Positions 1-64,000 of a stretch of 64,000 nt of DNA are shown in pieces. How positions within the stretch are numbered: the stretch's first letter is position 1; every line of letters begins with the position of its first letter. The notes under the pieces are model-generated. The model had not been told where the DNA came from. It made no database searches and worked only from the letters and a program-made list of their open reading frames with translations. The stretch is from positions 1 through 64,000 of the forward strand of contig NZ_JAATWC010000001.1 in the NCBI RefSeq assembly GCF_012979235.1. Reading direction: 5' to 3'. A program made the translations under genes and the position numbers. The stretch comes from Dissulfurirhabdus thermomarina. GTDB taxonomy: Bacteria; Desulfobacterota; Dissulfuribacteria; Dissulfuribacterales; Dissulfurirhabdaceae.

Positions 1-24
1 CCGCTTTCGGCCAAAACCGCCGGC

Positions 25-2391
<2,367 letters not shown>

Positions 2392-2580
2392 GGACGTCGA
2401 TCCCGGGCCGGGTGCGGCCTCCGCCTCGGCGGGCCGGACCGGCCGATCGTCTCGATGGCGCCGCAAAGACTCGGCGATCTTTGCCCGGCCATCTGTTCGG
2501 CGGCCTCTTGACGAGGCCTTTCAGTCTTGTCTTACCCGCATTCCGCCGCGGCCACAACCTGGGTTCGGCCCCCGTCTCCC

Positions 2581-2610
2581 TTGACAGGCGTGGCAAAAAG
2601 CCCTTACATT
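2581..2610 (+). promoter_or_regulatory. Candidate sigma-70 promoter for the Fe-S protein / cytochrome pair
   Basis: TTGACA at 2581-2586 and TACATT at 2605-2610 with an 18-bp spacer, about 115 bp upstream of the ferredoxin start. This intergenic region (2392-2725) separates it from the divergent sigma-54 activator. I saw no convincing GG-N10-GC sigma-54 site there. Confidence 0.45.
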
Positions 2611-2725
2611 GGCGCTTGCCGGTGAAAAATAGCGGAATTTTGGGTTGTCACGTGGGCGGCCCGAAACCAGACACCGCCCGGGCGGGGGATTCCGGCCCGA
2701 GGCGGTCCTTCCACGGAGGCCACAG

Positions 2726-3487
2726 ATGAAGAAAAGGATTGAGGATTTCGCGAAACTGGAAAACGAGGGGGCCGACACCCTGCCCTCTGCGGAACGGCGG
2801 CGCTTTCTCCGCCTCGGTCTCACGGTCACGGGCGTCTTTGCAGGCGGGACCGTCCTGTCCCTCACCTCGAGCCGCCCGGCGCGGGGGGCCCTCGTGGGGG
2901 GCGAAATGCTCCGGAAGGACCCCTACAAGCCCCACTACAGCATGGTGATCCGCGAAGACCGCTGCATCGACTGCCAGCGCTGCATGGACGCCTGCGTCAA
3001 GACCAACGACGTGCCCGAGTACGGCTACCGCACCACCATCCTCGAGCGGGAGCTGGAGGTCGGCCCGGGGGAGAAGCAGCGCGAGTTCATGCCCGTCCTC
3101 TGCAACCACTGCAACCGCCCCCCCTGCGTCCGGGTCTGCCCCACCAAGGCCACCTACAAGGACGAGAAGACGGGTATCGTCATGATGCACTACGAAAAGT
3201 GCATCGGTTGCAAGACCTGCATGGCGGCCTGCCCGTACAACGCCCGGTACTTCAACGAGGAGAAGCGGGCCATCGACAAGTGTAACTTCTGCTTCGACAC
3301 GCGGCTTTCCAAGGGGGAGAAGCTGACGGCCTGCGCCGCCGCCTGCCCGGCCGACGTCCGGATCTTCGGCGACATCGCAGACCCCGACAGCCGCGTCTAC
3401 AAGCTCGTCCACGAGCCCACCCGGGTGGTCTGGGTGCTCCGGCCCGAGACGGGCGCCATGCCCAACGTCTTCTACACCAAGGGTTGA
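2726..3487 (+). CDS. Tat-exported four-[4Fe-4S] ferredoxin subunit (NrfC/PsrB/DsrO type)
   Basis: 253 aa. The ATG at 2726 follows GGAGG at 2715-2719. Residues 23-40 carry a twin-arginine signal (RRRFLR plus a hydrophobic stretch), so it is exported folded. Sixteen cysteines form four cluster motifs: C80/83/86/90, C126/129/134/138, C159/162/165/169 and C186/189/203/207. This is the layout of the electron-transfer subunit of NrfC, PsrB, DsrO and QrcC-type quinone oxidoreductases. The next gene encodes a trihaem cytochrome, so electrons probably pass between the two in the periplasm. The usual partners, an NrfD-type membrane subunit and a molybdopterin catalytic subunit, are not adjacent; the only NrfD here lies about 48 kb away. 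The exact complex is therefore unknown. Confidence 0.92.
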   Translation: MKKRIEDFAKLENEGADTLPSAERRRFLRLGLTVTGVFAGGTVLSLTSSRPARGALVGGEMLRKDPYKPHYSMVIREDRCIDCQRCMDACVKTNDVPEYGYRTTILERELEVGPGEKQREFMPVLCNHCNRPPCVRVCPTKATYKDEKTGIVMMHYEKCIGCKTCMAACPYNARYFNEEKRAIDKCNFCFDTRLSKGEKLTACAAACPADVRIFGDIADPDSRVYKLVHEPTRVVWVLRPETGAMPNVFYTKG

Positions 3488-3592
3488 GCCGCGGCGGCCA
3501 ACCGCGGGAACAAGGAATCAAGGGGCCGGCCCGCCCCGGCGACCGCGCGGCGGACCCGGGCCCCCAGCCAGGAATCCAGCGAGGGGAAAAAC

Positions 3593-3997
3593 ATGAAAAA
3601 GGTCCTTTGCATCGGAGTCGCGGCCCTCGTCGCCGGCCTCGTCCTCCACTTCGGCCCGGCCGGCTTCGCCGAGGAGGAGCAGGAACACGGGGGCGACATC
3701 ATCTTCACCAAGCCCGTCAAGGCCGTCCTCTTCAGCCACCAGACCCACATCGACCAGGGGCTCGAGTGCGACAGCTGCCACGACGACCCCTTCGAGATGG
3801 CCGCGGGAACGGCCGAGGAGAACGGGGACTTCACCATGGAGGCGCTCTACCAGGGGAAATACTGCGGCACCTGCCACGACGGGGAGACGGCCTTCGCCTC
3901 CAACACCCGGTGCGCCGTCTGCCACATCGGGGTGAAGGGCTACAACCGGCTCTACAAGCTGAGCGGCGAGGAAGGAGAGGGCGGCCACGGGGAATAG
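3593..3997 (+). CDS. Periplasmic trihaem class III (c7-type) cytochrome c
   Basis: 134 aa with an N-terminal signal peptide (MKK, hydrophobic core, likely cleavage near residue 26). Three CXXCH haem sites are at 59-63, 91-95 and 107-111. The FSHQTH segment (48-53) supplies candidate distal histidines, as in c3/c7 trihaem domains of Desulfobacterota. It follows the Tat-exported ferredoxin by 105 bp and is probably cotranscribed. The likely role is periplasmic electron transfer to or from that Fe-S protein. The tail is Glu/Gly/His-rich. A strong hairpin terminator follows 30 bp downstream. Confidence 0.9.
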   Translation: MKKVLCIGVAALVAGLVLHFGPAGFAEEEQEHGGDIIFTKPVKAVLFSHQTHIDQGLECDSCHDDPFEMAAGTAEENGDFTMEALYQGKYCGTCHDGETAFASNTRCAVCHIGVKGYNRLYKLSGEEGEGGHGE

Positions 3998-4027
3998 GGC
4001 CGCCGGCCGCGCGGATATCGCTTCTTC

Positions 4028-4062
4028 GGGGGCGGCGGGACGCAGGTCCCGCCGCCCCCTTT
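4028..4062 (+). terminator. Rho-independent terminator after the trihaem cytochrome
   Basis: A perfect 14-bp GC-rich stem (4028-4041 with 4046-4059) has a GCAG loop and is followed by TTT. It lies between the cytochrome and the convergent unknown gene and may serve both strands. Confidence 0.75.
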
Positions 4063-4066
4063 ACGT

Positions 4067-4849
4067 TCAGCCCGATTCCGGGGCGCCGCAAGACTCCACC
4101 AGGGCCGCCAGGAGCCGTCCCTCGAGGCGGCCGGAGCTCGCCGCGGCGGCGCCCCGCCCCCGGAGGCGGCACCGGACCTCCACCTGGTCCACCAGGCCGG
4201 AACGGAGGGCGAGGGTCAGGACGGCCGAGGCCGGCAGCGGCCTGCCCGCCCAGAAATCCGGGGCCCCCAGCACCGCGGGGGCCGTCACCGTGACCTCCGC
4301 CCCGTAGCCGCGGCACCCGAAGACGGGAAGAGCCGCCTGGAAGTCCCGCTCGAGCCCGAGCCCGGCGCACGCCTCGTGCACCGCCAGCCAGACCTCGTCC
4401 AGGTCCCCCCACACCTCCACCCCCATGGGCACGCCGTCGAAGAGGGCCCGGGCCCGCGCCTCTCCCTCTTCCCCGTAGAGGCAGCGGTGGTCGTAGTTGC
4501 GGGCCATCCACTCGGCGATCTTGAGCAGCAGGTGGACGGCGGTCTCCTTGGCCTCCTGGGGATGCGCAGGCAGGGGGGCCACCAGCACCTCGGTGAGCCC
4601 CGCCAGGGCATTGCTCACGAAGTTGGGGACCCGGTCGCGGAGATCCCGGACGGGGTCGGCCCACTCGGGCAGGCCCTCCTCCCGGCCCATCCGCCCGAGA
4701 AAATCCGAGAGCAGGTCCCGGCCCGGGGCCTGCCAGCCGGCGGCCGGCTCGGCCGGGGAGGCCAGCATGGCCTTGAGCTCGGCCCGGAGGGAGGCGTCGC
4801 CGGCGCCGCGGAGGCAGCTCAACTTGTGGCGCAGCAGGGAGGAGAGCAT
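4067..4849 (-). CDS. Conserved-looking hypothetical protein
   Basis: 260 aa from the ATG at 4849. A GTG at 4882 is in frame but falls inside the terminator of the upstream cytochrome gene, so the shorter form is chosen. I do not recognise the family. The protein is soluble, Ala/Leu-rich and mainly helical, with no signal peptide, membrane segment or metal motif. The stretch LLLKIAEWMARNYDH (about 120-135) looks helical. The base and codon use match its neighbours, and reading is open to the convergent terminator at 4028-4062. It lies downstream of the tetrahaem cytochrome on the same strand but behind a strong terminator, so it is probably transcribed separately. Confidence 0.7.
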   Translation of the reverse strand: MLSSLLRHKLSCLRGAGDASLRAELKAMLASPAEPAAGWQAPGRDLLSDFLGRMGREEGLPEWADPVRDLRDRVPNFVSNALAGLTEVLVAPLPAHPQEAKETAVHLLLKIAEWMARNYDHRCLYGEEGEARARALFDGVPMGVEVWGDLDEVWLAVHEACAGLGLERDFQAALPVFGCRGYGAEVTVTAPAVLGAPDFWAGRPLPASAVLTLALRSGLVDQVEVRCRLRGRGAAAASSGRLEGRLLAALVESCGAPESG

Positions 4850-4860
4850 CCGAGCCCCCG

Positions 4861-4893
4861 AAAAAGAGGCCTGCCGGATCACGGCAGGCCTCT
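4861..4893 (-). terminator. Rho-independent terminator of the tetrahaem cytochrome gene
   Basis: A perfect 12-bp stem (4865-4876 with 4882-4893) has a 5-nt loop and, on the minus strand, a run of T at 4861-4865. It lies 56 bp beyond the cytochrome stop codon. Confidence 0.85.
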
Positions 4894-4948
4894 CGCTTCC
4901 GTCACACCGGAAGGCGGGCGCCGCCCCCGGTGACCGGCCGAACGGTGG

Positions 4949-5320
4949 CTACTTCTTGTGGCAGCCGTTGCACTTGGTGGGCGCGCCCTCGGCCTTGTGC
5001 TGCTTGTGGCAGTTCTTGCAGTTCTCGTGGAAGACCTTCATGGGCTTGTTGACCTTCTTGTTGGCCATGGAGCTGTTGTGGCACTCCTCGCACTTCTTCA
5101 TGGCCTGGCCCTTCTTGAAGGGAACCCGCTTGCCGTTTGCCACGCCGTGGTGGCACTGGCCGCAGTCCATCCGGGCCTGGTGCTTGTGGTGCGCGAAGGT
5201 GACGTCCCCCTTCTTGGCCTTCAACACGATGGTCGCGGGACCCTCTCCGGCCATGGCCACGCCGGCGCCCGCCACGGCGAACAGTCCTACCACCAGCCAC
5301 GTCAGGATGTTCTTCTTCAT
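4949..5320 (-). CDS. Periplasmic tetrahaem class III cytochrome c
   Basis: 123 aa. The ATG at 5320 follows AAGGAGGAG, which decides the start over an upstream in-frame codon. A signal peptide ends at AMA (about residue 24). Four CXXCH sites sit at 53-57, 77-81, 101-105 and 117-121, with histidines in FAHHKHQ (42-48) as likely axial ligands. The mature protein is small and Lys-rich, as in periplasmic c3/c7 cytochromes that shuttle electrons between hydrogenases or dehydrogenases and membrane complexes. It is monocistronic: its own candidate promoter lies at 5439-5467 and a strong terminator follows. Confidence 0.9.
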   Translation of the reverse strand: MKKNILTWLVVGLFAVAGAGVAMAGEGPATIVLKAKKGDVTFAHHKHQARMDCGQCHHGVANGKRVPFKKGQAMKKCEECHNSSMANKKVNKPMKVFHENCKNCHKQHKAEGAPTKCNGCHKK

Positions 5321-5438
5321 GCCCTTTGCTCCTCCTTGCGGTTTGGATGTGGCCCGCACGGGGCGCCGCCGCCTCCGGCCGCGGCCCCGGCAGGGCCCCC
5401 CGGGCTCGCCCCGGGAATGAATGGAGATTCACCGGAAT

Positions 5439-5467
5439 TTTCTATACCGGGGGGGCGTGTTTGTCAA
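5439..5467 (-). promoter_or_regulatory. Candidate promoter of the tetrahaem cytochrome gene
   Basis: On the minus strand TTGACA (5467-5462) is followed by TAGAAA with a 17-bp spacer (5444-5439), or by TATAGA with 15 bp. It lies about 120 bp upstream of the ATG. The 5321-5660 interval holds this site and the plus-strand promoter at 5576-5605, and otherwise nothing I recognise. Confidence 0.45.
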
Positions 5468-5575
5468 TCGGGAAATGGCGCGGCCGGCGCCCGGCGAAGG
5501 CGGGCCGACCCCGGGAAGGCGCCGCCCACGGCCGGACGGCCGCCCACGGGTTGAAATGTCCAACTGTGAAGGTCC

Positions 5576-5605
5576 TTTACAATCTTCGGTGGCAATTGGT
5601 ATGAT
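5576..5605 (+). promoter_or_regulatory. Candidate promoter of the small Cys-rich protein gene
   Basis: TTTACA (5576-5581), an 18-bp spacer and TATGAT (5600-5605), about 55 bp upstream of the GTG start at 5661, in a locally AT-richer stretch. Confidence 0.45.
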
Positions 5606-5660
5606 GCTCAGCATCCAGCCCCGCCGGGCCGTCCCGACATGCCGCCAAGGAGGCGATACC

Positions 5661-5876
5661 GTGAAGATCGTCTTTGATCCAGATATCCCCGCGCAGGCCC
5701 ACGAGTCCCTGACCGAGGTCATCCAGGAATCGGTCCCGGGAAAGTGCGCGTGCGGCTGCGACGAGATCTACGTCTCTCTCCAGGCCCCGGACCGCATCGA
5801 CGTCAAGTGCTACGACTGCGGCACCAGCTTCTGCGAACTCGAGGTCGAGGTGGCCCAGGAGGTGGTGGAACACTGA
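5661..5876 (+). CDS. Small Cys-rich protein, possible metal-binding, unknown function
   Basis: 71 aa. The GTG at 5661 is preceded by AAGGAGG at 5647-5653. The frame is open upstream but has no comparable ribosome site. The sequence contains CACGC (about residues 30-34), then CYDCG and FCELE (about 54-64). The five or six cysteines could bind zinc or an Fe-S cluster. It is acidic, with no signal peptide or membrane segment. I do not recognise the family. It has its own candidate promoter and lies upstream of two hsp20 genes, which suggests but does not show a stress connection. Confidence 0.7.
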   Translation: MKIVFDPDIPAQAHESLTEVIQESVPGKCACGCDEIYVSLQAPDRIDVKCYDCGTSFCELEVEVAQEVVEH

Positions 5877-5908
5877 CGCCCCTCCTCCCCGTGCCCGCCC
5901 CTGCCCGG

Positions 5909-5936
5909 TTGACGCGCCGGCTCGAATGCTTACCTT
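5909..5936 (+). promoter_or_regulatory. Candidate promoter of the hsp20 pair
   Basis: TTGACG (5909-5914), a 16-bp spacer and TACCTT (5931-5936), about 75 bp upstream of the first hsp20 ATG. No CIRCE or classic sigma-32 motif was seen here. Confidence 0.35.
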
Positions 5937-6009
5937 CTGATCGCCGAAAGGTCACGCCCTGGCCTGGCCAGCGCGTGGAATCCGCAGCTTTTCGGAAGGA
6001 GGTAGCGTC

Positions 6010-6474
6010 ATGCTGGGCACATGGCTTGAAACCCCCGTTTGGAACGACTTTGCCAGGCTCCAGAGGGAACTCGAGCGGCTCTTCGATCTCGCCGCCCCCC
6101 GGGGTGACATCCGGGGCGTGGTCCGCGGCACCTTCCCGGCGGTCAACGTCGTGGAGACACAGGACAACGTCCTGGTCTACGTCTTCGCGCCCGGGATCCC
6201 CCCCGGCGAGGTAGAGATCTCCCTCAACAAGAACCTCCTCACCGTGGCCGCCGAGCGAAAGACCGACCTCGCCGGCGCCCCCGCCGAGGGCGAACCGCAG
6301 GCCCAGGGCTACCACCGGCGCGAGCGGTTCCACGGGCGCTTCCGGCGCATCATCTCCCTGCCGGAGCAGATCGACCCGGACAAGGTGGAGGCGGTGGCCC
6401 GGGACGGCATCATCCAGGTCACCATCGGCAAGCGGGAGGAGGCCAAGCCGCGCAAGATCGAGGTGAAGGTCTAG
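6010..6474 (+). CDS. Hsp20 family small heat-shock chaperone (first copy)
   Basis: 154 aa. The ATG at 6010 follows GGAAGGAGG. The N-terminal arm (about 1-35, LQRELERLFDL) is typical of bacterial class A small heat-shock proteins. The alpha-crystallin domain (about 38-145) includes the beta-strand segment FPAVNVVETQDN and the late GIIQVTIGK strand. It is an ATP-independent holdase that binds unfolding proteins as an oligomer. It lacks the usual I-x-I tail and ends in KIEVKV. It forms a tandem pair with the next gene, 42 bp downstream, before a shared terminator. Confidence 0.93.
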   Translation: MLGTWLETPVWNDFARLQRELERLFDLAAPRGDIRGVVRGTFPAVNVVETQDNVLVYVFAPGIPPGEVEISLNKNLLTVAAERKTDLAGAPAEGEPQAQGYHRRERFHGRFRRIISLPEQIDPDKVEAVARDGIIQVTIGKREEAKPRKIEVKV

Positions 6475-6516
6475 GGACCCACCGGAGAGTCCAGCGACGA
6501 CAAGGAGGACGACGCC

Positions 6517-6909
6517 ATGAGCGACATCGCCGTCAAGCAGGAGACCGCCGAGCGCGAACCCAGGCAGGCCGCGGCGCCCGCTCCCCTGGTGCCGCCGGTG
6601 GACGTGTACGAGGATCACGACGCCATCACCCTGATGGCCGACATGCCGGGCGTGGCCAAGGACGACGTGGACGTCCGGATCGACAAGGACGTCCTCACCC
6701 TCCGGGGCCGCATCGGCGACTACGTCCCGGAGGAGGCCCGGCCCCTCTACGCCGAGTTCTCCGGCCGCGAGTACGCGCGCTCCTTCACCGTGGGGCCCGA
6801 GATCGACGTGGACCGGATCGAGGCCAAGATGGAGGCCGGGGTCCTGCGGGTGACCCTCCCCAAGGTGGAGGCCGTCAAGCCGCGCCGCATCGAGGTCCGG
6901 GCGGCCTGA
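6517..6909 (+). CDS. Hsp20 family small heat-shock chaperone (second copy)
   Basis: 130 aa. The ATG at 6517 is preceded by AAGGAGG. The N-terminal arm is short and followed by an alpha-crystallin domain (about 30-125) with the VYEDHDAITLMADMPGV strand pair and the GVLRVTLPK strand. It is diverged from the first copy, so this is a paralogous pair rather than a recent duplication. Such pairs often co-assemble. It is transcribed with the first copy and ends at a strong terminator. Confidence 0.93.
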   Translation: MSDIAVKQETAEREPRQAAAPAPLVPPVDVYEDHDAITLMADMPGVAKDDVDVRIDKDVLTLRGRIGDYVPEEARPLYAEFSGREYARSFTVGPEIDVDRIEAKMEAGVLRVTLPKVEAVKPRRIEVRAA

Positions 6910-6933
6910 GGCGCCGGGCATGGAAACACCCGA

Positions 6934-6961
6934 GGGGGCGCCCCTGCGGCGCCCCTTTTTT
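6934..6961 (+). terminator. Rho-independent terminator after the hsp20 pair
   Basis: An 8-bp stem GGGGCGCC/GGCGCCCC (6935-6942 with 6948-6955) has a 5-nt loop and is followed by six T. Confidence 0.85.
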
Positions 6962-7051
6962 CGTGCCGAATCCCGGGGCGCTTTTCTTCGGCCACCCGTG
7001 GGGCCTCTTCGCGGGCTGGAAGCGGGCCGGCGGCGGCCGCCGCGGGCCCGG

Positions 7052-7080
7052 TTGACGAGGGTCGTGCCCGCGTTTATAGT
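7052..7080 (+). promoter_or_regulatory. Promoter of carAB
   Basis: TTGACG (7052-7057), a 17-bp spacer and TATAGT (7075-7080). The implied leader to the carA start is about 130 nt and GC-rich; I see no recognisable attenuator or riboswitch in it. Confidence 0.6.
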
Positions 7081-7218
7081 TGCGTGATTTTGGCCCGGCG
7101 CCCGCCGCCGCCCGGGAAGACGGGGGCCGCCGGCACGAGACCGGCCGCCCCGCCGGTTCGACGTCGCCGCCCCCGGAGGGCACCGGGGGCACCTCCTTCT
7201 TCGAAGAGGCATCCCATC

Positions 7219-8334
7219 GTGAAAGCGCTCATCGCCCTGGAGGACGGCCGCCTGTTCGAGGGCCGCGCCTTCGCCGGTTCCGGTGAAACCGAAGGCGAGA
7301 TCGTCTTCAACACCAGCATGACCGGCTACCAGGAGATCCTCACCGACCCCTCCTACAAGGGGCAGATCGTGACACTCACCTATCCCCTGGTGGGGAACTA
7401 CGGGGTCACCCCCGAAGACGACGAGTCGGAGGGCGTCCACGTCCAGGCCTTCGTGGTCCGGGAATACGAAGACGCCTACAGCAACTGGCGGGCCCGCGCG
7501 AGCCTCCGGGACTACCTCGAGGCGCACGGCGTCCTGGGCGTCGAGCAGGTGGACACCCGGGCCATCACGCGCCACATCCGCCGGGCGGGCGCCATGCGGG
7601 CCGTGGTCTCCACCGTGGACCTCGACCCCGGCTCCCTGGTGGCCAAGGCCCGGCGCTCCCCCGGGCTCGAGGGCCGCGACCTCGTCCGCGAGGTGACCTG
7701 CCGCCGGCCCTACGAGTGGCACGGCGGCCGGGCGGTGGAACCCGGCGGCGCCGGTCGGGAAGAAGGGCTCACCGTGGCCGTCCTCGACTGCGGCCTCAAG
7801 CGCAACCAGCTCCGGCTCCTCGAGGCCCGGGGCTGCCGCCCGCGGGTCTTCCCGGCGGGCACCCCGCCGGAGGACCTCCTGGCGGCGGAGCCCGACGGGA
7901 TCTTCGTCTCCAACGGCCCCGGCGACCCGGCGGCCCTCACCGGCGTGGTCCGGACGGTGCGGGCCCTCCTCGGCCGCCGCCCCGTCTTCGGCATCTGCCT
8001 CGGGCACCAGATCCTCGGCCAGGCCCTCGGCGGCCGCACCTACAAGCTCAAGTTCGGCCACCGGGGCGGCAACCAGCCCGTGAAGAACCTCCGAACGGGG
8101 CGCGTGGAGATCACCAGCCAGAACCACGGCTTCGCCGTGGACGCCGACTCGCTCCCCGCCGAGGTGGAAGTCACCCACGTGAACCTGAACGACCAGACCG
8201 TGGAAGGCATCCGGCACCCCTCCCTGGCCGCCTTCTCCGTCCAGTACCACCCCGAGAACGCCCCCGGTCCCCACGACGCCGAGTACCTCTTCGACGACTT
8301 CGTGGCGCTCATGCGGGAGGTCCCGAAAGGATAG
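7219..8334 (+). CDS. carA: Carbamoyl-phosphate synthase small (glutaminase) subunit
   Basis: 371 aa from the GTG at 7219, matching the usual CarA start ([10 protein letters not shown]). The frame runs open further upstream, but that part is low-complexity. The N-terminal CarA domain (about 1-150) is followed by a class I glutamine amidotransferase domain. Its nucleophile C260 lies in GICLGHQ, and the His and Glu of the triad lie in YHPENAPGP. It hydrolyses glutamine and channels ammonia to CarB for pyrimidine and arginine synthesis. It is followed 11 bp later by carB in one operon. Confidence 0.97.
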
Positions 8335-8345
8335 CCGCGCCGGCC

Positions 8346-11600
<3,255 letters not shown>

Positions 11601-11641
11601 CGCCGCGGCCCGGGCCCCTTCCCTCAGCGCGGCATACGGAT

Positions 11642-11647
11642 TATAGT
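11642..11647 (+). promoter_or_regulatory. Candidate -10 element for purF
   Basis: TATAGT in the short carB-purF gap. The -35 position (TTCCCT at 17-bp spacing) is weak, so purF may also be read through from carB. Confidence 0.3.
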
Positions 11648-11717
11648 CTTGGTTTTCCGATCGGGGCCGGCCACCATGCCGGCGGCGGGGCGGAACTCTT
11701 TCGAGGAGGCAAGGCCG

Positions 11718-13136
11718 TTGTCCAGGCCGCCGTTTCACGGTCCGAGGGAGGAATGCGGCATCTTCGGGATCTACGGGCATCCCGAGGCGGCCAAGCTGAC
11801 CTACTTCGGCCTCTACGCCCTCCAGCACCGGGGGCAGGAAAGCGCCGGCATCGTGGTCTCGGACGGGCGCGCGGTCCGAGGCCACAAGGCCATGGGCCTC
11901 GTCTCGGAGGTCTTCGACGAGCCCACGCTGGCCGGCCTTTCCGGCCACCTCGCCGTGGGCCACGTCCGCTACTCCACCACCGGCTCCTCCGTGGTCCAGA
12001 ACGCCCAGCCCTTCTGCGTCACCCATTCCGGCTGCACCCTGGCCGTGGCCCACAACGGCAACCTCGTCAACGCCCGCAGCATCCGGCGCGAGCTGGAGGA
12101 CAAGGGCTCCATCTTTCAGACCACCATGGACAGCGAGATCATCGTGCATCTCCTGGCCAAGGCCGCCCACCGCGGGCAGGACGAGGCCATCCGGGCCGCC
12201 ATGGCCTGCATCCAGGGGGCCTACTCGGTGGTGATGCTCTCGGAGGACCGGCTCATCGGCTTCCGGGACCCGCGCGGGTTCCGGCCCCTCGTCCTCGGCC
12301 GGATGAACGGCGGGGCCTACGTGCTCGCCTCCGAGACCTGCGCCCTGGACCTCATCCAGGCCCGATACGTCCGGGACATCGAGCCGGGGGAGGTGGTCGT
12401 GATCGACGCCAAGGGGCTGCGATCCTTCCAGGGGGCCGAGGCCGAATCCCGCGCCCTGTGCATCTTCGAGTTCATCTACTTCGCCCGCCCCGATTCCAAC
12501 ATCTTCGGCCAGAACGTCTACGGCGTCCGAAAGGCCCTGGGCGCGGCCCTGGCCCGCGAGGCCCGGGTGTCGGCCGACTTCGTCATGCCCTTCCCCGACT
12601 CCGGAAACTACGCCGCAGTCGGTTTCGCCCAGGAATCGGGCCTCCCCCTGGAGCTCGCCGTCATCCGGAACCACTACGTGGGCCGGACCTTCATCCAGCC
12701 CAGCCAGTCCATGCGCGACTTCAGCGTCCGGATCAAGCTGAACCCCGCCCGTGACGTCATCCGCGGCAAACGCGTGGTCATCGTGGAGGACTCCATCGTG
12801 CGCGGCACCACCAGCCGCACCCGCGTCCGCGCCATGCGGGAGGCGGGGGCCAAGGAGATCACCATGGTGGTGAGCTGCCCGCCCATCCGCCACCCCTGCT
12901 TCTACGGCATCGACTTCGCCGACCCCCACGAGCTCATCGCAGCCCAGAAGGACGTGGAAGAGATCCGCCGCTACCTCGAACTCGACGGCCTCCACTACCT
13001 CGGCATCGACGCCATGCTCCGGGCGGTGGGGGGGCCGGGCGACCGCTTCTGCCTCGCCTGCTTCAACGGAAACTACCCGTTGCCCGTGGAGGAGGGCGCG
13101 GGAAAATTCCAGCTCGAGGGGAGGGCGGCCCCATGA
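11718..13136 (+). CDS. purF: Amidophosphoribosyltransferase (PurF)
   Basis: 472 aa from a TTG at 11718, chosen because GAGGAGG sits at 11703-11709 and because it leaves a 12-residue propeptide before the catalytic Cys (EECGIFG). That fits the self-processed B. subtilis-type PurF, in which Cys becomes the N-terminal nucleophile. The Ntn glutaminase domain (about 13-240) is followed by a phosphoribosyltransferase domain with VVIVEDSIVRGTT. Late cysteines (CPPIRHPC, CLAC) suggest the structural [4Fe-4S] cluster of this class. It catalyses the first committed step of purine synthesis. Its stop overlaps the next ATG. Confidence 0.96.
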   Translation: MSRPPFHGPREECGIFGIYGHPEAAKLTYFGLYALQHRGQESAGIVVSDGRAVRGHKAMGLVSEVFDEPTLAGLSGHLAVGHVRYSTTGSSVVQNAQPFCVTHSGCTLAVAHNGNLVNARSIRRELEDKGSIFQTTMDSEIIVHLLAKAAHRGQDEAIRAAMACIQGAYSVVMLSEDRLIGFRDPRGFRPLVLGRMNGGAYVLASETCALDLIQARYVRDIEPGEVVVIDAKGLRSFQGAEAESRALCIFEFIYFARPDSNIFGQNVYGVRKALGAALAREARVSADFVMPFPDSGNYAAVGFAQESGLPLELAVIRNHYVGRTFIQPSQSMRDFSVRIKLNPARDVIRGKRVVIVEDSIVRGTTSRTRVRAMREAGAKEITMVVSCPPIRHPCFYGIDFADPHELIAAQKDVEEIRRYLELDGLHYLGIDAMLRAVGGPGDRFCLACFNGNYPLPVEEGAGKFQLEGRAAP

Positions 13137-14140
13137 CCCAGCCGCCCCGGGCCATCGAGAGCCCGGAGGCCGTCCTCCGGGAGGCCGCCGAGGCCATCGA
13201 CATCGAGATCGCCGGCCTCGAGAAGGTCCGCGGCAACCTCGGCGAGGGCTTCGTCCGGGCGGTGGAGATCCTGCTCGCCTGCCAGGGCCGGGTCGTGGTG
13301 ACGGGCATCGGCAAGTCCGGCCTCATCGGCCGCAAGATCGCCGCTACCCTGGCCTCCACCGGGACCCCCGCCCTCTTCCTGCACCCCGTGGAGGCCATGC
13401 ACGGGGACCTCGGCATCGTGGCCGCGAGCGACGTAGTCATCGCCATCTCCAACAGCGGCGAGACCCAGGAGCTGAACCTCCTCCTCCCCGCCTTCCGAAA
13501 CCGCGGGATCCCGGTCATCGCCCTCACCGGGCGGCCCGGCTCCACCCTGGGCCGCCAGAGCGCGGCCGTCATCGACACCGGGGTGGAACGCGAGGCCTGC
13601 GCCCTGGGGCTGGCCCCCACCGCCTCCACCACCGCGGCCCTGGCCGTGGGCGACGCCCTGGCGGTGGTGCTCCTGCGCCGGCGGCACTTCAGCGAGCAGG
13701 ACTTCCGCCGGAACCACCCCTCCGGCAGCCTCGGCGAGCGGCTCAAGGTGGAGGTCGCCCAGGTCATGCTCACGGGAGAGGCCATCCCGAAGGTGCCCGT
13801 GGGGACGGAGATGGCCTCGGCACTCCACGAGATGGACCGGAAACGCCTCGGGGCCGTCCTGGTCGTCGACCGCGACGGCGTGCTCGTAGGGATCGTCACG
13901 GACGGGGACCTCCGGCGGGCCCTGGTGGCCGGGCGGCCCCTGGCCGACTGCCGGGTGGAGGAGATCATGACCCCGCAGCCCAAGAGCGTGCCGCCCTATG
14001 CCCTGGCCGCCGACGCCCTCGCCCTCATGGAGAACCACCTCATCACCGTGCTCCCGGTGCTCGGCGACAACGGCTGTCTCCTGGGCATCGTCCACCTCCA
14101 CGACCTCCTCGGCAAGGGGGAATTCAAGTTCGCGTGCTGA
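13133..14140 (+). CDS. kdsD: Arabinose-5-phosphate isomerase (KpsF/GutQ family)
   Basis: 335 aa. It starts with ATGA overlapping the purF stop, so it is translationally coupled. A SIS sugar-isomerase domain (about 40-190, TGIGKSGLIGRKIA and NSGETQEL) is followed by a tandem CBS pair (about 205-330). It converts ribulose-5-phosphate to arabinose-5-phosphate, the first step to Kdo and so to lipopolysaccharide, which supports a Gram-negative envelope. The other kds genes are not in the window. Confidence 0.93.
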   Translation: MTQPPRAIESPEAVLREAAEAIDIEIAGLEKVRGNLGEGFVRAVEILLACQGRVVVTGIGKSGLIGRKIAATLASTGTPALFLHPVEAMHGDLGIVAASDVVIAISNSGETQELNLLLPAFRNRGIPVIALTGRPGSTLGRQSAAVIDTGVEREACALGLAPTASTTAALAVGDALAVVLLRRRHFSEQDFRRNHPSGSLGERLKVEVAQVMLTGEAIPKVPVGTEMASALHEMDRKRLGAVLVVDRDGVLVGIVTDGDLRRALVAGRPLADCRVEEIMTPQPKSVPPYALAADALALMENHLITVLPVLGDNGCLLGIVHLHDLLGKGEFKFAC

Positions 14141-14205
14141 AACCGGCGGCGGGCACGGCCTCACCGGCCCGCCGGAACCCACACCACCAGGGGAAGGAGT
14201 GAAGA

Positions 14206-14616
14206 ATGGCAAGGGGCCTCAACAAAGTCATGCTCATCGGCCGCCTCGGCGCGGACCCCGAGATCCGCTACACCAGCAGCGGCACCGCCGTGGCCAACCT
14301 CCGCATCGCCACGGACTCCCCGGTCAAGCGGGGCGACCAGTGGGAGACGGTGACGGAGTGGCACCGGGTGGTGGCCTGGAACCGGCTGGCCGAGATCTGC
14401 GGGGAGTACCTCGGAAAGGGCCGGCTGGTCTACGTGGAGGGGCGCCTCCAGACCCGGTCCTGGGAAGACCAGGACGGCAACAAGCGGTGGTCCACCGAGA
14501 TCGTGGCCCGGGACATCCAGATCCTCGACAGCCGCTCCGGCCGCGGGGAAGGGGCCGCCGGGGGCGACGAACTCGGCCCCCCGCCGCCGCCCGAGGAAGA
14601 CGACGTCCCCTTCTAG
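14206..14616 (+). CDS. ssb: Single-stranded DNA-binding protein
   Basis: 136 aa with an OB fold over about residues 1-105 ([15 protein letters not shown], then [12 protein letters not shown]). A short acidic/proline linker leads to the DDVPF C-terminal tip that recruits replication and repair partners. The start is preceded by GGGGAAGGAG. It is shorter than E. coli SSB because the linker is brief. Its stop codon shares a CTAG with the convergent hemA stop. Confidence 0.96.
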
Positions 14617-15986
14617 CCCCGGCGGGGCCGGCCCTCCGGCCCCTTCGGGCCCGCGGGAGCGGCCTCCTTGCCCCGGGCGCCGCCGGCGTCCGGGGCGGGC
14701 TCGGCCCCGTTCAGGTTGAAGAAGCGGTAGGCCGCGTCCAGGAGCTCGCGCCCCTCCTCGGCCCCCGCCGACCGGCGGAGGGTGACGATGGGGTCGTGGA
14801 GGAGCTTCTGCACGATGGAGGTGGTGAGCCGATCCAGGGCCGCCGCCTGCTTCGGGGTGAGCTCCCCGAGGGCCGAACGGCTGCGTTCCAGCTCGCGGCG
14901 GCGGATGGCCTCGCCCTTGTCCTGGAGGCGCCGGATGAGCGGCACCACGTCCAGCGACTCGAGCCAGGCCTGGAACTTCAGCACCTCGAGGTCCAGCATC
15001 CGCTCGGCCTTCCGGGCCTCCCGCTCCCGCTCCGCCTTGTTGCCCTCCACCACGCCCTTGAGGTCGTCGATGTCGTAGAGGTAGACGTTGTCCACCTCGT
15101 TGACCGCGGGATCCACGTCGCGGGGCACGGCGATGTCGATGAAGAAGAGGGGGCGCTGGCGGCGGCGGCGCATGACCCGGCGCACCATCTCCTCCTGGAT
15201 GACGAGGCCCGGCGCCCCGGTGGAGCTGATGACGATGTCGGCGCCCTCCAGAGCCGCCTCCAGCTCGTCGAGGCCCACGGCCTCGCCGCCGAGCTCCCGG
15301 GCCAGGTCCGCCGCCCGGGCCAGCGTCCGGTTGGCCACCACGAGGCCCCGGACCCCGTTGGCAAGCAGATGCCGGGCCGCCAGTTCCGCCATCTCCCCGG
15401 CACCGATGAGCAGTGCCCGCTTGTCCGAGAGGTCCCCGAAGATCTTCCGGGCCAGCTCCACGGCGGCGTAACTGATGGAGACCGCCTGGCTGGCGATGCG
15501 GGTCTGGGTCCGGATCCGTTTCGCCACCGAGAAGGCCCGGTTGAGCAGGCGGTTCAGGACGAGGCCCAGGGTCTTGGCCTCGGCCGCCTTCCGGTAGGCC
15601 TCCTTGAGCTGGCCCAGGATCTGGGGCTCGCCCACCACCATGGAGTCGAGGCTCGCGGCCACCCGGAAGAGGTGGCGCACGGCGGCCTCGTCCAGGTGCA
15701 CGTAGAGGGAGCGGTCCAGGGTGCCGGGGTCGCCGCCCCCCACGGTGCACCAGACCTCCCGGATGGCCGCGGCCGCGGCCTTGGGGTCGGGGCTCGCCGC
15801 CAGGACCTCCACCCGGTTGCAGGTGGAGAGGAAGAGGACCTCCTCGCAGGCCGGGAGCCCGGCGAAGATCTCGAGCGGCGGGCGCGGGGCGCCCCCCAGC
15901 GCCAGGCACTCGCGCACCTCCACGCCGGCGGTCTTGTGGTTCACCCCCAGGAGGAGGAGGCGGGATCTACTCGAACCAGTTGGCAT
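14613..15986 (-). CDS. hemA: Glutamyl-tRNA reductase
   Basis: 457 aa. The N-terminal catalytic domain has the Cys nucleophile in [11 protein letters not shown] central NADPH-binding Rossmann domain ([11 protein letters not shown]) and a C-terminal helical dimerisation domain follow. It reduces glutamyl-tRNA to glutamate-1-semialdehyde, the first step of the C5 tetrapyrrole pathway. It overlaps the end of ccsA by 20 bp; no strong ribosome site is seen, so translational coupling is likely. The neighbours ccsA and met8 form a haem/siroheme cluster common in Desulfobacterota. The last ~30 residues are low-complexity. Confidence 0.96.
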
Positions 15987-16797
15987 AGGAATGAAGCCCC
16001 GGGAGAAGCACGCTCACCCCGAGGAAGGTGAAGAAGAGCGCGCCGAAGCCCAGGATGGTCATGATGGCGGCCCGCCGCCCGCGCCACCCCACGGTGAGGC
16101 GCTGGTGGAGGAGGGCGGCGTAGAGGAGCCAGGTGATGAGGGACCAGGTCTCCTTCGGGTCCCAGCTCCAGTAGGAGCCCCAGGCCTGCTCGGCCCAGAT
16201 GGACCCGGTGACGATCCCCACGGTGAGGAGCGGAAAGCCCAGGGTGAGACAGCGGTAGTTCAGGGCGTCCAGGACGTCCAGGGACGGCAGCCGCCGGAAG
16301 ATGCCGCCGAGGCGCTTGTGCTTGATCTGCCGCTCCTGGAGGAGGTACATCACCGCCAGGCAGAAGGCCAGGGCGAAGACCGCGTCCCCCAGGAGGCAGA
16401 TGGTGGCGTGCACCGGGAGCCAGTAGCTCCTGAGCGCGGGCGGCAGGTCCGGCACGGCGGCCGGCTGGAGCGAGGAGGCCACCATGAGGACGGCGGCCAG
16501 GGGGGTCACGAAGGCCCCCAGGGCCTTGACCCGCTGGCGCCACTGGACCAGGAGGTACGCCCCCACCACGGCCCACCCCACGAAGGAGAGGGCCTCGTGG
16601 AGGTTGGTCACCGGCGGGTGCCCGGCCACCCGCCACCGGACGCCGATGGCGGCGGCATGGACCGCGAAGCCCACGGCCAAGAGGCCCGTTCCCCATCGCT
16701 CGGCCCACTTGCGCAGGGTGACGATGTGGACGAGGAAGGCCGCCGTGGCCACGAGGTAGAGCCCCAGCGCCGACTGGAAAAGCACCCTCAGTGCCAC
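15967..16797 (-). CDS. ccsA: Cytochrome c biogenesis / haem-handling protein CcsA (ResC, HemX-like)
   Basis: 276 aa from the GTG at 16797, preceded by a GGAGG-like sequence. The open frame extends upstream only as Gly/Arg low complexity. It has about eight membrane segments and the WWD haem-binding signature WGSYWSWDPKETW (about 190-202), followed by histidines. In system II maturation CcsA with CcsB brings haem to apocytochromes; adjacent to hemA it is often annotated as HemX-like. It fits the multihaem cytochromes elsewhere in the window. Confidence 0.92.
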   Translation of the reverse strand: MALRVLFQSALGLYLVATAAFLVHIVTLRKWAERWGTGLLAVGFAVHAAAIGVRWRVAGHPPVTNLHEALSFVGWAVVGAYLLVQWRQRVKALGAFVTPLAAVLMVASSLQPAAVPDLPPALRSYWLPVHATICLLGDAVFALAFCLAVMYLLQERQIKHKRLGGIFRRLPSLDVLDALNYRCLTLGFPLLTVGIVTGSIWAEQAWGSYWSWDPKETWSLITWLLYAALLHQRLTVGWRGRRAAIMTILGFGALFFTFLGVSVLLPGLHSYANWFE

Positions 16798-17513
16798 CGC
16801 CCCCCCTCCGCCGCCGGCCCCCCGGCGTGCTCCGCCGCCAGGCGTTCCACCACCTCCCGGGCGCCGGTGCCGCACAAGGCCTCGGCCCACCGAGCCACGC
16901 GCTCCCACCGCCCCGCCTCCACCCAGGAGAGGACCTCGGGCGCCACCAGGTCACGGTAGACGCCGGGATGGCCCTCGGCGTCGAGTCCCCTTTCGAGGAG
17001 CAGGCGCCGGAGCGCCCCCACCAGGCCTACGTAGGCCCCGTAGGCCGGGCCGAACGCCCGCTCCAGGTCCTCCCGCAGCCGCCGGGCGAGGGCCGGGCTC
17101 TGGCCCGCCGTGGAGACGGCCAGGCAGAGGTCCCCCCGGCGGACCACCGCCGGGACGATGAAGGAACACAGGTGGGGCTGGTCCACGGTGTTACAGAAGA
17201 CCCGCCGCGCCTCGGCCTCGCGGTAGGCCAGGCGCTGCGCCGCGGGATCGTCCGTGGCCGCCACCACCAGCCAGGCCTCGTCGAGGTCTCCGGGGCGGAA
17301 GGGACGCGGCACGTGCTGGATGCGGCCCTCGCCGGCCATCCGGGCCAGCGTCTCCGTGACCTCCGGGCTGACCACCACGATCCGGGCACCGGCCTCGAGC
17401 AGCGCCTCCACCTTGCGCTCGGCCACCCGGCCGCCTCCCACCACCACGACCCGGCGCCCCCGGAGATCGGCGAAGAGGGGATAGTAGACGGCGGCGCATC
17501 CGGCGGAATTCAT
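16788..17513 (-). CDS. Precorrin-2 dehydrogenase / sirohydrochlorin ferrochelatase (Met8/CysG N-terminal type)
   Basis: 241 aa. The N-terminal NAD-binding domain reads ADLRGRRVVVVGGGRVAERK (about 15-34). The conserved FCNTVDQPHLCSF region and the STAGQSPALARRLR motif of the siroheme synthase family follow. It oxidises precorrin-2 to sirohydrochlorin and can insert iron to give siroheme. In sulfate reducers this route also feeds haem synthesis. It is stand-alone, with no CysG methyltransferase domain. It overlaps ccsA by 10 bp and leads the minus-strand operon to hemA. Confidence 0.93.
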   Translation of the reverse strand: MNSAGCAAVYYPLFADLRGRRVVVVGGGRVAERKVEALLEAGARIVVVSPEVTETLARMAGEGRIQHVPRPFRPGDLDEAWLVVAATDDPAAQRLAYREAEARRVFCNTVDQPHLCSFIVPAVVRRGDLCLAVSTAGQSPALARRLREDLERAFGPAYGAYVGLVGALRRLLLERGLDAEGHPGVYRDLVAPEVLSWVEAGRWERVARWAEALCGTGAREVVERLAAEHAGGPAAEGGRWH

Positions 17514-17657
17514 GTCAAAAAATTAGCAGGGGCCGTCCCGAAAAGCAACCGCGGGCCGCCGCCGGGCGAGGCCGGGAATGCCGGGCCCGGGGCGGGCGGG
17601 ACCGGCGAAAAGGGGGATCCGGGGCCGGGCGAGGAGGCGGCGCTGAACCGCCGCTCA

Positions 17658-17685
17658 TTGACAAATGCGCCCGTTCTGCTAGCAT
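17658..17685 (+). promoter_or_regulatory. Promoter of the Fur-family regulator gene
   Basis: TTGACA (17658-17663), a 16-bp spacer and TAGCAT (17680-17685), 26 bp before the ATG. A second TTGAC just downstream overlaps the likely start site. Confidence 0.55.
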
Positions 17686-17710
17686 TGACGGGATTGGGAG
17701 ACCTTCTGCC

Positions 17711-18145
17711 ATGGAGAAAAAAGAAAAATTTGCAAAACTCCGCGAGCTCGGCCTCAAGCTCACGCCCCAGCGCCTCGCCATCCTCGACTTCCTGGACGGC
17801 AACACCTCTCATCCCTCCGCAGAGGAGATCTACGCCAACGTCTCCCGTTCCTTTCCCAGCATGTCCTTCGCCACCGTCTACAACACCCTGGACGCCCTCC
17901 GGGAGCGCGGCCAGATCGTCGAGCTGAACCTCGACCCGGCCAAGAAGCGCTTCGACCCCAACACCAAGCCCCACCACCACCTGGTCTGCGCCAGCTGCTA
18001 CAAGATCGTGGACGTCATGCGGGACTACCGGGTGCGGATCCCCCCGGAAGAGCGATCCGGGTTCCGCCTCCAGGGCAAGCAAATCACCTTCATCGGCACC
18101 TGCCCCGAGTGCCAGGCCGCGGAGGCGCCGGCCGAGGCCCCCTGA
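17711..18145 (+). CDS. Fur/PerR-family metal- or peroxide-responsive repressor
   Basis: 144 aa. An N-terminal winged helix (about 1-85, LTPQRLAILDFLDG and FATVYNTLDALRERG) is followed by a dimerisation domain. It has the HHH metal site in KPHHHLVC (about 93-100), a CxxC pair (CASC) and a second pair (CPEC, about 135-138) that would hold structural zinc. The pattern is closer to PerR than to classic Fur, but that cannot be settled here. It is divergent from the met8-ccsA-hemA operon, a plausible target. Confidence 0.93.
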   Translation: MEKKEKFAKLRELGLKLTPQRLAILDFLDGNTSHPSAEEIYANVSRSFPSMSFATVYNTLDALRERGQIVELNLDPAKKRFDPNTKPHHHLVCASCYKIVDVMRDYRVRIPPEERSGFRLQGKQITFIGTCPECQAAEAPAEAP

Positions 18146-18158
18146 ACCCGCCCCGCGC

Positions 18159-18887
18159 TCACCCCGCGCCGCCGGCCGAAGGGCCGCGGCGGCCACCCAT
18201 CCAGCGGCCCACCTCGTAGAGCGCCATCATCGGCAGGAAGATCAGCACCTGGGTGAAGACGTCCGAGGGCACCACCAGGACGGCGACCAGGTAGAGGGCC
18301 ACGTAGAAGCCCTTGCGGCCCCGGCGGAAGTAGTCCGGGGCCACGAGGCCGCTCCGGACGGCGAACATCATGAGGAAGGGGATCTCGAAGACCAGCCCGA
18401 AGACGAACATGGCCTTCAGGGAAAAGAGCATGTAGTCCTGGAGCCGCGGCAGGGCCTGGAGCCCCTCGCTCGCGTAGTCCATGGTGATGGAGAAGGCGGC
18501 GGGCAGCACCACCGCGTAGCCGAAAACGGCCCCGGCGACGAACAGGCCGCCGCCCCAGAGGAGGGCCCACCGCAGCCGGCGTTTTTCATGGGGGTAGAGC
18601 CCCGGCGCCACGAAGGCCCAGGCCTGGTAGACGAAGAACGGGGCCGAAAGGATCAGCGCCGCCCAGAAGGCCACCTTGAGGTAGACCAGGAAGGCCTCCG
18701 GCAGCGCGGTGAAGACCATCCCCTGGCCGGGCTGGACGGTGCGCAGGGGCGCGCCGAGGAAGGCCACCAGCGGGCCCGAAAGGGCGTAGCACGCCGCGAA
18801 GGCCACGCCCAGCACCACCACGCAGGCGATGAGCCGGCGGCGGATCTCCCCGAGATGGGCCTTGAAGGGAAAGGATTCGAGGGACAC
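18159..18887 (-). CDS. tatC: Twin-arginine translocase subunit TatC
   Basis: 242 aa with six predicted membrane helices. The cytoplasmic N-terminus carries the conserved FKAHLGEIRRRL motif, and FVYQAWAFVAPGLYPHE (about 84-100) is the family's signal-peptide-binding loop. It is the core receptor for RR signal peptides, such as that on the ferredoxin near 2.7 kb. It lies 27 bp downstream of tatB. Confidence 0.97.
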   Translation of the reverse strand: MSLESFPFKAHLGEIRRRLIACVVVLGVAFAACYALSGPLVAFLGAPLRTVQPGQGMVFTALPEAFLVYLKVAFWAALILSAPFFVYQAWAFVAPGLYPHEKRRLRWALLWGGGLFVAGAVFGYAVVLPAAFSITMDYASEGLQALPRLQDYMLFSLKAMFVFGLVFEIPFLMMFAVRSGLVAPDYFRRGRKGFYVALYLVAVLVVPSDVFTQVLIFLPMMALYEVGRWMGGRRGPSAGGAG

Positions 18888-18914
18888 GGCGTCACCGGGC
18901 GATGGGAGCGGACC

Positions 18915-19343
18915 TCAGGCGGAGGGATCCCCGGGCTCCGGGGCCGGGGCCGCGCCGTCCGCCTCGTCCGCCGCCTCGGGCGGGGCCGCCTCCCCGCCCG
19001 GCCCCTTGTCGGCGTCGTCGTCCCGGCGCCGCGCCGCGCGCTTCCACTCGGGGCCGGCCCCGCCCGGTTCCCGGTCCGCCTGGCTGAGATCGGGCCGCGC
19101 CTTCAGGAGCTCCTCCGCGGCCTTCCGGCGCGCCTCGTCCGCCGCCGGGGCCTCGGCCCCGACATCGAGGTCCTCCTCGAGGTCCTCGATGTTGAGCTGC
19201 GCCCGGAATTCCTCGGCGGTCCTTCGAAGATCCACCACCAGGCGGGCGAGGCGGCGGGCCACCGCCGGCAGCTGCTCCGGCCCGAGGACCAGGAGGGCCA
19301 CCACGAAGATGACGAGGAGTTCCGGCAAGCCTATCCCGAACAC
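18915..19343 (-). CDS. tatB: Sec-independent translocase component TatB (TatA/B family)
   Basis: 142 aa with one N-terminal membrane helix beginning MFGIGLPELLVIFVVALLV. The Glu at position 8 and the GPEQLP hinge favour TatB over TatA. An amphipathic helix and a long acidic, Ala/Pro-rich tail follow. With TatC it forms the receptor complex. The start overlaps the alr 3' end by 13 bp, so alr-tatB-tatC form an operon. No separate TatA is visible. Confidence 0.9.
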   Translation of the reverse strand: MFGIGLPELLVIFVVALLVLGPEQLPAVARRLARLVVDLRRTAEEFRAQLNIEDLEEDLDVGAEAPAADEARRKAAEELLKARPDLSQADREPGGAGPEWKRAARRRDDDADKGPGGEAAPPEAADEADGAAPAPEPGDPSA

Positions 19344-20467
19344 GGCGCCCCCCGGTAGATGCGCTGGTTCCGCCGGCCCAGGAGACAGAGCAGCTCGTAG
19401 CTGATGGTCCCGGCCCGGTCGGCCAGTTCCTCGATGCGGATATCATACCGCCCCTGCCGGCCCAGCAACACCGCCTCGTCCCCGGGTGCCGCCCCCGCCA
19501 CGTCGGTCACGTCCGCCATGAGCGCCTTCATGCAGACCCGCCCGATGACCGGGGAGGGCCGCCCGCGGACCAGGACCCGCGCCCCCGGGGAGAGCCGCCG
19601 CAGGTACCCGTCGTCGTAGCCCACCGGGATCACCGCGACACGGGTGGGCCGGTCCGCCACGAAGGCGTGCCCGTAGCTCACGGGCCATCCCGCCGGAACG
19701 TCCCGCACCGAGATGATGCGGCTCGTGACGGCCATGACCGGCCGGAGCGGGAGATCCGGGTCCACGGGCCCGGGATGGGCCCCGTAGAGGGCGATCCCGG
19801 GGCGGGCCAGATCGAAGTGGGCCTCCGGGAAGTGGAGGAGCCCCGCGGAATTGACCACGTGGCGGAGCCCCGGCCGCCAGCCCGCCGCCTCCGCGAGTTC
19901 CAGGGCCTCCCGGAACCGGTGGATCTGCTCCCGGTTGAGCGGGTCGGCCGGGTCGTCCGCCGCCGCCAGGTGGGTGTAGAGTCCCTCGAAGCGGAGGTGG
20001 GGCCAGCGATCCGCCCGGGCCGCCGCCAGTTCCGCCAGTTCCCCGGGCATGAACCCGAGCCGTCCCATCCCCGTGTCCACCTTGACGTGCACCGGGACGG
20101 CACGATCCGCCCGGGCCGCCGCACCCTCCAGGGCGTCCAGGGTGGCGCGGTCCGTGACCCCGGGCAGGAGGCCGTGGTGCACCACCTCCTCGGCGGCCTC
20201 CGGGACGAGCCCCGAGAGCAGGACCACCGGGCAGCGAAGACCGGCCTCCCGCAGCCGGACCGCCTCCTCCACCTCGGAGACGCCGAGCCCCCAGGCCCCG
20301 GCCTCGGCCAGGGCCCGGGCCACCGGCACGAGCCCGTGGCCGTAGGCATCGGATTTCACCACGGCGAGGACCCCGGCGCCCGGGGCGAGCCGCTCCCGGA
20401 GCAGGGCGAAGTTGGCCCGGAGGGCCTCGAGGTCCACCACGATCCGGTTCAGGCTGGCGTAGGACAT
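19331..20467 (-). CDS. alr: Alanine racemase
   Basis: 378 aa from the ATG at 20467, preceded by AAGGTG; a GTG 12 bp upstream is an alternative. The PLP lysine lies in AVVKSDAYGHG (about 35-45). The N-terminal TIM barrel is followed by a C-terminal beta domain carrying the catalytic tyrosine region VSYGHAF. It interconverts L- and D-alanine for peptidoglycan. It is the first gene of the alr-tatB-tatC run. Confidence 0.96.
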   Translation of the reverse strand: MSYASLNRIVVDLEALRANFALLRERLAPGAGVLAVVKSDAYGHGLVPVARALAEAGAWGLGVSEVEEAVRLREAGLRCPVVLLSGLVPEAAEEVVHHGLLPGVTDRATLDALEGAAARADRAVPVHVKVDTGMGRLGFMPGELAELAAARADRWPHLRFEGLYTHLAAADDPADPLNREQIHRFREALELAEAAGWRPGLRHVVNSAGLLHFPEAHFDLARPGIALYGAHPGPVDPDLPLRPVMAVTSRIISVRDVPAGWPVSYGHAFVADRPTRVAVIPVGYDDGYLRRLSPGARVLVRGRPSPVIGRVCMKALMADVTDVAGAAPGDEAVLLGRQGRYDIRIEELADRAGTISYELLCLLGRRNQRIYRGAPCSG

Positions 20468-20643
20468 GACAGGTCGCACCTTGCATCATCGGGGCACCGA
20501 TTGCAAGGCACCCCCGGGGTGGGGTAAGAGAGAAGGAACCCCGGCGGAGGCCGGCGGCCGGCCGGGCACCGGCGGCCGGACAGGAGAGCCCGGCTCGGGC
20601 GCCGGCGCCGCCCATCTCGAATCCCCATGCGAGGCCATCGGAC

Positions 20644-21591
20644 ATGAACTGCGGACAGCCACAAGGGAAAAAGCTCTCCATCATCGGGGCCGGGGCGGTG
20701 GGCACCGCCGCCGCCCACTGGGCCGTGGCGGAGAAGGCGGCCGACACCGTGGTCCTGGTGGACGTGGTGGAGGGCGTCCCCCAGGGCAAGGCCCTCGACA
20801 TCTCCCAGGCCGCGCCGCTGTGCGGCTTCACCGGCCGCATCGTCGGGACCAACGACTACGACGAGACCGCGGAATCCGACGTGGTGATCATCACCGCCGG
20901 CATCGCCCGCAAGCCCGGGATGAGCCGGGACGACCTCCTCGACACCAACGTCCGGATCGTCCGCCAGGTGACGGAAGAGGTGGTCACCCGGTCCCCGGAC
21001 GCCTGCCTCGTGGTGGTGACCAACCCCATCGACGCCATGGTCTACACCGTGTACAAGACCTCCGGCCTTCCCCGCAACCGCGTGGTGGGCATGGCCGGCG
21101 TCCTCGACTCGGCCCGTTACCGCACCTTCATCGCCCAGGCGCTGGGTGTCGCCCCGGAGGACGTCACCGCCCTCGTCATGGGGATCCACGGCGACCACAT
21201 GCTGCCGCTGACCCGCCTGGCCAGCGTGGGCGGGGTCCCCCTCGAGGCCCTGCTCCCCCCCGAAGAGATCCAGGAGATCGTCCGCCGGACCCAGCACGGG
21301 GGGGCGGAGATCGTGGGACACCTCAAGACCGGCAGCGCCTTCACCACCCCGGGCCTCGCCGCCCTTCAGATGGCCCGGGCCATCCTCCAGGACCAGAAAC
21401 GCGTCCTGCCCTGCGCCGCCTTCCTCGAGGGAGAGTTCGGCATCCGGGGCCTCTTCCTCGGCGTCCCCGTGGTCCTCGGCCGGGAGGGCGTGGAACGCGT
21501 CCTGGAATTCCCCCTGACCGACGAAGAAAGGCGGCACCTCCAGCTCTCCGTGGAGGCCGTCCAGCGGCAGGTGGCGGCCACGGGGCTCTGA
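20644..21591 (+). CDS. mdh: NAD-dependent malate dehydrogenase (LDH-like type)
   Basis: 315 aa. The Rossmann motif is GAGAVG (about 15-20). The active-site loop ARKPGMSRDDLL carries the Arg typical of malate rather than lactate specificity. The catalytic His lies in GIHGDHMLPL. It interconverts malate and oxaloacetate in the TCA cycle. The protein belongs to the ~310-residue dimer/tetramer group. It is followed 17 bp later by mltA on the same strand. Confidence 0.96.
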   Translation: MNCGQPQGKKLSIIGAGAVGTAAAHWAVAEKAADTVVLVDVVEGVPQGKALDISQAAPLCGFTGRIVGTNDYDETAESDVVIITAGIARKPGMSRDDLLDTNVRIVRQVTEEVVTRSPDACLVVVTNPIDAMVYTVYKTSGLPRNRVVGMAGVLDSARYRTFIAQALGVAPEDVTALVMGIHGDHMLPLTRLASVGGVPLEALLPPEEIQEIVRRTQHGGAEIVGHLKTGSAFTTPGLAALQMARAILQDQKRVLPCAAFLEGEFGIRGLFLGVPVVLGREGVERVLEFPLTDEERRHLQLSVEAVQRQVAATGL

Positions 21592-21608
21592 GGCGCCGGC
21601 GGACCGCC

Positions 21609-22811
21609 ATGCGCCGGCCCCCCCACGCCCTCCGGCGGTGGATCCCGGCGGCCCTGGCGGCCGGGTTGCTCGTGCTGGCCCTCGTGATGCACCTTAAGTG
21701 GCGTCCCGGCCCGGAAGTGGGTCCCCTTCGGGCCGCCGCCCCCCCGGCGGACCTCGCCGTCCACCCCGGCCCCGGCATCGACGCCGCCCTCGCGGCCGCC
21801 CTGCGCCACCTCGACCGCCTCGCGCCGGAGACGCCCCTGCCGCCGCCGGGGCCGCGGGGCCGGTCGGTCACCACCGCGGCGGCGCTCCGGGACACCGCCG
21901 CCGAACTCCGCCGCCTCCTCGCCGCGGGGCTCCCCCCGGAGCGCCTGGACGCGGAGATCCGGCGGCGTTTCGCCTTCCTCGCCCCGGCGGCCCCCGGGGG
22001 TGAGGCCGGGGACGTCCTCGTCACCGGGTACTTCCAGCCCCGGCTCCGGGCCTCCCGGCACCGGGCCCCCGGCTACACCTATCCCCTCTACGGCCGCCCC
22101 CGCGACCTCGTTCGGGTCCCGCTCCGGGACTTCGACCCCGGGCTCCCGGACGCGACCCTCTGGGGGCGGGTGGACCACGGGCGGCTCCGCCCCTACTACA
22201 CCCGCCGCCAGATCGACTGGGAGGGCGCCCTGGCCGGCGCCGAGGTCCTGGCCTGGGTGGCCTCCCCCATGGCGGGGCTCGAGCTCCACGTCCAGGGATC
22301 GGGGATCCTCGACTTCCCGGACGGCACCTCCCGCTTCGTGCACTACGCCGGCAGCAACGGGCGGCCGTACCGGTCGGTGGGCGCCTGGCTGATCCAACGG
22401 GGGCAACTCGCCCCGGAGGCGGCGGACTGGCCGGGCATCCGGGCATGGGCCGCGGCCCACCCGGAACGGCTCCCGGAGCTCCTCGCCGCCAACGCCCGCT
22501 ACGTCTTCTTCCGATGGGAAAAGGAAGGCCCCCTGGGGAGCCTGGGCGAGCGCCTGGTCCCCATGCACAGCGTGGCCCTGGACCCGGCGGTCTACCCCCC
22601 GGGGGCGGTCCTGTACCTGGAGGTCCCGCTGCCGGGCGAGCCCGCCCCCTACCGCGCCCTGGTGGTCAGCCTGGACACCGGGGCCGCCATCCAAGGCCCG
22701 GGCCGCGTGGACCTCTACTGCGGCACCGGGCCGGCAGCGGGCCGCCTCGCCGGCGCCCTCCGGGCCAGGGGCCGGCTCTTCCTCCTCTTGGGACCGGGAT
22801 CGAACCGCTGA
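21609..22811 (+). CDS. mltA: Membrane-bound lytic murein transglycosylase A
   Basis: 400 aa from the ATG at 21609. The frame is open far upstream across mdh, but that is a shadow. One N-terminal hydrophobic segment (about 12-28) lacks a clear lipobox Cys, so it may be a signal anchor. The MltA barrel includes VTGYFQPRL, LYGRPRDLV and VQGSGILDFPDG. A C-terminal 3D domain carries the aspartates in VSLDTGAAIQGPGRVDLY. It cleaves glycan strands of peptidoglycan to 1,6-anhydro products. Confidence 0.94.
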   Translation: MRRPPHALRRWIPAALAAGLLVLALVMHLKWRPGPEVGPLRAAAPPADLAVHPGPGIDAALAAALRHLDRLAPETPLPPPGPRGRSVTTAAALRDTAAELRRLLAAGLPPERLDAEIRRRFAFLAPAAPGGEAGDVLVTGYFQPRLRASRHRAPGYTYPLYGRPRDLVRVPLRDFDPGLPDATLWGRVDHGRLRPYYTRRQIDWEGALAGAEVLAWVASPMAGLELHVQGSGILDFPDGTSRFVHYAGSNGRPYRSVGAWLIQRGQLAPEAADWPGIRAWAAAHPERLPELLAANARYVFFRWEKEGPLGSLGERLVPMHSVALDPAVYPPGAVLYLEVPLPGEPAPYRALVVSLDTGAAIQGPGRVDLYCGTGPAAGRLAGALRARGRLFLLLGPGSNR

Positions 22812-22817
22812 AGGCGT

Positions 22818-22850
22818 AAAAAAAAAGGGGGGGGCTTTTTCGCCCCCCCG
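22818..22850 (-). terminator. Rho-independent terminator of the candidate sRNA
   Basis: A seven- to eight-bp G/C stem (C7 at 22843-22849 with G8 at 22827-22834) has a short loop and, on the minus strand, nine T (22826-22818). The plus strand has no T-run after the hairpin, so it is not primarily the mltA terminator. Confidence 0.8.
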
Positions 22851-22856
22851 AAAAGG

Positions 22857-22938
22857 TTCCCCTGCTGGCTTAAGAAGGATGGAGGTGGGTATGTTGGTCG
22901 TCTTTGTTGGAGATGGTACAGAGGGACCAGCAGGGGAA
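22857..22938. repeat. Perfect 12-bp inverted repeat enclosing a 58-nt loop
   Basis: TTCCCCTGCTGG at 22857-22868 is exactly complementary to CCAGCAGGGGAA at 22927-22938. It forms the closing stem of the candidate sRNA. Confidence 0.9.
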
Positions 22939-22958
22939 TATGTTCATTTTGTGATTCC

Positions 22959-22987
22959 TTTATAACGACTTCGACTCCGCTTGTCAA
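22959..22987 (-). promoter_or_regulatory. Strong sigma-70 promoter of the candidate sRNA
   Basis: On the minus strand TTGACA (22987-22982), exactly 17 bp, then TATAAA (22964-22959). It is among the best promoter matches in the window and points into non-coding sequence. Confidence 0.75.
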
Positions 22988-23188
22988 GCGTCCGTCGCTT
23001 TGGGCGGGATGACCCGACGGGGACCTCGGAGGCCCCACCGGGCGGCGTCTCGGGCGATGATCCGCCCACAGCGCACCGACGATTCCCCATCGTCGGGCCT
23101 TCCGGCCCCGCCCGGTTCGATTCTTGCAAATTCATTGCCAACTCTGTACCCTCTTGCCAGGCACAGCGGAGACGTGGATCATCCCCTC

Positions 23189-23794
23189 ATGGACACCACC
23201 GGCGGCACCTTCAAGATCGGGGCGGGGCTCCTGGCGCTCCTGGCGTTCATTGCCATGGGGTGGGGATTGTGCCCCTCGGGCACCCCGGCCGACGAGGGGC
23301 TGCAGCTGCCGCCCGCGGTCCACGAGCTCACGGTGGCCAACTCGAAGGACCGCCTCCTCGCCTACTTCTCCCTGGAACACGGGTTCACCACCCAGGTGGT
23401 GGAGGCCGTCCGAACGGGCGTCCCCGTCCGCTTCACCTACCAGGTGGAACTACGCCAGGACCGCTTCCTCTGGGACAAGAAGCTGGCCGTGGTCCGCCTG
23501 TCGCGGGTCATCACCTACGACAGCCTGAAGAACGAGTTCAGGATCGTCCAGGAAGGCCCCGCGCCCAAGACCACCACCGTCCGATCCCTGGAAGAGGCGG
23601 AGGCCATGGCCTGCCAGGTGAACGATCTCCCGCTGGTCCCGCTCTCCGGGCTGAAGTCCGGACGCACCTACCGGCTGCGCGTCCGGGGCGGCGCAGAAAA
23701 GGTCGCCTCGTCCCTCCCGTTCCAGGGGCTCCTCGAGATCTTCGCCCCCTGGGGCTTCACCACCGGGTGGCATGAAATCAGCTTCCGATACTAG
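23189..23794 (+). CDS. DUF4390 family protein paired with an NtrY-type kinase
   Basis: 201 aa from the ATG at 23189; a GTG at 23174 next to GGAG is an alternative. An N-terminal hydrophobic segment (about 8-28) is a signal peptide or anchor. The remainder is a predicted periplasmic beta-rich domain with LRQDRFLWDKKLAVVRLSR and LPFQGLLEIFAPWGFTTGWH, the conserved core of DUF4390. The family is consistently found just upstream of NtrY-like kinases; its biochemical role is unknown and it may help signal perception. It overlaps ntrY by 23 bp. Confidence 0.85.
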   Translation: MDTTGGTFKIGAGLLALLAFIAMGWGLCPSGTPADEGLQLPPAVHELTVANSKDRLLAYFSLEHGFTTQVVEAVRTGVPVRFTYQVELRQDRFLWDKKLAVVRLSRVITYDSLKNEFRIVQEGPAPKTTTVRSLEEAEAMACQVNDLPLVPLSGLKSGRTYRLRVRGGAEKVASSLPFQGLLEIFAPWGFTTGWHEISFRY

Positions 23795-26078
23795 CGAGGC
23801 CCGCCGGCGGCGTCGCGAACGGCGCCTCATCGTCGCCGCCGCCGTCCTCATCCTCCTCCTCTCCTGGACCGCCTACCACCTGCTGCGGGGATCGGTGCAG
23901 CTGCCGCAGGGCGGCAACCTCCTCATCTTCGCCATCATCAACCTGAACACCCTGCTGCTCCTGCTCCTGGGCTTCCTCGTGGTCCGCAACCTCGTGAAGG
24001 TGGTCTTCGAGGACCGCCGCCGGGTCCTCGGCGCCAAGCTCCGGACCAAGCTGGTGGTGGCCTTCGTCTCCCTCTCGCTCATCCCCACCGTGGTCCTCTT
24101 CCTGGTCTCGCTGATGTTCCTATCCACCAGCCTCAAGTACTGGTTCGACGTGAAGGTGGAGCAATCCCTGGCCAACGCCCTCCTCGTGGGGCGGTCCTTC
24201 TACGAGGAACGCGAGCGGTACCTCACGGCCCTCGGCTCGAAACTGGCGGCGGACCTCGAGGCGAAGTGCCGCGCCGGCGACCGGGCCGCCCAGGACGCCT
24301 GCCTGGCCGCGTGGCGGAGCCCCCTCGAGGCCCTCTTCGCCCCGGCGGCGGCCCCGGAGACGCCCGAGACCGCGGCGGCCCTCCCCCCCGGCCTCCACTC
24401 CATCGAGTTCGTCACCCCCACCCACACCCGCAAGGTGCTCCGGAGCACCTTCCCGGCCGCCGGGCTCCCACCGCTGCCGCCGGCCTCCACCCTCATGAAG
24501 GCCTTCGACGAGCGCCGCCCCGTGGTGGCCACGGCCCCCCTGCGGCACGGGGAATACGTCCGGGTCTTCCTGCCCCTTTCCAGGGCCGACGGCGAGGTGG
24601 CCGGGCTGCTGGCCCTGGGGAGCCTGGTCCCGGGCGACACCGCCGACCGCCTGGCCGAGATCCGCCTCGGCTACGAGGACTACCGCCAGCTCCGCCTCTT
24701 CCAGAACCCCATCAAGGTCACCCTGCTCATCACCCTCTTCCTCGTCACCCTCCTCATCCTCTTCGCGGCCACCTGGTTCGGCTTCCGCCTGGCCAAGGGC
24801 ATCACCGAGCCGGTGGGGATGCTGGCGGAGGCCACCCACCGGGTGGCCGCCGGGGACCTCGACTTCACCCTGGAGGCCGAGGGGCGGGACGAGCTGAGCT
24901 CCCTGGTCCGGGCCTTCAACATCATGACCCAGGATCTCCGGGAGGCCAAGCGGCGGGCGGAGGCGGCCTCGCAGGAGCTGCGGCGGAGCAACGTGGAGCT
25001 CGACCAGCGACGCCGCTACATGGAGATCATCCTCCACAACGTGGCCGCCGGCGTCATCTCCATCGACCGAGACGGCGTGGTGACCACCATGAACCGCTCC
25101 GCCGAGGCCATCCTCGGGGTCTCCGCCGCCGAGGCCGTGGGACGGGCCTACTTCGAGCTCCTCACCCCGGACCAGGTGGAACAGTTCGACGAGATCCGGG
25201 AAGCCCTCACCCACTCGCCCAGGGGGACGCTGCAGCGGCCGGTGCGGTTGAACTCCGGGGACCGGCTGCTGTCGCTGCTCATGAGCTTCACCCTGCTCCG
25301 AGACCGGGAGGGCCGCTCGCTGGGCGTGGTGGTGGTCTTCGACGACCTCACGGAACTCGAGAAGATCCAGCGGCTCGCCGCCTGGCGCGAGGTGGCCCGC
25401 CGGATCGCCCACGAGGTGAAGAACCCCCTGACGCCCATCCAGCTCTCGGCGGAACGGCTCCGCAAACGCTACCTCGACCGCCTGGACGAGGACGCCCGCG
25501 AGGTCTTCGACCGCTGCACCCGGGTCATCATCACCCAGGTGGAGGAACTCAAGCGCTTGGTGAACGAGTTCTCCAACTTCGCCCGCATGCCCTCCCTCCG
25601 CCTCCGGCCCACGGATCTGCGGGCCCTGGCCGAGGAGGTGGCCGCCCTCTACCGCGAGGGCCACCCCCGCGTCACCTTCGAGGTCCGCGCGGAGGGAGCG
25701 GTGCCCGAGATCCCCCTGGACCGGGACCAGGTCAAGCGCGCCCTCATCAACCTGCTGGACAACGCCGTGGCCGCCCTGGCGGAGGCGGGGACCATCACCC
25801 TCACCATCCGGCGGTCGGAGGAGGCCCCGGAGGTGCAGCTCGAGGTGGCCGACACGGGGCGGGGGGTGCCCGAGCCCGACAAGGCCCGCCTCTTCGAACC
25901 CTACTTCTCCACCAAGCGGGGCGGGACCGGCCTCGGCCTGGCCATTGTCAATTCCATCGTGGCCGATCATAATGGCCGAATCCTCGTGGAGGACAACGTG
26001 CCCAGGGGCACCCGGTTCATCCTCTGCTTCCCGCTGGAGAACCCTGCCGAGGCCACCGGTCGGCAGACCGCCGCCTGA
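23772..26078 (+). CDS. ntrY: NtrY-type membrane sensor histidine kinase
   Basis: 768 aa. There are about three N-terminal membrane helices (about 18-120), a periplasmic segment, a further helix (about 310-335) and a HAMP domain. A PAS domain follows (about 415-530), then HisKA with the phospho-accepting H547 in IAHEVKNPLTP, and HATPase_c with N and G boxes ending at RGGTGLGLAIV. It should phosphorylate NtrX, 11 bp downstream. NtrYX systems are linked to nitrogen metabolism, redox and envelope responses; the signal here is unknown. The start lies inside the DUF4390 gene. Confidence 0.93.
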   Translation: MKSASDTSEARRRRRERRLIVAAAVLILLLSWTAYHLLRGSVQLPQGGNLLIFAIINLNTLLLLLLGFLVVRNLVKVVFEDRRRVLGAKLRTKLVVAFVSLSLIPTVVLFLVSLMFLSTSLKYWFDVKVEQSLANALLVGRSFYEERERYLTALGSKLAADLEAKCRAGDRAAQDACLAAWRSPLEALFAPAAAPETPETAAALPPGLHSIEFVTPTHTRKVLRSTFPAAGLPPLPPASTLMKAFDERRPVVATAPLRHGEYVRVFLPLSRADGEVAGLLALGSLVPGDTADRLAEIRLGYEDYRQLRLFQNPIKVTLLITLFLVTLLILFAATWFGFRLAKGITEPVGMLAEATHRVAAGDLDFTLEAEGRDELSSLVRAFNIMTQDLREAKRRAEAASQELRRSNVELDQRRRYMEIILHNVAAGVISIDRDGVVTTMNRSAEAILGVSAAEAVGRAYFELLTPDQVEQFDEIREALTHSPRGTLQRPVRLNSGDRLLSLLMSFTLLRDREGRSLGVVVVFDDLTELEKIQRLAAWREVARRIAHEVKNPLTPIQLSAERLRKRYLDRLDEDAREVFDRCTRVIITQVEELKRLVNEFSNFARMPSLRLRPTDLRALAEEVAALYREGHPRVTFEVRAEGAVPEIPLDRDQVKRALINLLDNAVAALAEAGTITLTIRRSEEAPEVQLEVADTGRGVPEPDKARLFEPYFSTKRGGTGLGLAIVNSIVADHNGRILVEDNVPRGTRFILCFPLENPAEATGRQTAA

Positions 26079-26089
26079 TCCCCCTCCCC

Positions 26090-27484
26090 ATGCCCGCCGA
26101 CGCCCTGAAGAAGAAGATCCTCGTCGTCGACGACGAGGTCTCCATCCTCCAGATGGTCACCGACATCCTGGAGGACGAGGGCTTCGGGGTCGAGACCGCG
26201 GCCGACGGGCCCTCGGCCCTGGCCCGGCTGGGCGAGGCCCTCCCGGACCTGGTCCTGCTCGACATCTGGATGCCGGGCATCGACGGCCTCGAGGTCCTCA
26301 AGCGCATCAAGCAGGAATGGCCCTTCCTCCCCGTGGTCATCATGTCCGGCCACGGCACCATCGAGACCGCCGTCAAGGCCACGAAGCTGGGGGCCTACGA
26401 CTTCATCGAAAAACCCCTCTCCTACGAGCAGACCATCCTCACCATCAAGAACGCCCTGCAGTTCCGGGACCTCGAGGAAGAAAACGTCCTCCTCCGCCAG
26501 AAGGCCGTCTCGCACCGGACGCTCACCGGGGAGAGCCCGGCCATGCAGGCGCTCAAGGAGCAGCTGGCGCTGGTGGCCCCCACCGACGCCTGGGTGCTCA
26601 TCCAGGGGGAAAACGGCACGGGCAAGGAGCTGGTGGCCCAGACCATCCACCGCCTCAGCAAGCGGAACCACCGGGCCCTGGTGGAGGTCAACTGCGCGGC
26701 CATCCCCGAGGAGCTCATCGAGAGCGAGCTCTTCGGCCACGAAAAAGGCGCCTTCACCGGCGCCACCACCATGAAGCGCGGCAAGTTCGATCTCGCCAAC
26801 CGCGGCACCCTCTTCCTCGACGAGATCGGCGACATGAGTCTCAAGACCCAGGCCAAGATCCTGCGGATCCTCCAGGAACAACGCTTCGAGCGGGTGGGGG
26901 GCAGCCGCACCATCCAGGTGGACGTGCGGATCATCGCCGCCACCAACAAGGACCTCGAGGCCGAGATCGAGAAGGGGAACTTCCGGGAGGACCTCTACTA
27001 CCGGCTCAACGTCATCCCCATTCACGTCCCGCCCCTCCGGGAACGCACGGAGGACATCCCGCTCCTGGTGGCGGAATTCCTGGCGGAGTACGGCCGGGAG
27101 ACGGGCCGGGGGCCCCTGGAGGCCAGCCCCGAGGTGCTCCAGGCCCTCCAGGACTACGACTGGCCCGGCAACGTGCGGGAGCTGCGCAACGTCGTCGAGC
27201 GCATGGTGATCCTCAGCCGGGGCCCCGTGCTCACCCTCGAGGGCCTGCCCCCCGCCATCCGGCGCCACACGCCGGCGGCGCCCGGCGTGGCGGCCGCCAC
27301 GCCGGCGGAGACCCCCTGGGCCGATGTGGACGACTTCAAGGCGGCCAAGGCCTGCTTCGAGCGGGCGTTCCTCCAGCGGAAGCTGGACGAGAACGGGCGC
27401 AACATCTCCCGGACCGCCAAGGCCATCGGGATGGAGCGGCGGCACCTCCACCGGAAGATCAAGGCCCTGGGGCTCGAGGTCTAG
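26090..27484 (+). CDS. ntrX: NtrX-type sigma-54 response regulator
   Basis: 464 aa. A receiver domain (about 8-125) carries the phospho-acceptor D58 in LVLLDIWMPG. An AAA+ domain (about 145-375) has GENGTGKE, an intact GAFTGA (220-225) and FLDEIGD. A Fis-type HTH ends the protein (GRNISRTAKAIGMERRHLHRKI). It activates sigma-54 promoters when phosphorylated by the adjacent NtrY. It is the last gene of the DUF4390-ntrY-ntrX operon, and its stop shares a CTAG with convergent plsY. Confidence 0.95.
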   Translation: MPADALKKKILVVDDEVSILQMVTDILEDEGFGVETAADGPSALARLGEALPDLVLLDIWMPGIDGLEVLKRIKQEWPFLPVVIMSGHGTIETAVKATKLGAYDFIEKPLSYEQTILTIKNALQFRDLEEENVLLRQKAVSHRTLTGESPAMQALKEQLALVAPTDAWVLIQGENGTGKELVAQTIHRLSKRNHRALVEVNCAAIPEELIESELFGHEKGAFTGATTMKRGKFDLANRGTLFLDEIGDMSLKTQAKILRILQEQRFERVGGSRTIQVDVRIIAATNKDLEAEIEKGNFREDLYYRLNVIPIHVPPLRERTEDIPLLVAEFLAEYGRETGRGPLEASPEVLQALQDYDWPGNVRELRNVVERMVILSRGPVLTLEGLPPAIRRHTPAAPGVAAATPAETPWADVDDFKAAKACFERAFLQRKLDENGRNISRTAKAIGMERRHLHRKIKALGLEV

Positions 27485-28080
27485 CCGCGCCGCCGCCAGC
27501 CCTTCTCCTCTCCCCGGAGGAGCCGTCGGATGTTGTCCGCGTGGCGGACCCAGACCAGCACCGCCGCGCCCCACGCCAGGGCCAGGACCGGCGCCGCGGG
27601 ACACAGGACGGCCGCCAGGGCCGGCATGAGGGCCGCGGCGGCCAACGACCCCGCCGAGACGTAGCCGCTCGCCCCCGCCACCAGGGCGAAGGCCGCCGCC
27701 GCCACCCCGAGGGCGGCGGGGCAGACCGCCCCGAGGGCGCCGGCCGCCGTGGCCACCCCCTTGCCGCCCCGGAACCGGAGGTAGACCGGGTAGCAGTGCC
27801 CCACGACGGCGGCCAGCCCCGTGGCGGCCACCCACCAGCCGGCCGAAGGCTCTCCCGCCAGCGCCCAGCGGCACCCCAGCACCGGGAGGGCGCCCTTGCC
27901 CGCGTCCAGGAGCAGGGTCAGCGCCCCCCACCTCCGGCCGAGCACCCGGGTGACGTTGGTGGCCCCGATGTTGCCGCTCCCGGAACGCCGCGGGTCCTGC
28001 CCGAAGCGCCGGGCCACGAGGAGCCCGAAGGGAACCGCGCCCAGAAGGTAGGCCGCCGCCGGCCAGATCACCTGCACCAT
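27481..28080 (-). CDS. plsY: Glycerol-3-phosphate acyltransferase PlsY
   Basis: 199 aa with about five membrane helices. It has the family motifs SGNIGATNVTR (about 35-45), a KGALPVLG-like loop, FRGGKGVATAAG and a late Asn/Arg region. It transfers the acyl group from acyl-phosphate to glycerol-3-phosphate, starting phospholipid synthesis. It is monocistronic and convergent with ntrX. Confidence 0.95.
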   Translation of the reverse strand: MVQVIWPAAAYLLGAVPFGLLVARRFGQDPRRSGSGNIGATNVTRVLGRRWGALTLLLDAGKGALPVLGCRWALAGEPSAGWWVAATGLAAVVGHCYPVYLRFRGGKGVATAAGALGAVCPAALGVAAAAFALVAGASGYVSAGSLAAAALMPALAAVLCPAAPVLALAWGAAVLVWVRHADNIRRLLRGEEKGWRRRG

Positions 28081-28505
28081 CCCTGCCCCTCCTTGTCCCT
28101 TCCCGATCCGCCCGCCGGCGTCTCCGCGAGCATCCGGGCCACCGGGCGGGCGCCGTCCCCGGCGACGAAGCGGGTCGACTCCATCACTCCCGGAACGCCG
28201 GGCCGCTCCGCGGCCGTGCCCCGCACGGACCCACCCGGGCGGGCCCCCCTATATTGCCCGAGACAACGGGACGCGCAAGGGGCCGGGCCCGGTCTCCCAC
28301 GCGGCGGGGACGGCGGCCCCGCGCCATGCCCGGGGCGTCCGGCACGACGCACCGCCTCCAGCCGGGGCCCTTGCGCGACCGTCGGCCCCCGGGGTCCGGG
28401 TTGGGGTATAATGGGAGCCGGTCAACCGGGACGGCCGACGCCTGCCGCGCCCCGACCACCCCGGCCGGGCCTCGAGGGACCCGGCCCCAGAGGAGGAGGC
28501 TTCCC
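28081..28505. other. 425-bp intergenic region between divergent plsY and a lipoprotein gene
   Basis: GC-rich and without a convincing gene. It holds a perfect TATAAT at 28407-28412, about 95 bp before the lipoprotein ATG, without a good -35. A TATATT at about 28251 may belong to a plsY promoter. Nothing else recognisable. Confidence 0.5.
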
Positions 28506-28880
28506 ATGAACCGACGTCCCCCGAAACGCCACCAGCTCCGCCGGCTGGTCCAGGTGGGCCTGGTCCTGGCCCTCGCGGCCGCCCCGCTCTCCGCCTGCGG
28601 GCCCAGCAAGGAGGACAAGGCCCTCATGCACCAGGCGGTCCAGGCCGCGGAAGAGGCCAAGGCCGCCGCGGCCCGGGCGGAAGCGGCGAGTTCGCACCTC
28701 GAGGAACTGGCCGCCCGCCTGGAGGCCGCCGCCCAGAAGGCCGAGGCCGCCGCGGCCGCCGCCGGGACGGCGGCCGAGAGGGCCGACGCCGCCACCAAAC
28801 GGGCCATGGATGCCGCGCGCCGTGCGGAGGCCACCGCCCTCAAGACGGAGCGCATCTTCGAAAAGGGCCTCACCAAGTAG
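28506..28880 (+). CDS. Alanine-rich coiled-coil lipoprotein (Lpp-like)
   Basis: 124 aa from the ATG at 28506, preceded by GAGGAGG. A lipoprotein signal ends in LSAC (about residues 28-31), with mature start CGPSKED. The rest is a long Ala/Glu/Lys heptad-rich helix (about 36-115) built to form a trimeric or dimeric coiled coil, and it ends with Lys (GLTK). The architecture recalls Braun lipoprotein, whose C-terminal Lys is joined to peptidoglycan. The neighbouring convergent L,D-transpeptidase makes that idea attractive, but it is an inference. Confidence 0.82.
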   Translation: MNRRPPKRHQLRRLVQVGLVLALAAAPLSACGPSKEDKALMHQAVQAAEEAKAAAARAEAASSHLEELAARLEAAAQKAEAAAAAAGTAAERADAATKRAMDAARRAEATALKTERIFEKGLTK

Positions 28881-29841
28881 GGACCTCGTCCCCCGCCCCG
28901 CCCTCCCGGCGGCCGGCCACGGGGACGGGGTAGCCGCGCCGCTCGCGGACGGCCCGCCGGACGGCCGCCAGGTCCAGGTCCAGCGGGCCGAGCGCGGCCT
29001 CGCACGCCCCCAGGGCGGCCAGGGCCGCGTCGAAGGGGTCGGCCACCCGGCCCAGGTAGTCCTCCTCCACCTGGAGCCAGCACCGGCCGTCCGCGGCGCC
29101 GGCCCGAATGGGCCGGTAGGTCACCCGGACCAGGGTCCCCACGGGGACCCTGGGGTAGAGGGCCTCGATGTCCTCCGGGTAGAGGCGGATGCAGCCGTGG
29201 CTGACCCTGCGCCCCACGCCCCAGGGCCGGTTGGTGCCGTGGATGCCGTAGGAGAGGCGGGAGAAGCGGAGGATGTACCGCCCCAGGGGATTGTCCGGGC
29301 CGGGCGGCACCCGGGCCGGAAGATCCGGCTCCTCGGCCCGGACCGAGGGCGGCACGAACCAGGTGGGGTCCCGGGCCTTGCTGCGGATGGTATAGACGCC
29401 CTCCCGGGTCTCGAACCCGTCCCTCCCCACGCCGATGGGCGCGGTCACGAGCCGGACGCCGCCGGGCGCCGGCTCCAGCTCGTAGAGCCGCATCTCCGCC
29501 AGGTCTACCACGATGTCTCCCCGGGCCATCCCCGGGGGGGCGAGAAAGAGCCGGGGCACCACGACCTCCCGGCCGGGCGGCGGGGTCCAGGGATCGACAC
29601 CGGGGTTGGCCGCGGTGATCTCGTTGAAGCCCAGGTCGTTGGCCCGGGCGATGTCCGGGAGGGTCTCGTTGGCGGCGACGAGATGGCGCCGGACCGTACC
29701 GCAGAGGGCGCGCCCCGCCGCCGGGGGGCAGACCTCGAGGCCGGGGGCCGGCCGGGCCGCCAGGGGACCCCAGGCGAACGCCAGCACCAGCGCCGCCCGG
29801 CGCCTCCACCCCCCGGCCGCCCTTGTCGTCGTGCCGTCCAT
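28870..29841 (-). CDS. L,D-transpeptidase (YkuD) with LysM-like domain
   Basis: 323 aa from the ATG at 29841. A signal peptide (about 1-36) is followed by a LysM-like segment (about 50-95, VAANETLPDIARANDLG) and a YkuD domain (about 100-230) with the catalytic GRRVSHGCIRLY motif. It is exported and forms 3-3 peptidoglycan cross-links or attaches lipoproteins to peptidoglycan, as ErfK/YbiS types do. It overlaps the 3' end of the convergent coiled-coil lipoprotein by 11 bp. Confidence 0.92.
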   Translation of the reverse strand: MDGTTTRAAGGWRRRAALVLAFAWGPLAARPAPGLEVCPPAAGRALCGTVRRHLVAANETLPDIARANDLGFNEITAANPGVDPWTPPPGREVVVPRLFLAPPGMARGDIVVDLAEMRLYELEPAPGGVRLVTAPIGVGRDGFETREGVYTIRSKARDPTWFVPPSVRAEEPDLPARVPPGPDNPLGRYILRFSRLSYGIHGTNRPWGVGRRVSHGCIRLYPEDIEALYPRVPVGTLVRVTYRPIRAGAADGRCWLQVEEDYLGRVADPFDAALAALGACEAALGPLDLDLAAVRRAVRERRGYPVPVAGRREGGAGDEVPTW

Positions 29842-29878
29842 GCCGCCCCCCCGTCTGCCGCCCGATCCGGGGCTTCCC

Positions 29879-29907
29879 TTGCCAACAGGCACCCCGGTTG
29901 CTAGTTT
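29879..29907 (+). promoter_or_regulatory. Candidate promoter of the J-protein-lysC-cimA operon
   Basis: TTGCCA (29879-29884), a 17-bp spacer and TAGTTT (29902-29907), about 100 bp upstream of the first ATG. Confidence 0.4.
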
Positions 29908-30010
29908 AATCCGATTCCGGAATACGTGGAGGGCGGCCGGCATACTCCGCGGCCTCGGCACACGAACCCGAAACGGGACAGCCGGGCCCGGGCCGCCCCC
30001 TGAGGCCGAG

Positions 30011-30313
30011 ATGGCGCACAACAGCTGGGACGACATCGCCCGGGCCCGCCGCCTCCTCGGGCTGCCAGAGGAAGTCAGCCTCGAGGAGATCAAGGATGCC
30101 TACCGCCGCCGCTGCCGGCGGCTCCACCCCGACCTCGAGGCCGGCGACGAGGGCGAGATGGCCCGCCTGAACTGGGCCTATCGCCTGCTCGTGGGCTACG
30201 CGGAGCGGTACCGGATCCAGCTCACCCCCAACCGGAGCGGGATGTCCGACGAAGAGCTCTGGATGGAGCAGTTCGGGCAGGATCCCATCTGGAACCGGTG
30301 GAAGGACGATTAG
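30011..30313 (+). CDS. Small J-domain (DnaJ-like) protein
   Basis: 100 aa from the ATG at 30011. The J domain (about 5-70) has an intact HPD in [16 protein letters not shown] short tail follows with no Gly/Phe or zinc-finger region. Such minimal J-proteins can stimulate DnaK ATPase for a specific client. It is followed 2 bp later by lysC, so the two are probably cotranslated, though no functional link to aspartate kinase is known to me. Confidence 0.82.
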
Positions 30314-30315
30314 GC

Positions 30316-31557
30316 ATGGCCCTCATCGTGCAGAAATACGGCGGCACCTCCGTGGCCGACACGGAGCGTATCGAGCGGGTCGCCGACCGGGTGACGGAGC
30401 GCCGGCGGCAGGGCGACGACGTGGTGGTGGTGCTCTCCGCCATGGCCGGGGAGACGAACCGCCTCATCGCCCTCGCACAGGAGATCCTGCCCCATCCCCC
30501 GGCCCGGGAGCTCGACGTCCTCCTGGCCACGGGCGAGCAGGTCACCGTCTCGCTCTTCGCCATGGCGGCCGAAAAGCGGGGCTTCAAGGCCGTCTCCTTC
30601 CTCGGGCACCAGGTCCCCATCCGGACGGATGCCGCCCACGGGCGGGCCCGCATCCAGGAGATCCCCACCCAGGCCCTCCGCTCCGCCCTGGAGGCCGGGG
30701 CCATCCCCGTGGTGGCGGGCTTCCAGGGGGTCACCGCCGCGGGCGACATCACCACCCTCGGCCGGGGCGGCTCCGACACCACGGCGGTGGCGGTGGCCGT
30801 GGCCCTGGGCGCCGACCTCTGCGAGATCTACACCGACGTGGAGGGTGTCTACACCACCGACCCCGGCATCTGCCCCCAGGCCCGGAAGATCGCCCGCATC
30901 TCCTACGAGGAGATGATGGAGATGGCCAGCCTCGGGGCCAAGGTCCTCGAGATCCGGTCCGTGGAGTTCGCCATGCGCTACGGCATGCCCATCCACGTCC
31001 GCTCCAGCTTCAACGACCACCCCGGCACCCTCGTCGTCAGGGAGGACGAATCCATGGAACAGGTCCTGGTCTCCGGCGTGACCTACAGCCGGAACGAAGC
31101 CCGCATCACCGTCACCAAGGTCCCGGACCAGCCCGGCATCGCGGCCCGGATCTTCACCCCCATCTCCGAGGCCAACATCGTGGTGGACATGATCATCCAG
31201 AACACCCGGGCCGGGGACCTCACGGACATGACCTTCACGGTTCCCCGCACGGACTACGACCAGGCCATGGAGATCGTCCGGCGGGTGGCCGACGAGATCG
31301 GGGCGGAATCGGTGGCCGGGGACCCGGGGATCGCCAAGGTCTCCATCGTGGGCGTCGGCATGCGCAGCCACTCCGGCGTGGCCAGCCGCATGTTCGACAC
31401 CCTGGCCCGCCACGGGATCAACATCCTCATGATCAGCACCTCGGAGATCAAGATCTCCTGCGTCATCGACGAAAAATACACGGAGCTGGCGGTGCGGGCC
31501 CTCCACGAGCACTTCGGCCTCGACGCGGCCCCGGCCGGGGCCGCCCCAGGGACATGA
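30316..31557 (+). CDS. lysC: Aspartate kinase
   Basis: 413 aa from the ATG at 30316. The amino-acid kinase domain (about 1-240) starts [14 protein letters not shown]. Two C-terminal ACT domains (about 265-400) would bind Lys and/or Thr for feedback control. It phosphorylates aspartate at the entry to Lys, Met, Thr and diaminopimelate synthesis. It is a single-function enzyme with no homoserine dehydrogenase fusion. Its stop overlaps the cimA ATG. Confidence 0.97.
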
Positions 31558-33146
31558 GCGGGACGACGTCCATAGAGATCTACGACACCACCCTCCGGGA
31601 CGGGACCCAGGCGGAGGACATCCACCTGTCGGTGGAGGACAAGGTCCGGATCGCCCTCAAGCTGGACGAACTCGGCATCGACTTCATCGAGGGCGGCTGG
31701 CCGGGCTCCAACCCGAAGGACGTCCAGTTCTTCTCCGAGATCCAGAGCTACGCGCTCCGCCACAGCCGGATCGCCGCCTTCGGCAGCACCCACTCGGCCA
31801 AGACCGCCGCGGACGACGACCCCAACCTCCAGGCCCTGGTGAACGCCAAGGCCCCGGTGGTCACCATCTTCGGCAAGACCTGGGACGTCCACGTCCGCGA
31901 CGCCCTCCGCGTGAGCCTCGAGAAGAACCTGGCCATGATCGAGGACTCCCTGGCCTGGCTGCGGCCCCGGGTGGAGACCCTCTTCTACGACGCCGAACAC
32001 TTCTTCGACGGGTTCAAGGCCAACCCGGACTACGCCCTGGAGACCCTGCGGCGGGCGGCGGCGGGCGGCGCCGAGCGCCTCGTCCTCTGCGACACCAACG
32101 GCGGGACCCTCCCCCACGAGGTGACGGAGATCGTCGAGCGGGTGCGGGACGCACTGGGGCCGGAGGCGAGCCTCGGCATCCATGCCCACAACGACGCCGA
32201 CGTGGCCGTGGCCAACACCCTGGCCGCCGTCCGCGCGGGCGCCGTCCACGTCCAGGGCACCATGAACGGCTTCGGCGAACGGTGCGGCAACGCCAACCTC
32301 TGCTCCATCATCCCGGCCCTGGTCCTCAAGATGGGTCTCGGGTGCACGGCCGGCGAACGCCTCGAACGGCTCACCGCGACCTCCCGGTTCATCAGCGAGA
32401 TCGCCAACCTGCCCCACAACAAGTACCAGCCCTACGTGGGGGCCAGCGCCTTCGCCCACAAGGGCGGCATCCACGTCAGCGCCGTCCAGCGCAACCCCGA
32501 GACCTACGAGCACGTCCCGCCCGAGCGGGTGGGCAACGTCCAGCGGATCCTCATCTCGGAGCTCGCCGGCCGGAGCAACGTCCTGGCCAAGGCCCGCCAG
32601 TTCGGCCTCGACATCGACAGCCAGGACCCCGCCGTGCTCGAAATCGTGGCCCAGCTCAAGGAACTCGAGGCCCGCGGCTTCCAGTTCGAGGGCGCCGAGG
32701 CCTCCTTCGAGCTCCTCATGCGCCAGGCCATGGGGACGCGGCGGAAGTACTTCGACCTCATGGGCTTCCGGGTCATCGACCACAAGGTGCGCGAGGACGA
32801 GGCCCCCCAGGCGGAGGCCACCGTCATGGTCCGGGTGGGGGGCCAGGTGGAACACACCGCCGCCGTGGGCGACGGCCCGGTCAACGCCCTCGACAACGCC
32901 ATCCGCAAGGCCCTCGACACGTTCTACCCCCAGCTCCGCGAGGTCAGCCTCCTGGACTACAAGGTGCGCGTCCTGCCGGGGCGGCCCGGGACCGGCGCCA
33001 AGGTCCGGGTCCTCATCGAGTCCACCGACGGCCGCGACAAGTGGGGAACGGTGGGGGTCTCACACGACATCCTCGAGGCCAGCTGGCAGGCCCTGGTCGA
33101 TGGTATCCGCTACAAGCTCCTCAAGTCCGAGCACAAGGACGGGTAG
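31554..33146 (+). CDS. cimA: (R)-citramalate synthase
   Basis: 530 aa. A TIM-barrel HMGL-like domain (about 1-280) has [27 protein letters not shown] and [15 protein letters not shown]-terminal LeuA dimer/regulatory domain follows (about 390-525). The GGWPGSNP signature marks CimA rather than 2-isopropylmalate synthase. It condenses pyruvate and acetyl-CoA to citramalate, a threonine-independent route to isoleucine. It is translationally coupled to lysC by an ATGA overlap. Confidence 0.95.
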
Positions 33147-33522
33147 GGCCCCGGCCGCGGCCGAGGCCGCCGCCTTCCTGCTGCTCGCCGTGCTCGCGGC
33201 GCTCGCCGCCCTCCGCCCCGCGCCGCCGTGCCGCCTGCGCCCCCCCGCGCCGGCCCCGGAGGCGGCGGCCGTCTCCCAGGCCGCCCGGCTCCTCTTCTTC
33301 CGCCCCATGGACGCCAACACCGTCACCGCGGAGGAACTCACCCTGCTGCCCGGCGTCGGGGACAAGGCGGCGTGGCGCCTCGTCCGGCGGCGTGAAGAAC
33401 TCGGTTTTTTTGTCACCATGGAAGAACTGGCGGACCCGGCCCCGGGGACGCGCCGCCTTCCCGCCGGCGCCACCGGGCACCTGGCCGTGTCCCCGGACGG
33501 GCCGCCCCCCAGGAGTCCCTGA
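33100..33522 (+). CDS. Membrane-anchored helix-hairpin-helix (ComEA-like) protein
   Basis: 140 aa. The ATG at 33100 lies within the 3' end of cimA (47-bp overlap); no later start codon precedes the hydrophobic segment. One membrane helix (about 24-40) is followed by a helix-hairpin-helix (about 70-110, DANTVTAEELTLLPGVGDKAAWRL), as in ComEA-type DNA-binding proteins. That suggests a periplasmic DNA-binding role, perhaps in uptake, but no other com genes are here. The start is uncertain. Confidence 0.7.
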   Translation: MVSATSSSSPSTRTGRAPAAAEAAAFLLLAVLAALAALRPAPPCRLRPPAPAPEAAAVSQAARLLFFRPMDANTVTAEELTLLPGVGDKAAWRLVRRREELGFFVTMEELADPAPGTRRLPAGATGHLAVSPDGPPPRSP

Positions 33523-33523
33523 C

Positions 33524-34303
33524 ATGCCCTCGAAGGAACCTTCCGCCAAGATCATCGCCATGGCCGGCAAGGGCGGCACGGGGAAGACCACCCTCACCGC
33601 CCTCCTGCTCCGCCACCTCCTCGACGCGGGCGAGACACCGGTTCTGGCCGTGGACGCCGACGCCAACGCCAACCTGAACGAGCTGATCGGGCTCGAGGTC
33701 ACCACGACCCTGGGCGAGATCCGCGACGCCATGAAGACCGAGACCCCGCCCGGCATGACCAAGGCCGAGTACATGAACATGCGGATCAACCAGGCCGTGG
33801 TGGAGGCCACGGGGTTCGACCTCGTGGTGATGGGGCAGCCCGAGGGGCCGGGTTGCTACTGCATGGCCAACTCCATCCTGGCCCAGGTCATGGAGACCCT
33901 GGCCAAGAGCTACCGGTGGATGCTGGTGGACAACGAGGCCGGCATGGAACACCTCAGCCGGCTCAATCTCCGCCGCGTCCACACCCTCTTCGTGGTCTCG
34001 GACCCCTCGAGCCGGGGCGTCCTCACGGCGGCCCGCATCGCCGACCTCACCCGCGCCCTCGGTGTCGAGGTCGGCCGCAAGGTCCTGGTGGTGAACCGGG
34101 TGCCGGCCCAGATCCCGCCGGCCCTCCGGGAGCAGGTGGACCGGGCGGTGGCGGGGACGGACCTGGAGCTCGGGGGCTTCGTCCCCGCCAGCGACCGGCT
34201 CTTCCAGTTCGAGGTGGAGCAGCGCTCCCTCCTGGACCTCCCCGCCGACACCGACGCCCTGGTGGCCGCCGAACGGATCTTCGCGCAGGCCCTCTCCCGA
34301 TAG
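33524..34303 (+). CDS. CooC-like nickel-insertion ATPase
   Basis: 259 aa from the ATG at 33524. It has a MinD/NifH-type deviant P-loop GKGGTGKTT (about 15-23) and the CooC hallmark GPGCYC (about 107-112), whose two cysteines bind metal at the dimer interface. CooC matures carbon monoxide dehydrogenase. No CODH or acetyl-CoA synthase gene is in the window, so the client must be elsewhere or different. It is the last gene of the lysC-cimA-HhH-cooC run. Confidence 0.88.
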   Translation: MPSKEPSAKIIAMAGKGGTGKTTLTALLLRHLLDAGETPVLAVDADANANLNELIGLEVTTTLGEIRDAMKTETPPGMTKAEYMNMRINQAVVEATGFDLVVMGQPEGPGCYCMANSILAQVMETLAKSYRWMLVDNEAGMEHLSRLNLRRVHTLFVVSDPSSRGVLTAARIADLTRALGVEVGRKVLVVNRVPAQIPPALREQVDRAVAGTDLELGGFVPASDRLFQFEVEQRSLLDLPADTDALVAAERIFAQALSR

Positions 34304-34459
34304 CGGCGGGGGGAACTTCCTCGGCGGGGAGGACCGGCCGTCCTCCGGCACCCCCGAGGGAGCCAGGGCCAGCGCGCTTCCCGTACAGCCGGATCGAGAC
34401 CGCCAAGGCCACGTGTATAACATCCCTCCTTTTGTGCTCGTAGTTTCTAGAGATTCCCG

Positions 34460-34525
34460 ATGATCTATACCCACGTCGTGCGAGACCTCAAGGCAAGGGC
34501 GCGCAGCCCGCTCGACGACCTGTAA
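34460..34525 (+). pseudogene. C-terminal remnant of an integron-type tyrosine recombinase
   Basis: The 21 codons before the TAA read MIYTHVVRDLKARARSPLD plus two residues. This is the conserved end of integron integrases and close relatives, which carry TMIYTHVL then RSP near the C-terminus; the Tyr would be the recombination nucleophile. A stop codon lies just upstream in the same frame and nothing else of the enzyme remains, so it is a deletion relic. Confidence 0.6.
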
Positions 34526-34657
34526 GCGCCGCATCCCCTAGGGGCATGTGCCGCCCGCTTCGCCTCCCGGTTGCCAGCACGTCCCCAAGACGCCGACTTG
34601 AGATGTCCTCCCGATCAAGCTGGGGCATCCTTTTGGGTCGTCAAGGACTCAAGGAGG

Positions 34658-34800
34658 TGCCCCACCAAGCCCAACCGGGAGGACCGGCTCATGGTACGAG
34701 GGAGGCGGAAGAAAGGCTCCTATCTTCAGGAGATCGGGGAGCGTGCGGGGGTGCCCGGCCGGGCGGCCGCCTCGCCCCGGGGCGCAGGAAGGGGTGGTAG
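34658..34800 (+). pseudogene. Possible N-terminal remnant of a transposase (IS21-like)
   Basis: After an intact AAGGAGGTG the frame reads TKPNREDRLMVRGRRKKG and then YLQEIGERAGVPGR, like the start and first HTH of IS21-type transposases. The start codon expected about 7 nt after the ribosome site is absent. Homology then fades into Gly/Ala/Arg-rich sequence and a TAG. The family is uncertain; I recognise the style rather than a specific protein. Confidence 0.35.
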
Positions 34801-34890
34801 CCGGCGGCTTTGTGCCGCGCCTTCGAGATTCCGATAAGCGGGGAAAGGGATCGCCCGGGCCCGGAACGGGGCGGCCCCGGAGGGAGAGAC

Positions 34891-37047
34891 GTGAAGGAGG
34901 CCGTCGAAACGGACACCGGCGGGGCCGCCCTCGCATGGGGCCTCCTGGCCCTCGCGGCCGGCGGGGCGGCCGCCGTGGTCCTGGGATGGGCCGAGGCCGG
35001 CCGGGCCCCGGATCGCCCCCAGGTCATTGCCGGCCTGGCGGCCCTTGCGGCTGCGGCGCTCGCCGCCTGGGACGCCGTCCGCCGGGTGCGGGGACGGCGC
35101 CTCCCGGGGCGTGCCGGGGAGGTGGCCGGGCCGCTCGCCTGGACCACGGCGGCGTGGATCCTCTGGCGGCTCCTGGCGCCCCTTTCGCCCCACGCCTTCC
35201 TCGTTCCCGCGGGCCTGGCGGCCTGGCTGGCCGTCACGGCCCCGCCGGCGGTGCTGGGATGCGTGGCCGCCGAGGTCCTCCTCCTGGAAGGCGGCCTCGC
35301 CTGGCACGGCCTCCTCACCCCCGCCGGCGCCGCCGCGGACCTCGCGGCCCTGGTCGCCGCCGCCCTGGCCCTGCGCCTCTTCGTCCGGGGAGAGGCCTTC
35401 CGGCGCCGCCTCCGGGCACGGCTCCGGTCGGCGCGGGCCCGGCGCGACGCCCTGGCCCATGCCCGGGAACTCGGCCTGGTGGAAGACGCCGTGGCCGGGA
35501 TCGGGGAGCTGCCGCCCCTGGACGCCCTGGACGGCGCGGGCCCCGTCAGCCTCCCCGCGGTCCACGTGGTGGGGGAATCCTTCCGGCTCCAGCTCGACCT
35601 CGTCCACCGGGCCCTCTCCCTGACCACGGCGGCCATCCTCTGGCTGGACCCCGACAAAGAGACCACCCGACTCCGGGGCCTGGCCTCCTCGCGCTCGGAC
35701 ATCCTCCCCGGCCCCTATCCCCTGGGGGCCGGCATCACCGGCCTCTTTCTCAAGGGGCGGCAGGAAGTGGCCCTGGCCCCCCTCCGTGGAGACTTCTCGG
35801 GCCTCCCCTACTACCGGAACCGCGGGGGCGTGGGCGCCGCCTTCGCCGTCCGGATCCCGGACGAGGCCGGACGCGCCGCCTTCGGCATCCTGTGCGTGGA
35901 CCGGGCGGCGGAACACGCCTGGACGGAGACCGAGACCGGCGTCCTGCGACTCGCCGCGCGGAAGCTGGCCGTGGAGATCCGACTGGCCCGCATGCTCCAG
36001 CGCATGGACCGGGAACGGGGCATCACGGAGCGCCTCTGCGCCGGGCTCCGGGAACTCAACGGCGCACTGGGCGCCGAGGCGGTCCTCGACGCGGCGCTCA
36101 AGTCGGCCAAGGTGCTGGTCCAGGCCGACTTCGCCGCGGTCTGCCTGGTGGAGCCCGACGGGGGCTACCGGGTGGCCCGTGCCGTGGGCCCGGGCGCCGA
36201 AGGCATCGAGGGCCGTGCCTTCGCCGCCCGCGAGGGCCTCGTGGGCCAGGCCCTGCGGATCAACCGCTCCCTGCCGGTGGGCGGCGTCCGCCGGGGCCGG
36301 GCCCCGGTCTTCGGCGACCGTCACGGGTTGCCGGGGTACCCGTCCCTCCGGGTGATCCCCCTCCGGCACGACGATGACGCCCCCGTGGGGGCCCTCGCCG
36401 TGGCGGCCAGGCGGCCCGGCGCCTTCCACCGGGTCCGGCGCGAGATCCTGGAACTCATCGCGGCCCAGATGGCCGTCAAGATCGACCAGGCCCGGGCCCA
36501 CGAAGAGATCCGGCGGATGGCCACCTCCGACGGCCTGACCGGGCTGGCCAACCACCGGACCTTCCAGCACGCCTTCGACATGATGCTCGCCCGGGCGGGG
36601 CGCCGCGGCGGGAAGATGGCCCTCATCCTCTGCGACATCGACCACTTCAAGCGGGTCAACGACACCTACGGCCATCCCTTCGGGGACCGGGTGCTCCGCG
36701 AGGTCGCCGGGGTCCTCCGGGGCGCGGTGCGCAAGGTGGACCTCGCCGCCCGCTACGGCGGGGAGGAGTTCGCCGTGCTGCTCGAGGACGCCGACCTGGG
36801 CGGCGCCCGGCGCCTGGCCGAGCGGATCCGGACCGGCGTGGCCCGACTCCGCTTCCCGCTGGAAGGCCGCGAGGTCCGCGTCTCGATCTCCCTCGGCATC
36901 GCGGTCTTCCCCGAAGACGGGCACGACAAGGGCGTCCTCGTCGAGCGGGCCGACCAGGCCCTCTACCAGGCCAAGGCCGGCGGCCGGAACCGGGCCGTGG
37001 CCTGGGACGACCTCCGGATCCCGAACCCGGGCGCCGCCCCCGGCTGA
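34891..37047 (+). CDS. Membrane-anchored diguanylate cyclase with GAF domains
   Basis: 718 aa from a GTG at 34891, preceded by GGAGGG. The N-terminal third has about five hydrophobic helices (about 12-175). Two GAF-like domains follow (about 235-375 and 390-530). A C-terminal GGDEF domain (about 545-705) has an intact active site GGEEF at 623-627, so it should make cyclic di-GMP. No inhibitory RxxD four residues before the active site is seen. The very Ala-rich N-terminus and position beside a mobile-element scar are notable, but codon use is normal. Confidence 0.93.
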   Translation: MKEAVETDTGGAALAWGLLALAAGGAAAVVLGWAEAGRAPDRPQVIAGLAALAAAALAAWDAVRRVRGRRLPGRAGEVAGPLAWTTAAWILWRLLAPLSPHAFLVPAGLAAWLAVTAPPAVLGCVAAEVLLLEGGLAWHGLLTPAGAAADLAALVAAALALRLFVRGEAFRRRLRARLRSARARRDALAHARELGLVEDAVAGIGELPPLDALDGAGPVSLPAVHVVGESFRLQLDLVHRALSLTTAAILWLDPDKETTRLRGLASSRSDILPGPYPLGAGITGLFLKGRQEVALAPLRGDFSGLPYYRNRGGVGAAFAVRIPDEAGRAAFGILCVDRAAEHAWTETETGVLRLAARKLAVEIRLARMLQRMDRERGITERLCAGLRELNGALGAEAVLDAALKSAKVLVQADFAAVCLVEPDGGYRVARAVGPGAEGIEGRAFAAREGLVGQALRINRSLPVGGVRRGRAPVFGDRHGLPGYPSLRVIPLRHDDDAPVGALAVAARRPGAFHRVRREILELIAAQMAVKIDQARAHEEIRRMATSDGLTGLANHRTFQHAFDMMLARAGRRGGKMALILCDIDHFKRVNDTYGHPFGDRVLREVAGVLRGAVRKVDLAARYGGEEFAVLLEDADLGGARRLAERIRTGVARLRFPLEGREVRVSISLGIAVFPEDGHDKGVLVERADQALYQAKAGGRNRAVAWDDLRIPNPGAAPG

Positions 37048-37084
37048 AGCCCTCCCGGCACGCCCGCACCCCCCCGGAAAGGAA

Positions 37085-37112
37085 CGGGCCTCCCGGTTTC
37101 CCGGGAGGCCCG
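37085..37112. terminator. Hairpin between convergent diguanylate cyclase gene and groEL
   Basis: A perfect 12-bp stem (37085-37096 with 37101-37112) with a 4-nt loop. There is no clear T-run on either side, so it may act as a bidirectional weak terminator. Confidence 0.55.
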
Positions 37113-37150
37113 CTGGACGTTCCGTGTTCGGCGGTGGCCCGCCGGGGGGC

Positions 37151-38836
<1,686 letters not shown>

Positions 38837-38881
38837 TCACAGGCCCGGCAGGCCCGGAAACCCCGCCGCGCGCGTCAGCGA

Positions 38882-39172
38882 TCAGCCCTCGATGATGCCG
38901 AGGACGTCGTCCTCCCGCATCATGAGGTAATCCTCTCCTTCGATCTTGATCTCCGTCCCGGCGTACTTGCCGAAGAGCACCCGGTCCCCCTCCTTGACGT
39001 CGAGGGGCCGGAGTTCGCCGTTCTCCATGAGCTTGCCGTTGCCCACGGCGATCACCTTGCCCTCGATGGGCTTCTCCTTGGCGGTGTCGGGGATGATGAT
39101 CCCGCCCTTGGTTTTCTCCTCCTCCTCCAAGCGCTTGACGAGGATACGGTCGTGCAATGGACGAATCTTCAT
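38882..39172 (-). CDS. groES: Co-chaperonin GroES (Hsp10)
   Basis: 96 aa. The ATG at 39172 is preceded by AAGGAGGAG; the open frame upstream is spurious. It has the typical [16 protein letters not shown] start, the mobile loop [11 protein letters not shown] and the late [14 protein letters not shown]. It is the heptameric lid of GroEL. Confidence 0.99.
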
Positions 39173-39396
39173 GATGCCTGCTCCTCCTTTTCCCGGTGAC
39201 CCTTTCCGGTGACGCGGCGCGCCGCCCGGCCCCGTCCCGCGGTGCCCGGGCTTCCCGGCCGGAGCCGGCCTCGGCGGCGACGCCGAATCCCGTGGAGCCA
39301 CCCGTTGTACTGTGCTGGATGGCGTATCGCTGTCGTGAAGACCGAGGGGGCCAGCGGCCACCCCCGGGGCCGGCCCGGTGGAACGCCCCGGATTTG

Positions 39397-39423
39397 TTAG
39401 CAGCCGGCCAAGGCGAGTGCTAA
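39397..39423. promoter_or_regulatory. CIRCE-like HrcA operator of groESL
   Basis: TTAGCAGCC, a 9-bp spacer and GAGTGCTAA. The right arm matches the CIRCE consensus fully and the left arm 6 of 9. It sits directly downstream of the -10 box of groES, the usual place for HrcA repression. The groES upstream region (39173-39468) otherwise shows a long GC-rich leader of about 225 nt. Confidence 0.75.
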
Positions 39424-39449
39424 TATAAACACGCGCCTCCCGAATGCAA
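39422..39449 (-). promoter_or_regulatory. Promoter of groES-groEL
   Basis: On the minus strand TTGCAT (39449-39444), a 16-bp spacer and TATATT (39427-39422). The -10 box overlaps the edge of the CIRCE-like operator. Confidence 0.65.
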
Positions 39450-39468
39450 GACCCCGGCGAGAAAAAAT

Positions 39469-39954
39469 TTACCGCGGCTCCCGGAAGAGGAAATGGAAGG
39501 CCATCAGGGCGGCCCCCACGGTGATGGCGGAGTCGGCCGCGTTGAAGGCCGGCCAGTGGTAGGCGCCCAGGTGAAAGTCCAGGAAGTCCACCACGGCCCC
39601 GTACCGGAGGCGGTCCACCATGTTGCCCGCGGCGCCGCCGGCCACCAGGGCGGCCCCGTAGAGGAGGGGGGCGGAGCGGCCGGGCCGCCGGCCGAGCACC
39701 GCCGCCATTGCGGCCAGGGCCGCCACGGCCACGGCCAGGAGGAAGAGGCGCCGCCAGGCGCCGCCGCCCGCCAGCAGGCCGAAGGCGACCCCGGTGTTGA
39801 ACACCAGGGTGAGGTTGAAGAGGCCGGGCACCACCGGCCGAACCTCGTAGAGCCCGAAGCCGTGGAGCACCAGCCACTTGGTCGCCTGGTCGACGACCAC
39901 GACCGCCGCCGCCACCGCGGCGAAGGCGCCGTAGGCACGGGCGGCGGAGGTCAT
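39469..39954 (-). CDS. lspA: Lipoprotein signal peptidase (signal peptidase II)
   Basis: 161 aa with four membrane helices. The catalytic aspartates lie in the conserved [22 protein letters not shown] and FNAADSAI segments. It removes the signal peptide from lipid-modified prolipoproteins, including the small lipoproteins in this window. Its ATG overlaps the stop of the M48 protease gene (ATGA), placing it at the end of the arsR-RND run. Confidence 0.96.
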
Positions 39955-41405
39955 CGCCCGGCCTCCTCCTCTGCCCGGGTGGCGTTCCTTTCGCCCGGCG
40001 GGACAAGCTTCCGGCGGAGGGGGCTGCCGGCCGGCAGCAACGCCAGGGCCCGGTCCCGGTGGTAGGCGGCGGCCCGGGCGTCCCCGGACCGCAGGTAGTG
40101 AAGGTAGAAGTGGTAGTGGGCCTCCCCCGTTCGGCCCGCCGCCGCCAGGGCCCGGCCGAGCTGGAAATCGAGCCCGGGGGCCTCGGGCCAGTCCCCGGAC
40201 AGGCGCCCGAGGAGGGGCAAGGCGGCCCCGGCGTTCCCGAGTTCCAGGAGGGTCCGCGCCAGGAGGAAGCGGGCGCCGTCGTCGCCGGGATGGGCCTCCA
40301 GGTAGGTTGTCAACACCTTGCGGGCCTCCGCGTAACGGCCCGCAGTGAAGAGAGCCCGCCCCAGGTCGGCGCGAAACCGCGGGCGGGCATCGCCCTCCTG
40401 CTCGGCCAGCTCCCGGAAGAGCGCCAGGGCCGCGTCGTAGTCCCGCGCGGCGAGCAGCGCCTCGGCCAGGCCGAACCGGAGGAGGCTGTCTTTCGGGGTG
40501 GCCGCCAGCTCGCGCCGGTACCGCTCCACCAGGACCCGCGGATCCGAGGTGAGGACCCGGAGCCGGACCTGGACCCGCCGGAGCTCGAAGTTGTCCTGCG
40601 GCACCCGCTGGGGGCAGGGCCGGTAGGCCCGCTGGTGCTCCAGGTAGGTCACCCGCTCGGCGGCCCCGGGATGGGTGGAGAGGTAGCTCGGGATCCGGTC
40701 GGAGCCCAGCCAGCGGTGACGCTGCATCTTCTTCAGGACGGCGATCAGCCCCCCGGGGTCGTAGCCGGCCTTGCAGATCCAGGCGTAGCCGCGTCGGTCC
40801 GCCTCCTCCTCGTCCGCCCGGCTGTACTTCAGGGCGATGGAGGCGTTGAGCGCCCCGGAGGTGGCGAGGATGGCGCTGCCGGCCTTGGGGCTGCCGAGGA
40901 AGATCCCGGCGATGGCCATGGCCGCCGTGGCCAGGTTGACCCGCTGCATCCGCTCCATCCGCCGCGCCACGTGGCGGCCCTCCACGTGCCCGATCTCGTG
41001 GGCGATGACACAGAGGAGCTCGTCCTCGTTGTCCACGGCCTCGATCAGCCCGCTGTGGACGAAGACCAGCCCGCCGGGCATGGCGAAGGCGTTGAGGGCC
41101 GCGTCCTGGATCACGAAGAAGCGGTAGTCGAAGAAGCTGGTCCCCACCTGGGCCAGCACCTTGCGGCCCACGCCCCGGACGTAACCCACCACCTCCGGGT
41201 CCTCGACGAGTTGGGCCTGCTCCTTCACCATCCGGAGCAGGCGGGCGCCGAGCTCCTTCTCCTCCTCCACCGACATCATGGCCCGGGCCGGCCGGGGTGC
41301 GGCCAGCAGCGGCAGCAGGAGGGCCGCGGCGAGCCCCGCGGCCGCCGCCCGAAGGCGGCGCCGGGGAGACGGGGCGGCCGGGTATGTCGGGATACGGTTC
41401 TCCAA
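39951..41405 (-). CDS. Periplasmic M48 metalloprotease with TPR repeats (BepA/YfgC-like)
   Basis: 484 aa from a TTG at 41405, my best guess; in-frame sequence further upstream lies in the neighbouring gene. A signal peptide (about 17-42) ends in ARA. The peptidase domain has the zinc motif [10 protein letters not shown] and the downstream Glu in [13 protein letters not shown]. The C-terminal half carries TPR-like repeats (about 300-470). BepA-type proteases survey outer-membrane protein and LPS assembly. It lies behind an outer-membrane barrel gene, which suits that job. Confidence 0.9.
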
Positions 41406-41445
41406 GCGGGCGTCGCGCCCGGCCCGGGCGGGCCCGGGCCGGGGC

Positions 41446-42723
41446 CTAGAAGCCGTAGCGGACGGCCAGGTAGAGGTTGCTGTTCCGGCGGAACTGGCCG
41501 AAGAAAGTATAATCGCTCCGCCCGAGGAAGACATTGGCCCCGATCTCGCCCGACCAGTTGTCGGTGAACTTGTAGTGGGCCTTCGGGCGGAGGTAGGCAT
41601 CGTCGTCCGTGGGCGAGTAGAAGGCGAAGAAGGAGAGCTTGAGGTTCTGGTTCAGGAGGAGCTGGGTGAGCCGGAGGGTGAGGACCTGGCGGTTTCGCTC
41701 CCGGGGATGGAAGGTGGGCGGCAGGGACCGGCGGTAGGCCGAGTAGTCCAGCATGTGCTCCACGTAGAACTGGACGGCCGCCGTGAAGTCGCGGGCCAGC
41801 TCCCGCTCGTAGCCGGCAAGATAGCGCACCTCGCCGTTTCGGACGAAGGGGTCCCGGCCGTTTCGGTCTTCGCGGGAGTCGTAGTAGCCCGCCTCGAGGC
41901 TCACGATGCCCCCGAGGGCCGTCCCCCGGAGGCTGGCGCCGTAGACGGAAAGGCGCGGGTAGGTGGCCTTTCCGGTGACCGGGTCCTGGCCGCCCGGGCT
42001 CTTCCAGTAGCCGGCGTAACCGTAGAGGGCCGCCTCGTAGCCGCGGATCGTCCGGTAGAGCCGCCCGGCGAACTCGGCGTCCCGGAACCAGTCGTCCGGC
42101 TGGTCCGCCCGGACGACGGCGTCCCGGCCGGCGAGCCTTCCGAGCCCGTCGTTCCAGTAGGAGATCCGCTCCCCGGAGATGAAGCGGTCGGCGTCGAAGC
42201 GGGGCGTGTAGACCAGGTCCAGGTTGAAGAGGTCCAGGAAGATGCTGGCCTTGGCCGCGTCGGACGGGGCCTTGAGGTACTCGTCGTCGCGGCCGATGAA
42301 GAAGGACTTCCAGTCCTTCGGGAAGAGGTCGTTGATGAAGATGAGGTCCCCGGTGCCCCAGGTGAGGATCTGGCGCCCCACCTTGAGGTCCATGAAGTCG
42401 GAGGGATAGAGGAGGACGTTGGCCTCCCGGAGGTCGATCCAGCCGGAGCCCTCCTCGAGGTCCACCCCGTGGCGGTCGAGGACGCCGTCGTAGAGGAAAT
42501 CGGACCGCACCCGCACCGTCCCGTAGGCGAAGTCCTTGGCGGCGTCCAGCTGGAGCCGCGTCTCCATGATGGAGGCGCTCTTTTCGTCCCCGTCGCCCCG
42601 GGTCCGGTAGCCGCCCCGGGCCTCCCAGAAGCCGTGGAGGTCCACCGCCGCCGCCCGGGGCGACGGCACGCCGGCCAAGAGGCCCGCCAAGAGGAGGCAG
42701 GCCGCGACGACCGCCCGTCTCAT
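41446..42723 (-). CDS. Outer-membrane beta-barrel protein (DUF1302-like)
   Basis: 425 aa from the ATG at 42723. A signal peptide (about 1-24) is followed by repeated amphipathic beta-strands with many aromatic residues and a C-terminal aromatic end (VRYGF) typical of BAM substrates. WGTGDLIFINDLFP and the FSGERISYW-like strands resemble DUF1302 barrels. It overlaps the LolA-like gene by 4 bp. With the RND pump and LolA-like protein it suggests a lipid or hydrophobic-substrate path across the envelope; the substrate is unknown. Confidence 0.83.
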   Translation of the reverse strand: MRRAVVAACLLLAGLLAGVPSPRAAAVDLHGFWEARGGYRTRGDGDEKSASIMETRLQLDAAKDFAYGTVRVRSDFLYDGVLDRHGVDLEEGSGWIDLREANVLLYPSDFMDLKVGRQILTWGTGDLIFINDLFPKDWKSFFIGRDDEYLKAPSDAAKASIFLDLFNLDLVYTPRFDADRFISGERISYWNDGLGRLAGRDAVVRADQPDDWFRDAEFAGRLYRTIRGYEAALYGYAGYWKSPGGQDPVTGKATYPRLSVYGASLRGTALGGIVSLEAGYYDSREDRNGRDPFVRNGEVRYLAGYERELARDFTAAVQFYVEHMLDYSAYRRSLPPTFHPRERNRQVLTLRLTQLLLNQNLKLSFFAFYSPTDDDAYLRPKAHYKFTDNWSGEIGANVFLGRSDYTFFGQFRRNSNLYLAVRYGF

Positions 42724-43523
42724 CTCCGGGCCTCCCGAGGGGGCCGGCGGAGATAGCGCTCCGTGAAGATCCGGTCGCTCAGGCCGATATCGTACTTTAT
42801 CTCGCTGAACTCCAGGGTGGTGACGCTGCCGGTCTCGAGGTTCGAGACCCGCGACTTCACCACCGTGGGATACCCCTGGATGGTCCGGATCTCCAGGGCC
42901 TCGATGACCCGGTACTTCTTGCCGGCACGGTCGTAGTACTCGGCCCGCACCGGCAGGAAGGTCGCCCGGTCCACCCAGACCTTGTAATAGCCGAACTCCA
43001 CGGAGGCGGGATCCTTCGGGGTGTTCTTGAGGACGTAGTAGCGGTCGGTGGTCTCCACGAGCTCGTGCTCGTCCTCGGTGATGCTCCGGCCGGAGACGTC
43101 CTCGTAGAGGAAATCGGAGCCCACGAAGCTCGACCGCTTGTCGGTGGCGGCGATGCGCTTGACGAGGTCGAGGGCCGGCAGGTACAGCCACCGGTCGTCG
43201 TCCTTTCCGGGATGCTTCCAGACCATGAAGATCATCTTCCGAACGTCGGAGGGCCGGTGGAAGTAGACGTAGTAGTACTGGTCGCCCCCGTCTTCCTTGT
43301 CTTTGCGGAGGATGACGAAGTTCCGCTCGCGCTTCCGGCCCTGTGAATCGACGATGGTCATCTGGACCCGGGCCTTGCCGTCGCGGCCCTGGTAGTAGGC
43401 CATGAGGTTGGCCTTCTCCACGATCTCCGAGACGGAGGGCCCGGCGGCGCCCGCCGGGCCGGCGGCCCACAGGATCCACGTTGCCACCGCGAGGATGCCG
43501 AGCATCTTGCCCTGCGTCTTCAT
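42720..43523 (-). CDS. LolA-like outer-membrane lipoprotein-sorting protein
   Basis: 267 aa. A signal peptide (about 1-26, ends AGA) is followed by a LolA/LppX-like concave beta-sheet domain with YYVYFHRPSDVRKM, WLYLPALDLVKRIAA and SDFLYEDVSG. The family binds acyl chains in the periplasm. It is distinct from housekeeping LolA and typically pairs with MMPL/RND transporters. It has 4-bp overlaps with both neighbours (RND upstream, barrel downstream), so the three are tightly coupled. Confidence 0.88.
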   Translation of the reverse strand: MKTQGKMLGILAVATWILWAAGPAGAAGPSVSEIVEKANLMAYYQGRDGKARVQMTIVDSQGRKRERNFVILRKDKEDGGDQYYYVYFHRPSDVRKMIFMVWKHPGKDDDRWLYLPALDLVKRIAATDKRSSFVGSDFLYEDVSGRSITEDEHELVETTDRYYVLKNTPKDPASVEFGYYKVWVDRATFLPVRAEYYDRAGKKYRVIEALEIRTIQGYPTVVKSRVSNLETGSVTTLEFSEIKYDIGLSDRIFTERYLRRPPREARR

Positions 43524-46405
43524 TTCGATTCCTCCTTCCGGGAAACGGCGCAGGCGGGCGCCTTCGAGGCGAGCCGGCAGAGCACGCCGAGGATCACCAC
43601 GGCGGCCACGCCCGCCCAGCTCACGTCCCGCCAGGCCAGGTCGAGGTATTGCTGGAGGTTGACCGCCACCAGGAGCACCAGGGTCACCGCCAGGATGATG
43701 CAGGTGAGACACCGGCACCACATGGCGGGACGCTCCCCGGGGAAGAGCCGCCGCTCGAGGAGCCGCACCAGGGCCGGCAGCAGCATCAGGGTGACGATGC
43801 CGGCGAAGGAGAGGATGAGGGCCATGAAGGTCCCCACCGTCTTGTAGGGGACGAGCGGCGCCGCCAGCAGCGGGAGGAAGCCCAGGGCGATCACCACGAT
43901 GTTCCGGGTGATGGCCCGGGCCGGTTCCTCGAACATGGGCCCCGCGGTCCGTTCCCAGGTGCCGTACACCGCCACCATGTTCCGGCTCCGGGCCAGGAAG
44001 TGGATGGCGAAGTCCACGGCCAGGCCCAGGGTGAGGGCCGAGAGCACGGCGATGGGCATGTCGTAGTCCTTGCCCGCGTAGCCGACGAGCCCGTAGATGA
44101 AGGCGATGGTCACCGTGAGGGGCACCATGCAGAGGAAGCCCCAGAGGGCGGAGCGGAAGAGCAGGGTCATCATGAAGAAGACCACGAGGAAGCTTCCCAG
44201 GAAGGCCTGGAGCATCCCGGAGACCATCTTCGCCTGCCAGACCACGTTGATGTAGGTGAGCCCGTACCAGTCGTGCCGGAGGGGGACGGGCGGGGGATTC
44301 TGCGCCAGGAAGGCGTCGACATGGCGCACCACGGCCATCATGTCCTTGTTGTCGCCGCTCCGGAGCTGGACCCAGATGCTGGCCCGGCGGTAGTCCGGGG
44401 TCACGAAGTGCCAGAGGTCCTGGGGCCGGTGGCTGTTCTGGTAGGTGATGAGGCACTGGGCCACGGCCTCGCGGGTGTCGGGCACGGTGAAGTGCGAATC
44501 GTCGCCCAGGAAGAGCTCCCGGTGGACGGTCTTGACGAGATCGGTGACGGAGTTGGACTTCCCCACCACGCCGGTCCGGAGGAGTTCCTCCTGGAGCCGG
44601 GCGAGGTAGCGAAGCACCGCCGGGTCCTTGAAGACCTGGCCCCGCTGCCGCTCCCCGGAGACCAGGGCGGCCACCTCGTCCCACGCGTCGAGCAGGGCCT
44701 CGGGCGCGCGGTCCGTCTCCGCCGCCACGAAGGCGTCGAGGTCATCCAGCAGGGCGGCGGCGCTCTCGGCGCGCCGGGCCTGTGCCCGGGCCCGGGCCGC
44801 CGCCTCGCCGAAGACCTTCGCGGCGCCGGGGAGGTCCTGGTACCGCTTCGCCGCCGCCTCGAGCCGGGCGGCGAGCCCCTCGGCGTAGGAGGCGACGTCC
44901 TCCGCCGGGCCGGCCTCCGGGGTGAGGGTGAGGTAGGCCATATAGGTGCCGCCGAAGTGCCGGTTCAGGACCTTGTCGGCGATGCGGATGGGGTGGGAGT
45001 GGGTGAACCACTTCACCGGGTTGTCGTTGATCTGGATCAGGCTGATCCCGTAGGCCGCCGCCCCCATCATGGCCACGGCCAGCACCACGATGAACTTGGC
45101 CCGCCGGTAGGTGGTGTTCCCCAGCCAGGCGAGGAAGCGGGAGAGCCGGTTGCCCGGCGCCACCTTCCCCTCGGCCGGGAACCCGAAGCCCGCCAGGGAC
45201 CGCTCCGGGATGAACATCACGTAGGCCGGGACGAAGGTCACCGTGAAGACCCAGGCGAGCATCACGCCGGCGGCCACGTAGAGGCCGAAGACCTGGACCG
45301 GCGGGATGGGGGTGAGCGCCAGGGAGGCGAAGCCCGCCGCCGAGGTGAGCGAGGTGTAGAGCATGGGCATGAAGAGCTCGTCCATCACCTCGAGCACCGT
45401 GCGGCGCCGGTCGCGGAGCCTCGGGTACCGGTCGAAGAACTCCGAGAGGATGTGCACCGAGTCCAGCACCGCGATGGGCATGATGAAGACCGGGATCATG
45501 GAACTCATGATGTGGACGGTCTTCCCGGTCACGATGAGGAGCCCCATGGTGCAGATCACGCTCACCAGGGCCACGATCATGGGGGAGAGGATCATGACCA
45601 GCTTCCGGAAGAAGAAGAGCATGAGCAGGAAGATGATCGCCATGGCCATGGGGGCCGAGATGGCCATCTGGCGGAACATCTCGACGCCGAAGGTGTCGTT
45701 GGCCACGGGGAGGCCCGTGATGTGGTACTGGTCGTCCACCTGCCCGAAGGAGCGGATCTTCTCCCGGAGCCGCGAGGCCACCCGGTAGCTCACCTTCTTC
45801 GAGGTGAGGGGGATGTAGAGGCAGATGGCCTTCCCGTCTTCGGAGACGAGGGTCCCCTGGAGGAAGGGAAGGCGCCGGGCCTTGTCCCGGATCGCCCGGG
45901 CCTCGGCCCGGGTCTTCGGGGGCGTCGGCATGAGCCATTCGAAGCGCACGGAGCCGAGCCCGCCCTGCTCGATGTTGTCCACGGTGGAGGGGGCGATGAT
46001 GTCCACGGCGATGACGCCCGCCCTCCGGCCGGGGTGCTCCGGGTCGTCCCACTGGAGACCCTTGGCGTAGTCGGCCAGGTCGAAGATCCGCCGGAGGGAG
46101 TCGGGGTTGAAGACCCCGTCGGGATCCCGCTCGTTCACCACGCCGAGGACCAGGATGTCGTGCAGGCTGAAGACCCGCTTCATCCGGTCGTGGAAGACCC
46201 GGACGGGCTCGTCCTGCCGGAGCATGTTCTCCGGGTCCGTGTCCACGTGGAGGGGTTTCAGGAAGGGGAACCGCTCCGGCCACAGGGTCGGCAGCGCCGC
46301 GCCCAGGGCCAGGAGCAGGGTGAGGGCCACCATGGAACCGGTGACCACCCACGGGTGCCGGGTGGAAAAATCGACGATGCGCGAGGATACCTTCACGCCT
46401 TTCAC
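43520..46405 (-). CDS. RND/MMPL-family transporter (HpnN-like)
   Basis: 961 aa. A GTG at 46405 is used; a second GTG at 46396 is spaced better (8 nt) from GGAGG and may be the true start. It has two halves, each with one N-terminal helix, a large periplasmic loop and five more helices (about 12 in total), like MMPL/HpnN exporters of hopanoids and lipids. There are no separate membrane-fusion or TolC partners; instead a LolA-like protein and an outer-membrane barrel follow in the operon. The likely job is proton-driven movement of a lipid or hydrophobic molecule to the outer membrane. Confidence 0.9.
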   Translation of the reverse strand: MKGVKVSSRIVDFSTRHPWVVTGSMVALTLLLALGAALPTLWPERFPFLKPLHVDTDPENMLRQDEPVRVFHDRMKRVFSLHDILVLGVVNERDPDGVFNPDSLRRIFDLADYAKGLQWDDPEHPGRRAGVIAVDIIAPSTVDNIEQGGLGSVRFEWLMPTPPKTRAEARAIRDKARRLPFLQGTLVSEDGKAICLYIPLTSKKVSYRVASRLREKIRSFGQVDDQYHITGLPVANDTFGVEMFRQMAISAPMAMAIIFLLMLFFFRKLVMILSPMIVALVSVICTMGLLIVTGKTVHIMSSMIPVFIMPIAVLDSVHILSEFFDRYPRLRDRRRTVLEVMDELFMPMLYTSLTSAAGFASLALTPIPPVQVFGLYVAAGVMLAWVFTVTFVPAYVMFIPERSLAGFGFPAEGKVAPGNRLSRFLAWLGNTTYRRAKFIVVLAVAMMGAAAYGISLIQINDNPVKWFTHSHPIRIADKVLNRHFGGTYMAYLTLTPEAGPAEDVASYAEGLAARLEAAAKRYQDLPGAAKVFGEAAARARAQARRAESAAALLDDLDAFVAAETDRAPEALLDAWDEVAALVSGERQRGQVFKDPAVLRYLARLQEELLRTGVVGKSNSVTDLVKTVHRELFLGDDSHFTVPDTREAVAQCLITYQNSHRPQDLWHFVTPDYRRASIWVQLRSGDNKDMMAVVRHVDAFLAQNPPPVPLRHDWYGLTYINVVWQAKMVSGMLQAFLGSFLVVFFMMTLLFRSALWGFLCMVPLTVTIAFIYGLVGYAGKDYDMPIAVLSALTLGLAVDFAIHFLARSRNMVAVYGTWERTAGPMFEEPARAITRNIVVIALGFLPLLAAPLVPYKTVGTFMALILSFAGIVTLMLLPALVRLLERRLFPGERPAMWCRCLTCIILAVTLVLLVAVNLQQYLDLAWRDVSWAGVAAVVILGVLCRLASKAPACAVSRKEESK

Positions 46406-46511
46406 CTCCGTCTCTCCCGATCCAGCCCGGGAAGGCCAAAGGTCTTCGGTACCACGACCCGGAACGCCCTACCGGTCGGCGGGCCGCCCGGGAGGCCGAA
46501 GGTGCTGGCGG

Positions 46512-46862
46512 CTAGGCCCCCTGCGGTCCGTCGTCGCCCGAGAAACGGGCGCTGATGCACTTCAGGATGCTCTCGAGCTGCCGCTCGACGACGGAATAGT
46601 ACACCCGCCGCCCACGCCGCCGGCTTTGGAGGAAGCCCTTCCCCTGCATCAGCCGGAGGTGACCGCTGGTGGCCGGCTGGGAAAGGCCGCAGAGGTTGGC
46701 CACCTCCTCGACGGTGTAGTCGCCGCTGAGCAGGATCTCGATGATGCGCAGCCGGTGCGGATGGGCGATGCACCGGAGGCACTCGGCCGCCTGCCGCAGG
46801 GCGTCGAAGGACAGGAACGCGGGCTCACTCCGCGGGTGGTCTTCTCGAACTGGATCCGACAT
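46512..46862 (-). CDS. ArsR/SmtB-family repressor with multiple cysteines
   Basis: 116 aa from the ATG at 46862; an ATG 9 bp upstream sits too close to AAAGG. The winged helix (about 20-100) has recognition region LCGLSQPATSGHLRLMQ and wing RRGRRVYYSV. Cysteines are at 28, 31, 58 and 102. C58 in the HTH and C102 in the last helix could form a thiol or persulfide switch as in SqrR/BigR, or bind metal with C28/C31. It is first in the run leading to the RND transporter 106 bp downstream and so is the likely local regulator. Confidence 0.9.
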   Translation of the reverse strand: MSDPVREDHPRSEPAFLSFDALRQAAECLRCIAHPHRLRIIEILLSGDYTVEEVANLCGLSQPATSGHLRLMQGKGFLQSRRRGRRVYYSVVERQLESILKCISARFSGDDGPQGA

Positions 46863-46888
46863 GCCTCTCATCCTTTCAACGTCGCCTC

Positions 46889-46917
46889 TTATAACACAAT
46901 CCGAAGGTCCCGGACAA
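46889..46917 (-). promoter_or_regulatory. Promoter of the arsR-RND operon
   Basis: On the minus strand TTGTCC (46917-46912), a 17-bp spacer and TTATAA (46894-46889). The transcription start would fall about 20 nt before the arsR ATG. Confidence 0.6.
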
Positions 46918-46976
46918 CCTCGCGCGCCGAGATCGCCCCCCCGGCCGGGGTGGACGGTGCCGGCACGGGGCCCCCG

Positions 46977-47084
46977 GGGTTCCTGGGTCCAAAAAGGGCC
47001 GCCTCTTTGGGATTCCTGGACCTTCCAGGGCGGAAAATGCAGGGATTCCCGGGAGCACGGCCTTTTCGACCAATTGGGAATTCC
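46977..47084. repeat. Four phased GGG-A/T-TTCC motifs upstream of arsR
   Basis: GGGTTCCTGG (46977), GGGATTCCTGG (47009), GGGATTCCCGG (47042) and GGGAATTCC (47076) repeat every 32-34 bp, about three helical turns, between the arsR promoter and the end of the KptA-like gene. They could be binding sites for an activator or for ArsR itself. Confidence 0.5.
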
Positions 47085-47085
47085 A

Positions 47086-47844
47086 CTATAGCTCCAGGCA
47101 ACCGGAATGAAAAGGGTTTTCACCCATTTTTTGCCGCGGGCCCCGCTTCCGCCTCCCGTCCCGCCGCCGCGGACGCCCCGGGGCGGGCAGCACCTCCGGC
47201 CCCGGGCGGTATCCCCCCGGCAGCTCCGCCCGCCCCGCGGGGCGGGCGCCGTCCCGGGGCCGTTCCCCGGCCTTCTCCCGGGGTTTCCGGCCGGGCGGCG
47301 GCAGCTCGACCCACTCCGGCGGCACGGCCTCGGCCACGAAGAGCCCCTCCCCGGCGGCACGGAACCGCACGCCGGCCGCCGCCGCCCGCCCGGCCCGCAC
47401 CCTGGCCACCACGGGCGCGTCCACCCGCCGCCGGCCGATGCACCGGGCCGTCTCGGTCTCGGCGGAAAGGACCACCCAGCCGCCCCGGGGGGCCCGCAAC
47501 CCGTGCTCCCGGACCCGGGAAAGGGCCCCCGGGCGGATCGCGGTGTAGAGGCTCTCCGGCGGCGCCGCCTCCGGGAAGGTCCCGAGCCCCTCCACCTGGA
47601 ACTCGGGCCGGGCGCGCACCCGGTCCTCGGTCCACTCGAGGGACCGCGGCCTGTGGAGGGCGAAGAACTGCTTCAGACCCTGGAGGGTGGGCCGCGGAAG
47701 GCCGGCTTCCTGGAGGAGGGCGCGGTGGACCTCCCGAATGGAGAACCAGCCGCCGGGGGCAGGCACCAGGCCGAAGGCCCAGGGGGCGCGGCCCAGCATG
47801 GCGAGCAGGCGTTTTTCGAGGGCGCGCCGCTCCCGTCCCCTCAC
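47086..47844 (-). CDS. KptA/Tpt1-fold RNA 2'-phosphotransferase homologue with altered active site
   Basis: 252 aa from a GTG at 47844, with GGAGG upstream. About residues 12-190 align by eye with KptA/Tpt1. The helical N-lobe (GRAPWAFGLVPAPGGW) matches RHKPEAxGxxLDxxGW. APPESLYTAI matches the TPPQFLYHGT segment. WVVLSAETETARCIGRRR matches VHLSxDxxTAxxVGxRxG. The RH dyad, the QGHS and YHGT motifs are replaced, while the later arginines remain. Normal KptA removes a splice-junction 2'-phosphate using NAD; this copy may be inactive or repurposed. The last 60 residues are Pro/Arg-rich. It lies just downstream of the HDOD gene. Confidence 0.7.
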   Translation of the reverse strand: MRGRERRALEKRLLAMLGRAPWAFGLVPAPGGWFSIREVHRALLQEAGLPRPTLQGLKQFFALHRPRSLEWTEDRVRARPEFQVEGLGTFPEAAPPESLYTAIRPGALSRVREHGLRAPRGGWVVLSAETETARCIGRRRVDAPVVARVRAGRAAAAGVRFRAAGEGLFVAEAVPPEWVELPPPGRKPREKAGERPRDGARPAGRAELPGGYRPGPEVLPAPGRPRRRDGRRKRGPRQKMGENPFHSGCLEL

Positions 47845-47877
47845 CCTTCCCGTTCCTCCACGGTGCCGCGCCGGGGC

Positions 47878-48834
47878 TCAGCCCACCAGGCGGTCGAAGA
47901 CCCCCTCGTCCCGGAGGAGGCGGAAGAAGCCCGGGTTTCCCTTCTCGAAGTCGAAGACCGACCGGGCCACCAGGCGCTCGAACCGCTTGGGGGAAAAGCC
48001 CGTGAGCTTGAAGAGGTCCTCCTGGATCTCTTCCAGGTAGCGCCGGCTCGTCTCCTTGACGGCCGCCCCGTCCACCCAGGCGTGGACCTCGTCCACCAGG
48101 GTGACGAGGCGCCGGTCGCGCCCCCGGCCGGCCCGGAGCCGCTGGCGGGCCGGGGCGATGGAGAGGCGGATGATGCCGGGGAAGTTCCAGCGCCGGGCGG
48201 CGGCGAGACCGAGTTCCCCTGGACGCCACCCGGTCATCCGCTTGGCGGTGCGGTCGAGGAGGCCGGGCTTGGCCCGGAGGGCCCAGAGGGTCCGGCCGAC
48301 CCCCGGCTGGACCACGGAGAGGAGCACCTGCCCGAGCCGCTTGAGCATGGCGCAGGCGGTGACCTCCTGGGCCTCGAGCCCGGTGGGCGTGAGGGACCGG
48401 GCCAGGGTGGCCTCGAAAACGGACCGGGCCAGAAGGCGGAGGAGCGGCCCCGCCTCCCCGTCGGCGGCCCGATCCCCCTCGGGGAGAAGCGGCAAGGGGG
48501 AGATGGCCCTGGAGATGTTGTCGATGCCGAGGAGCACCACGATGTGGCGCATCCGGATGACCCGCTGGCGGCCGCGGCCGAAGAAGGCGGCGTTGCCCCG
48601 GCGCAGGAGCTGCAGGGTGAGGCCGAAATCGCGGAGGATCACGTCGGTGAATTCGGCGGCGTCCGAGTGGGGATGGGCGCAGAGGGCGAAGAGGGCGCGG
48701 AGGTGACGGGGATCGGCCGGCACCAGGGCCTGGACGGCGGCCGAGAGGGTGCGCTCGGCACGCCGGGACGGGGGGATCTCCTCGGGGAGGTCCACCTCGA
48801 CCCCGGGCTCGGGGGGCTCGCCGGGAAGATGCAT
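47878..48834 (-). CDS. HDOD-domain signalling protein
   Basis: 318 aa from the ATG at 48834. The HDOD domain (about 35-240) has DAAEFTDVILRDFGLTLQLLRRGN, then RVIRMRHIVVLLGIDNIS, in the usual order. It is all-helical and related to HD hydrolases but without their metal residues. Such proteins act as output or scaffold modules in c-di-GMP, chemotaxis and stress signalling. It has no partner domain. The KptA-like gene follows 33 bp later on the same strand. Confidence 0.83.
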   Translation of the reverse strand: MHLPGEPPEPGVEVDLPEEIPPSRRAERTLSAAVQALVPADPRHLRALFALCAHPHSDAAEFTDVILRDFGLTLQLLRRGNAAFFGRGRQRVIRMRHIVVLLGIDNISRAISPLPLLPEGDRAADGEAGPLLRLLARSVFEATLARSLTPTGLEAQEVTACAMLKRLGQVLLSVVQPGVGRTLWALRAKPGLLDRTAKRMTGWRPGELGLAAARRWNFPGIIRLSIAPARQRLRAGRGRDRRLVTLVDEVHAWVDGAAVKETSRRYLEEIQEDLFKLTGFSPKRFERLVARSVFDFEKGNPGFFRLLRDEGVFDRLVG

Positions 48835-48943
48835 GCTCGTCACCTGCCTCCGTTTTACTATTATCGGCCATTTCGATGGATTTCCCAAACGGCGCCGCGG
48901 GCGGCTTTGCAGGGGGAACACCTTCCGGCTATCCTGTGGTGTC

Positions 48944-49279
48944 GTGGCGCAGGAGCGATCCTTCCATCTTCCCCCGCGGCCGCCGGACGAGGAGCGCCTG
49001 CGGCGGGAGAAACAGCGGGCCCGGGAGCTTCGCCGCACCCGGTGGTGGCGCCGGAAGTGCGCCGCCGGCCGCTGCCACTACTGCGGCCGGTTCGTCGGGG
49101 CGGCGGCCCTCACCATGGACCACGTGGTGCCCCTGGCCCGCGGCGGGACCAGCGAGCGCCACAACCTCGTCCCGGCCTGCAAGGACTGCAACAACCGGAA
49201 GAAATACCTCCTCCCCGTGGAGTGGGAACGGTACCTGGCGTCACTGTCCCACGCGGACCCGGGCGGGGAGACCGCCTGA
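48944..49279 (+). CDS. HNH endonuclease-domain protein
   Basis: 111 aa from a GTG at 48944; the start is uncertain, and an upstream ATG at 48833 would overlap the divergent HDOD start. The HNH fold is clear: CHYCGRF (about 49-55), MDHVVPLARGG (about 62-72), HNLVPACKDCNNRK (about 76-89). Two CxxC pairs bind structural zinc and the D-H-x-V motif is catalytic. The N-terminal 40 residues are Arg-rich. It is not next to a methylase or phage gene. It precedes glmS by 12 bp. Confidence 0.85.
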   Translation: MAQERSFHLPPRPPDEERLRREKQRARELRRTRWWRRKCAAGRCHYCGRFVGAAALTMDHVVPLARGGTSERHNLVPACKDCNNRKKYLLPVEWERYLASLSHADPGGETA

Positions 49280-49291
49280 GGGAGGTGGGAC

Positions 49292-51133
49292 ATGTGCGGC
49301 ATCGTCGGCTACGTCGGCGGCAGACGGGTGCTCCCGGTCCTGATGGAAGGCCTGCGCCGCCTCGAGTACCGGGGCTATGACTCCGCCGGGGTCGCCTGGC
49401 TGGAGGACGGCCGGATCGAGCTGGTCCGCTGCCCCGGAAAACTCACCGGCCTCGACGGACTCCTCGACGGGCGGCGCGACGCCGCCAGCGGGATCGGCCT
49501 CGGCCACACCCGCTGGGCCACCCACGGCGCCCCCACCGAGGCCAACGCCCATCCCCACACGGACTGCACGGGTTCCGTGGTGGTGGTCCACAACGGGATC
49601 ATCGAGAACTACTACAGCCTCCGGCAGGATCTCGCCGCGGAGGGCCACCGGTTCCGGTCCGAGACCGACACGGAGGTGCTGGCCCACCTGGTGGAGAAGT
49701 ACCTCGACGGCGACCTCCTGGCCGCCGTGCGCCGGGCCCTGGCCGACGTGGAGGGTGCCTTCGCCCTCGGCGTCCTCTGGACCGGGGCGCCGGACCGGAT
49801 CGTGGCGGCGCGCAGGCAGAGCCCCCTCGTCCTGGGCCTCGGGACGGACGAGGCCTTCCTCGCCTCGGACATCCCGGCGCTGCTCCCCTTCACCCGCGAC
49901 GTCCTCTTCCTCGACGACGGCGAGACCGCCGTCCTCACCCGGGAGGGGGCGGCCGTCTGCCGCCTGGACGACGGGCGGCCGGTGGAGAAGGCCGCCACCG
50001 CCATCTCCTGGGACGCCGCCATGGCGGAGAAGGGCGGCTTCCGCCACTTCATGCTGAAGGAGATCCACGAGCAGCCCCAGGCGGTGCTGAACACCATCCG
50101 CGGTCGGGTCGTCCCCGAGACCGGGGAGGTGCGGCTGCCCGAGCTCGGGCTCGACGAGGCGGCCGTCCGCGCCCTCCGCCGCCTCTCCATCATCGCCTGC
50201 GGCACCTCCTGGCACGCGGGGCTGGTGGCCAAGTACTGGATCGAGGAGTGGACCGGCCTCCCCGTGGAGGTGGAACTCGCCTCGGAGTTCCGGTACCGGC
50301 GCCCCCTCCTGGACGGGCAGGTCCTCGCCGTGGCCGTCTCCCAGTCCGGGGAGACCGCCGACACCCTGGCGGGCCTGCGCATGGCCAAGGAGCGCGGGGC
50401 GCCCGTGGTGGGCATCTGCAACGTGGTGGGGAGCACCGTCACCCGGGAGGCCCACGGCACCCTCTACACCCACGCCGGGCCGGAGATCGGGGTGGCCTCC
50501 ACCAAGGCCTTCACCAGCCAGCTGGCCGCCCTCTACCTCCTCGGCCTCTACCTCGCCCAGGTCCGCGGCGACCTGGATGCGGCGGCCCGGCGGGAGAAGA
50601 TCCGCGCCCTGGTGGCCGTCCCCGGGATCCTCGAGGGACGGCTCGGGGCCTGGCAGGCCCGGTGCCGGGAGCTGGCCGACCGCTTCTACGGCTGCCGGGA
50701 CTTCCTCTACCTCGGCCGCCACCTCGGCTTTCCCCTCGCCCTCGAGGGGGCCCTGAAGCTCAAGGAGATCTCCTACATCCACGCCGAGGGCTACGCCGCG
50801 GGCGAGATGAAGCACGGTCCCATCGCCCTCATCGACCGCGAGATGCCGGTGACCGTCGTGGCCCCCCGGGACCACGTCTACGAAAAGGTCCTGAGCAACA
50901 TGGAGGAGGTCCGGTCCCGCCGCGGCATCCTCATCGCCCTGGGGGAAGAAGGCGACGAGGCCCTCCGCCAGACGGCCGACCACGTGGTGGAGGTGCCCCG
51001 GCCGCCGGACCCGGCCCTGAATCCCTTCCTCTACGCCGTGCCCCTCCAGCTCCTCGCCTACGAGATCGCCGTGGCCCGGGGCTGCGACGTGGACCAGCCC
51101 CGCAACCTCGCCAAGAGCGTCACGGTGGAATAG
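49292..51133 (+). CDS. glmS: Glutamine-fructose-6-phosphate aminotransferase (isomerizing)
   Basis: 613 aa. The ATG at 49292 is preceded by GAGGGAGGTG. Cys2 (MCGIVGYVGG) becomes the N-terminal nucleophile of the Ntn glutaminase domain (about 1-240). Two SIS isomerase domains follow (about 290-600), ending LAKSVTVE. It makes glucosamine-6-phosphate for peptidoglycan and LPS. No glmS ribozyme can be present, as only 12 bp separate it from the HNH gene. Confidence 0.98.
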   Translation: MCGIVGYVGGRRVLPVLMEGLRRLEYRGYDSAGVAWLEDGRIELVRCPGKLTGLDGLLDGRRDAASGIGLGHTRWATHGAPTEANAHPHTDCTGSVVVVHNGIIENYYSLRQDLAAEGHRFRSETDTEVLAHLVEKYLDGDLLAAVRRALADVEGAFALGVLWTGAPDRIVAARRQSPLVLGLGTDEAFLASDIPALLPFTRDVLFLDDGETAVLTREGAAVCRLDDGRPVEKAATAISWDAAMAEKGGFRHFMLKEIHEQPQAVLNTIRGRVVPETGEVRLPELGLDEAAVRALRRLSIIACGTSWHAGLVAKYWIEEWTGLPVEVELASEFRYRRPLLDGQVLAVAVSQSGETADTLAGLRMAKERGAPVVGICNVVGSTVTREAHGTLYTHAGPEIGVASTKAFTSQLAALYLLGLYLAQVRGDLDAAARREKIRALVAVPGILEGRLGAWQARCRELADRFYGCRDFLYLGRHLGFPLALEGALKLKEISYIHAEGYAAGEMKHGPIALIDREMPVTVVAPRDHVYEKVLSNMEEVRSRRGILIALGEEGDEALRQTADHVVEVPRPPDPALNPFLYAVPLQLLAYEIAVARGCDVDQPRNLAKSVTVE

Positions 51134-51150
51134 CCGGGCCCGGAATGCGA

Positions 51151-51187
51151 AAGGCCCGGGCAGGCCTCGTGGGCCGACCCGGGCCTT
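51151..51187. terminator. Hairpin between convergent glmS and nrfD
   Basis: AAGGCCCGGG (51151-51160) pairs perfectly with CCCGGGCCTT (51178-51187), and the 17-nt loop contains a second small pair. T-runs are short on both strands. Confidence 0.5.
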
Positions 51188-51209
51188 CGGGCGCCGGCGG
51201 CGCCGCCGG

Positions 51210-52391
51210 TCAGCCGGACCGGCGCCCGCCGGAGAGGAGTTCCTCTCCGGCCAGGTAGAGCGCCAGGAAGAAGAACACCGCCCCGGCGAGGATCATGTTC
51301 TCGTGGAGGGACGGCGTGTAGGAGAAGTACCGCGGCAGATCCACCACGTTGTACTTGTGGAAGTGGGGCACCAGCTGGCCCACCACCACCAGGTCGTAGT
51401 AGACGAAGAATATGCCCACCAGGCTCACGAGCCCCGCCGTGGCCAGGGCGTAGGCGTTCTTCAGGCGGCCGGCGAGGAGGAAGACCACGGGCAGCGCCAC
51501 GGCCAGCACCACCTCGCCGATCCAGAACTTGCCGGCATAGGCACCCTTGACCAGGAGGTCCATGGCCTCCGGGTTCTCGGTGGCGCCGGACAGGCCGGCA
51601 TGGATCTTCCACGCGGTGAAGAAACCCGCCACCACCAGGAGACCGAGGGCCAGGCGGCCGGTGGCCCCCACGGCCCGCTCCTCGTCCGGGGCCAGCTCCC
51701 GGCCCCGGAGCTTGGCCGAGGCCCAGGAAAGGAACATCATGGCGGCGCACCCGGCCAGGGCGGCCAGGGTGAGGAAGAAGACGGGCATGTACTGCTCGCG
51801 CCAGAAGCCGCGGGCCCCGATGATGGACATGTCGGCCTTGAGGTTCAGGTTGGCGGCGAGACAGGCGACGAGGCCGAGGAGCCCGAAGCGGGCCGCGGCC
51901 CGGGTCCGTCCCTGGAGGAGCAACACGAGGTTCACCAGCATGAAGAACATGTAGGAGCTGTAGAGGGTGCTCTTCCACCAGATGTTGGACTCGGGGTGCG
52001 GGGAGAGGAAGCTGTAGAGCCCGACGCGCCAGGGGTTCTCGAGCTCCAGGGAGATGCTCATGAGGCCGGTCATGATGGCCGCCAGGGCCAGGAAGACCGC
52101 CCGCTTCACGAAGGGCTGGAAGGCCTCGATCTTGAAGACCTGCCCGAGGGCCGCCACGATGCAAAGGCCCGTGGACAACGAGGCGAAGAAGACGTAGGAG
52201 GCGATGAGGATGCCCCAGGGCACCTCGCGGGTGGTCCCGAAGGTGTGTTCATGCCCCACGAGGAGGGCGTGGCCCGCGAAGGCCAGGCCCACCGCGCTCA
52301 CCGTGGCGCAGACCGCGGCGAGCAGCAGCGGGGGGGAAGAGAGCCGTCCCGGAAGGCTCTGGACGAGGGCCGAAGCAGGACTCTTGGACAT
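51210..52391 (-). CDS. nrfD: NrfD/PsrC-family quinone-interacting membrane subunit
   Basis: 393 aa with about ten membrane helices. The NrfD core includes VPWGILIASYVFFASLSTG (about 58-76), a family hallmark near the quinone site, and IWWKSTLYSSYMFFML. These proteins exchange electrons with menaquinol and pass them to a periplasmic Fe-S subunit. Here it stands alone, without adjacent ferredoxin or catalytic genes. The Tat-exported ferredoxin near 2.7 kb is one possible partner, but nothing links them in the sequence. Its upstream region is strikingly AT-rich and contains a TATAAT and an inverted repeat. Confidence 0.92.
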   Translation of the reverse strand: MSKSPASALVQSLPGRLSSPPLLLAAVCATVSAVGLAFAGHALLVGHEHTFGTTREVPWGILIASYVFFASLSTGLCIVAALGQVFKIEAFQPFVKRAVFLALAAIMTGLMSISLELENPWRVGLYSFLSPHPESNIWWKSTLYSSYMFFMLVNLVLLLQGRTRAAARFGLLGLVACLAANLNLKADMSIIGARGFWREQYMPVFFLTLAALAGCAAMMFLSWASAKLRGRELAPDEERAVGATGRLALGLLVVAGFFTAWKIHAGLSGATENPEAMDLLVKGAYAGKFWIGEVVLAVALPVVFLLAGRLKNAYALATAGLVSLVGIFFVYYDLVVVGQLVPHFHKYNVVDLPRYFSYTPSLHENMILAGAVFFFLALYLAGEELLSGGRRSG

Positions 52392-52504
52392 GGGTTCCTC
52401 CTTGCTTGAAAACGGGCGTTGGGATGGCCCCGGGCCTGCAACCGCGCGCGGCCCGGTTTCCCCAAAATGTTAGCCAAGAAACATTCTCAATGCAACCAAA
52501 AAGA

Positions 52505-52521
52505 TTACTTTCTTTAAGTAA
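52505..52521. promoter_or_regulatory. Candidate operator: TTACTT-N5-AAGTAA inverted repeat
   Basis: A perfect 6-bp inverted repeat with a 5-bp spacer lies in the AT-rich nrfD leader, just downstream of the -10 box at 52538-52543, where a repressor would block transcription. It matches no operator I can name. Confidence 0.45.
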
Positions 52522-52537
52522 ATAAATAATTTACAGC

Positions 52538-52543
52538 ATTATA
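52538..52543 (-). promoter_or_regulatory. Candidate -10 element for nrfD
   Basis: A perfect TATAAT on the minus strand, about 147 bp upstream of the nrfD ATG. The -35 position (GAATTC at 17 bp) is poor, so an activator or alternative start is possible. Confidence 0.4.
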
Positions 52544-52642
52544 CGAATTGCGAGGTGGCAGAATTCCGAAATTCGGTCGGGCGCCGGGGTGCGTTGCACC
52601 CCCGGGCCGGCGGCGCGTAATATGCCCCCGGAGGCCGCCGGC

Positions 52643-54319
52643 ATGAAGATCCTGCTCGCCTATCCCCCCTTCTCCGAGGAACGCATTCGGGACGAAGACG
52701 TCCGGGCCGTCCCCATCGGGCTCTACTACGTGGGGGCCCGGCTCCTGGAGCGCGGCCACCGCGTCCGCCTCGCAAACTGGCACGACGTCCACCGCCGGCC
52801 CGGCGAGGTGGCGCGCACCCTGGCCGAGTTCCGGCCGGACGTCCTGGGTCTCTCCCTCTTCAACGCCAACCGGTGGGGGGCCTTGGCGGTGGCGCGGGAG
52901 GCCAAGCGTCTCGACCCGTCCGTCCGCGTGGTCTTCGGAGGCGTGGGCGCCACCTTTCTCTGGCGCCACTTCCTGGCGCACTTTCCCGAGGTGGACTACG
53001 TGGTGATCGGCGAGGGGGAAGAGACCATGGCCGACCTCGCCGCGCACCTCGAGGCCGGCGGCGGGGCGGCCCCGGCCGCCGTGCCGGGCCTGGCCTTCCG
53101 CGGGCCCGAGGGGCCGGTCCGCACCGCGGAGCGCCCCTTCATCGAGGACCTCGACACCCTGCCCGACCCGGCCCGCCGCTTCACCTTCCAGCACGTGGTC
53201 TCGTCCCGCGGCTGCCCCTGGAACTGCCGCTTCTGCGGGTCGCCCCGCTTCTGGAAGCGCCGCGTCCGGTTCCACTCGCCCGACTACTTCGTGGGCCAGA
53301 TCGAGACCCTGGCCCGCAAGGGCGTCACGTACTTCTTCGTCTCGGACGACACCTTCACCCTGCGAAAGGACCGCGTCATCGAGATCTGCCGCCGCATCGC
53401 GGACGCCCGCCTCCCCGTGGCCTGGCAGGCCATCTCGCGGGTCAACTGCGTGGACGGGGAGGTCCTCTACTGGATGCGGCGGGCGGGCTGCCGCCAGATC
53501 AGCTACGGGGTGGAGAGCGGGTCGCCCCGGATCCGGGCCTTCTTCGAGAAGCGCTTCACCGACGACGAGGTCCGCCGCGCCTTCGACCTCACGCGGCGGT
53601 TCGGGATCCTCCCCCGGGCCTACTTCATCTACGGGGCCCCGGGCGAATCCCGGAAGACCATCGACGCCAGCATCCGCCTCATGCGGGAGATCCGGCCCCT
53701 GGCCCTGGCCGCCTACGTCCTCGACATCTATCCCGGCACCCGGCTCTACGAGGAGTACAAGCGCCGCCACCGGGTCTCGGACGACGTGTGGCTCTCGCCC
53801 GCGGAGGACCTCCTCTACTTCGAGACCGACCCCGCCCTGGACGGGGAAAAGGTGCACCGGCTCGGCCGCCGCCTCAAGCGGGCCTTCCACGAGGGCCTGC
53901 CGGAATTCGCCGAATCACTGGAACTCGAGGACCGGCCGGAACTCCGCCCTCTCCACGCCGACTTCCTCTCGCGGCTCGCCATGACCTTCAGCCACGGGGA
54001 ATATGCCCGGGTGGGGGACATCCCGCGGAAGGCGGAGACGGCCGAGGTCCTCTTCCGGCGGGCGCTGGAATGGCACCCCCTCCCCGCCGCCTACCTGGGG
54101 CTCGGGGTGCTCCGGCAGAAGGCGCGGGACTTTCCCGGCTCCATCGAGGTGCTCGAGGCGGGGCTTGCCCGGTTCCCCGACGACGAGCAGCTCCACCTCT
54201 GCCTCGCCGTGAGCCTCATGAACACGGGCGACTTCGCCGGCGCCCTGGCGCACCTCGAACGCTTCCCCGACTCGGAGGCCGCCCGGCGCTACCTGCCGGT
54301 GTGCCGGGCCAATCTTTGA
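52643..54319 (+). CDS. B12-binding-domain radical SAM protein with TPR tail
   Basis: 558 aa from the ATG at 52643, with CGGAGG upstream. A cobalamin-binding-like Rossmann domain (about 1-150; no DxHxxG seen) is followed by a radical SAM core (about 180-390). The cluster cysteines are C191, C195 and C198 in CPWNCRFC. The C-terminus (about 450-555) has TPR-like repeats. The class includes methyltransferases and ring-forming enzymes (BchE-like, hopanoid and tetrapyrrole modifiers). The substrate cannot be told. Its stop codon falls on the left end of a MITE-like repeat, so the true C-terminus may have been set by that insertion. Confidence 0.88.
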   Translation: MKILLAYPPFSEERIRDEDVRAVPIGLYYVGARLLERGHRVRLANWHDVHRRPGEVARTLAEFRPDVLGLSLFNANRWGALAVAREAKRLDPSVRVVFGGVGATFLWRHFLAHFPEVDYVVIGEGEETMADLAAHLEAGGGAAPAAVPGLAFRGPEGPVRTAERPFIEDLDTLPDPARRFTFQHVVSSRGCPWNCRFCGSPRFWKRRVRFHSPDYFVGQIETLARKGVTYFFVSDDTFTLRKDRVIEICRRIADARLPVAWQAISRVNCVDGEVLYWMRRAGCRQISYGVESGSPRIRAFFEKRFTDDEVRRAFDLTRRFGILPRAYFIYGAPGESRKTIDASIRLMREIRPLALAAYVLDIYPGTRLYEEYKRRHRVSDDVWLSPAEDLLYFETDPALDGEKVHRLGRRLKRAFHEGLPEFAESLELEDRPELRPLHADFLSRLAMTFSHGEYARVGDIPRKAETAEVLFRRALEWHPLPAAYLGLGVLRQKARDFPGSIEVLEAGLARFPDDEQLHLCLAVSLMNTGDFAGALAHLERFPDSEAARRYLPVCRANL

Positions 54320-54509
54320 TGGCGCGCAAGAAGGCTTCCGCGTGGATGGCTCGGCAAAGATGGCCGAATACACGGCGCGGGGGTGGACAGGCGAGAATCG
54401 CCAAGACAAGGCGCGACCATCGCGGGAAACGAGGCGTGCTCGGCAGTACGCCGCAGTGACGGGAGCATCCGAAGCAACGGAGCAGCCCGCGACCTTTTGC
54501 GGCGCCATC
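54318..54509. mobile_element. 192-bp MITE-like element with terminal inverted repeats
   Basis: The left end GATGGCGCGCAAGAAGG (54318-54334) and the inverted right end CCTTTTGCGGCGCCATC (54493-54509) match with one gap each way; the outer 8 bp are exact. The interior contains a small palindrome (GGCGT and ACGCC around 54435-54455) and no gene. No clear target duplication is visible. The end sequence resembles short interspersed repeats I recall from Desulfobacterota intergenic regions. Confidence 0.5.
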
Positions 54510-54593
54510 GTCGACGAGTTGCCACCTTGGGCGGATGGCCCGTTACGGGGTGCCCCGGAAGGCAGTGGCCGGGGAGGGAGGGGGACGATCGGC

Positions 54594-56075
54594 TCAGGCC
54601 GCCGGCCGCGCGGCCCGGAGGGCCGCGAAGAGCCGGGTCCGCAGCTCGTCCAGGCCCCGCCCCTCGAGGGCCGAGACAAGGACGGCCCCCCGGCAGGGCC
54701 CGTTGATCCGGCCCGGGTCGAGGAGATCGACCTTGTTGCAGACGAGGAGCCGGGGGACGTCTTGGAGGCCCATCTCGTCGAGGATGCGCTCCACGGCGGC
54801 GATCTCCTCGGCCCGGTAGGGGCTGGCGGCGTCCACCACGTGCAGGAACAGCGCGGCGTCGGCCAGCTCCTCGAGGGTCGCCCGGAAGGCCACCCGGAGG
54901 TCCCGGGGCATGTGCCGGATGAAGCCCACGGTGTCGGCCAGGAGGACCGTCGTCCCCTCCGGTGAGGAGAGACGGCGGCTGGTGGGGTCGAGGGTGGCGA
55001 AGAGCCGGTCCTCGGCGAGCACGTCGCTCCCGGTGAGCCGGTTCAGGAGGGTGGATTTGCCGGCGTTGGTGTAGCCGATGATGGAGACCACCGGGAGGCC
55101 GCGGCGGGCCCGGTGCTTCCGCCGCTCGCGCCGGCCCTTGCGGAGCGCCCGGAGTTCCCGCTCCAGGCCGGCGATCCGCTGCTTCACCCGCCGGCGGTCC
55201 ACCTCGAGCTGGGTCTCGCCCGGGCCACGTCCCCCGATGCCGCCCATGAGGCGCGACATGGCCGTCCCCCGGCCGACGAGGCGGGGCAGGAGGTAGCGGA
55301 GCTGGGCCAGCTCCACCTGGATCTTCCCCTCGCGGCTCCGGGCCCGGCGGGCGAAGATGTCGAGGATGAGCTGGGTCCGGTCGATGACCTTGAGGTCCAT
55401 CATCCGGGCGATGTTGTTCGCCTGGACCGGGGTGAGGTCCTGGTCGAAGACCACCAGGGTGGCCCCGAGGTAGAGGCCCTCCATGAGGACCTCGCGGAGC
55501 TTGCCCCGCCCGATGAGGTGGGCCGGGTGGTACCGTGTCACCCGCTGCCAGACCGTCTTTACCACGCGGACGTTGGCCGACCGGGCCAGCTCCGCCAGCT
55601 CGGCCAGGCTCCGCTCGGCCTCGTGGCGCGGCCCGCCGCCGGCATGGACCAGGATGGCCCGCTCCTCCTGCCCCTCCACGTCCCGGGCGCCCTGGATCCG
55701 ACGGATCTCCCCCTCCAACTCCCGGACGAAGGCGTCGAAGGGGAGGTCCACCGCGGCGGGGTGCGGGTAGGTCTGGACGTCCCACTGCCGCCCGTCGGGA
55801 TTCGGCGGCAGGAGGGCGGCGAAGTGGACCGCGCCGGCGTGGCCCGTCTCGCCCACCTCCACGGCCGCCATGGCGTCCAGGCGGAGGAGGGCGAGGTCGG
55901 TGAGGTCCTCGGTGTCGAGCCCGCGGCCGGGGCCGAGGTGGGTGTGGAGGCAGCGCAGGCCCCGCAACCCCCCGCCGCCCCGGCGCCAGGCGGAGAGGTC
56001 GGGGATCAGGATGCTCGTATGGTCACCGACGAGGACCCGGCGGACGAACCCCGCCCGGTCCACGAGGAGCCCCAC
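54594..56075 (-). CDS. hflX: GTPase HflX (ribosome rescue/splitting factor)
   Basis: 493 aa from the GTG at 56075, the first standard start. In-frame homologous sequence continues 51 codons upstream (GDTRGLAPSQRRALERLARR) to an ATC at 56228 placed 9 nt after GGAGG, so the real protein may be 544 aa. The HflX N-terminal domain (with GRGKLREVL and VFDQDLTPVQANNIA), the [14 protein letters not shown] linker and the G domain with GYTNAGKSTLLN, DTVGFI and NKVD are present. It splits stalled or hibernating ribosomes. It diverges from parA. Confidence 0.95.
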   Translation of the reverse strand: MGLLVDRAGFVRRVLVGDHTSILIPDLSAWRRGGGGLRGLRCLHTHLGPGRGLDTEDLTDLALLRLDAMAAVEVGETGHAGAVHFAALLPPNPDGRQWDVQTYPHPAAVDLPFDAFVRELEGEIRRIQGARDVEGQEERAILVHAGGGPRHEAERSLAELAELARSANVRVVKTVWQRVTRYHPAHLIGRGKLREVLMEGLYLGATLVVFDQDLTPVQANNIARMMDLKVIDRTQLILDIFARRARSREGKIQVELAQLRYLLPRLVGRGTAMSRLMGGIGGRGPGETQLEVDRRRVKQRIAGLERELRALRKGRRERRKHRARRGLPVVSIIGYTNAGKSTLLNRLTGSDVLAEDRLFATLDPTSRRLSSPEGTTVLLADTVGFIRHMPRDLRVAFRATLEELADAALFLHVVDAASPYRAEEIAAVERILDEMGLQDVPRLLVCNKVDLLDPGRINGPCRGAVLVSALEGRGLDELRTRLFAALRAARPAA

Positions 56076-56285
56076 CTGCCGCTGGAGATCGAAGGAGAGG
56101 CGGGCCAGGGCCTGGCCGACCTCCGGGGTGATCAGGCGGTCCTTGGGGAGCCGCCGGCGGGCCAGGCGCTCGAGGGCCCGCCGCTGGGACGGGGCAAGGC
56201 CCCGGGTATCTCCGAAAACGACGCCGATGCGGGCGATCCTCCCGGGAAAGGTGCGCGGCGCCGCCGCGGGGCGGCACCATCATTC

Positions 56286-56315
56286 TTGTCAGCTCGACTG
56301 TTCCTAAGGTATGGT
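56286..56315 (+). promoter_or_regulatory. Candidate promoter of parA-parB
   Basis: TTGTCA (56286-56291), an 18-bp spacer and TATGGT (56310-56315). The start site would lie only about 6 nt before the parA ATG, so the mRNA would be nearly leaderless. No Shine-Dalgarno sequence precedes that ATG. Confidence 0.45.
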
Positions 56316-56327
56316 GCACCCGTTGAG

Positions 56328-57116
56328 ATGACAACCCCCACTGCCTCTGCCAAGATCCTCTGCGTCGCCAACCAGAAGGGCGGCGTGGCCAAGACCACCA
56401 CCGCGGTGAGCCTCGGGGCGGGCCTCGCCCTGCTGGGCAAGGCCGTGCTCCTGGTGGACTGCGACTCGCAGGCCAACGCCACCAGCGGCGTGGGCCTGGA
56501 CCCCGCCGCCCTCGATCGCCACCTCTACCACGTCCTGGAGGGCTCGGCCGCGCCCGAGGAGGCCATCCGCCCGACCGAGGTCCAGGGGCTCGACATCCTC
56601 CCCGCCAACGTGGACCTCGTGGGCATCGAGATGGAACTGGCCGGTCGCCCCGGCCGCGAGACCGTTCTCCGGGAGGCCCTGCGGCCCATCCTCGGCTACG
56701 AGATCGTCATCCTCGACACGCCGCCGTCGCTCGGCCTTCTCACCGTCAACGCCCTGGCCGCGGCCCATTCCGTCTTCATCCCCCTCCAGTGCGAATACTA
56801 CGCCCTCGAGGGGCTCAGCCAGCTGGTCAACACCATCCGCCTGGTGAAGCACAACTTCAACCCCCGCCTCTACATCGAGGGCATCCTGCTCACCATGTTC
56901 GACGCCCGGACGCGGCTCACCACCCAGGTCAACGACGAGGTCCGCGCCCACTTCCGGGAACTCGTCTACGAGACCACCATCCCCCGGAACGTCCGCCTGA
57001 GCGAGAGTCCGAGCCACGGGAAACCCATCTTCCTCTACGACCCGGCCTCCCGCGGCGCCCAGAGCTACCTCGCCGCGGCCCGGGAATTCCTCGACCGCCA
57101 GAGGAGGCCGCGATGA
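56328..57116 (+). CDS. parA: Chromosome-partitioning ATPase ParA (Soj)
   Basis: 262 aa from the ATG at 56328; the long frame upstream is antisense to hflX. The deviant Walker A motif is NQKGGVAKTTT (about 17-27), then VDCDSQANAT and DTPPSLGLLT. It binds DNA non-specifically and moves ParB-origin complexes. Its stop overlaps the parB ATG (ATGA). The usual gidAB/rnpA origin genes are not seen nearby. Confidence 0.97.
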   Translation: MTTPTASAKILCVANQKGGVAKTTTAVSLGAGLALLGKAVLLVDCDSQANATSGVGLDPAALDRHLYHVLEGSAAPEEAIRPTEVQGLDILPANVDLVGIEMELAGRPGRETVLREALRPILGYEIVILDTPPSLGLLTVNALAAAHSVFIPLQCEYYALEGLSQLVNTIRLVKHNFNPRLYIEGILLTMFDARTRLTTQVNDEVRAHFRELVYETTIPRNVRLSESPSHGKPIFLYDPASRGAQSYLAAAREFLDRQRRPR

Positions 57117-57973
57117 AGCCAAAGAAGGGTCTCGGCAAGGGGCTCAGCGCCCTCCTGCCCACCACCGACGTCTTCGACTCCGAGGGACCGGGCTTCTTCC
57201 AGTGCCCCGTGGAAAAGATCCACCCCAACCCCGAGCAGCCGCGGCGGCAGATGGACCGGGCGGCCCTGGAGGGCCTGGCCGCCTCCATCCGGGAAAAGGG
57301 GGTCATCCAGCCCCTGGTGGTCCGGGAGGCGGGCGGCGGCTACGAGCTCATCGCCGGGGAGCGGCGCTGGCGGGCCGCCCAGCTGGCGGGGCTCAAGACC
57401 GTGCCCGTGGTCATCAAGGACATCAGCCCCGGCGAGGTGCTCGAACTCGCCCTCATCGAGAACATCCAGCGCGAGGACCTGAACCCCCTGGAAGAGGCCA
57501 TGGCCTACCAGCGCCTCGTGGAGGAATTCGGCCTCACCCAGGCCCAGGTGGCGCAGCGGGTGGGCAAGGAACGCTCCACCGTGGCCAACTCGCTCCGCCT
57601 GCTCCGGCTGCCCGCGCCCATCCGCGAGGACCTCGCCGAGGGGCGCCTCACCATGGGCCATGCCCGGGCGCTGCTCACCCTCGAAGACGACGCCGCCCGC
57701 CTGGCCCTCCGCGACGAGATCCTCGCCAAGGGCCTCTCCGTCCGCGAGACCGAGGCCCGGGCCCGGCGGCCCGCCGCCGGCGCCCGCCGGGCGGCGGCGC
57801 CGAGGCGGGACGACCCCGACCTCCGCCGCCTCGCCGACGAGCTGACGCGGCTCCTCGGCCACCGGGTCCGGGTGGTCCACCGCGGAGACGGCGGCCGCAT
57901 CGAGATCCACTACCGCTCCCTGGACGAGTTCGACCGGATCCTCCACCGCCTCCGGGACACCGGGCCGCGCTGA
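57113..57973 (+). CDS. parB: Chromosome-partitioning protein ParB (Spo0J)
   Basis: 286 aa. The N-terminal peptide MKPKKGLGKGLSALLP contacts ParA. The ParB CTPase domain (about 30-125) contains the GERRWRAAQLAG motif. An HTH DNA-binding domain follows (about 130-215, LTQAQVAQRVGKERSTVANSLRLL), then a C-terminal dimer domain. It loads at parS sites and spreads. I found no convincing parS in the window. Confidence 0.97.
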   Translation: MKPKKGLGKGLSALLPTTDVFDSEGPGFFQCPVEKIHPNPEQPRRQMDRAALEGLAASIREKGVIQPLVVREAGGGYELIAGERRWRAAQLAGLKTVPVVIKDISPGEVLELALIENIQREDLNPLEEAMAYQRLVEEFGLTQAQVAQRVGKERSTVANSLRLLRLPAPIREDLAEGRLTMGHARALLTLEDDAARLALRDEILAKGLSVRETEARARRPAAGARRAAAPRRDDPDLRRLADELTRLLGHRVRVVHRGDGGRIEIHYRSLDEFDRILHRLRDTGPR

Positions 57974-58092
57974 GCCCCCGCCGTCACCCCTCCCCGGCCG
58001 CGCGCGGTTAAAGCTTCGGGCCGCGCGTGCCGTCAATGTGAGGAGAGGTGGCGTTCCATGCCCGTTACCCGCAACCGCCTCGGCACCAGGCC

Positions 58093-59040
58093 ATGAACGA
58101 CGGACCGGAGAAGACGCCGCTTTCCGCCGGGCCCCGCATCTGGGCCGTCGGCGGCGGAAAGGGCGGCGTCGGAAAGAGCGTCATCACCGCCAACATCGCC
58201 ATCGCCCTGGCGCGTGAGGGCCACCGGTGCGTCCTCGTGGACGCGGACCTCGGCGGGGCCAACCTCCACACCCTCATGGGGATCTCCGGCCCGGAGCGGA
58301 CCCTGGCCGACTTCATCGCCCGCGCCGCCCCCACGCTCGACGACGTGGCCGTCGAGACCGCCGTCCCGGGGCTCCGGCTCATCAGCGGGGCCCTGGCCCA
58401 GCCCGACGGCGCCAACCTGGGCTATGCCCAGAAGATGAAGATCTTCCGCCACCTGAAGACCCTCCGGGCCGACTTCGTCCTCCTGGACCTCGGCGCCGGC
58501 AGCGCCTTCAACACCCTGGACTTCTTCCTCGCGGCCCAGGAAGGGGTGCTCGTCATCGTCCCCTCGCCCACCAGCATCGAGAACGCCTACCACTTCATCA
58601 AGGCGGCCTACCACCGGAAGGTCCGCACCGCCTGCCGCGACCCGCGGGTGGCTCTCGCCCTGGAGACGGCCCTGAAGGCCACGGGCAACGGCCGCTTCCG
58701 CTCGCCCCGGGACCTCGTGGCCGGCGTCGCGGCCCGGGACCCGGAGGCGGGGCGCCTCCTCCAGGCGGAGGCCCGGACCCTGGCCCCCCGCCTCATCGTG
58801 AACCAGGTCCGAAAGCCCCGGGAACAGGAACTCGGCCACGGCATCGCCACGGCCTGCCGGGACTTCTTCGGCATCGATGTCCGCTACCTCGGCCACATCC
58901 GGAACGACGACGCCGTCTGGGAATCGGTGCAGGCCCGCCGCCCCACCCTGGAGGCCTTCCCGGAAAGCCCCTTCTCCCGGTCCGTTCGGGAGATCGCGCG
59001 GCGGCTCAGACAGGCCGCCGAGGAGGCCGAAGATGGCTGA
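58093..59040 (+). CDS. MinD/FlhG-like P-loop ATPase
   Basis: 315 aa from the ATG at 58093; a GTG at 58048 right behind AGGAG is an alternative that adds 15 residues. Deviant Walker A GGGKGGVGKS (about 20-29), then VDADLGGANLHTLMGI, typical of the FlhG/MinD2 group that sets flagellar or polar-organelle number. No flagellar genes are in the window. Together with the next gene it forms a pair I recall from Desulfobacterota genomes. Confidence 0.85.
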   Translation: MNDGPEKTPLSAGPRIWAVGGGKGGVGKSVITANIAIALAREGHRCVLVDADLGGANLHTLMGISGPERTLADFIARAAPTLDDVAVETAVPGLRLISGALAQPDGANLGYAQKMKIFRHLKTLRADFVLLDLGAGSAFNTLDFFLAAQEGVLVIVPSPTSIENAYHFIKAAYHRKVRTACRDPRVALALETALKATGNGRFRSPRDLVAGVAARDPEAGRLLQAEARTLAPRLIVNQVRKPREQELGHGIATACRDFFGIDVRYLGHIRNDDAVWESVQARRPTLEAFPESPFSRSVREIARRLRQAAEEAEDG

Positions 59041-59572
59041 CGTCGACCTCGCGGCCGCGCGGGAACTCCTGCGGGTGGCGGCCGAGGCCGGCCCGGAGGA
59101 GATCACCCGGGCCTACCACCGGATGCGGTCCCTCTACGCCGAGGATTCCCTGGCCACCTATTCCCTCTTGGACGCGGAGGCCCGGGCGGCCATGCTGGAT
59201 CGGATCGAGGCGGCCTACCACCGGCTCCTCGAGGCCTGCGAGGCCCCTGTCGCCCTCCCGGCCGGCCGGGACGGCCCCCCCGAGCCGCCCCGGGAGCCGG
59301 CCCCGGACCCCGCAGCCGAGCCCGGCGCCTTCCTCCGGTGGCACCGGCGGAAGAAGGGACTCAGCCTCGCGGCCCTGGCCAAGATCACCAAGGTGGGCAC
59401 CACCCACCTGGCGAACATCGAGGCCGAGAACTTCGCCGAGCTCCCGGTCCGCGTCTACCTGCGCGGCTTTCTCATCGCCTACGGCCAGGCCGTCGGGGTG
59501 CCCGACCCGGAGGCGGCGGCGGCCCACTTCCTGGCCAAGGGCCGGCGGAGCCAGGAGGCCCCGGCCGGCTGA
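59033..59572 (+). CDS. J-like / RodZ-type helix-turn-helix hybrid protein
   Basis: 179 aa. The ATG at 59033 overlaps the FlhG-like stop by 8 bp. The N-terminal half (about 8-70) resembles a J domain (EITRAYHRMRSLY) but lacks HPD. A Pro-rich linker follows, then a RodZ/XRE-type HTH (about 98-160) with GAFLRWHRRKKGLSLAALAK and LPVRVYLRGFLIAYG. There is no membrane helix or RodZ C-terminal domain. It likely works with the upstream ATPase, perhaps in polar positioning; this is inference. Confidence 0.8.
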   Translation: MADVDLAAARELLRVAAEAGPEEITRAYHRMRSLYAEDSLATYSLLDAEARAAMLDRIEAAYHRLLEACEAPVALPAGRDGPPEPPREPAPDPAAEPGAFLRWHRRKKGLSLAALAKITKVGTTHLANIEAENFAELPVRVYLRGFLIAYGQAVGVPDPEAAAAHFLAKGRRSQEAPAG

Positions 59573-59622
59573 AACCCACGAGCGGCGGCGAAGAAGGCCG
59601 CCGGAAAGGAAGGAGGTCCCCC

Positions 59623-59814
59623 ATGAAACGCATCCTCTTCGCCCTGCTGGCCGCGGCGGCCGCCGTGAACCTCGGCGGCTGCGTGCTCACCAAGGTGGTC
59701 TCGGTGCCCATGCGCGCCGCGGGGGCGGTGATCTCAGTGGTCCCCGTGGCCGGAAACACCGCCCACGACGTGATCGACGAGGCCGCCGACGCCGTGGACA
59801 AGGTGCCCATCTAG
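59623..59814 (+). CDS. Small lipoprotein
   Basis: 63 aa. The ATG at 59623 is preceded by AAGGAGG. A lipoprotein signal ends LGGC (Cys about 20). The mature part is about 44 residues with a hydrophobic stretch (AAGAVISVVPVAG) and an acidic tail. It belongs to a class of tiny envelope lipoproteins of unknown function. A 12-bp stem hairpin follows. Confidence 0.75.
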   Translation: MKRILFALLAAAAAVNLGGCVLTKVVSVPMRAAGAVISVVPVAGNTAHDVIDEAADAVDKVPI

Positions 59815-59818
59815 GCGG

Positions 59819-59854
59819 TTCGGGGGCGGGACCGGAGCCGGCCCCGCCCCCGAA
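59819..59854 (+). terminator. Hairpin after the small lipoprotein gene
   Basis: A perfect 12-bp stem (59819-59830 with 59843-59854) with a 12-nt loop. The following sequence is only moderately T-rich, so it is a weak intrinsic terminator. Confidence 0.5.
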
Positions 59855-59907
59855 TCCTCTCGCCCGCCCCCTTTCACCCCCCTCCCGTTCCTGCTACAAA
59901 GGAGGGC

Positions 59908-61005
59908 ATGAAGCCCTTCCGGGACTGGTTCCACCGCTACCTCTCCGACCCGCAGGCGGTGATCCTCGCCTTCCTGCTGGGGCTCGGCACGGTGATCATC
60001 CTCACCCTGGGGCGGATGCTGGCCCCGGTGCTGGCCAGCCTCGTCATCGCCTACCTCCTCCAGGGCCCCGTGGCGCGCATGGAGCGGCTGGGGCTGCCGC
60101 GGCTGGCCGCCGTGTCCCTGGTCTTCCTCCTCTTCATGGCCGTCCTGGTCTTCATCCTCCTCGGCCTGCTCCCCCTCCTCTCCCGCCAGGTCGGCCAGTT
60201 CCTCCACGATCTCCCCGCCATGATCGCCGGCGGGCAGCAGGCGCTGCTCCGGCTGCCCGAGCGTTACCCGGACTTCGTCACCGAGGCCCAGCTCACCCAG
60301 CTCATGGCCACCCTGCGCGCCGAGGTCATGGGGATCGGCCAGCATCTGCTCTCCCTCTCCCTGGCCTCGGTGCTGGGTCTCCTCACCCTCCTGGTCTACC
60401 TGGTCCTCATGCCGCTGCTGGTCTTCTTCTTCCTCAAGGACAAGGAGCGGATCCTGGCCTGGGTCACCGAGCTCCTGCCGGAGGAACGGGGGCTGGCCGC
60501 CGAGGTCTGGGCGGAAATGGACCGGCAGCTCGGCAACTACATCCGCGGCAAGGTCTGGGAGATCCTCATCGTCTGGACCGCCAGCACCGCCACCTTCGCC
60601 TGGCTGGGCCTCAAGTTCAGCATGCTGCTCGGCCTCTTCGTGGGGCTCTCGGTGCTGATCCCCTACGTGGGGGCCACGGTGATGACCTTCCCGGTGGCCC
60701 TCATCGCCTACTCCCAGTGGGGGTGGAGCGCCGACTTCGCCTGGACGGTGGCGGCCTACCTGGTGATCCAGGTCCTCGACGGCAACCTCCTGGTCCCGCT
60801 GCTGCTCTCCGAGGTGGTGAACCTCCACCCCGTGGCCATCATCGTGGCCATCCTGGTCTTCGGCGGGCTCTGGGGGCTCTGGGGGGTCTTCTTCGCCATC
60901 CCCCTGGCCACCCTGGTGCACTCGGTGATCCGGGCCTGGCAGAAGGTGGGGGCGCGGAAGGCGCCGGCCGCCCCGGCGCCCGAGGCGGCCGGGGCCGACG
61001 CCTGA
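59908..61005 (+). CDS. AI-2E family transporter (PerM/TqsA-like permease)
   Basis: 365 aa with about eight membrane helices and the family motifs FFLKDKERI and GLSVLIPYVGATVMTFP, followed by LVIQVLDGNLLVPLLLSEVVNLHPVAI-type helices. Members export varied small molecules or act as Na+/H+ antiporters; AI-2 export is shown only for a few. The substrate is unknown. The last 20 residues are Ala/Pro-rich. It is convergent with the LOG gene. Confidence 0.92.
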   Translation: MKPFRDWFHRYLSDPQAVILAFLLGLGTVIILTLGRMLAPVLASLVIAYLLQGPVARMERLGLPRLAAVSLVFLLFMAVLVFILLGLLPLLSRQVGQFLHDLPAMIAGGQQALLRLPERYPDFVTEAQLTQLMATLRAEVMGIGQHLLSLSLASVLGLLTLLVYLVLMPLLVFFFLKDKERILAWVTELLPEERGLAAEVWAEMDRQLGNYIRGKVWEILIVWTASTATFAWLGLKFSMLLGLFVGLSVLIPYVGATVMTFPVALIAYSQWGWSADFAWTVAAYLVIQVLDGNLLVPLLLSEVVNLHPVAIIVAILVFGGLWGLWGVFFAIPLATLVHSVIRAWQKVGARKAPAAPAPEAAGADA

Positions 61006-61015
61006 GAAGGCGGGG

Positions 61016-61936
61016 CTAGCAGCGCGGGGCCGGGTCCAATCCCCCGTTTTCCCGGTAGAAGTCCTGGATGCGGGCCCAGGCCTCCTCGGCCGTCTCCACG
61101 TACTCGAAGAGGTCGAGGTCCCCCGGCGAGATGGTCCCTTCGTCGCAGAGGCCCTCGAAGTCCACCACCCGCTCCCAGAATTCGCGCCCGAAGAGCAGGA
61201 TCGGCACCTGCCGGACCTTGCCCGTCTGGACGAGCGTCAGGGTCTCGAAGAGCTCGTCCAGGGTCCCGAAGCCCCCGGGGAAGACCACCAGGGCCCGGGC
61301 CCGGAGCAGGAAGTGCATCTTCCGGATGGCGAAGTAGTGGAACTGGAAGCTGAGCTCGGGGGTGACGTAGGCGTTGGGCTGCTGCTCGAAGGGGAGGACG
61401 ATGTTGAACCCCGCGGTCTTGGCGCCTTCCTCGGCCGCCCCCCGGTTGGCGGCCTCCATGATGCCGGGGCCGCCGCCCGTGATGACCACCAGGTCGCAGC
61501 CGGTCTTCCGGCGGCACTCCCGGGCGATCAGGGCCGAAAGGCGCCGGGCCTCGTCGTAGTAACGGGACTTCTGGAGGATCCGGCGCGCCACCGCCGCCCG
61601 GCGGACGAGTTCCGGGTCGTCGGGGTTCGCCTCCGCCGCGGCCTCCGCGGCGGCGGCCAGCCGCCGCGCTTCGGCGGCCTCGGGAATCCGGGTGCTCCCG
61701 AAGATCACCACCGTGTGCTCGATGCCGTGCTCGTGCTGGACGAGCTCCGGCTTCAGGAGCTCAAGCTGGAGCCGCACCGGGCGGAGTTCCTCCCGCTGGA
61801 GGAAGTCCGGGTCCATGTAGGCCAGCCGGTAGGAGGGGGAGAGGGTCTGCGGTGTCCGCGGCCCCATGGCCGCGGCCCGGGCGTCTTCCTCGGCGGATGG
61901 AAACCCCTTCGGCGGGATCCGGGGAGAATCGCTCAT
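61016..61936 (-). CDS. LOG-family nucleotide phosphoribohydrolase-like protein
   Basis: 306 aa. It has the two LOG signatures GGGPGIMEAANRGA (about 158-171) and PGGFGTLDELFE (about 222-233). The family cleaves nucleoside 5'-monophosphates, as cytokinin-activating LOG or PpnN-type nucleosidases do. It has an N-terminal extension of about 70 residues compared with the short LOG proteins. It lies 46 bp downstream of alaS and is probably cotranscribed. Confidence 0.92.
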   Translation of the reverse strand: MSDSPRIPPKGFPSAEEDARAAAMGPRTPQTLSPSYRLAYMDPDFLQREELRPVRLQLELLKPELVQHEHGIEHTVVIFGSTRIPEAAEARRLAAAAEAAAEANPDDPELVRRAAVARRILQKSRYYDEARRLSALIARECRRKTGCDLVVITGGGPGIMEAANRGAAEEGAKTAGFNIVLPFEQQPNAYVTPELSFQFHYFAIRKMHFLLRARALVVFPGGFGTLDELFETLTLVQTGKVRQVPILLFGREFWERVVDFEGLCDEGTISPGDLDLFEYVETAEEAWARIQDFYRENGGLDPAPRC

Positions 61937-61981
61937 GGGCGGCGCACCCTTCTCAGAGATCCCGGGAGGAGGCCCCGCCCC

Positions 61982-64000
61982 TCACCCCCGGCCAAGGGCC
62001 GCCTCCACCGCATGGCGGCCGGCGGCCAGGGCCTCGTCCAGCCGCTCCGGCCGGGGGCCGCCCGCCTGGGCCATGTCGGGCCGGCCGCCGCCCCCGCCCC
62101 CCACGGGGCCGGCCGCGGCCTTCACCAGGTCGCCGGCCCGGACCCGGCCCGTGAGATCCGGGGTCACCATGGCCAGCAGCAGGGCCTTGCCCCCGGCCTC
62201 GGCGCCGAGGAGGACCACTCCGGACCCCAGGCGGTCCCGGAGCCGGTCCCCGAGGTCCCGGAGGGCCTTGGCCCCGGGCACCCGGACCCGGGCGGCCAGC
62301 ACCCGCGCCCCGTTCACGTCCTGGGCCCGGGCGAGGAGGTCGTCCACCGACTCGGCGGCGGCCGCGCCCCGCCCCTCCTCGAGGGCCTTCTCGAGTTCCC
62401 GGACCCGGGCGGCCAGCCGCTCCACCCGGTCGGGCACCTCCCGGGGGGCGCACCGGAGCCGGTCCGCCGCCGCGGAAAGGAGGTCTTCCAGGGCATGGAC
62501 CCGATCCACGGCCGCCCGGCCCGTCACCGCCTCGATCCGGCGGACCCCGGAGGCCACGCTGCCCTCCTGGAGGATCTTGAAGAGGCCGACCTCGCCCGTC
62601 CGCCGCAGATGCGTCCCGCCGCACAGTTCCCGGCTCCAGCCCGGGACGGACACCACGCGGACCCGCTCGCCGTACTTCTCGCCGAAGAGCGCCATGGCCC
62701 CCTCGGCCACCGCCTCGCGGTAGGCGAGGACGCGGGTCTCCACCTCGGCGTCGCGGCGGACCTGCTCGTTGACCAGGTCTTCCACCCGCCGCAGCTCCTC
62801 CGGAGTCACCGCGGCGAAGTGGGTGAAGTCGAAGCGGAGCCGCTCCGGGGTCACCAGGGAACCCGCCTGCTTGACGTGTTCCCCGAGCACCCGGCGAAGC
62901 GCGGCGTGAAGGAGGTGGGTGGCCGTGTGGTTCCGGGCGGTGTCGAGGCGCCGGGCCTCCAAGACCTCGAGCGCCACCTCCTCCCCGGTCGCCAGCCGGC
63001 CCTCGGTGACCCGGACGACGTGGACGACGAGGTCACCGCGGCGCCGGGTGTCCAGGACCTCGGCGGCGCCGCCGGGCCCACGGATCCACCCCCGGTCCCC
63101 CACCTGGCCGCCGGACTCCCCGTAGAAGGGGGTCTCGGCCGCCACCAGCTCCCCTTCCCAGCCGGCCTCCGCGGCCGCCACCGCCGCGCCGTCCGCCCCC
63201 ACCAGGGCCGAGAGGCGGGCCCGGTGCCGCAGGGTCTCGTAGCCCACGAAGGCCGTCCCTTCGCCCCGCTCCAGCAGCTCCCGGTAGATCGGCGGCAGCT
63301 CCCGGGTGACCACCGACTTCTGGAAGCGCCGGGAGCGCTCCCGCTGCGCCTCCATGGCGGCCTCGAACCCCGACCGGTCGAGTTCGAGACCCTCTTCCCG
63401 GCAGACGTCCTGGACGATGTCCACCGGGAAGCCGTAGGTGTCGTAGAGCCGGAAGATGAAATCACCGGGGACGATCCGGGCCCCCTGCCGCCGCAGCCGG
63501 TCGATCTCCTCGTCGAGCAGCCGGAGGCCGAACTCGAGGGTCTCGGCGAACCTGGCCTCCTCGTGCCGGATCACCTGGTCGAGGAAGGTACCGGCGGCCC
63601 GGAGCTCGGGGTAGACCTCCCCCATCTCGTCCACCACCGTGGCCGTGACCTCGGAGAGGAAGGGCGCCTCGAGCCCCAGGACGCGCCCGTAGCGGACCGC
63701 CCGGCGCAGGATCCGGCGGAGCACGTAGCCGCGCCCCTCGTTGGACGGCAACACCCCGTCGGCCACCAGGAAGGCGCCGGCCCTCGCGTGGTCGGCGATG
63801 ACCCGCATGGCCACGTCGTCGCGGGGCTCGGCCCCGTAGGCCCGGCCCGAGAGGCCCGAGATCCGCGCGATGAGCCCGGCGAAGAGGTCGCTGTCGAAGT
63901 TCGTGGTCTTCCCCTGGCAGACCGCCGCGATGCGTTCGAGCCCCATGCCCGTGTCGATGCTGGGGCGGGGCAACGGGTGGAGCTCGCCCGCCTCGTCGCG
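61982..64000 (-). CDS. alaS: Alanyl-tRNA synthetase, C-terminal part (gene runs off the window)
   Basis: The stop is at 61982 and the frame stays open to the window edge, so about 673 residues are visible and the N-terminal ~200 are missing. Visible parts are the end of the class II catalytic domain (PSIDTGMGLERIAAV), the recognition domain, and the editing domain with the zinc motifs NHTATHLLHAAL and CGGTHLRRTG. The C-terminal DHHA1 domain has the Gly-rich end (VGGGGGGRPDMAQAGG). It charges tRNA-Ala and clears mischarged Ser and Gly. Confidence 0.97.
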   Translation of the reverse strand, partial: RDEAGELHPLPRPSIDTGMGLERIAAVCQGKTTNFDSDLFAGLIARISGLSGRAYGAEPRDDVAMRVIADHARAGAFLVADGVLPSNEGRGYVLRRILRRAVRYGRVLGLEAPFLSEVTATVVDEMGEVYPELRAAGTFLDQVIRHEEARFAETLEFGLRLLDEEIDRLRRQGARIVPGDFIFRLYDTYGFPVDIVQDVCREEGLELDRSGFEAAMEAQRERSRRFQKSVVTRELPPIYRELLERGEGTAFVGYETLRHRARLSALVGADGAAVAAAEAGWEGELVAAETPFYGESGGQVGDRGWIRGPGGAAEVLDTRRRGDLVVHVVRVTEGRLATGEEVALEVLEARRLDTARNHTATHLLHAALRRVLGEHVKQAGSLVTPERLRFDFTHFAAVTPEELRRVEDLVNEQVRRDAEVETRVLAYREAVAEGAMALFGEKYGERVRVVSVPGWSRELCGGTHLRRTGEVGLFKILQEGSVASGVRRIEAVTGRAAVDRVHALEDLLSAAADRLRCAPREVPDRVERLAARVRELEKALEEGRGAAAAESVDDLLARAQDVNGARVLAARVRVPGAKALRDLGDRLRDRLGSGVVLLGAEAGGKALLLAMVTPDLTGRVRAGDLVKAAAGPVGGGGGGRPDMAQAGGPRPERLDEALAAGRHAVEAALGRG

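Follow-up and report, generated by a model that had tools for sequence, protein, structure and literature searches.

The 64,000-nucleotide stretch of Dissulfurirhabdus thermomarina DNA analysed here (the window) carries on its minus strand a gene for a small RNA that almost certainly represents a real, previously uncatalogued family. It is a new family within a known kind of regulator, shared by many hot-vent sulfur bacteria and noteworthy for its frozen loop, its terminator-embedded architecture and its Hfq-less hosts. The best single explanation of its function, to which we give a probability of about one half, is that it is an Hfq-independent RNA that blocks ribosome-binding sites through the motif CACCUCC in a C-rich loop.

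The initial annotation, made from the letters of the window, had described at 22987-22818 on the minus strand a TTGACA-17-TATAAA promoter, a perfect 12-bp stem closing a 58-nt loop (22938-22927 with 22868-22857) and a G/C hairpin (22849-22828) followed by nine T (22826-22818), and each element lies where it had been placed (Table 1). The promoter agrees with the consensus at 11 of 12 positions, a score equalled by none of 200 shuffles of its own upstream region. Transcription would begin about 7 nt past the -10 box, near 22952, giving an RNA of about 125-135 nt in D. thermomarina; in relatives it would measure about 100 nt. The folding energy of the D. thermomarina RNA is -44.9 kcal/mol, compared with -28.7 +/- 3.5 kcal/mol for dinucleotide shuffles (z -4.6). 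The sequence is present in a single copy in the genome, flanked by mltA (+ strand, ending at 22811) and by a DUF4390 gene with ntrY and ntrC beyond it, these genes lying on the strand opposite to the RNA. The locus has its own promoter, a structured body, an intrinsic terminator and an intergenic position, as small-RNA genes generally do. The "AT-rich island" in which the gene was said to sit is a relative dip rather than a truly AT-rich segment: GC content does drop, to 49.7% over 22818-22990 versus 71.1% across the window.

Table 1 Features of the small-RNA locus, in window coordinates.
Feature	Position	Strand	Basis
-35 box TTGACA	22982..22987	-	sequence; TTGACA also upstream of most relatives' copies
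-10 box TATAAA, spacer 17 nt	22959..22964	-	11/12 match, 0/200 shuffles equal
5' stem arm TTCCCCTGCTGG of 12-bp stem	22927..22938	-	fold; compensatory changes among relatives
58-nt loop, C-rich, G-poor	22869..22926	-	composition 24 C, 17 A, 13 T, 4 G
Loop core ACCCACCTCCA with CACCTCC	22880..22890	-	alignments; predicted unpaired 0.97 here
3' stem arm CCAGCAGGGGAA	22857..22868	-	alignments with relatives
Extra GC terminator hairpin GGGGGGGCGAAAAAGCCCCCCC	22828..22849	-	absent downstream of relatives' copies
Nine-T tract, putative 3' end	22818..22826	-	sequence

Conservation in other families puts the locus well past what chance would give. In the comparison with relatives that had been proposed at the outset, promoter, stem and terminator all proved conserved and the stem covaried. 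When 99 relatives were searched, blastn recovered from most families of Dissulfuribacterales, the order of D. thermomarina, a 78-nt block that corresponds exactly to stem plus loop (84-99% identity, E down to 1e-36), set between flanks that cannot be aligned. Standard pairs occupy 99.5% of stem cells in 42 aligned members and 8 of 11 stem pairs have changed on both sides, in an alignment that was fitted to the model and is hence biased towards the stem; independent MAFFT alignments nevertheless agree, with 3 and 5 pairs altered on both sides, and RNAalifold gave the same helix unprompted. The covariation score is 0.431 versus 0.134 +/- 0.015 for shuffled controls, and no more than 0.091 when the partners are slid. 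Across members the two arms run from CCCCTGCTGG/CCAGCAGGGG through CCCCTGTGGG/CCCACAGGGG to CTCCCCGGGGG/CCCTCGGGGAG, and a secondary structure conserved by compensatory changes of this sort is a mark of a small RNA.

The initial annotation had looked to the stem for conservation. The stem does covary strongly, but by the alignments it is the 58-nt loop that has changed least. The segment ACCCACCUCCA is unchanged in 41 of the 42 copies, as is the core ACCCACCTCCA, from which L035 differs by one base, and the loop as a whole is nearly invariant throughout the order beside those unalignable flanks. CACCUCC is predicted to be unpaired in all 41 members that were folded (median 0.98, minimum 0.82). 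Members L126-L131 of family f39 have an additional 7-bp hairpin within the loop (AUCGUCU/AGACGAU) that has no counterpart in other lineages and does not take in the CACCUCC core.

The family is confined to two groups of bacteria. Of 46 genomes searched in the order, 28 matched a covariance model strongly; these genomes span 9 of the order's 11 families and have one copy each. When 395 genomes sampled evenly over the phylum were searched, the only further full-length matches were in families f72 and f97, and the final model found the RNA nowhere in these 395 genomes outside the order and a second class; weak matches of 40-45 nt elsewhere were simple terminator hairpins that lack the loop, and the counts leave them out. 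Within the second class, which we infer to be Thermodesulfobacteria, 15 of 41 genomes hold one copy (f72, f97 and part of f39). The named matches from a scan with the exact pattern are metagenome-assembled genomes labelled Deltaproteobacteria, Thermodesulfobacteriota, Thermodesulfatator sp. and similar. Carriage by phages, viruses or plasmids was considered and rejected, as the exact loop pattern was not found in viral contigs and plasmids gave no match. Three models recovered no homologue from families f2 and f5. Short terminator hairpins do match the model in f2 genomes that lack the RNA (L107, on contig C48 of G026, and another on contig C190 of G024), the one in G026 pairing CCCCTGCCGG with CCGGCAGGGG around a tiny loop; such hairpins may be either chance matches or remnants left after loss of the loop.

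The signals at either end of the gene recur among relatives. Most copies are preceded by TTGACA with a -10-like box 15-18 nt further on, in flanks that are otherwise unrelated. Among 36 copies examined, the promoter match exceeds 95% of shuffles in two thirds, and a clear promoter is missing at a few (L021, L089 and L100). At the 3' end, most relatives within the order have the stem directly abutting a T-tract, so that the stem is itself the terminator, an intrinsic one whose loop is very large. The D. thermomarina stem is trailed by just four T, and the second GC hairpin with its nine T takes over. A terminator is conserved, then, but the second hairpin is a local addition, peculiar to this genome.

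Comparison with known RNAs supports the status of a new family. The window gave zero matches to Rfam 15 at gathering thresholds, and six divergent members matched no Rfam family. Among the weak minus-strand matches is suhB/mmgR (RF00519) at 16 bits and E 0.96, where the gathering score is 41; suhB/mmgR is likewise a small intergenic RNA, of alphaproteobacteria, but it differs from the present RNA in lineage, Hfq background and architecture. The best hits fall far below gathering thresholds, and we reject membership of any known family (6S, SRP, tmRNA, RNase P, Csr, suhB, ar7 and others). The earlier failure to match the RNA to 6S, SRP, tmRNA, RNase P or CsrB-type RNAs is borne out by this search with the window and the divergent members. 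In the literature we found no paper describing the RNA, and the sole paper naming both Thermodesulfatator indicus and ncRNAs uses the organism only in a tree. With promoter, stem and terminator conserved, the stem covarying and Rfam negative, the reading of the locus as an undescribed small-RNA gene is upheld.

How might such an RNA act? CACCUCC is the anti-Shine-Dalgarno heptamer of 16S rRNA. We propose that the stand-alone gene, with its sigma-70-type promoter and intrinsic terminator, would produce an RNA in which one strong hairpin presents a long, C-rich, single-stranded loop. The exposed CACCUCC and a second motif, CUCCA, would pair with G-rich Shine-Dalgarno and start regions of several mRNAs and so block ribosome binding, acting in trans with no need of Hfq; the stem and U-tail would shield the RNA and end its transcription. 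A search for Hfq (PF17209) found none in 46 of 46 genomes of the order; the same search matched in 5 of 14 control genomes, and 18 of 51 other genomes searched in the phylum have Hfq.

There are precedents for regulation of this type. RNAIII and IsrR, C-rich regulators of staphylococci, aim exposed C-rich motifs at Shine-Dalgarno sequences; they belong to another phylum, have other structures and are not matched to the present RNA through Rfam. A closer parallel is sX13 of Xanthomonas, which represses G-rich mRNAs through C-rich loops and does not need Hfq (PMC3771888). Like the present RNA, sX13 is trans-encoded, of similar size (about 115 nt) and equipped with C-rich loop sequence, which here amounts to 24 C of 58 and displays the C-rich motif in the loop; the loops of sX13 pair with G-rich motifs near start codons (PMC3771888), as is proposed here. 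The architectures differ, however, in that sX13 is built of three stem-loops whose C4/C5 loops are short (PMC3771888), whereas the present RNA is a single hairpin with a 58-nt loop bearing CACCUCC, and we saw no sequence relation between the two.

Searches for targets produced leads and several negative results. In three sampled genomes GGAGGTG, the complement of CACCUCC, is more frequent at ribosome-binding sites than 50-80 nt upstream (13 vs 2, 4 vs 0 and 7 vs 1 genes), an enrichment that is expected for any anti-Shine-Dalgarno heptamer. Energies of duplexes between the loop and ribosome-binding sites in three sampled genomes (about 400-460 kb each) were no better than those of shuffled loops. 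The core complement TGGRGGTGGGT matches the window at 22880-22890 on the + strand, which is the sRNA core itself, and in six sRNA-bearing genomes (G003, G006, G014, G025, G038 and G429) its only match is the sRNA locus. One perfectly paired mRNA target conserved in all hosts is therefore excluded by this 11-nt scan.

Complement sites away from the sRNA gene fell at start regions in 6 of the 40 cases inspected; these are weak and non-universal candidates, leads rather than proof. In two genomes of one genus (L275 in G243 and L274 in G395) an MscS-type channel gene carries at its start ATGGAGGTGGGTATGG, complementary to the core over 14-15 nt across the start codon. An exact core complement, TGGAGGTGGGT, forms the ribosome-binding site of homologous Cas6/RAMP-like proteins in two families (L261 on G037:C165 and L296 on G017:C163), the resemblance to Cas6 being our own judgement and the G037 protein being Pfam-negative at E 0.001. 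The remaining sites lie at the start regions of genes for a nitroreductase (G343) and an exporter-like protein (G305). By eye the loop looks strikingly able to pair with 16S rRNA around GGAGGAAGGUGGGGAUGACG, a pairing that we rejected: with Burkholderia 16S as a stand-in, energies lie within the range of shuffled loops, and only f97 exceeded the shuffled mean by more than 2 sd, a value that one shuffle equalled.

The serious rival to the anti-Shine-Dalgarno mechanism, and the main one, is that the invariant C-rich loop binds a protein, for example a cold-shock or KH-domain protein or another single-strand binder, which would be sequestered or guided in the manner of CsrB or 6S; we consider this rather unlikely. 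It draws strength from the extent of conservation: within the order, more than 40 nucleotides of the loop are nearly invariant, spacers such as CAACAAAGACGACCAACA included. That is more than a short pairing seed requires, and it counts against a mechanism based on pairing. The repeated CUCCA motifs are possible protein sites, and the target scans gave no convincing mRNA partner. Against it, CsrB/CsrC sponges consist of multiple hairpins with GGA in their loops, whereas the present RNA has one hairpin, four loop G and no GGA motif of the kind found in CsrA sponges. The RNA also lacks a bulged stem like that of 6S and is Rfam-negative, and the conserved core is exactly the anti-Shine-Dalgarno heptamer.

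Readings in which the RNA acts in cis have to contend with its changing neighbourhood. In D. thermomarina and several other families of the order it lies antisense between mltA and DUF4390/ntrY; some f9 genera have it at a different locus; and of 12 loci examined in the second class, 11 place it 41-111 nt upstream of a dnaJ-type gene. The same loop at genomic positions that depend on the lineage argues for function in trans. That the hairpin is a cis-acting terminator, or a terminator-embedded riboswitch, governing a downstream gene on the same strand is improbable. For most relatives in the order the hairpin does serve as the intrinsic terminator, a same-strand gene follows within about 30-110 nt in some f9 genera and in the second class (there dnaJ), and aptamers embedded in terminators are known: the HMP-PP (thiS) riboswitch is described as a cis element before thiS whose conserved loop sits within the hairpin of an intrinsic terminator (PMC6478431). 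The present RNA, by contrast, has no constant class of same-strand downstream gene and is often flanked by opposite-strand genes only, as it is in D. thermomarina and in most other families of the order. Downstream genes vary by lineage while the loop does not, and a TTGAC element usually found just past the T-tract in the second class suggests that dnaJ has its own, separate promoter. At L096, L103 and L126-L130 this promoter-like element overlaps or adjoins the terminator T-tract of the sRNA gene, a tight layout by which that gene and dnaJ could be coupled.

It is more improbable still that the RNA is a cis-antisense regulator of the mltA-DUF4390-ntrY-ntrC cluster. Its antisense position between mltA and DUF4390/ntrY, in the window and in several other families, means that a read-through mRNA would hold an exact complement. 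The same loop occurs, however, at other loci in some f9 genera and in the whole second class, and among 12 RNA-less genomes checked at the mdh locus those of f2 retain the mltA-DUF4390-ntrY cluster without the RNA. A protein-based scan of genome contigs for the neighbouring DUF4390 gene gave no match. Finally, a conserved small protein or leader peptide, encoded by MNIFPCWSLCTISNKDDQHTHLHPS on the minus strand or by MLVVFVGDGTEGPAGEYVHFVIPL behind GGAGGTGGGT on the plus strand, can be dismissed. Both frames are open in D. thermomarina, and the ribosome-binding site of the plus-strand one is ideal, but indels of one base occur among relatives (L027, L030 and L031) and the ATG has been lost (the plus-strand one in the second class, the minus-strand one also among relatives). 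The stem, moreover, covaries, and conservation runs per nucleotide without regard to codon position.

With a loop nearly unchanged over nine families and still to be recognised in the second class, this single-copy RNA must be important to the cells that carry it. RNA-based regulation is poorly known in thermophilic Desulfobacterota that disproportionate sulfur or reduce sulfate. A broader proposal, which we advance tentatively and with the odds against it, is that in these Hfq-less thermophilic sulfur bacteria the terminator-embedded loop of the new family is a global post-transcriptional regulator, either as an anti-Shine-Dalgarno mimic for many mRNAs or as a dock for an RNA-binding protein; if true, it would differ from the global regulators based on Hfq and Csr. 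The family is supported by covariance and new to Rfam, and the models built here could annotate it in new genomes. An RNA of 100-135 nt would offer a defined handle on Hfq-free small-RNA regulation in these bacteria.
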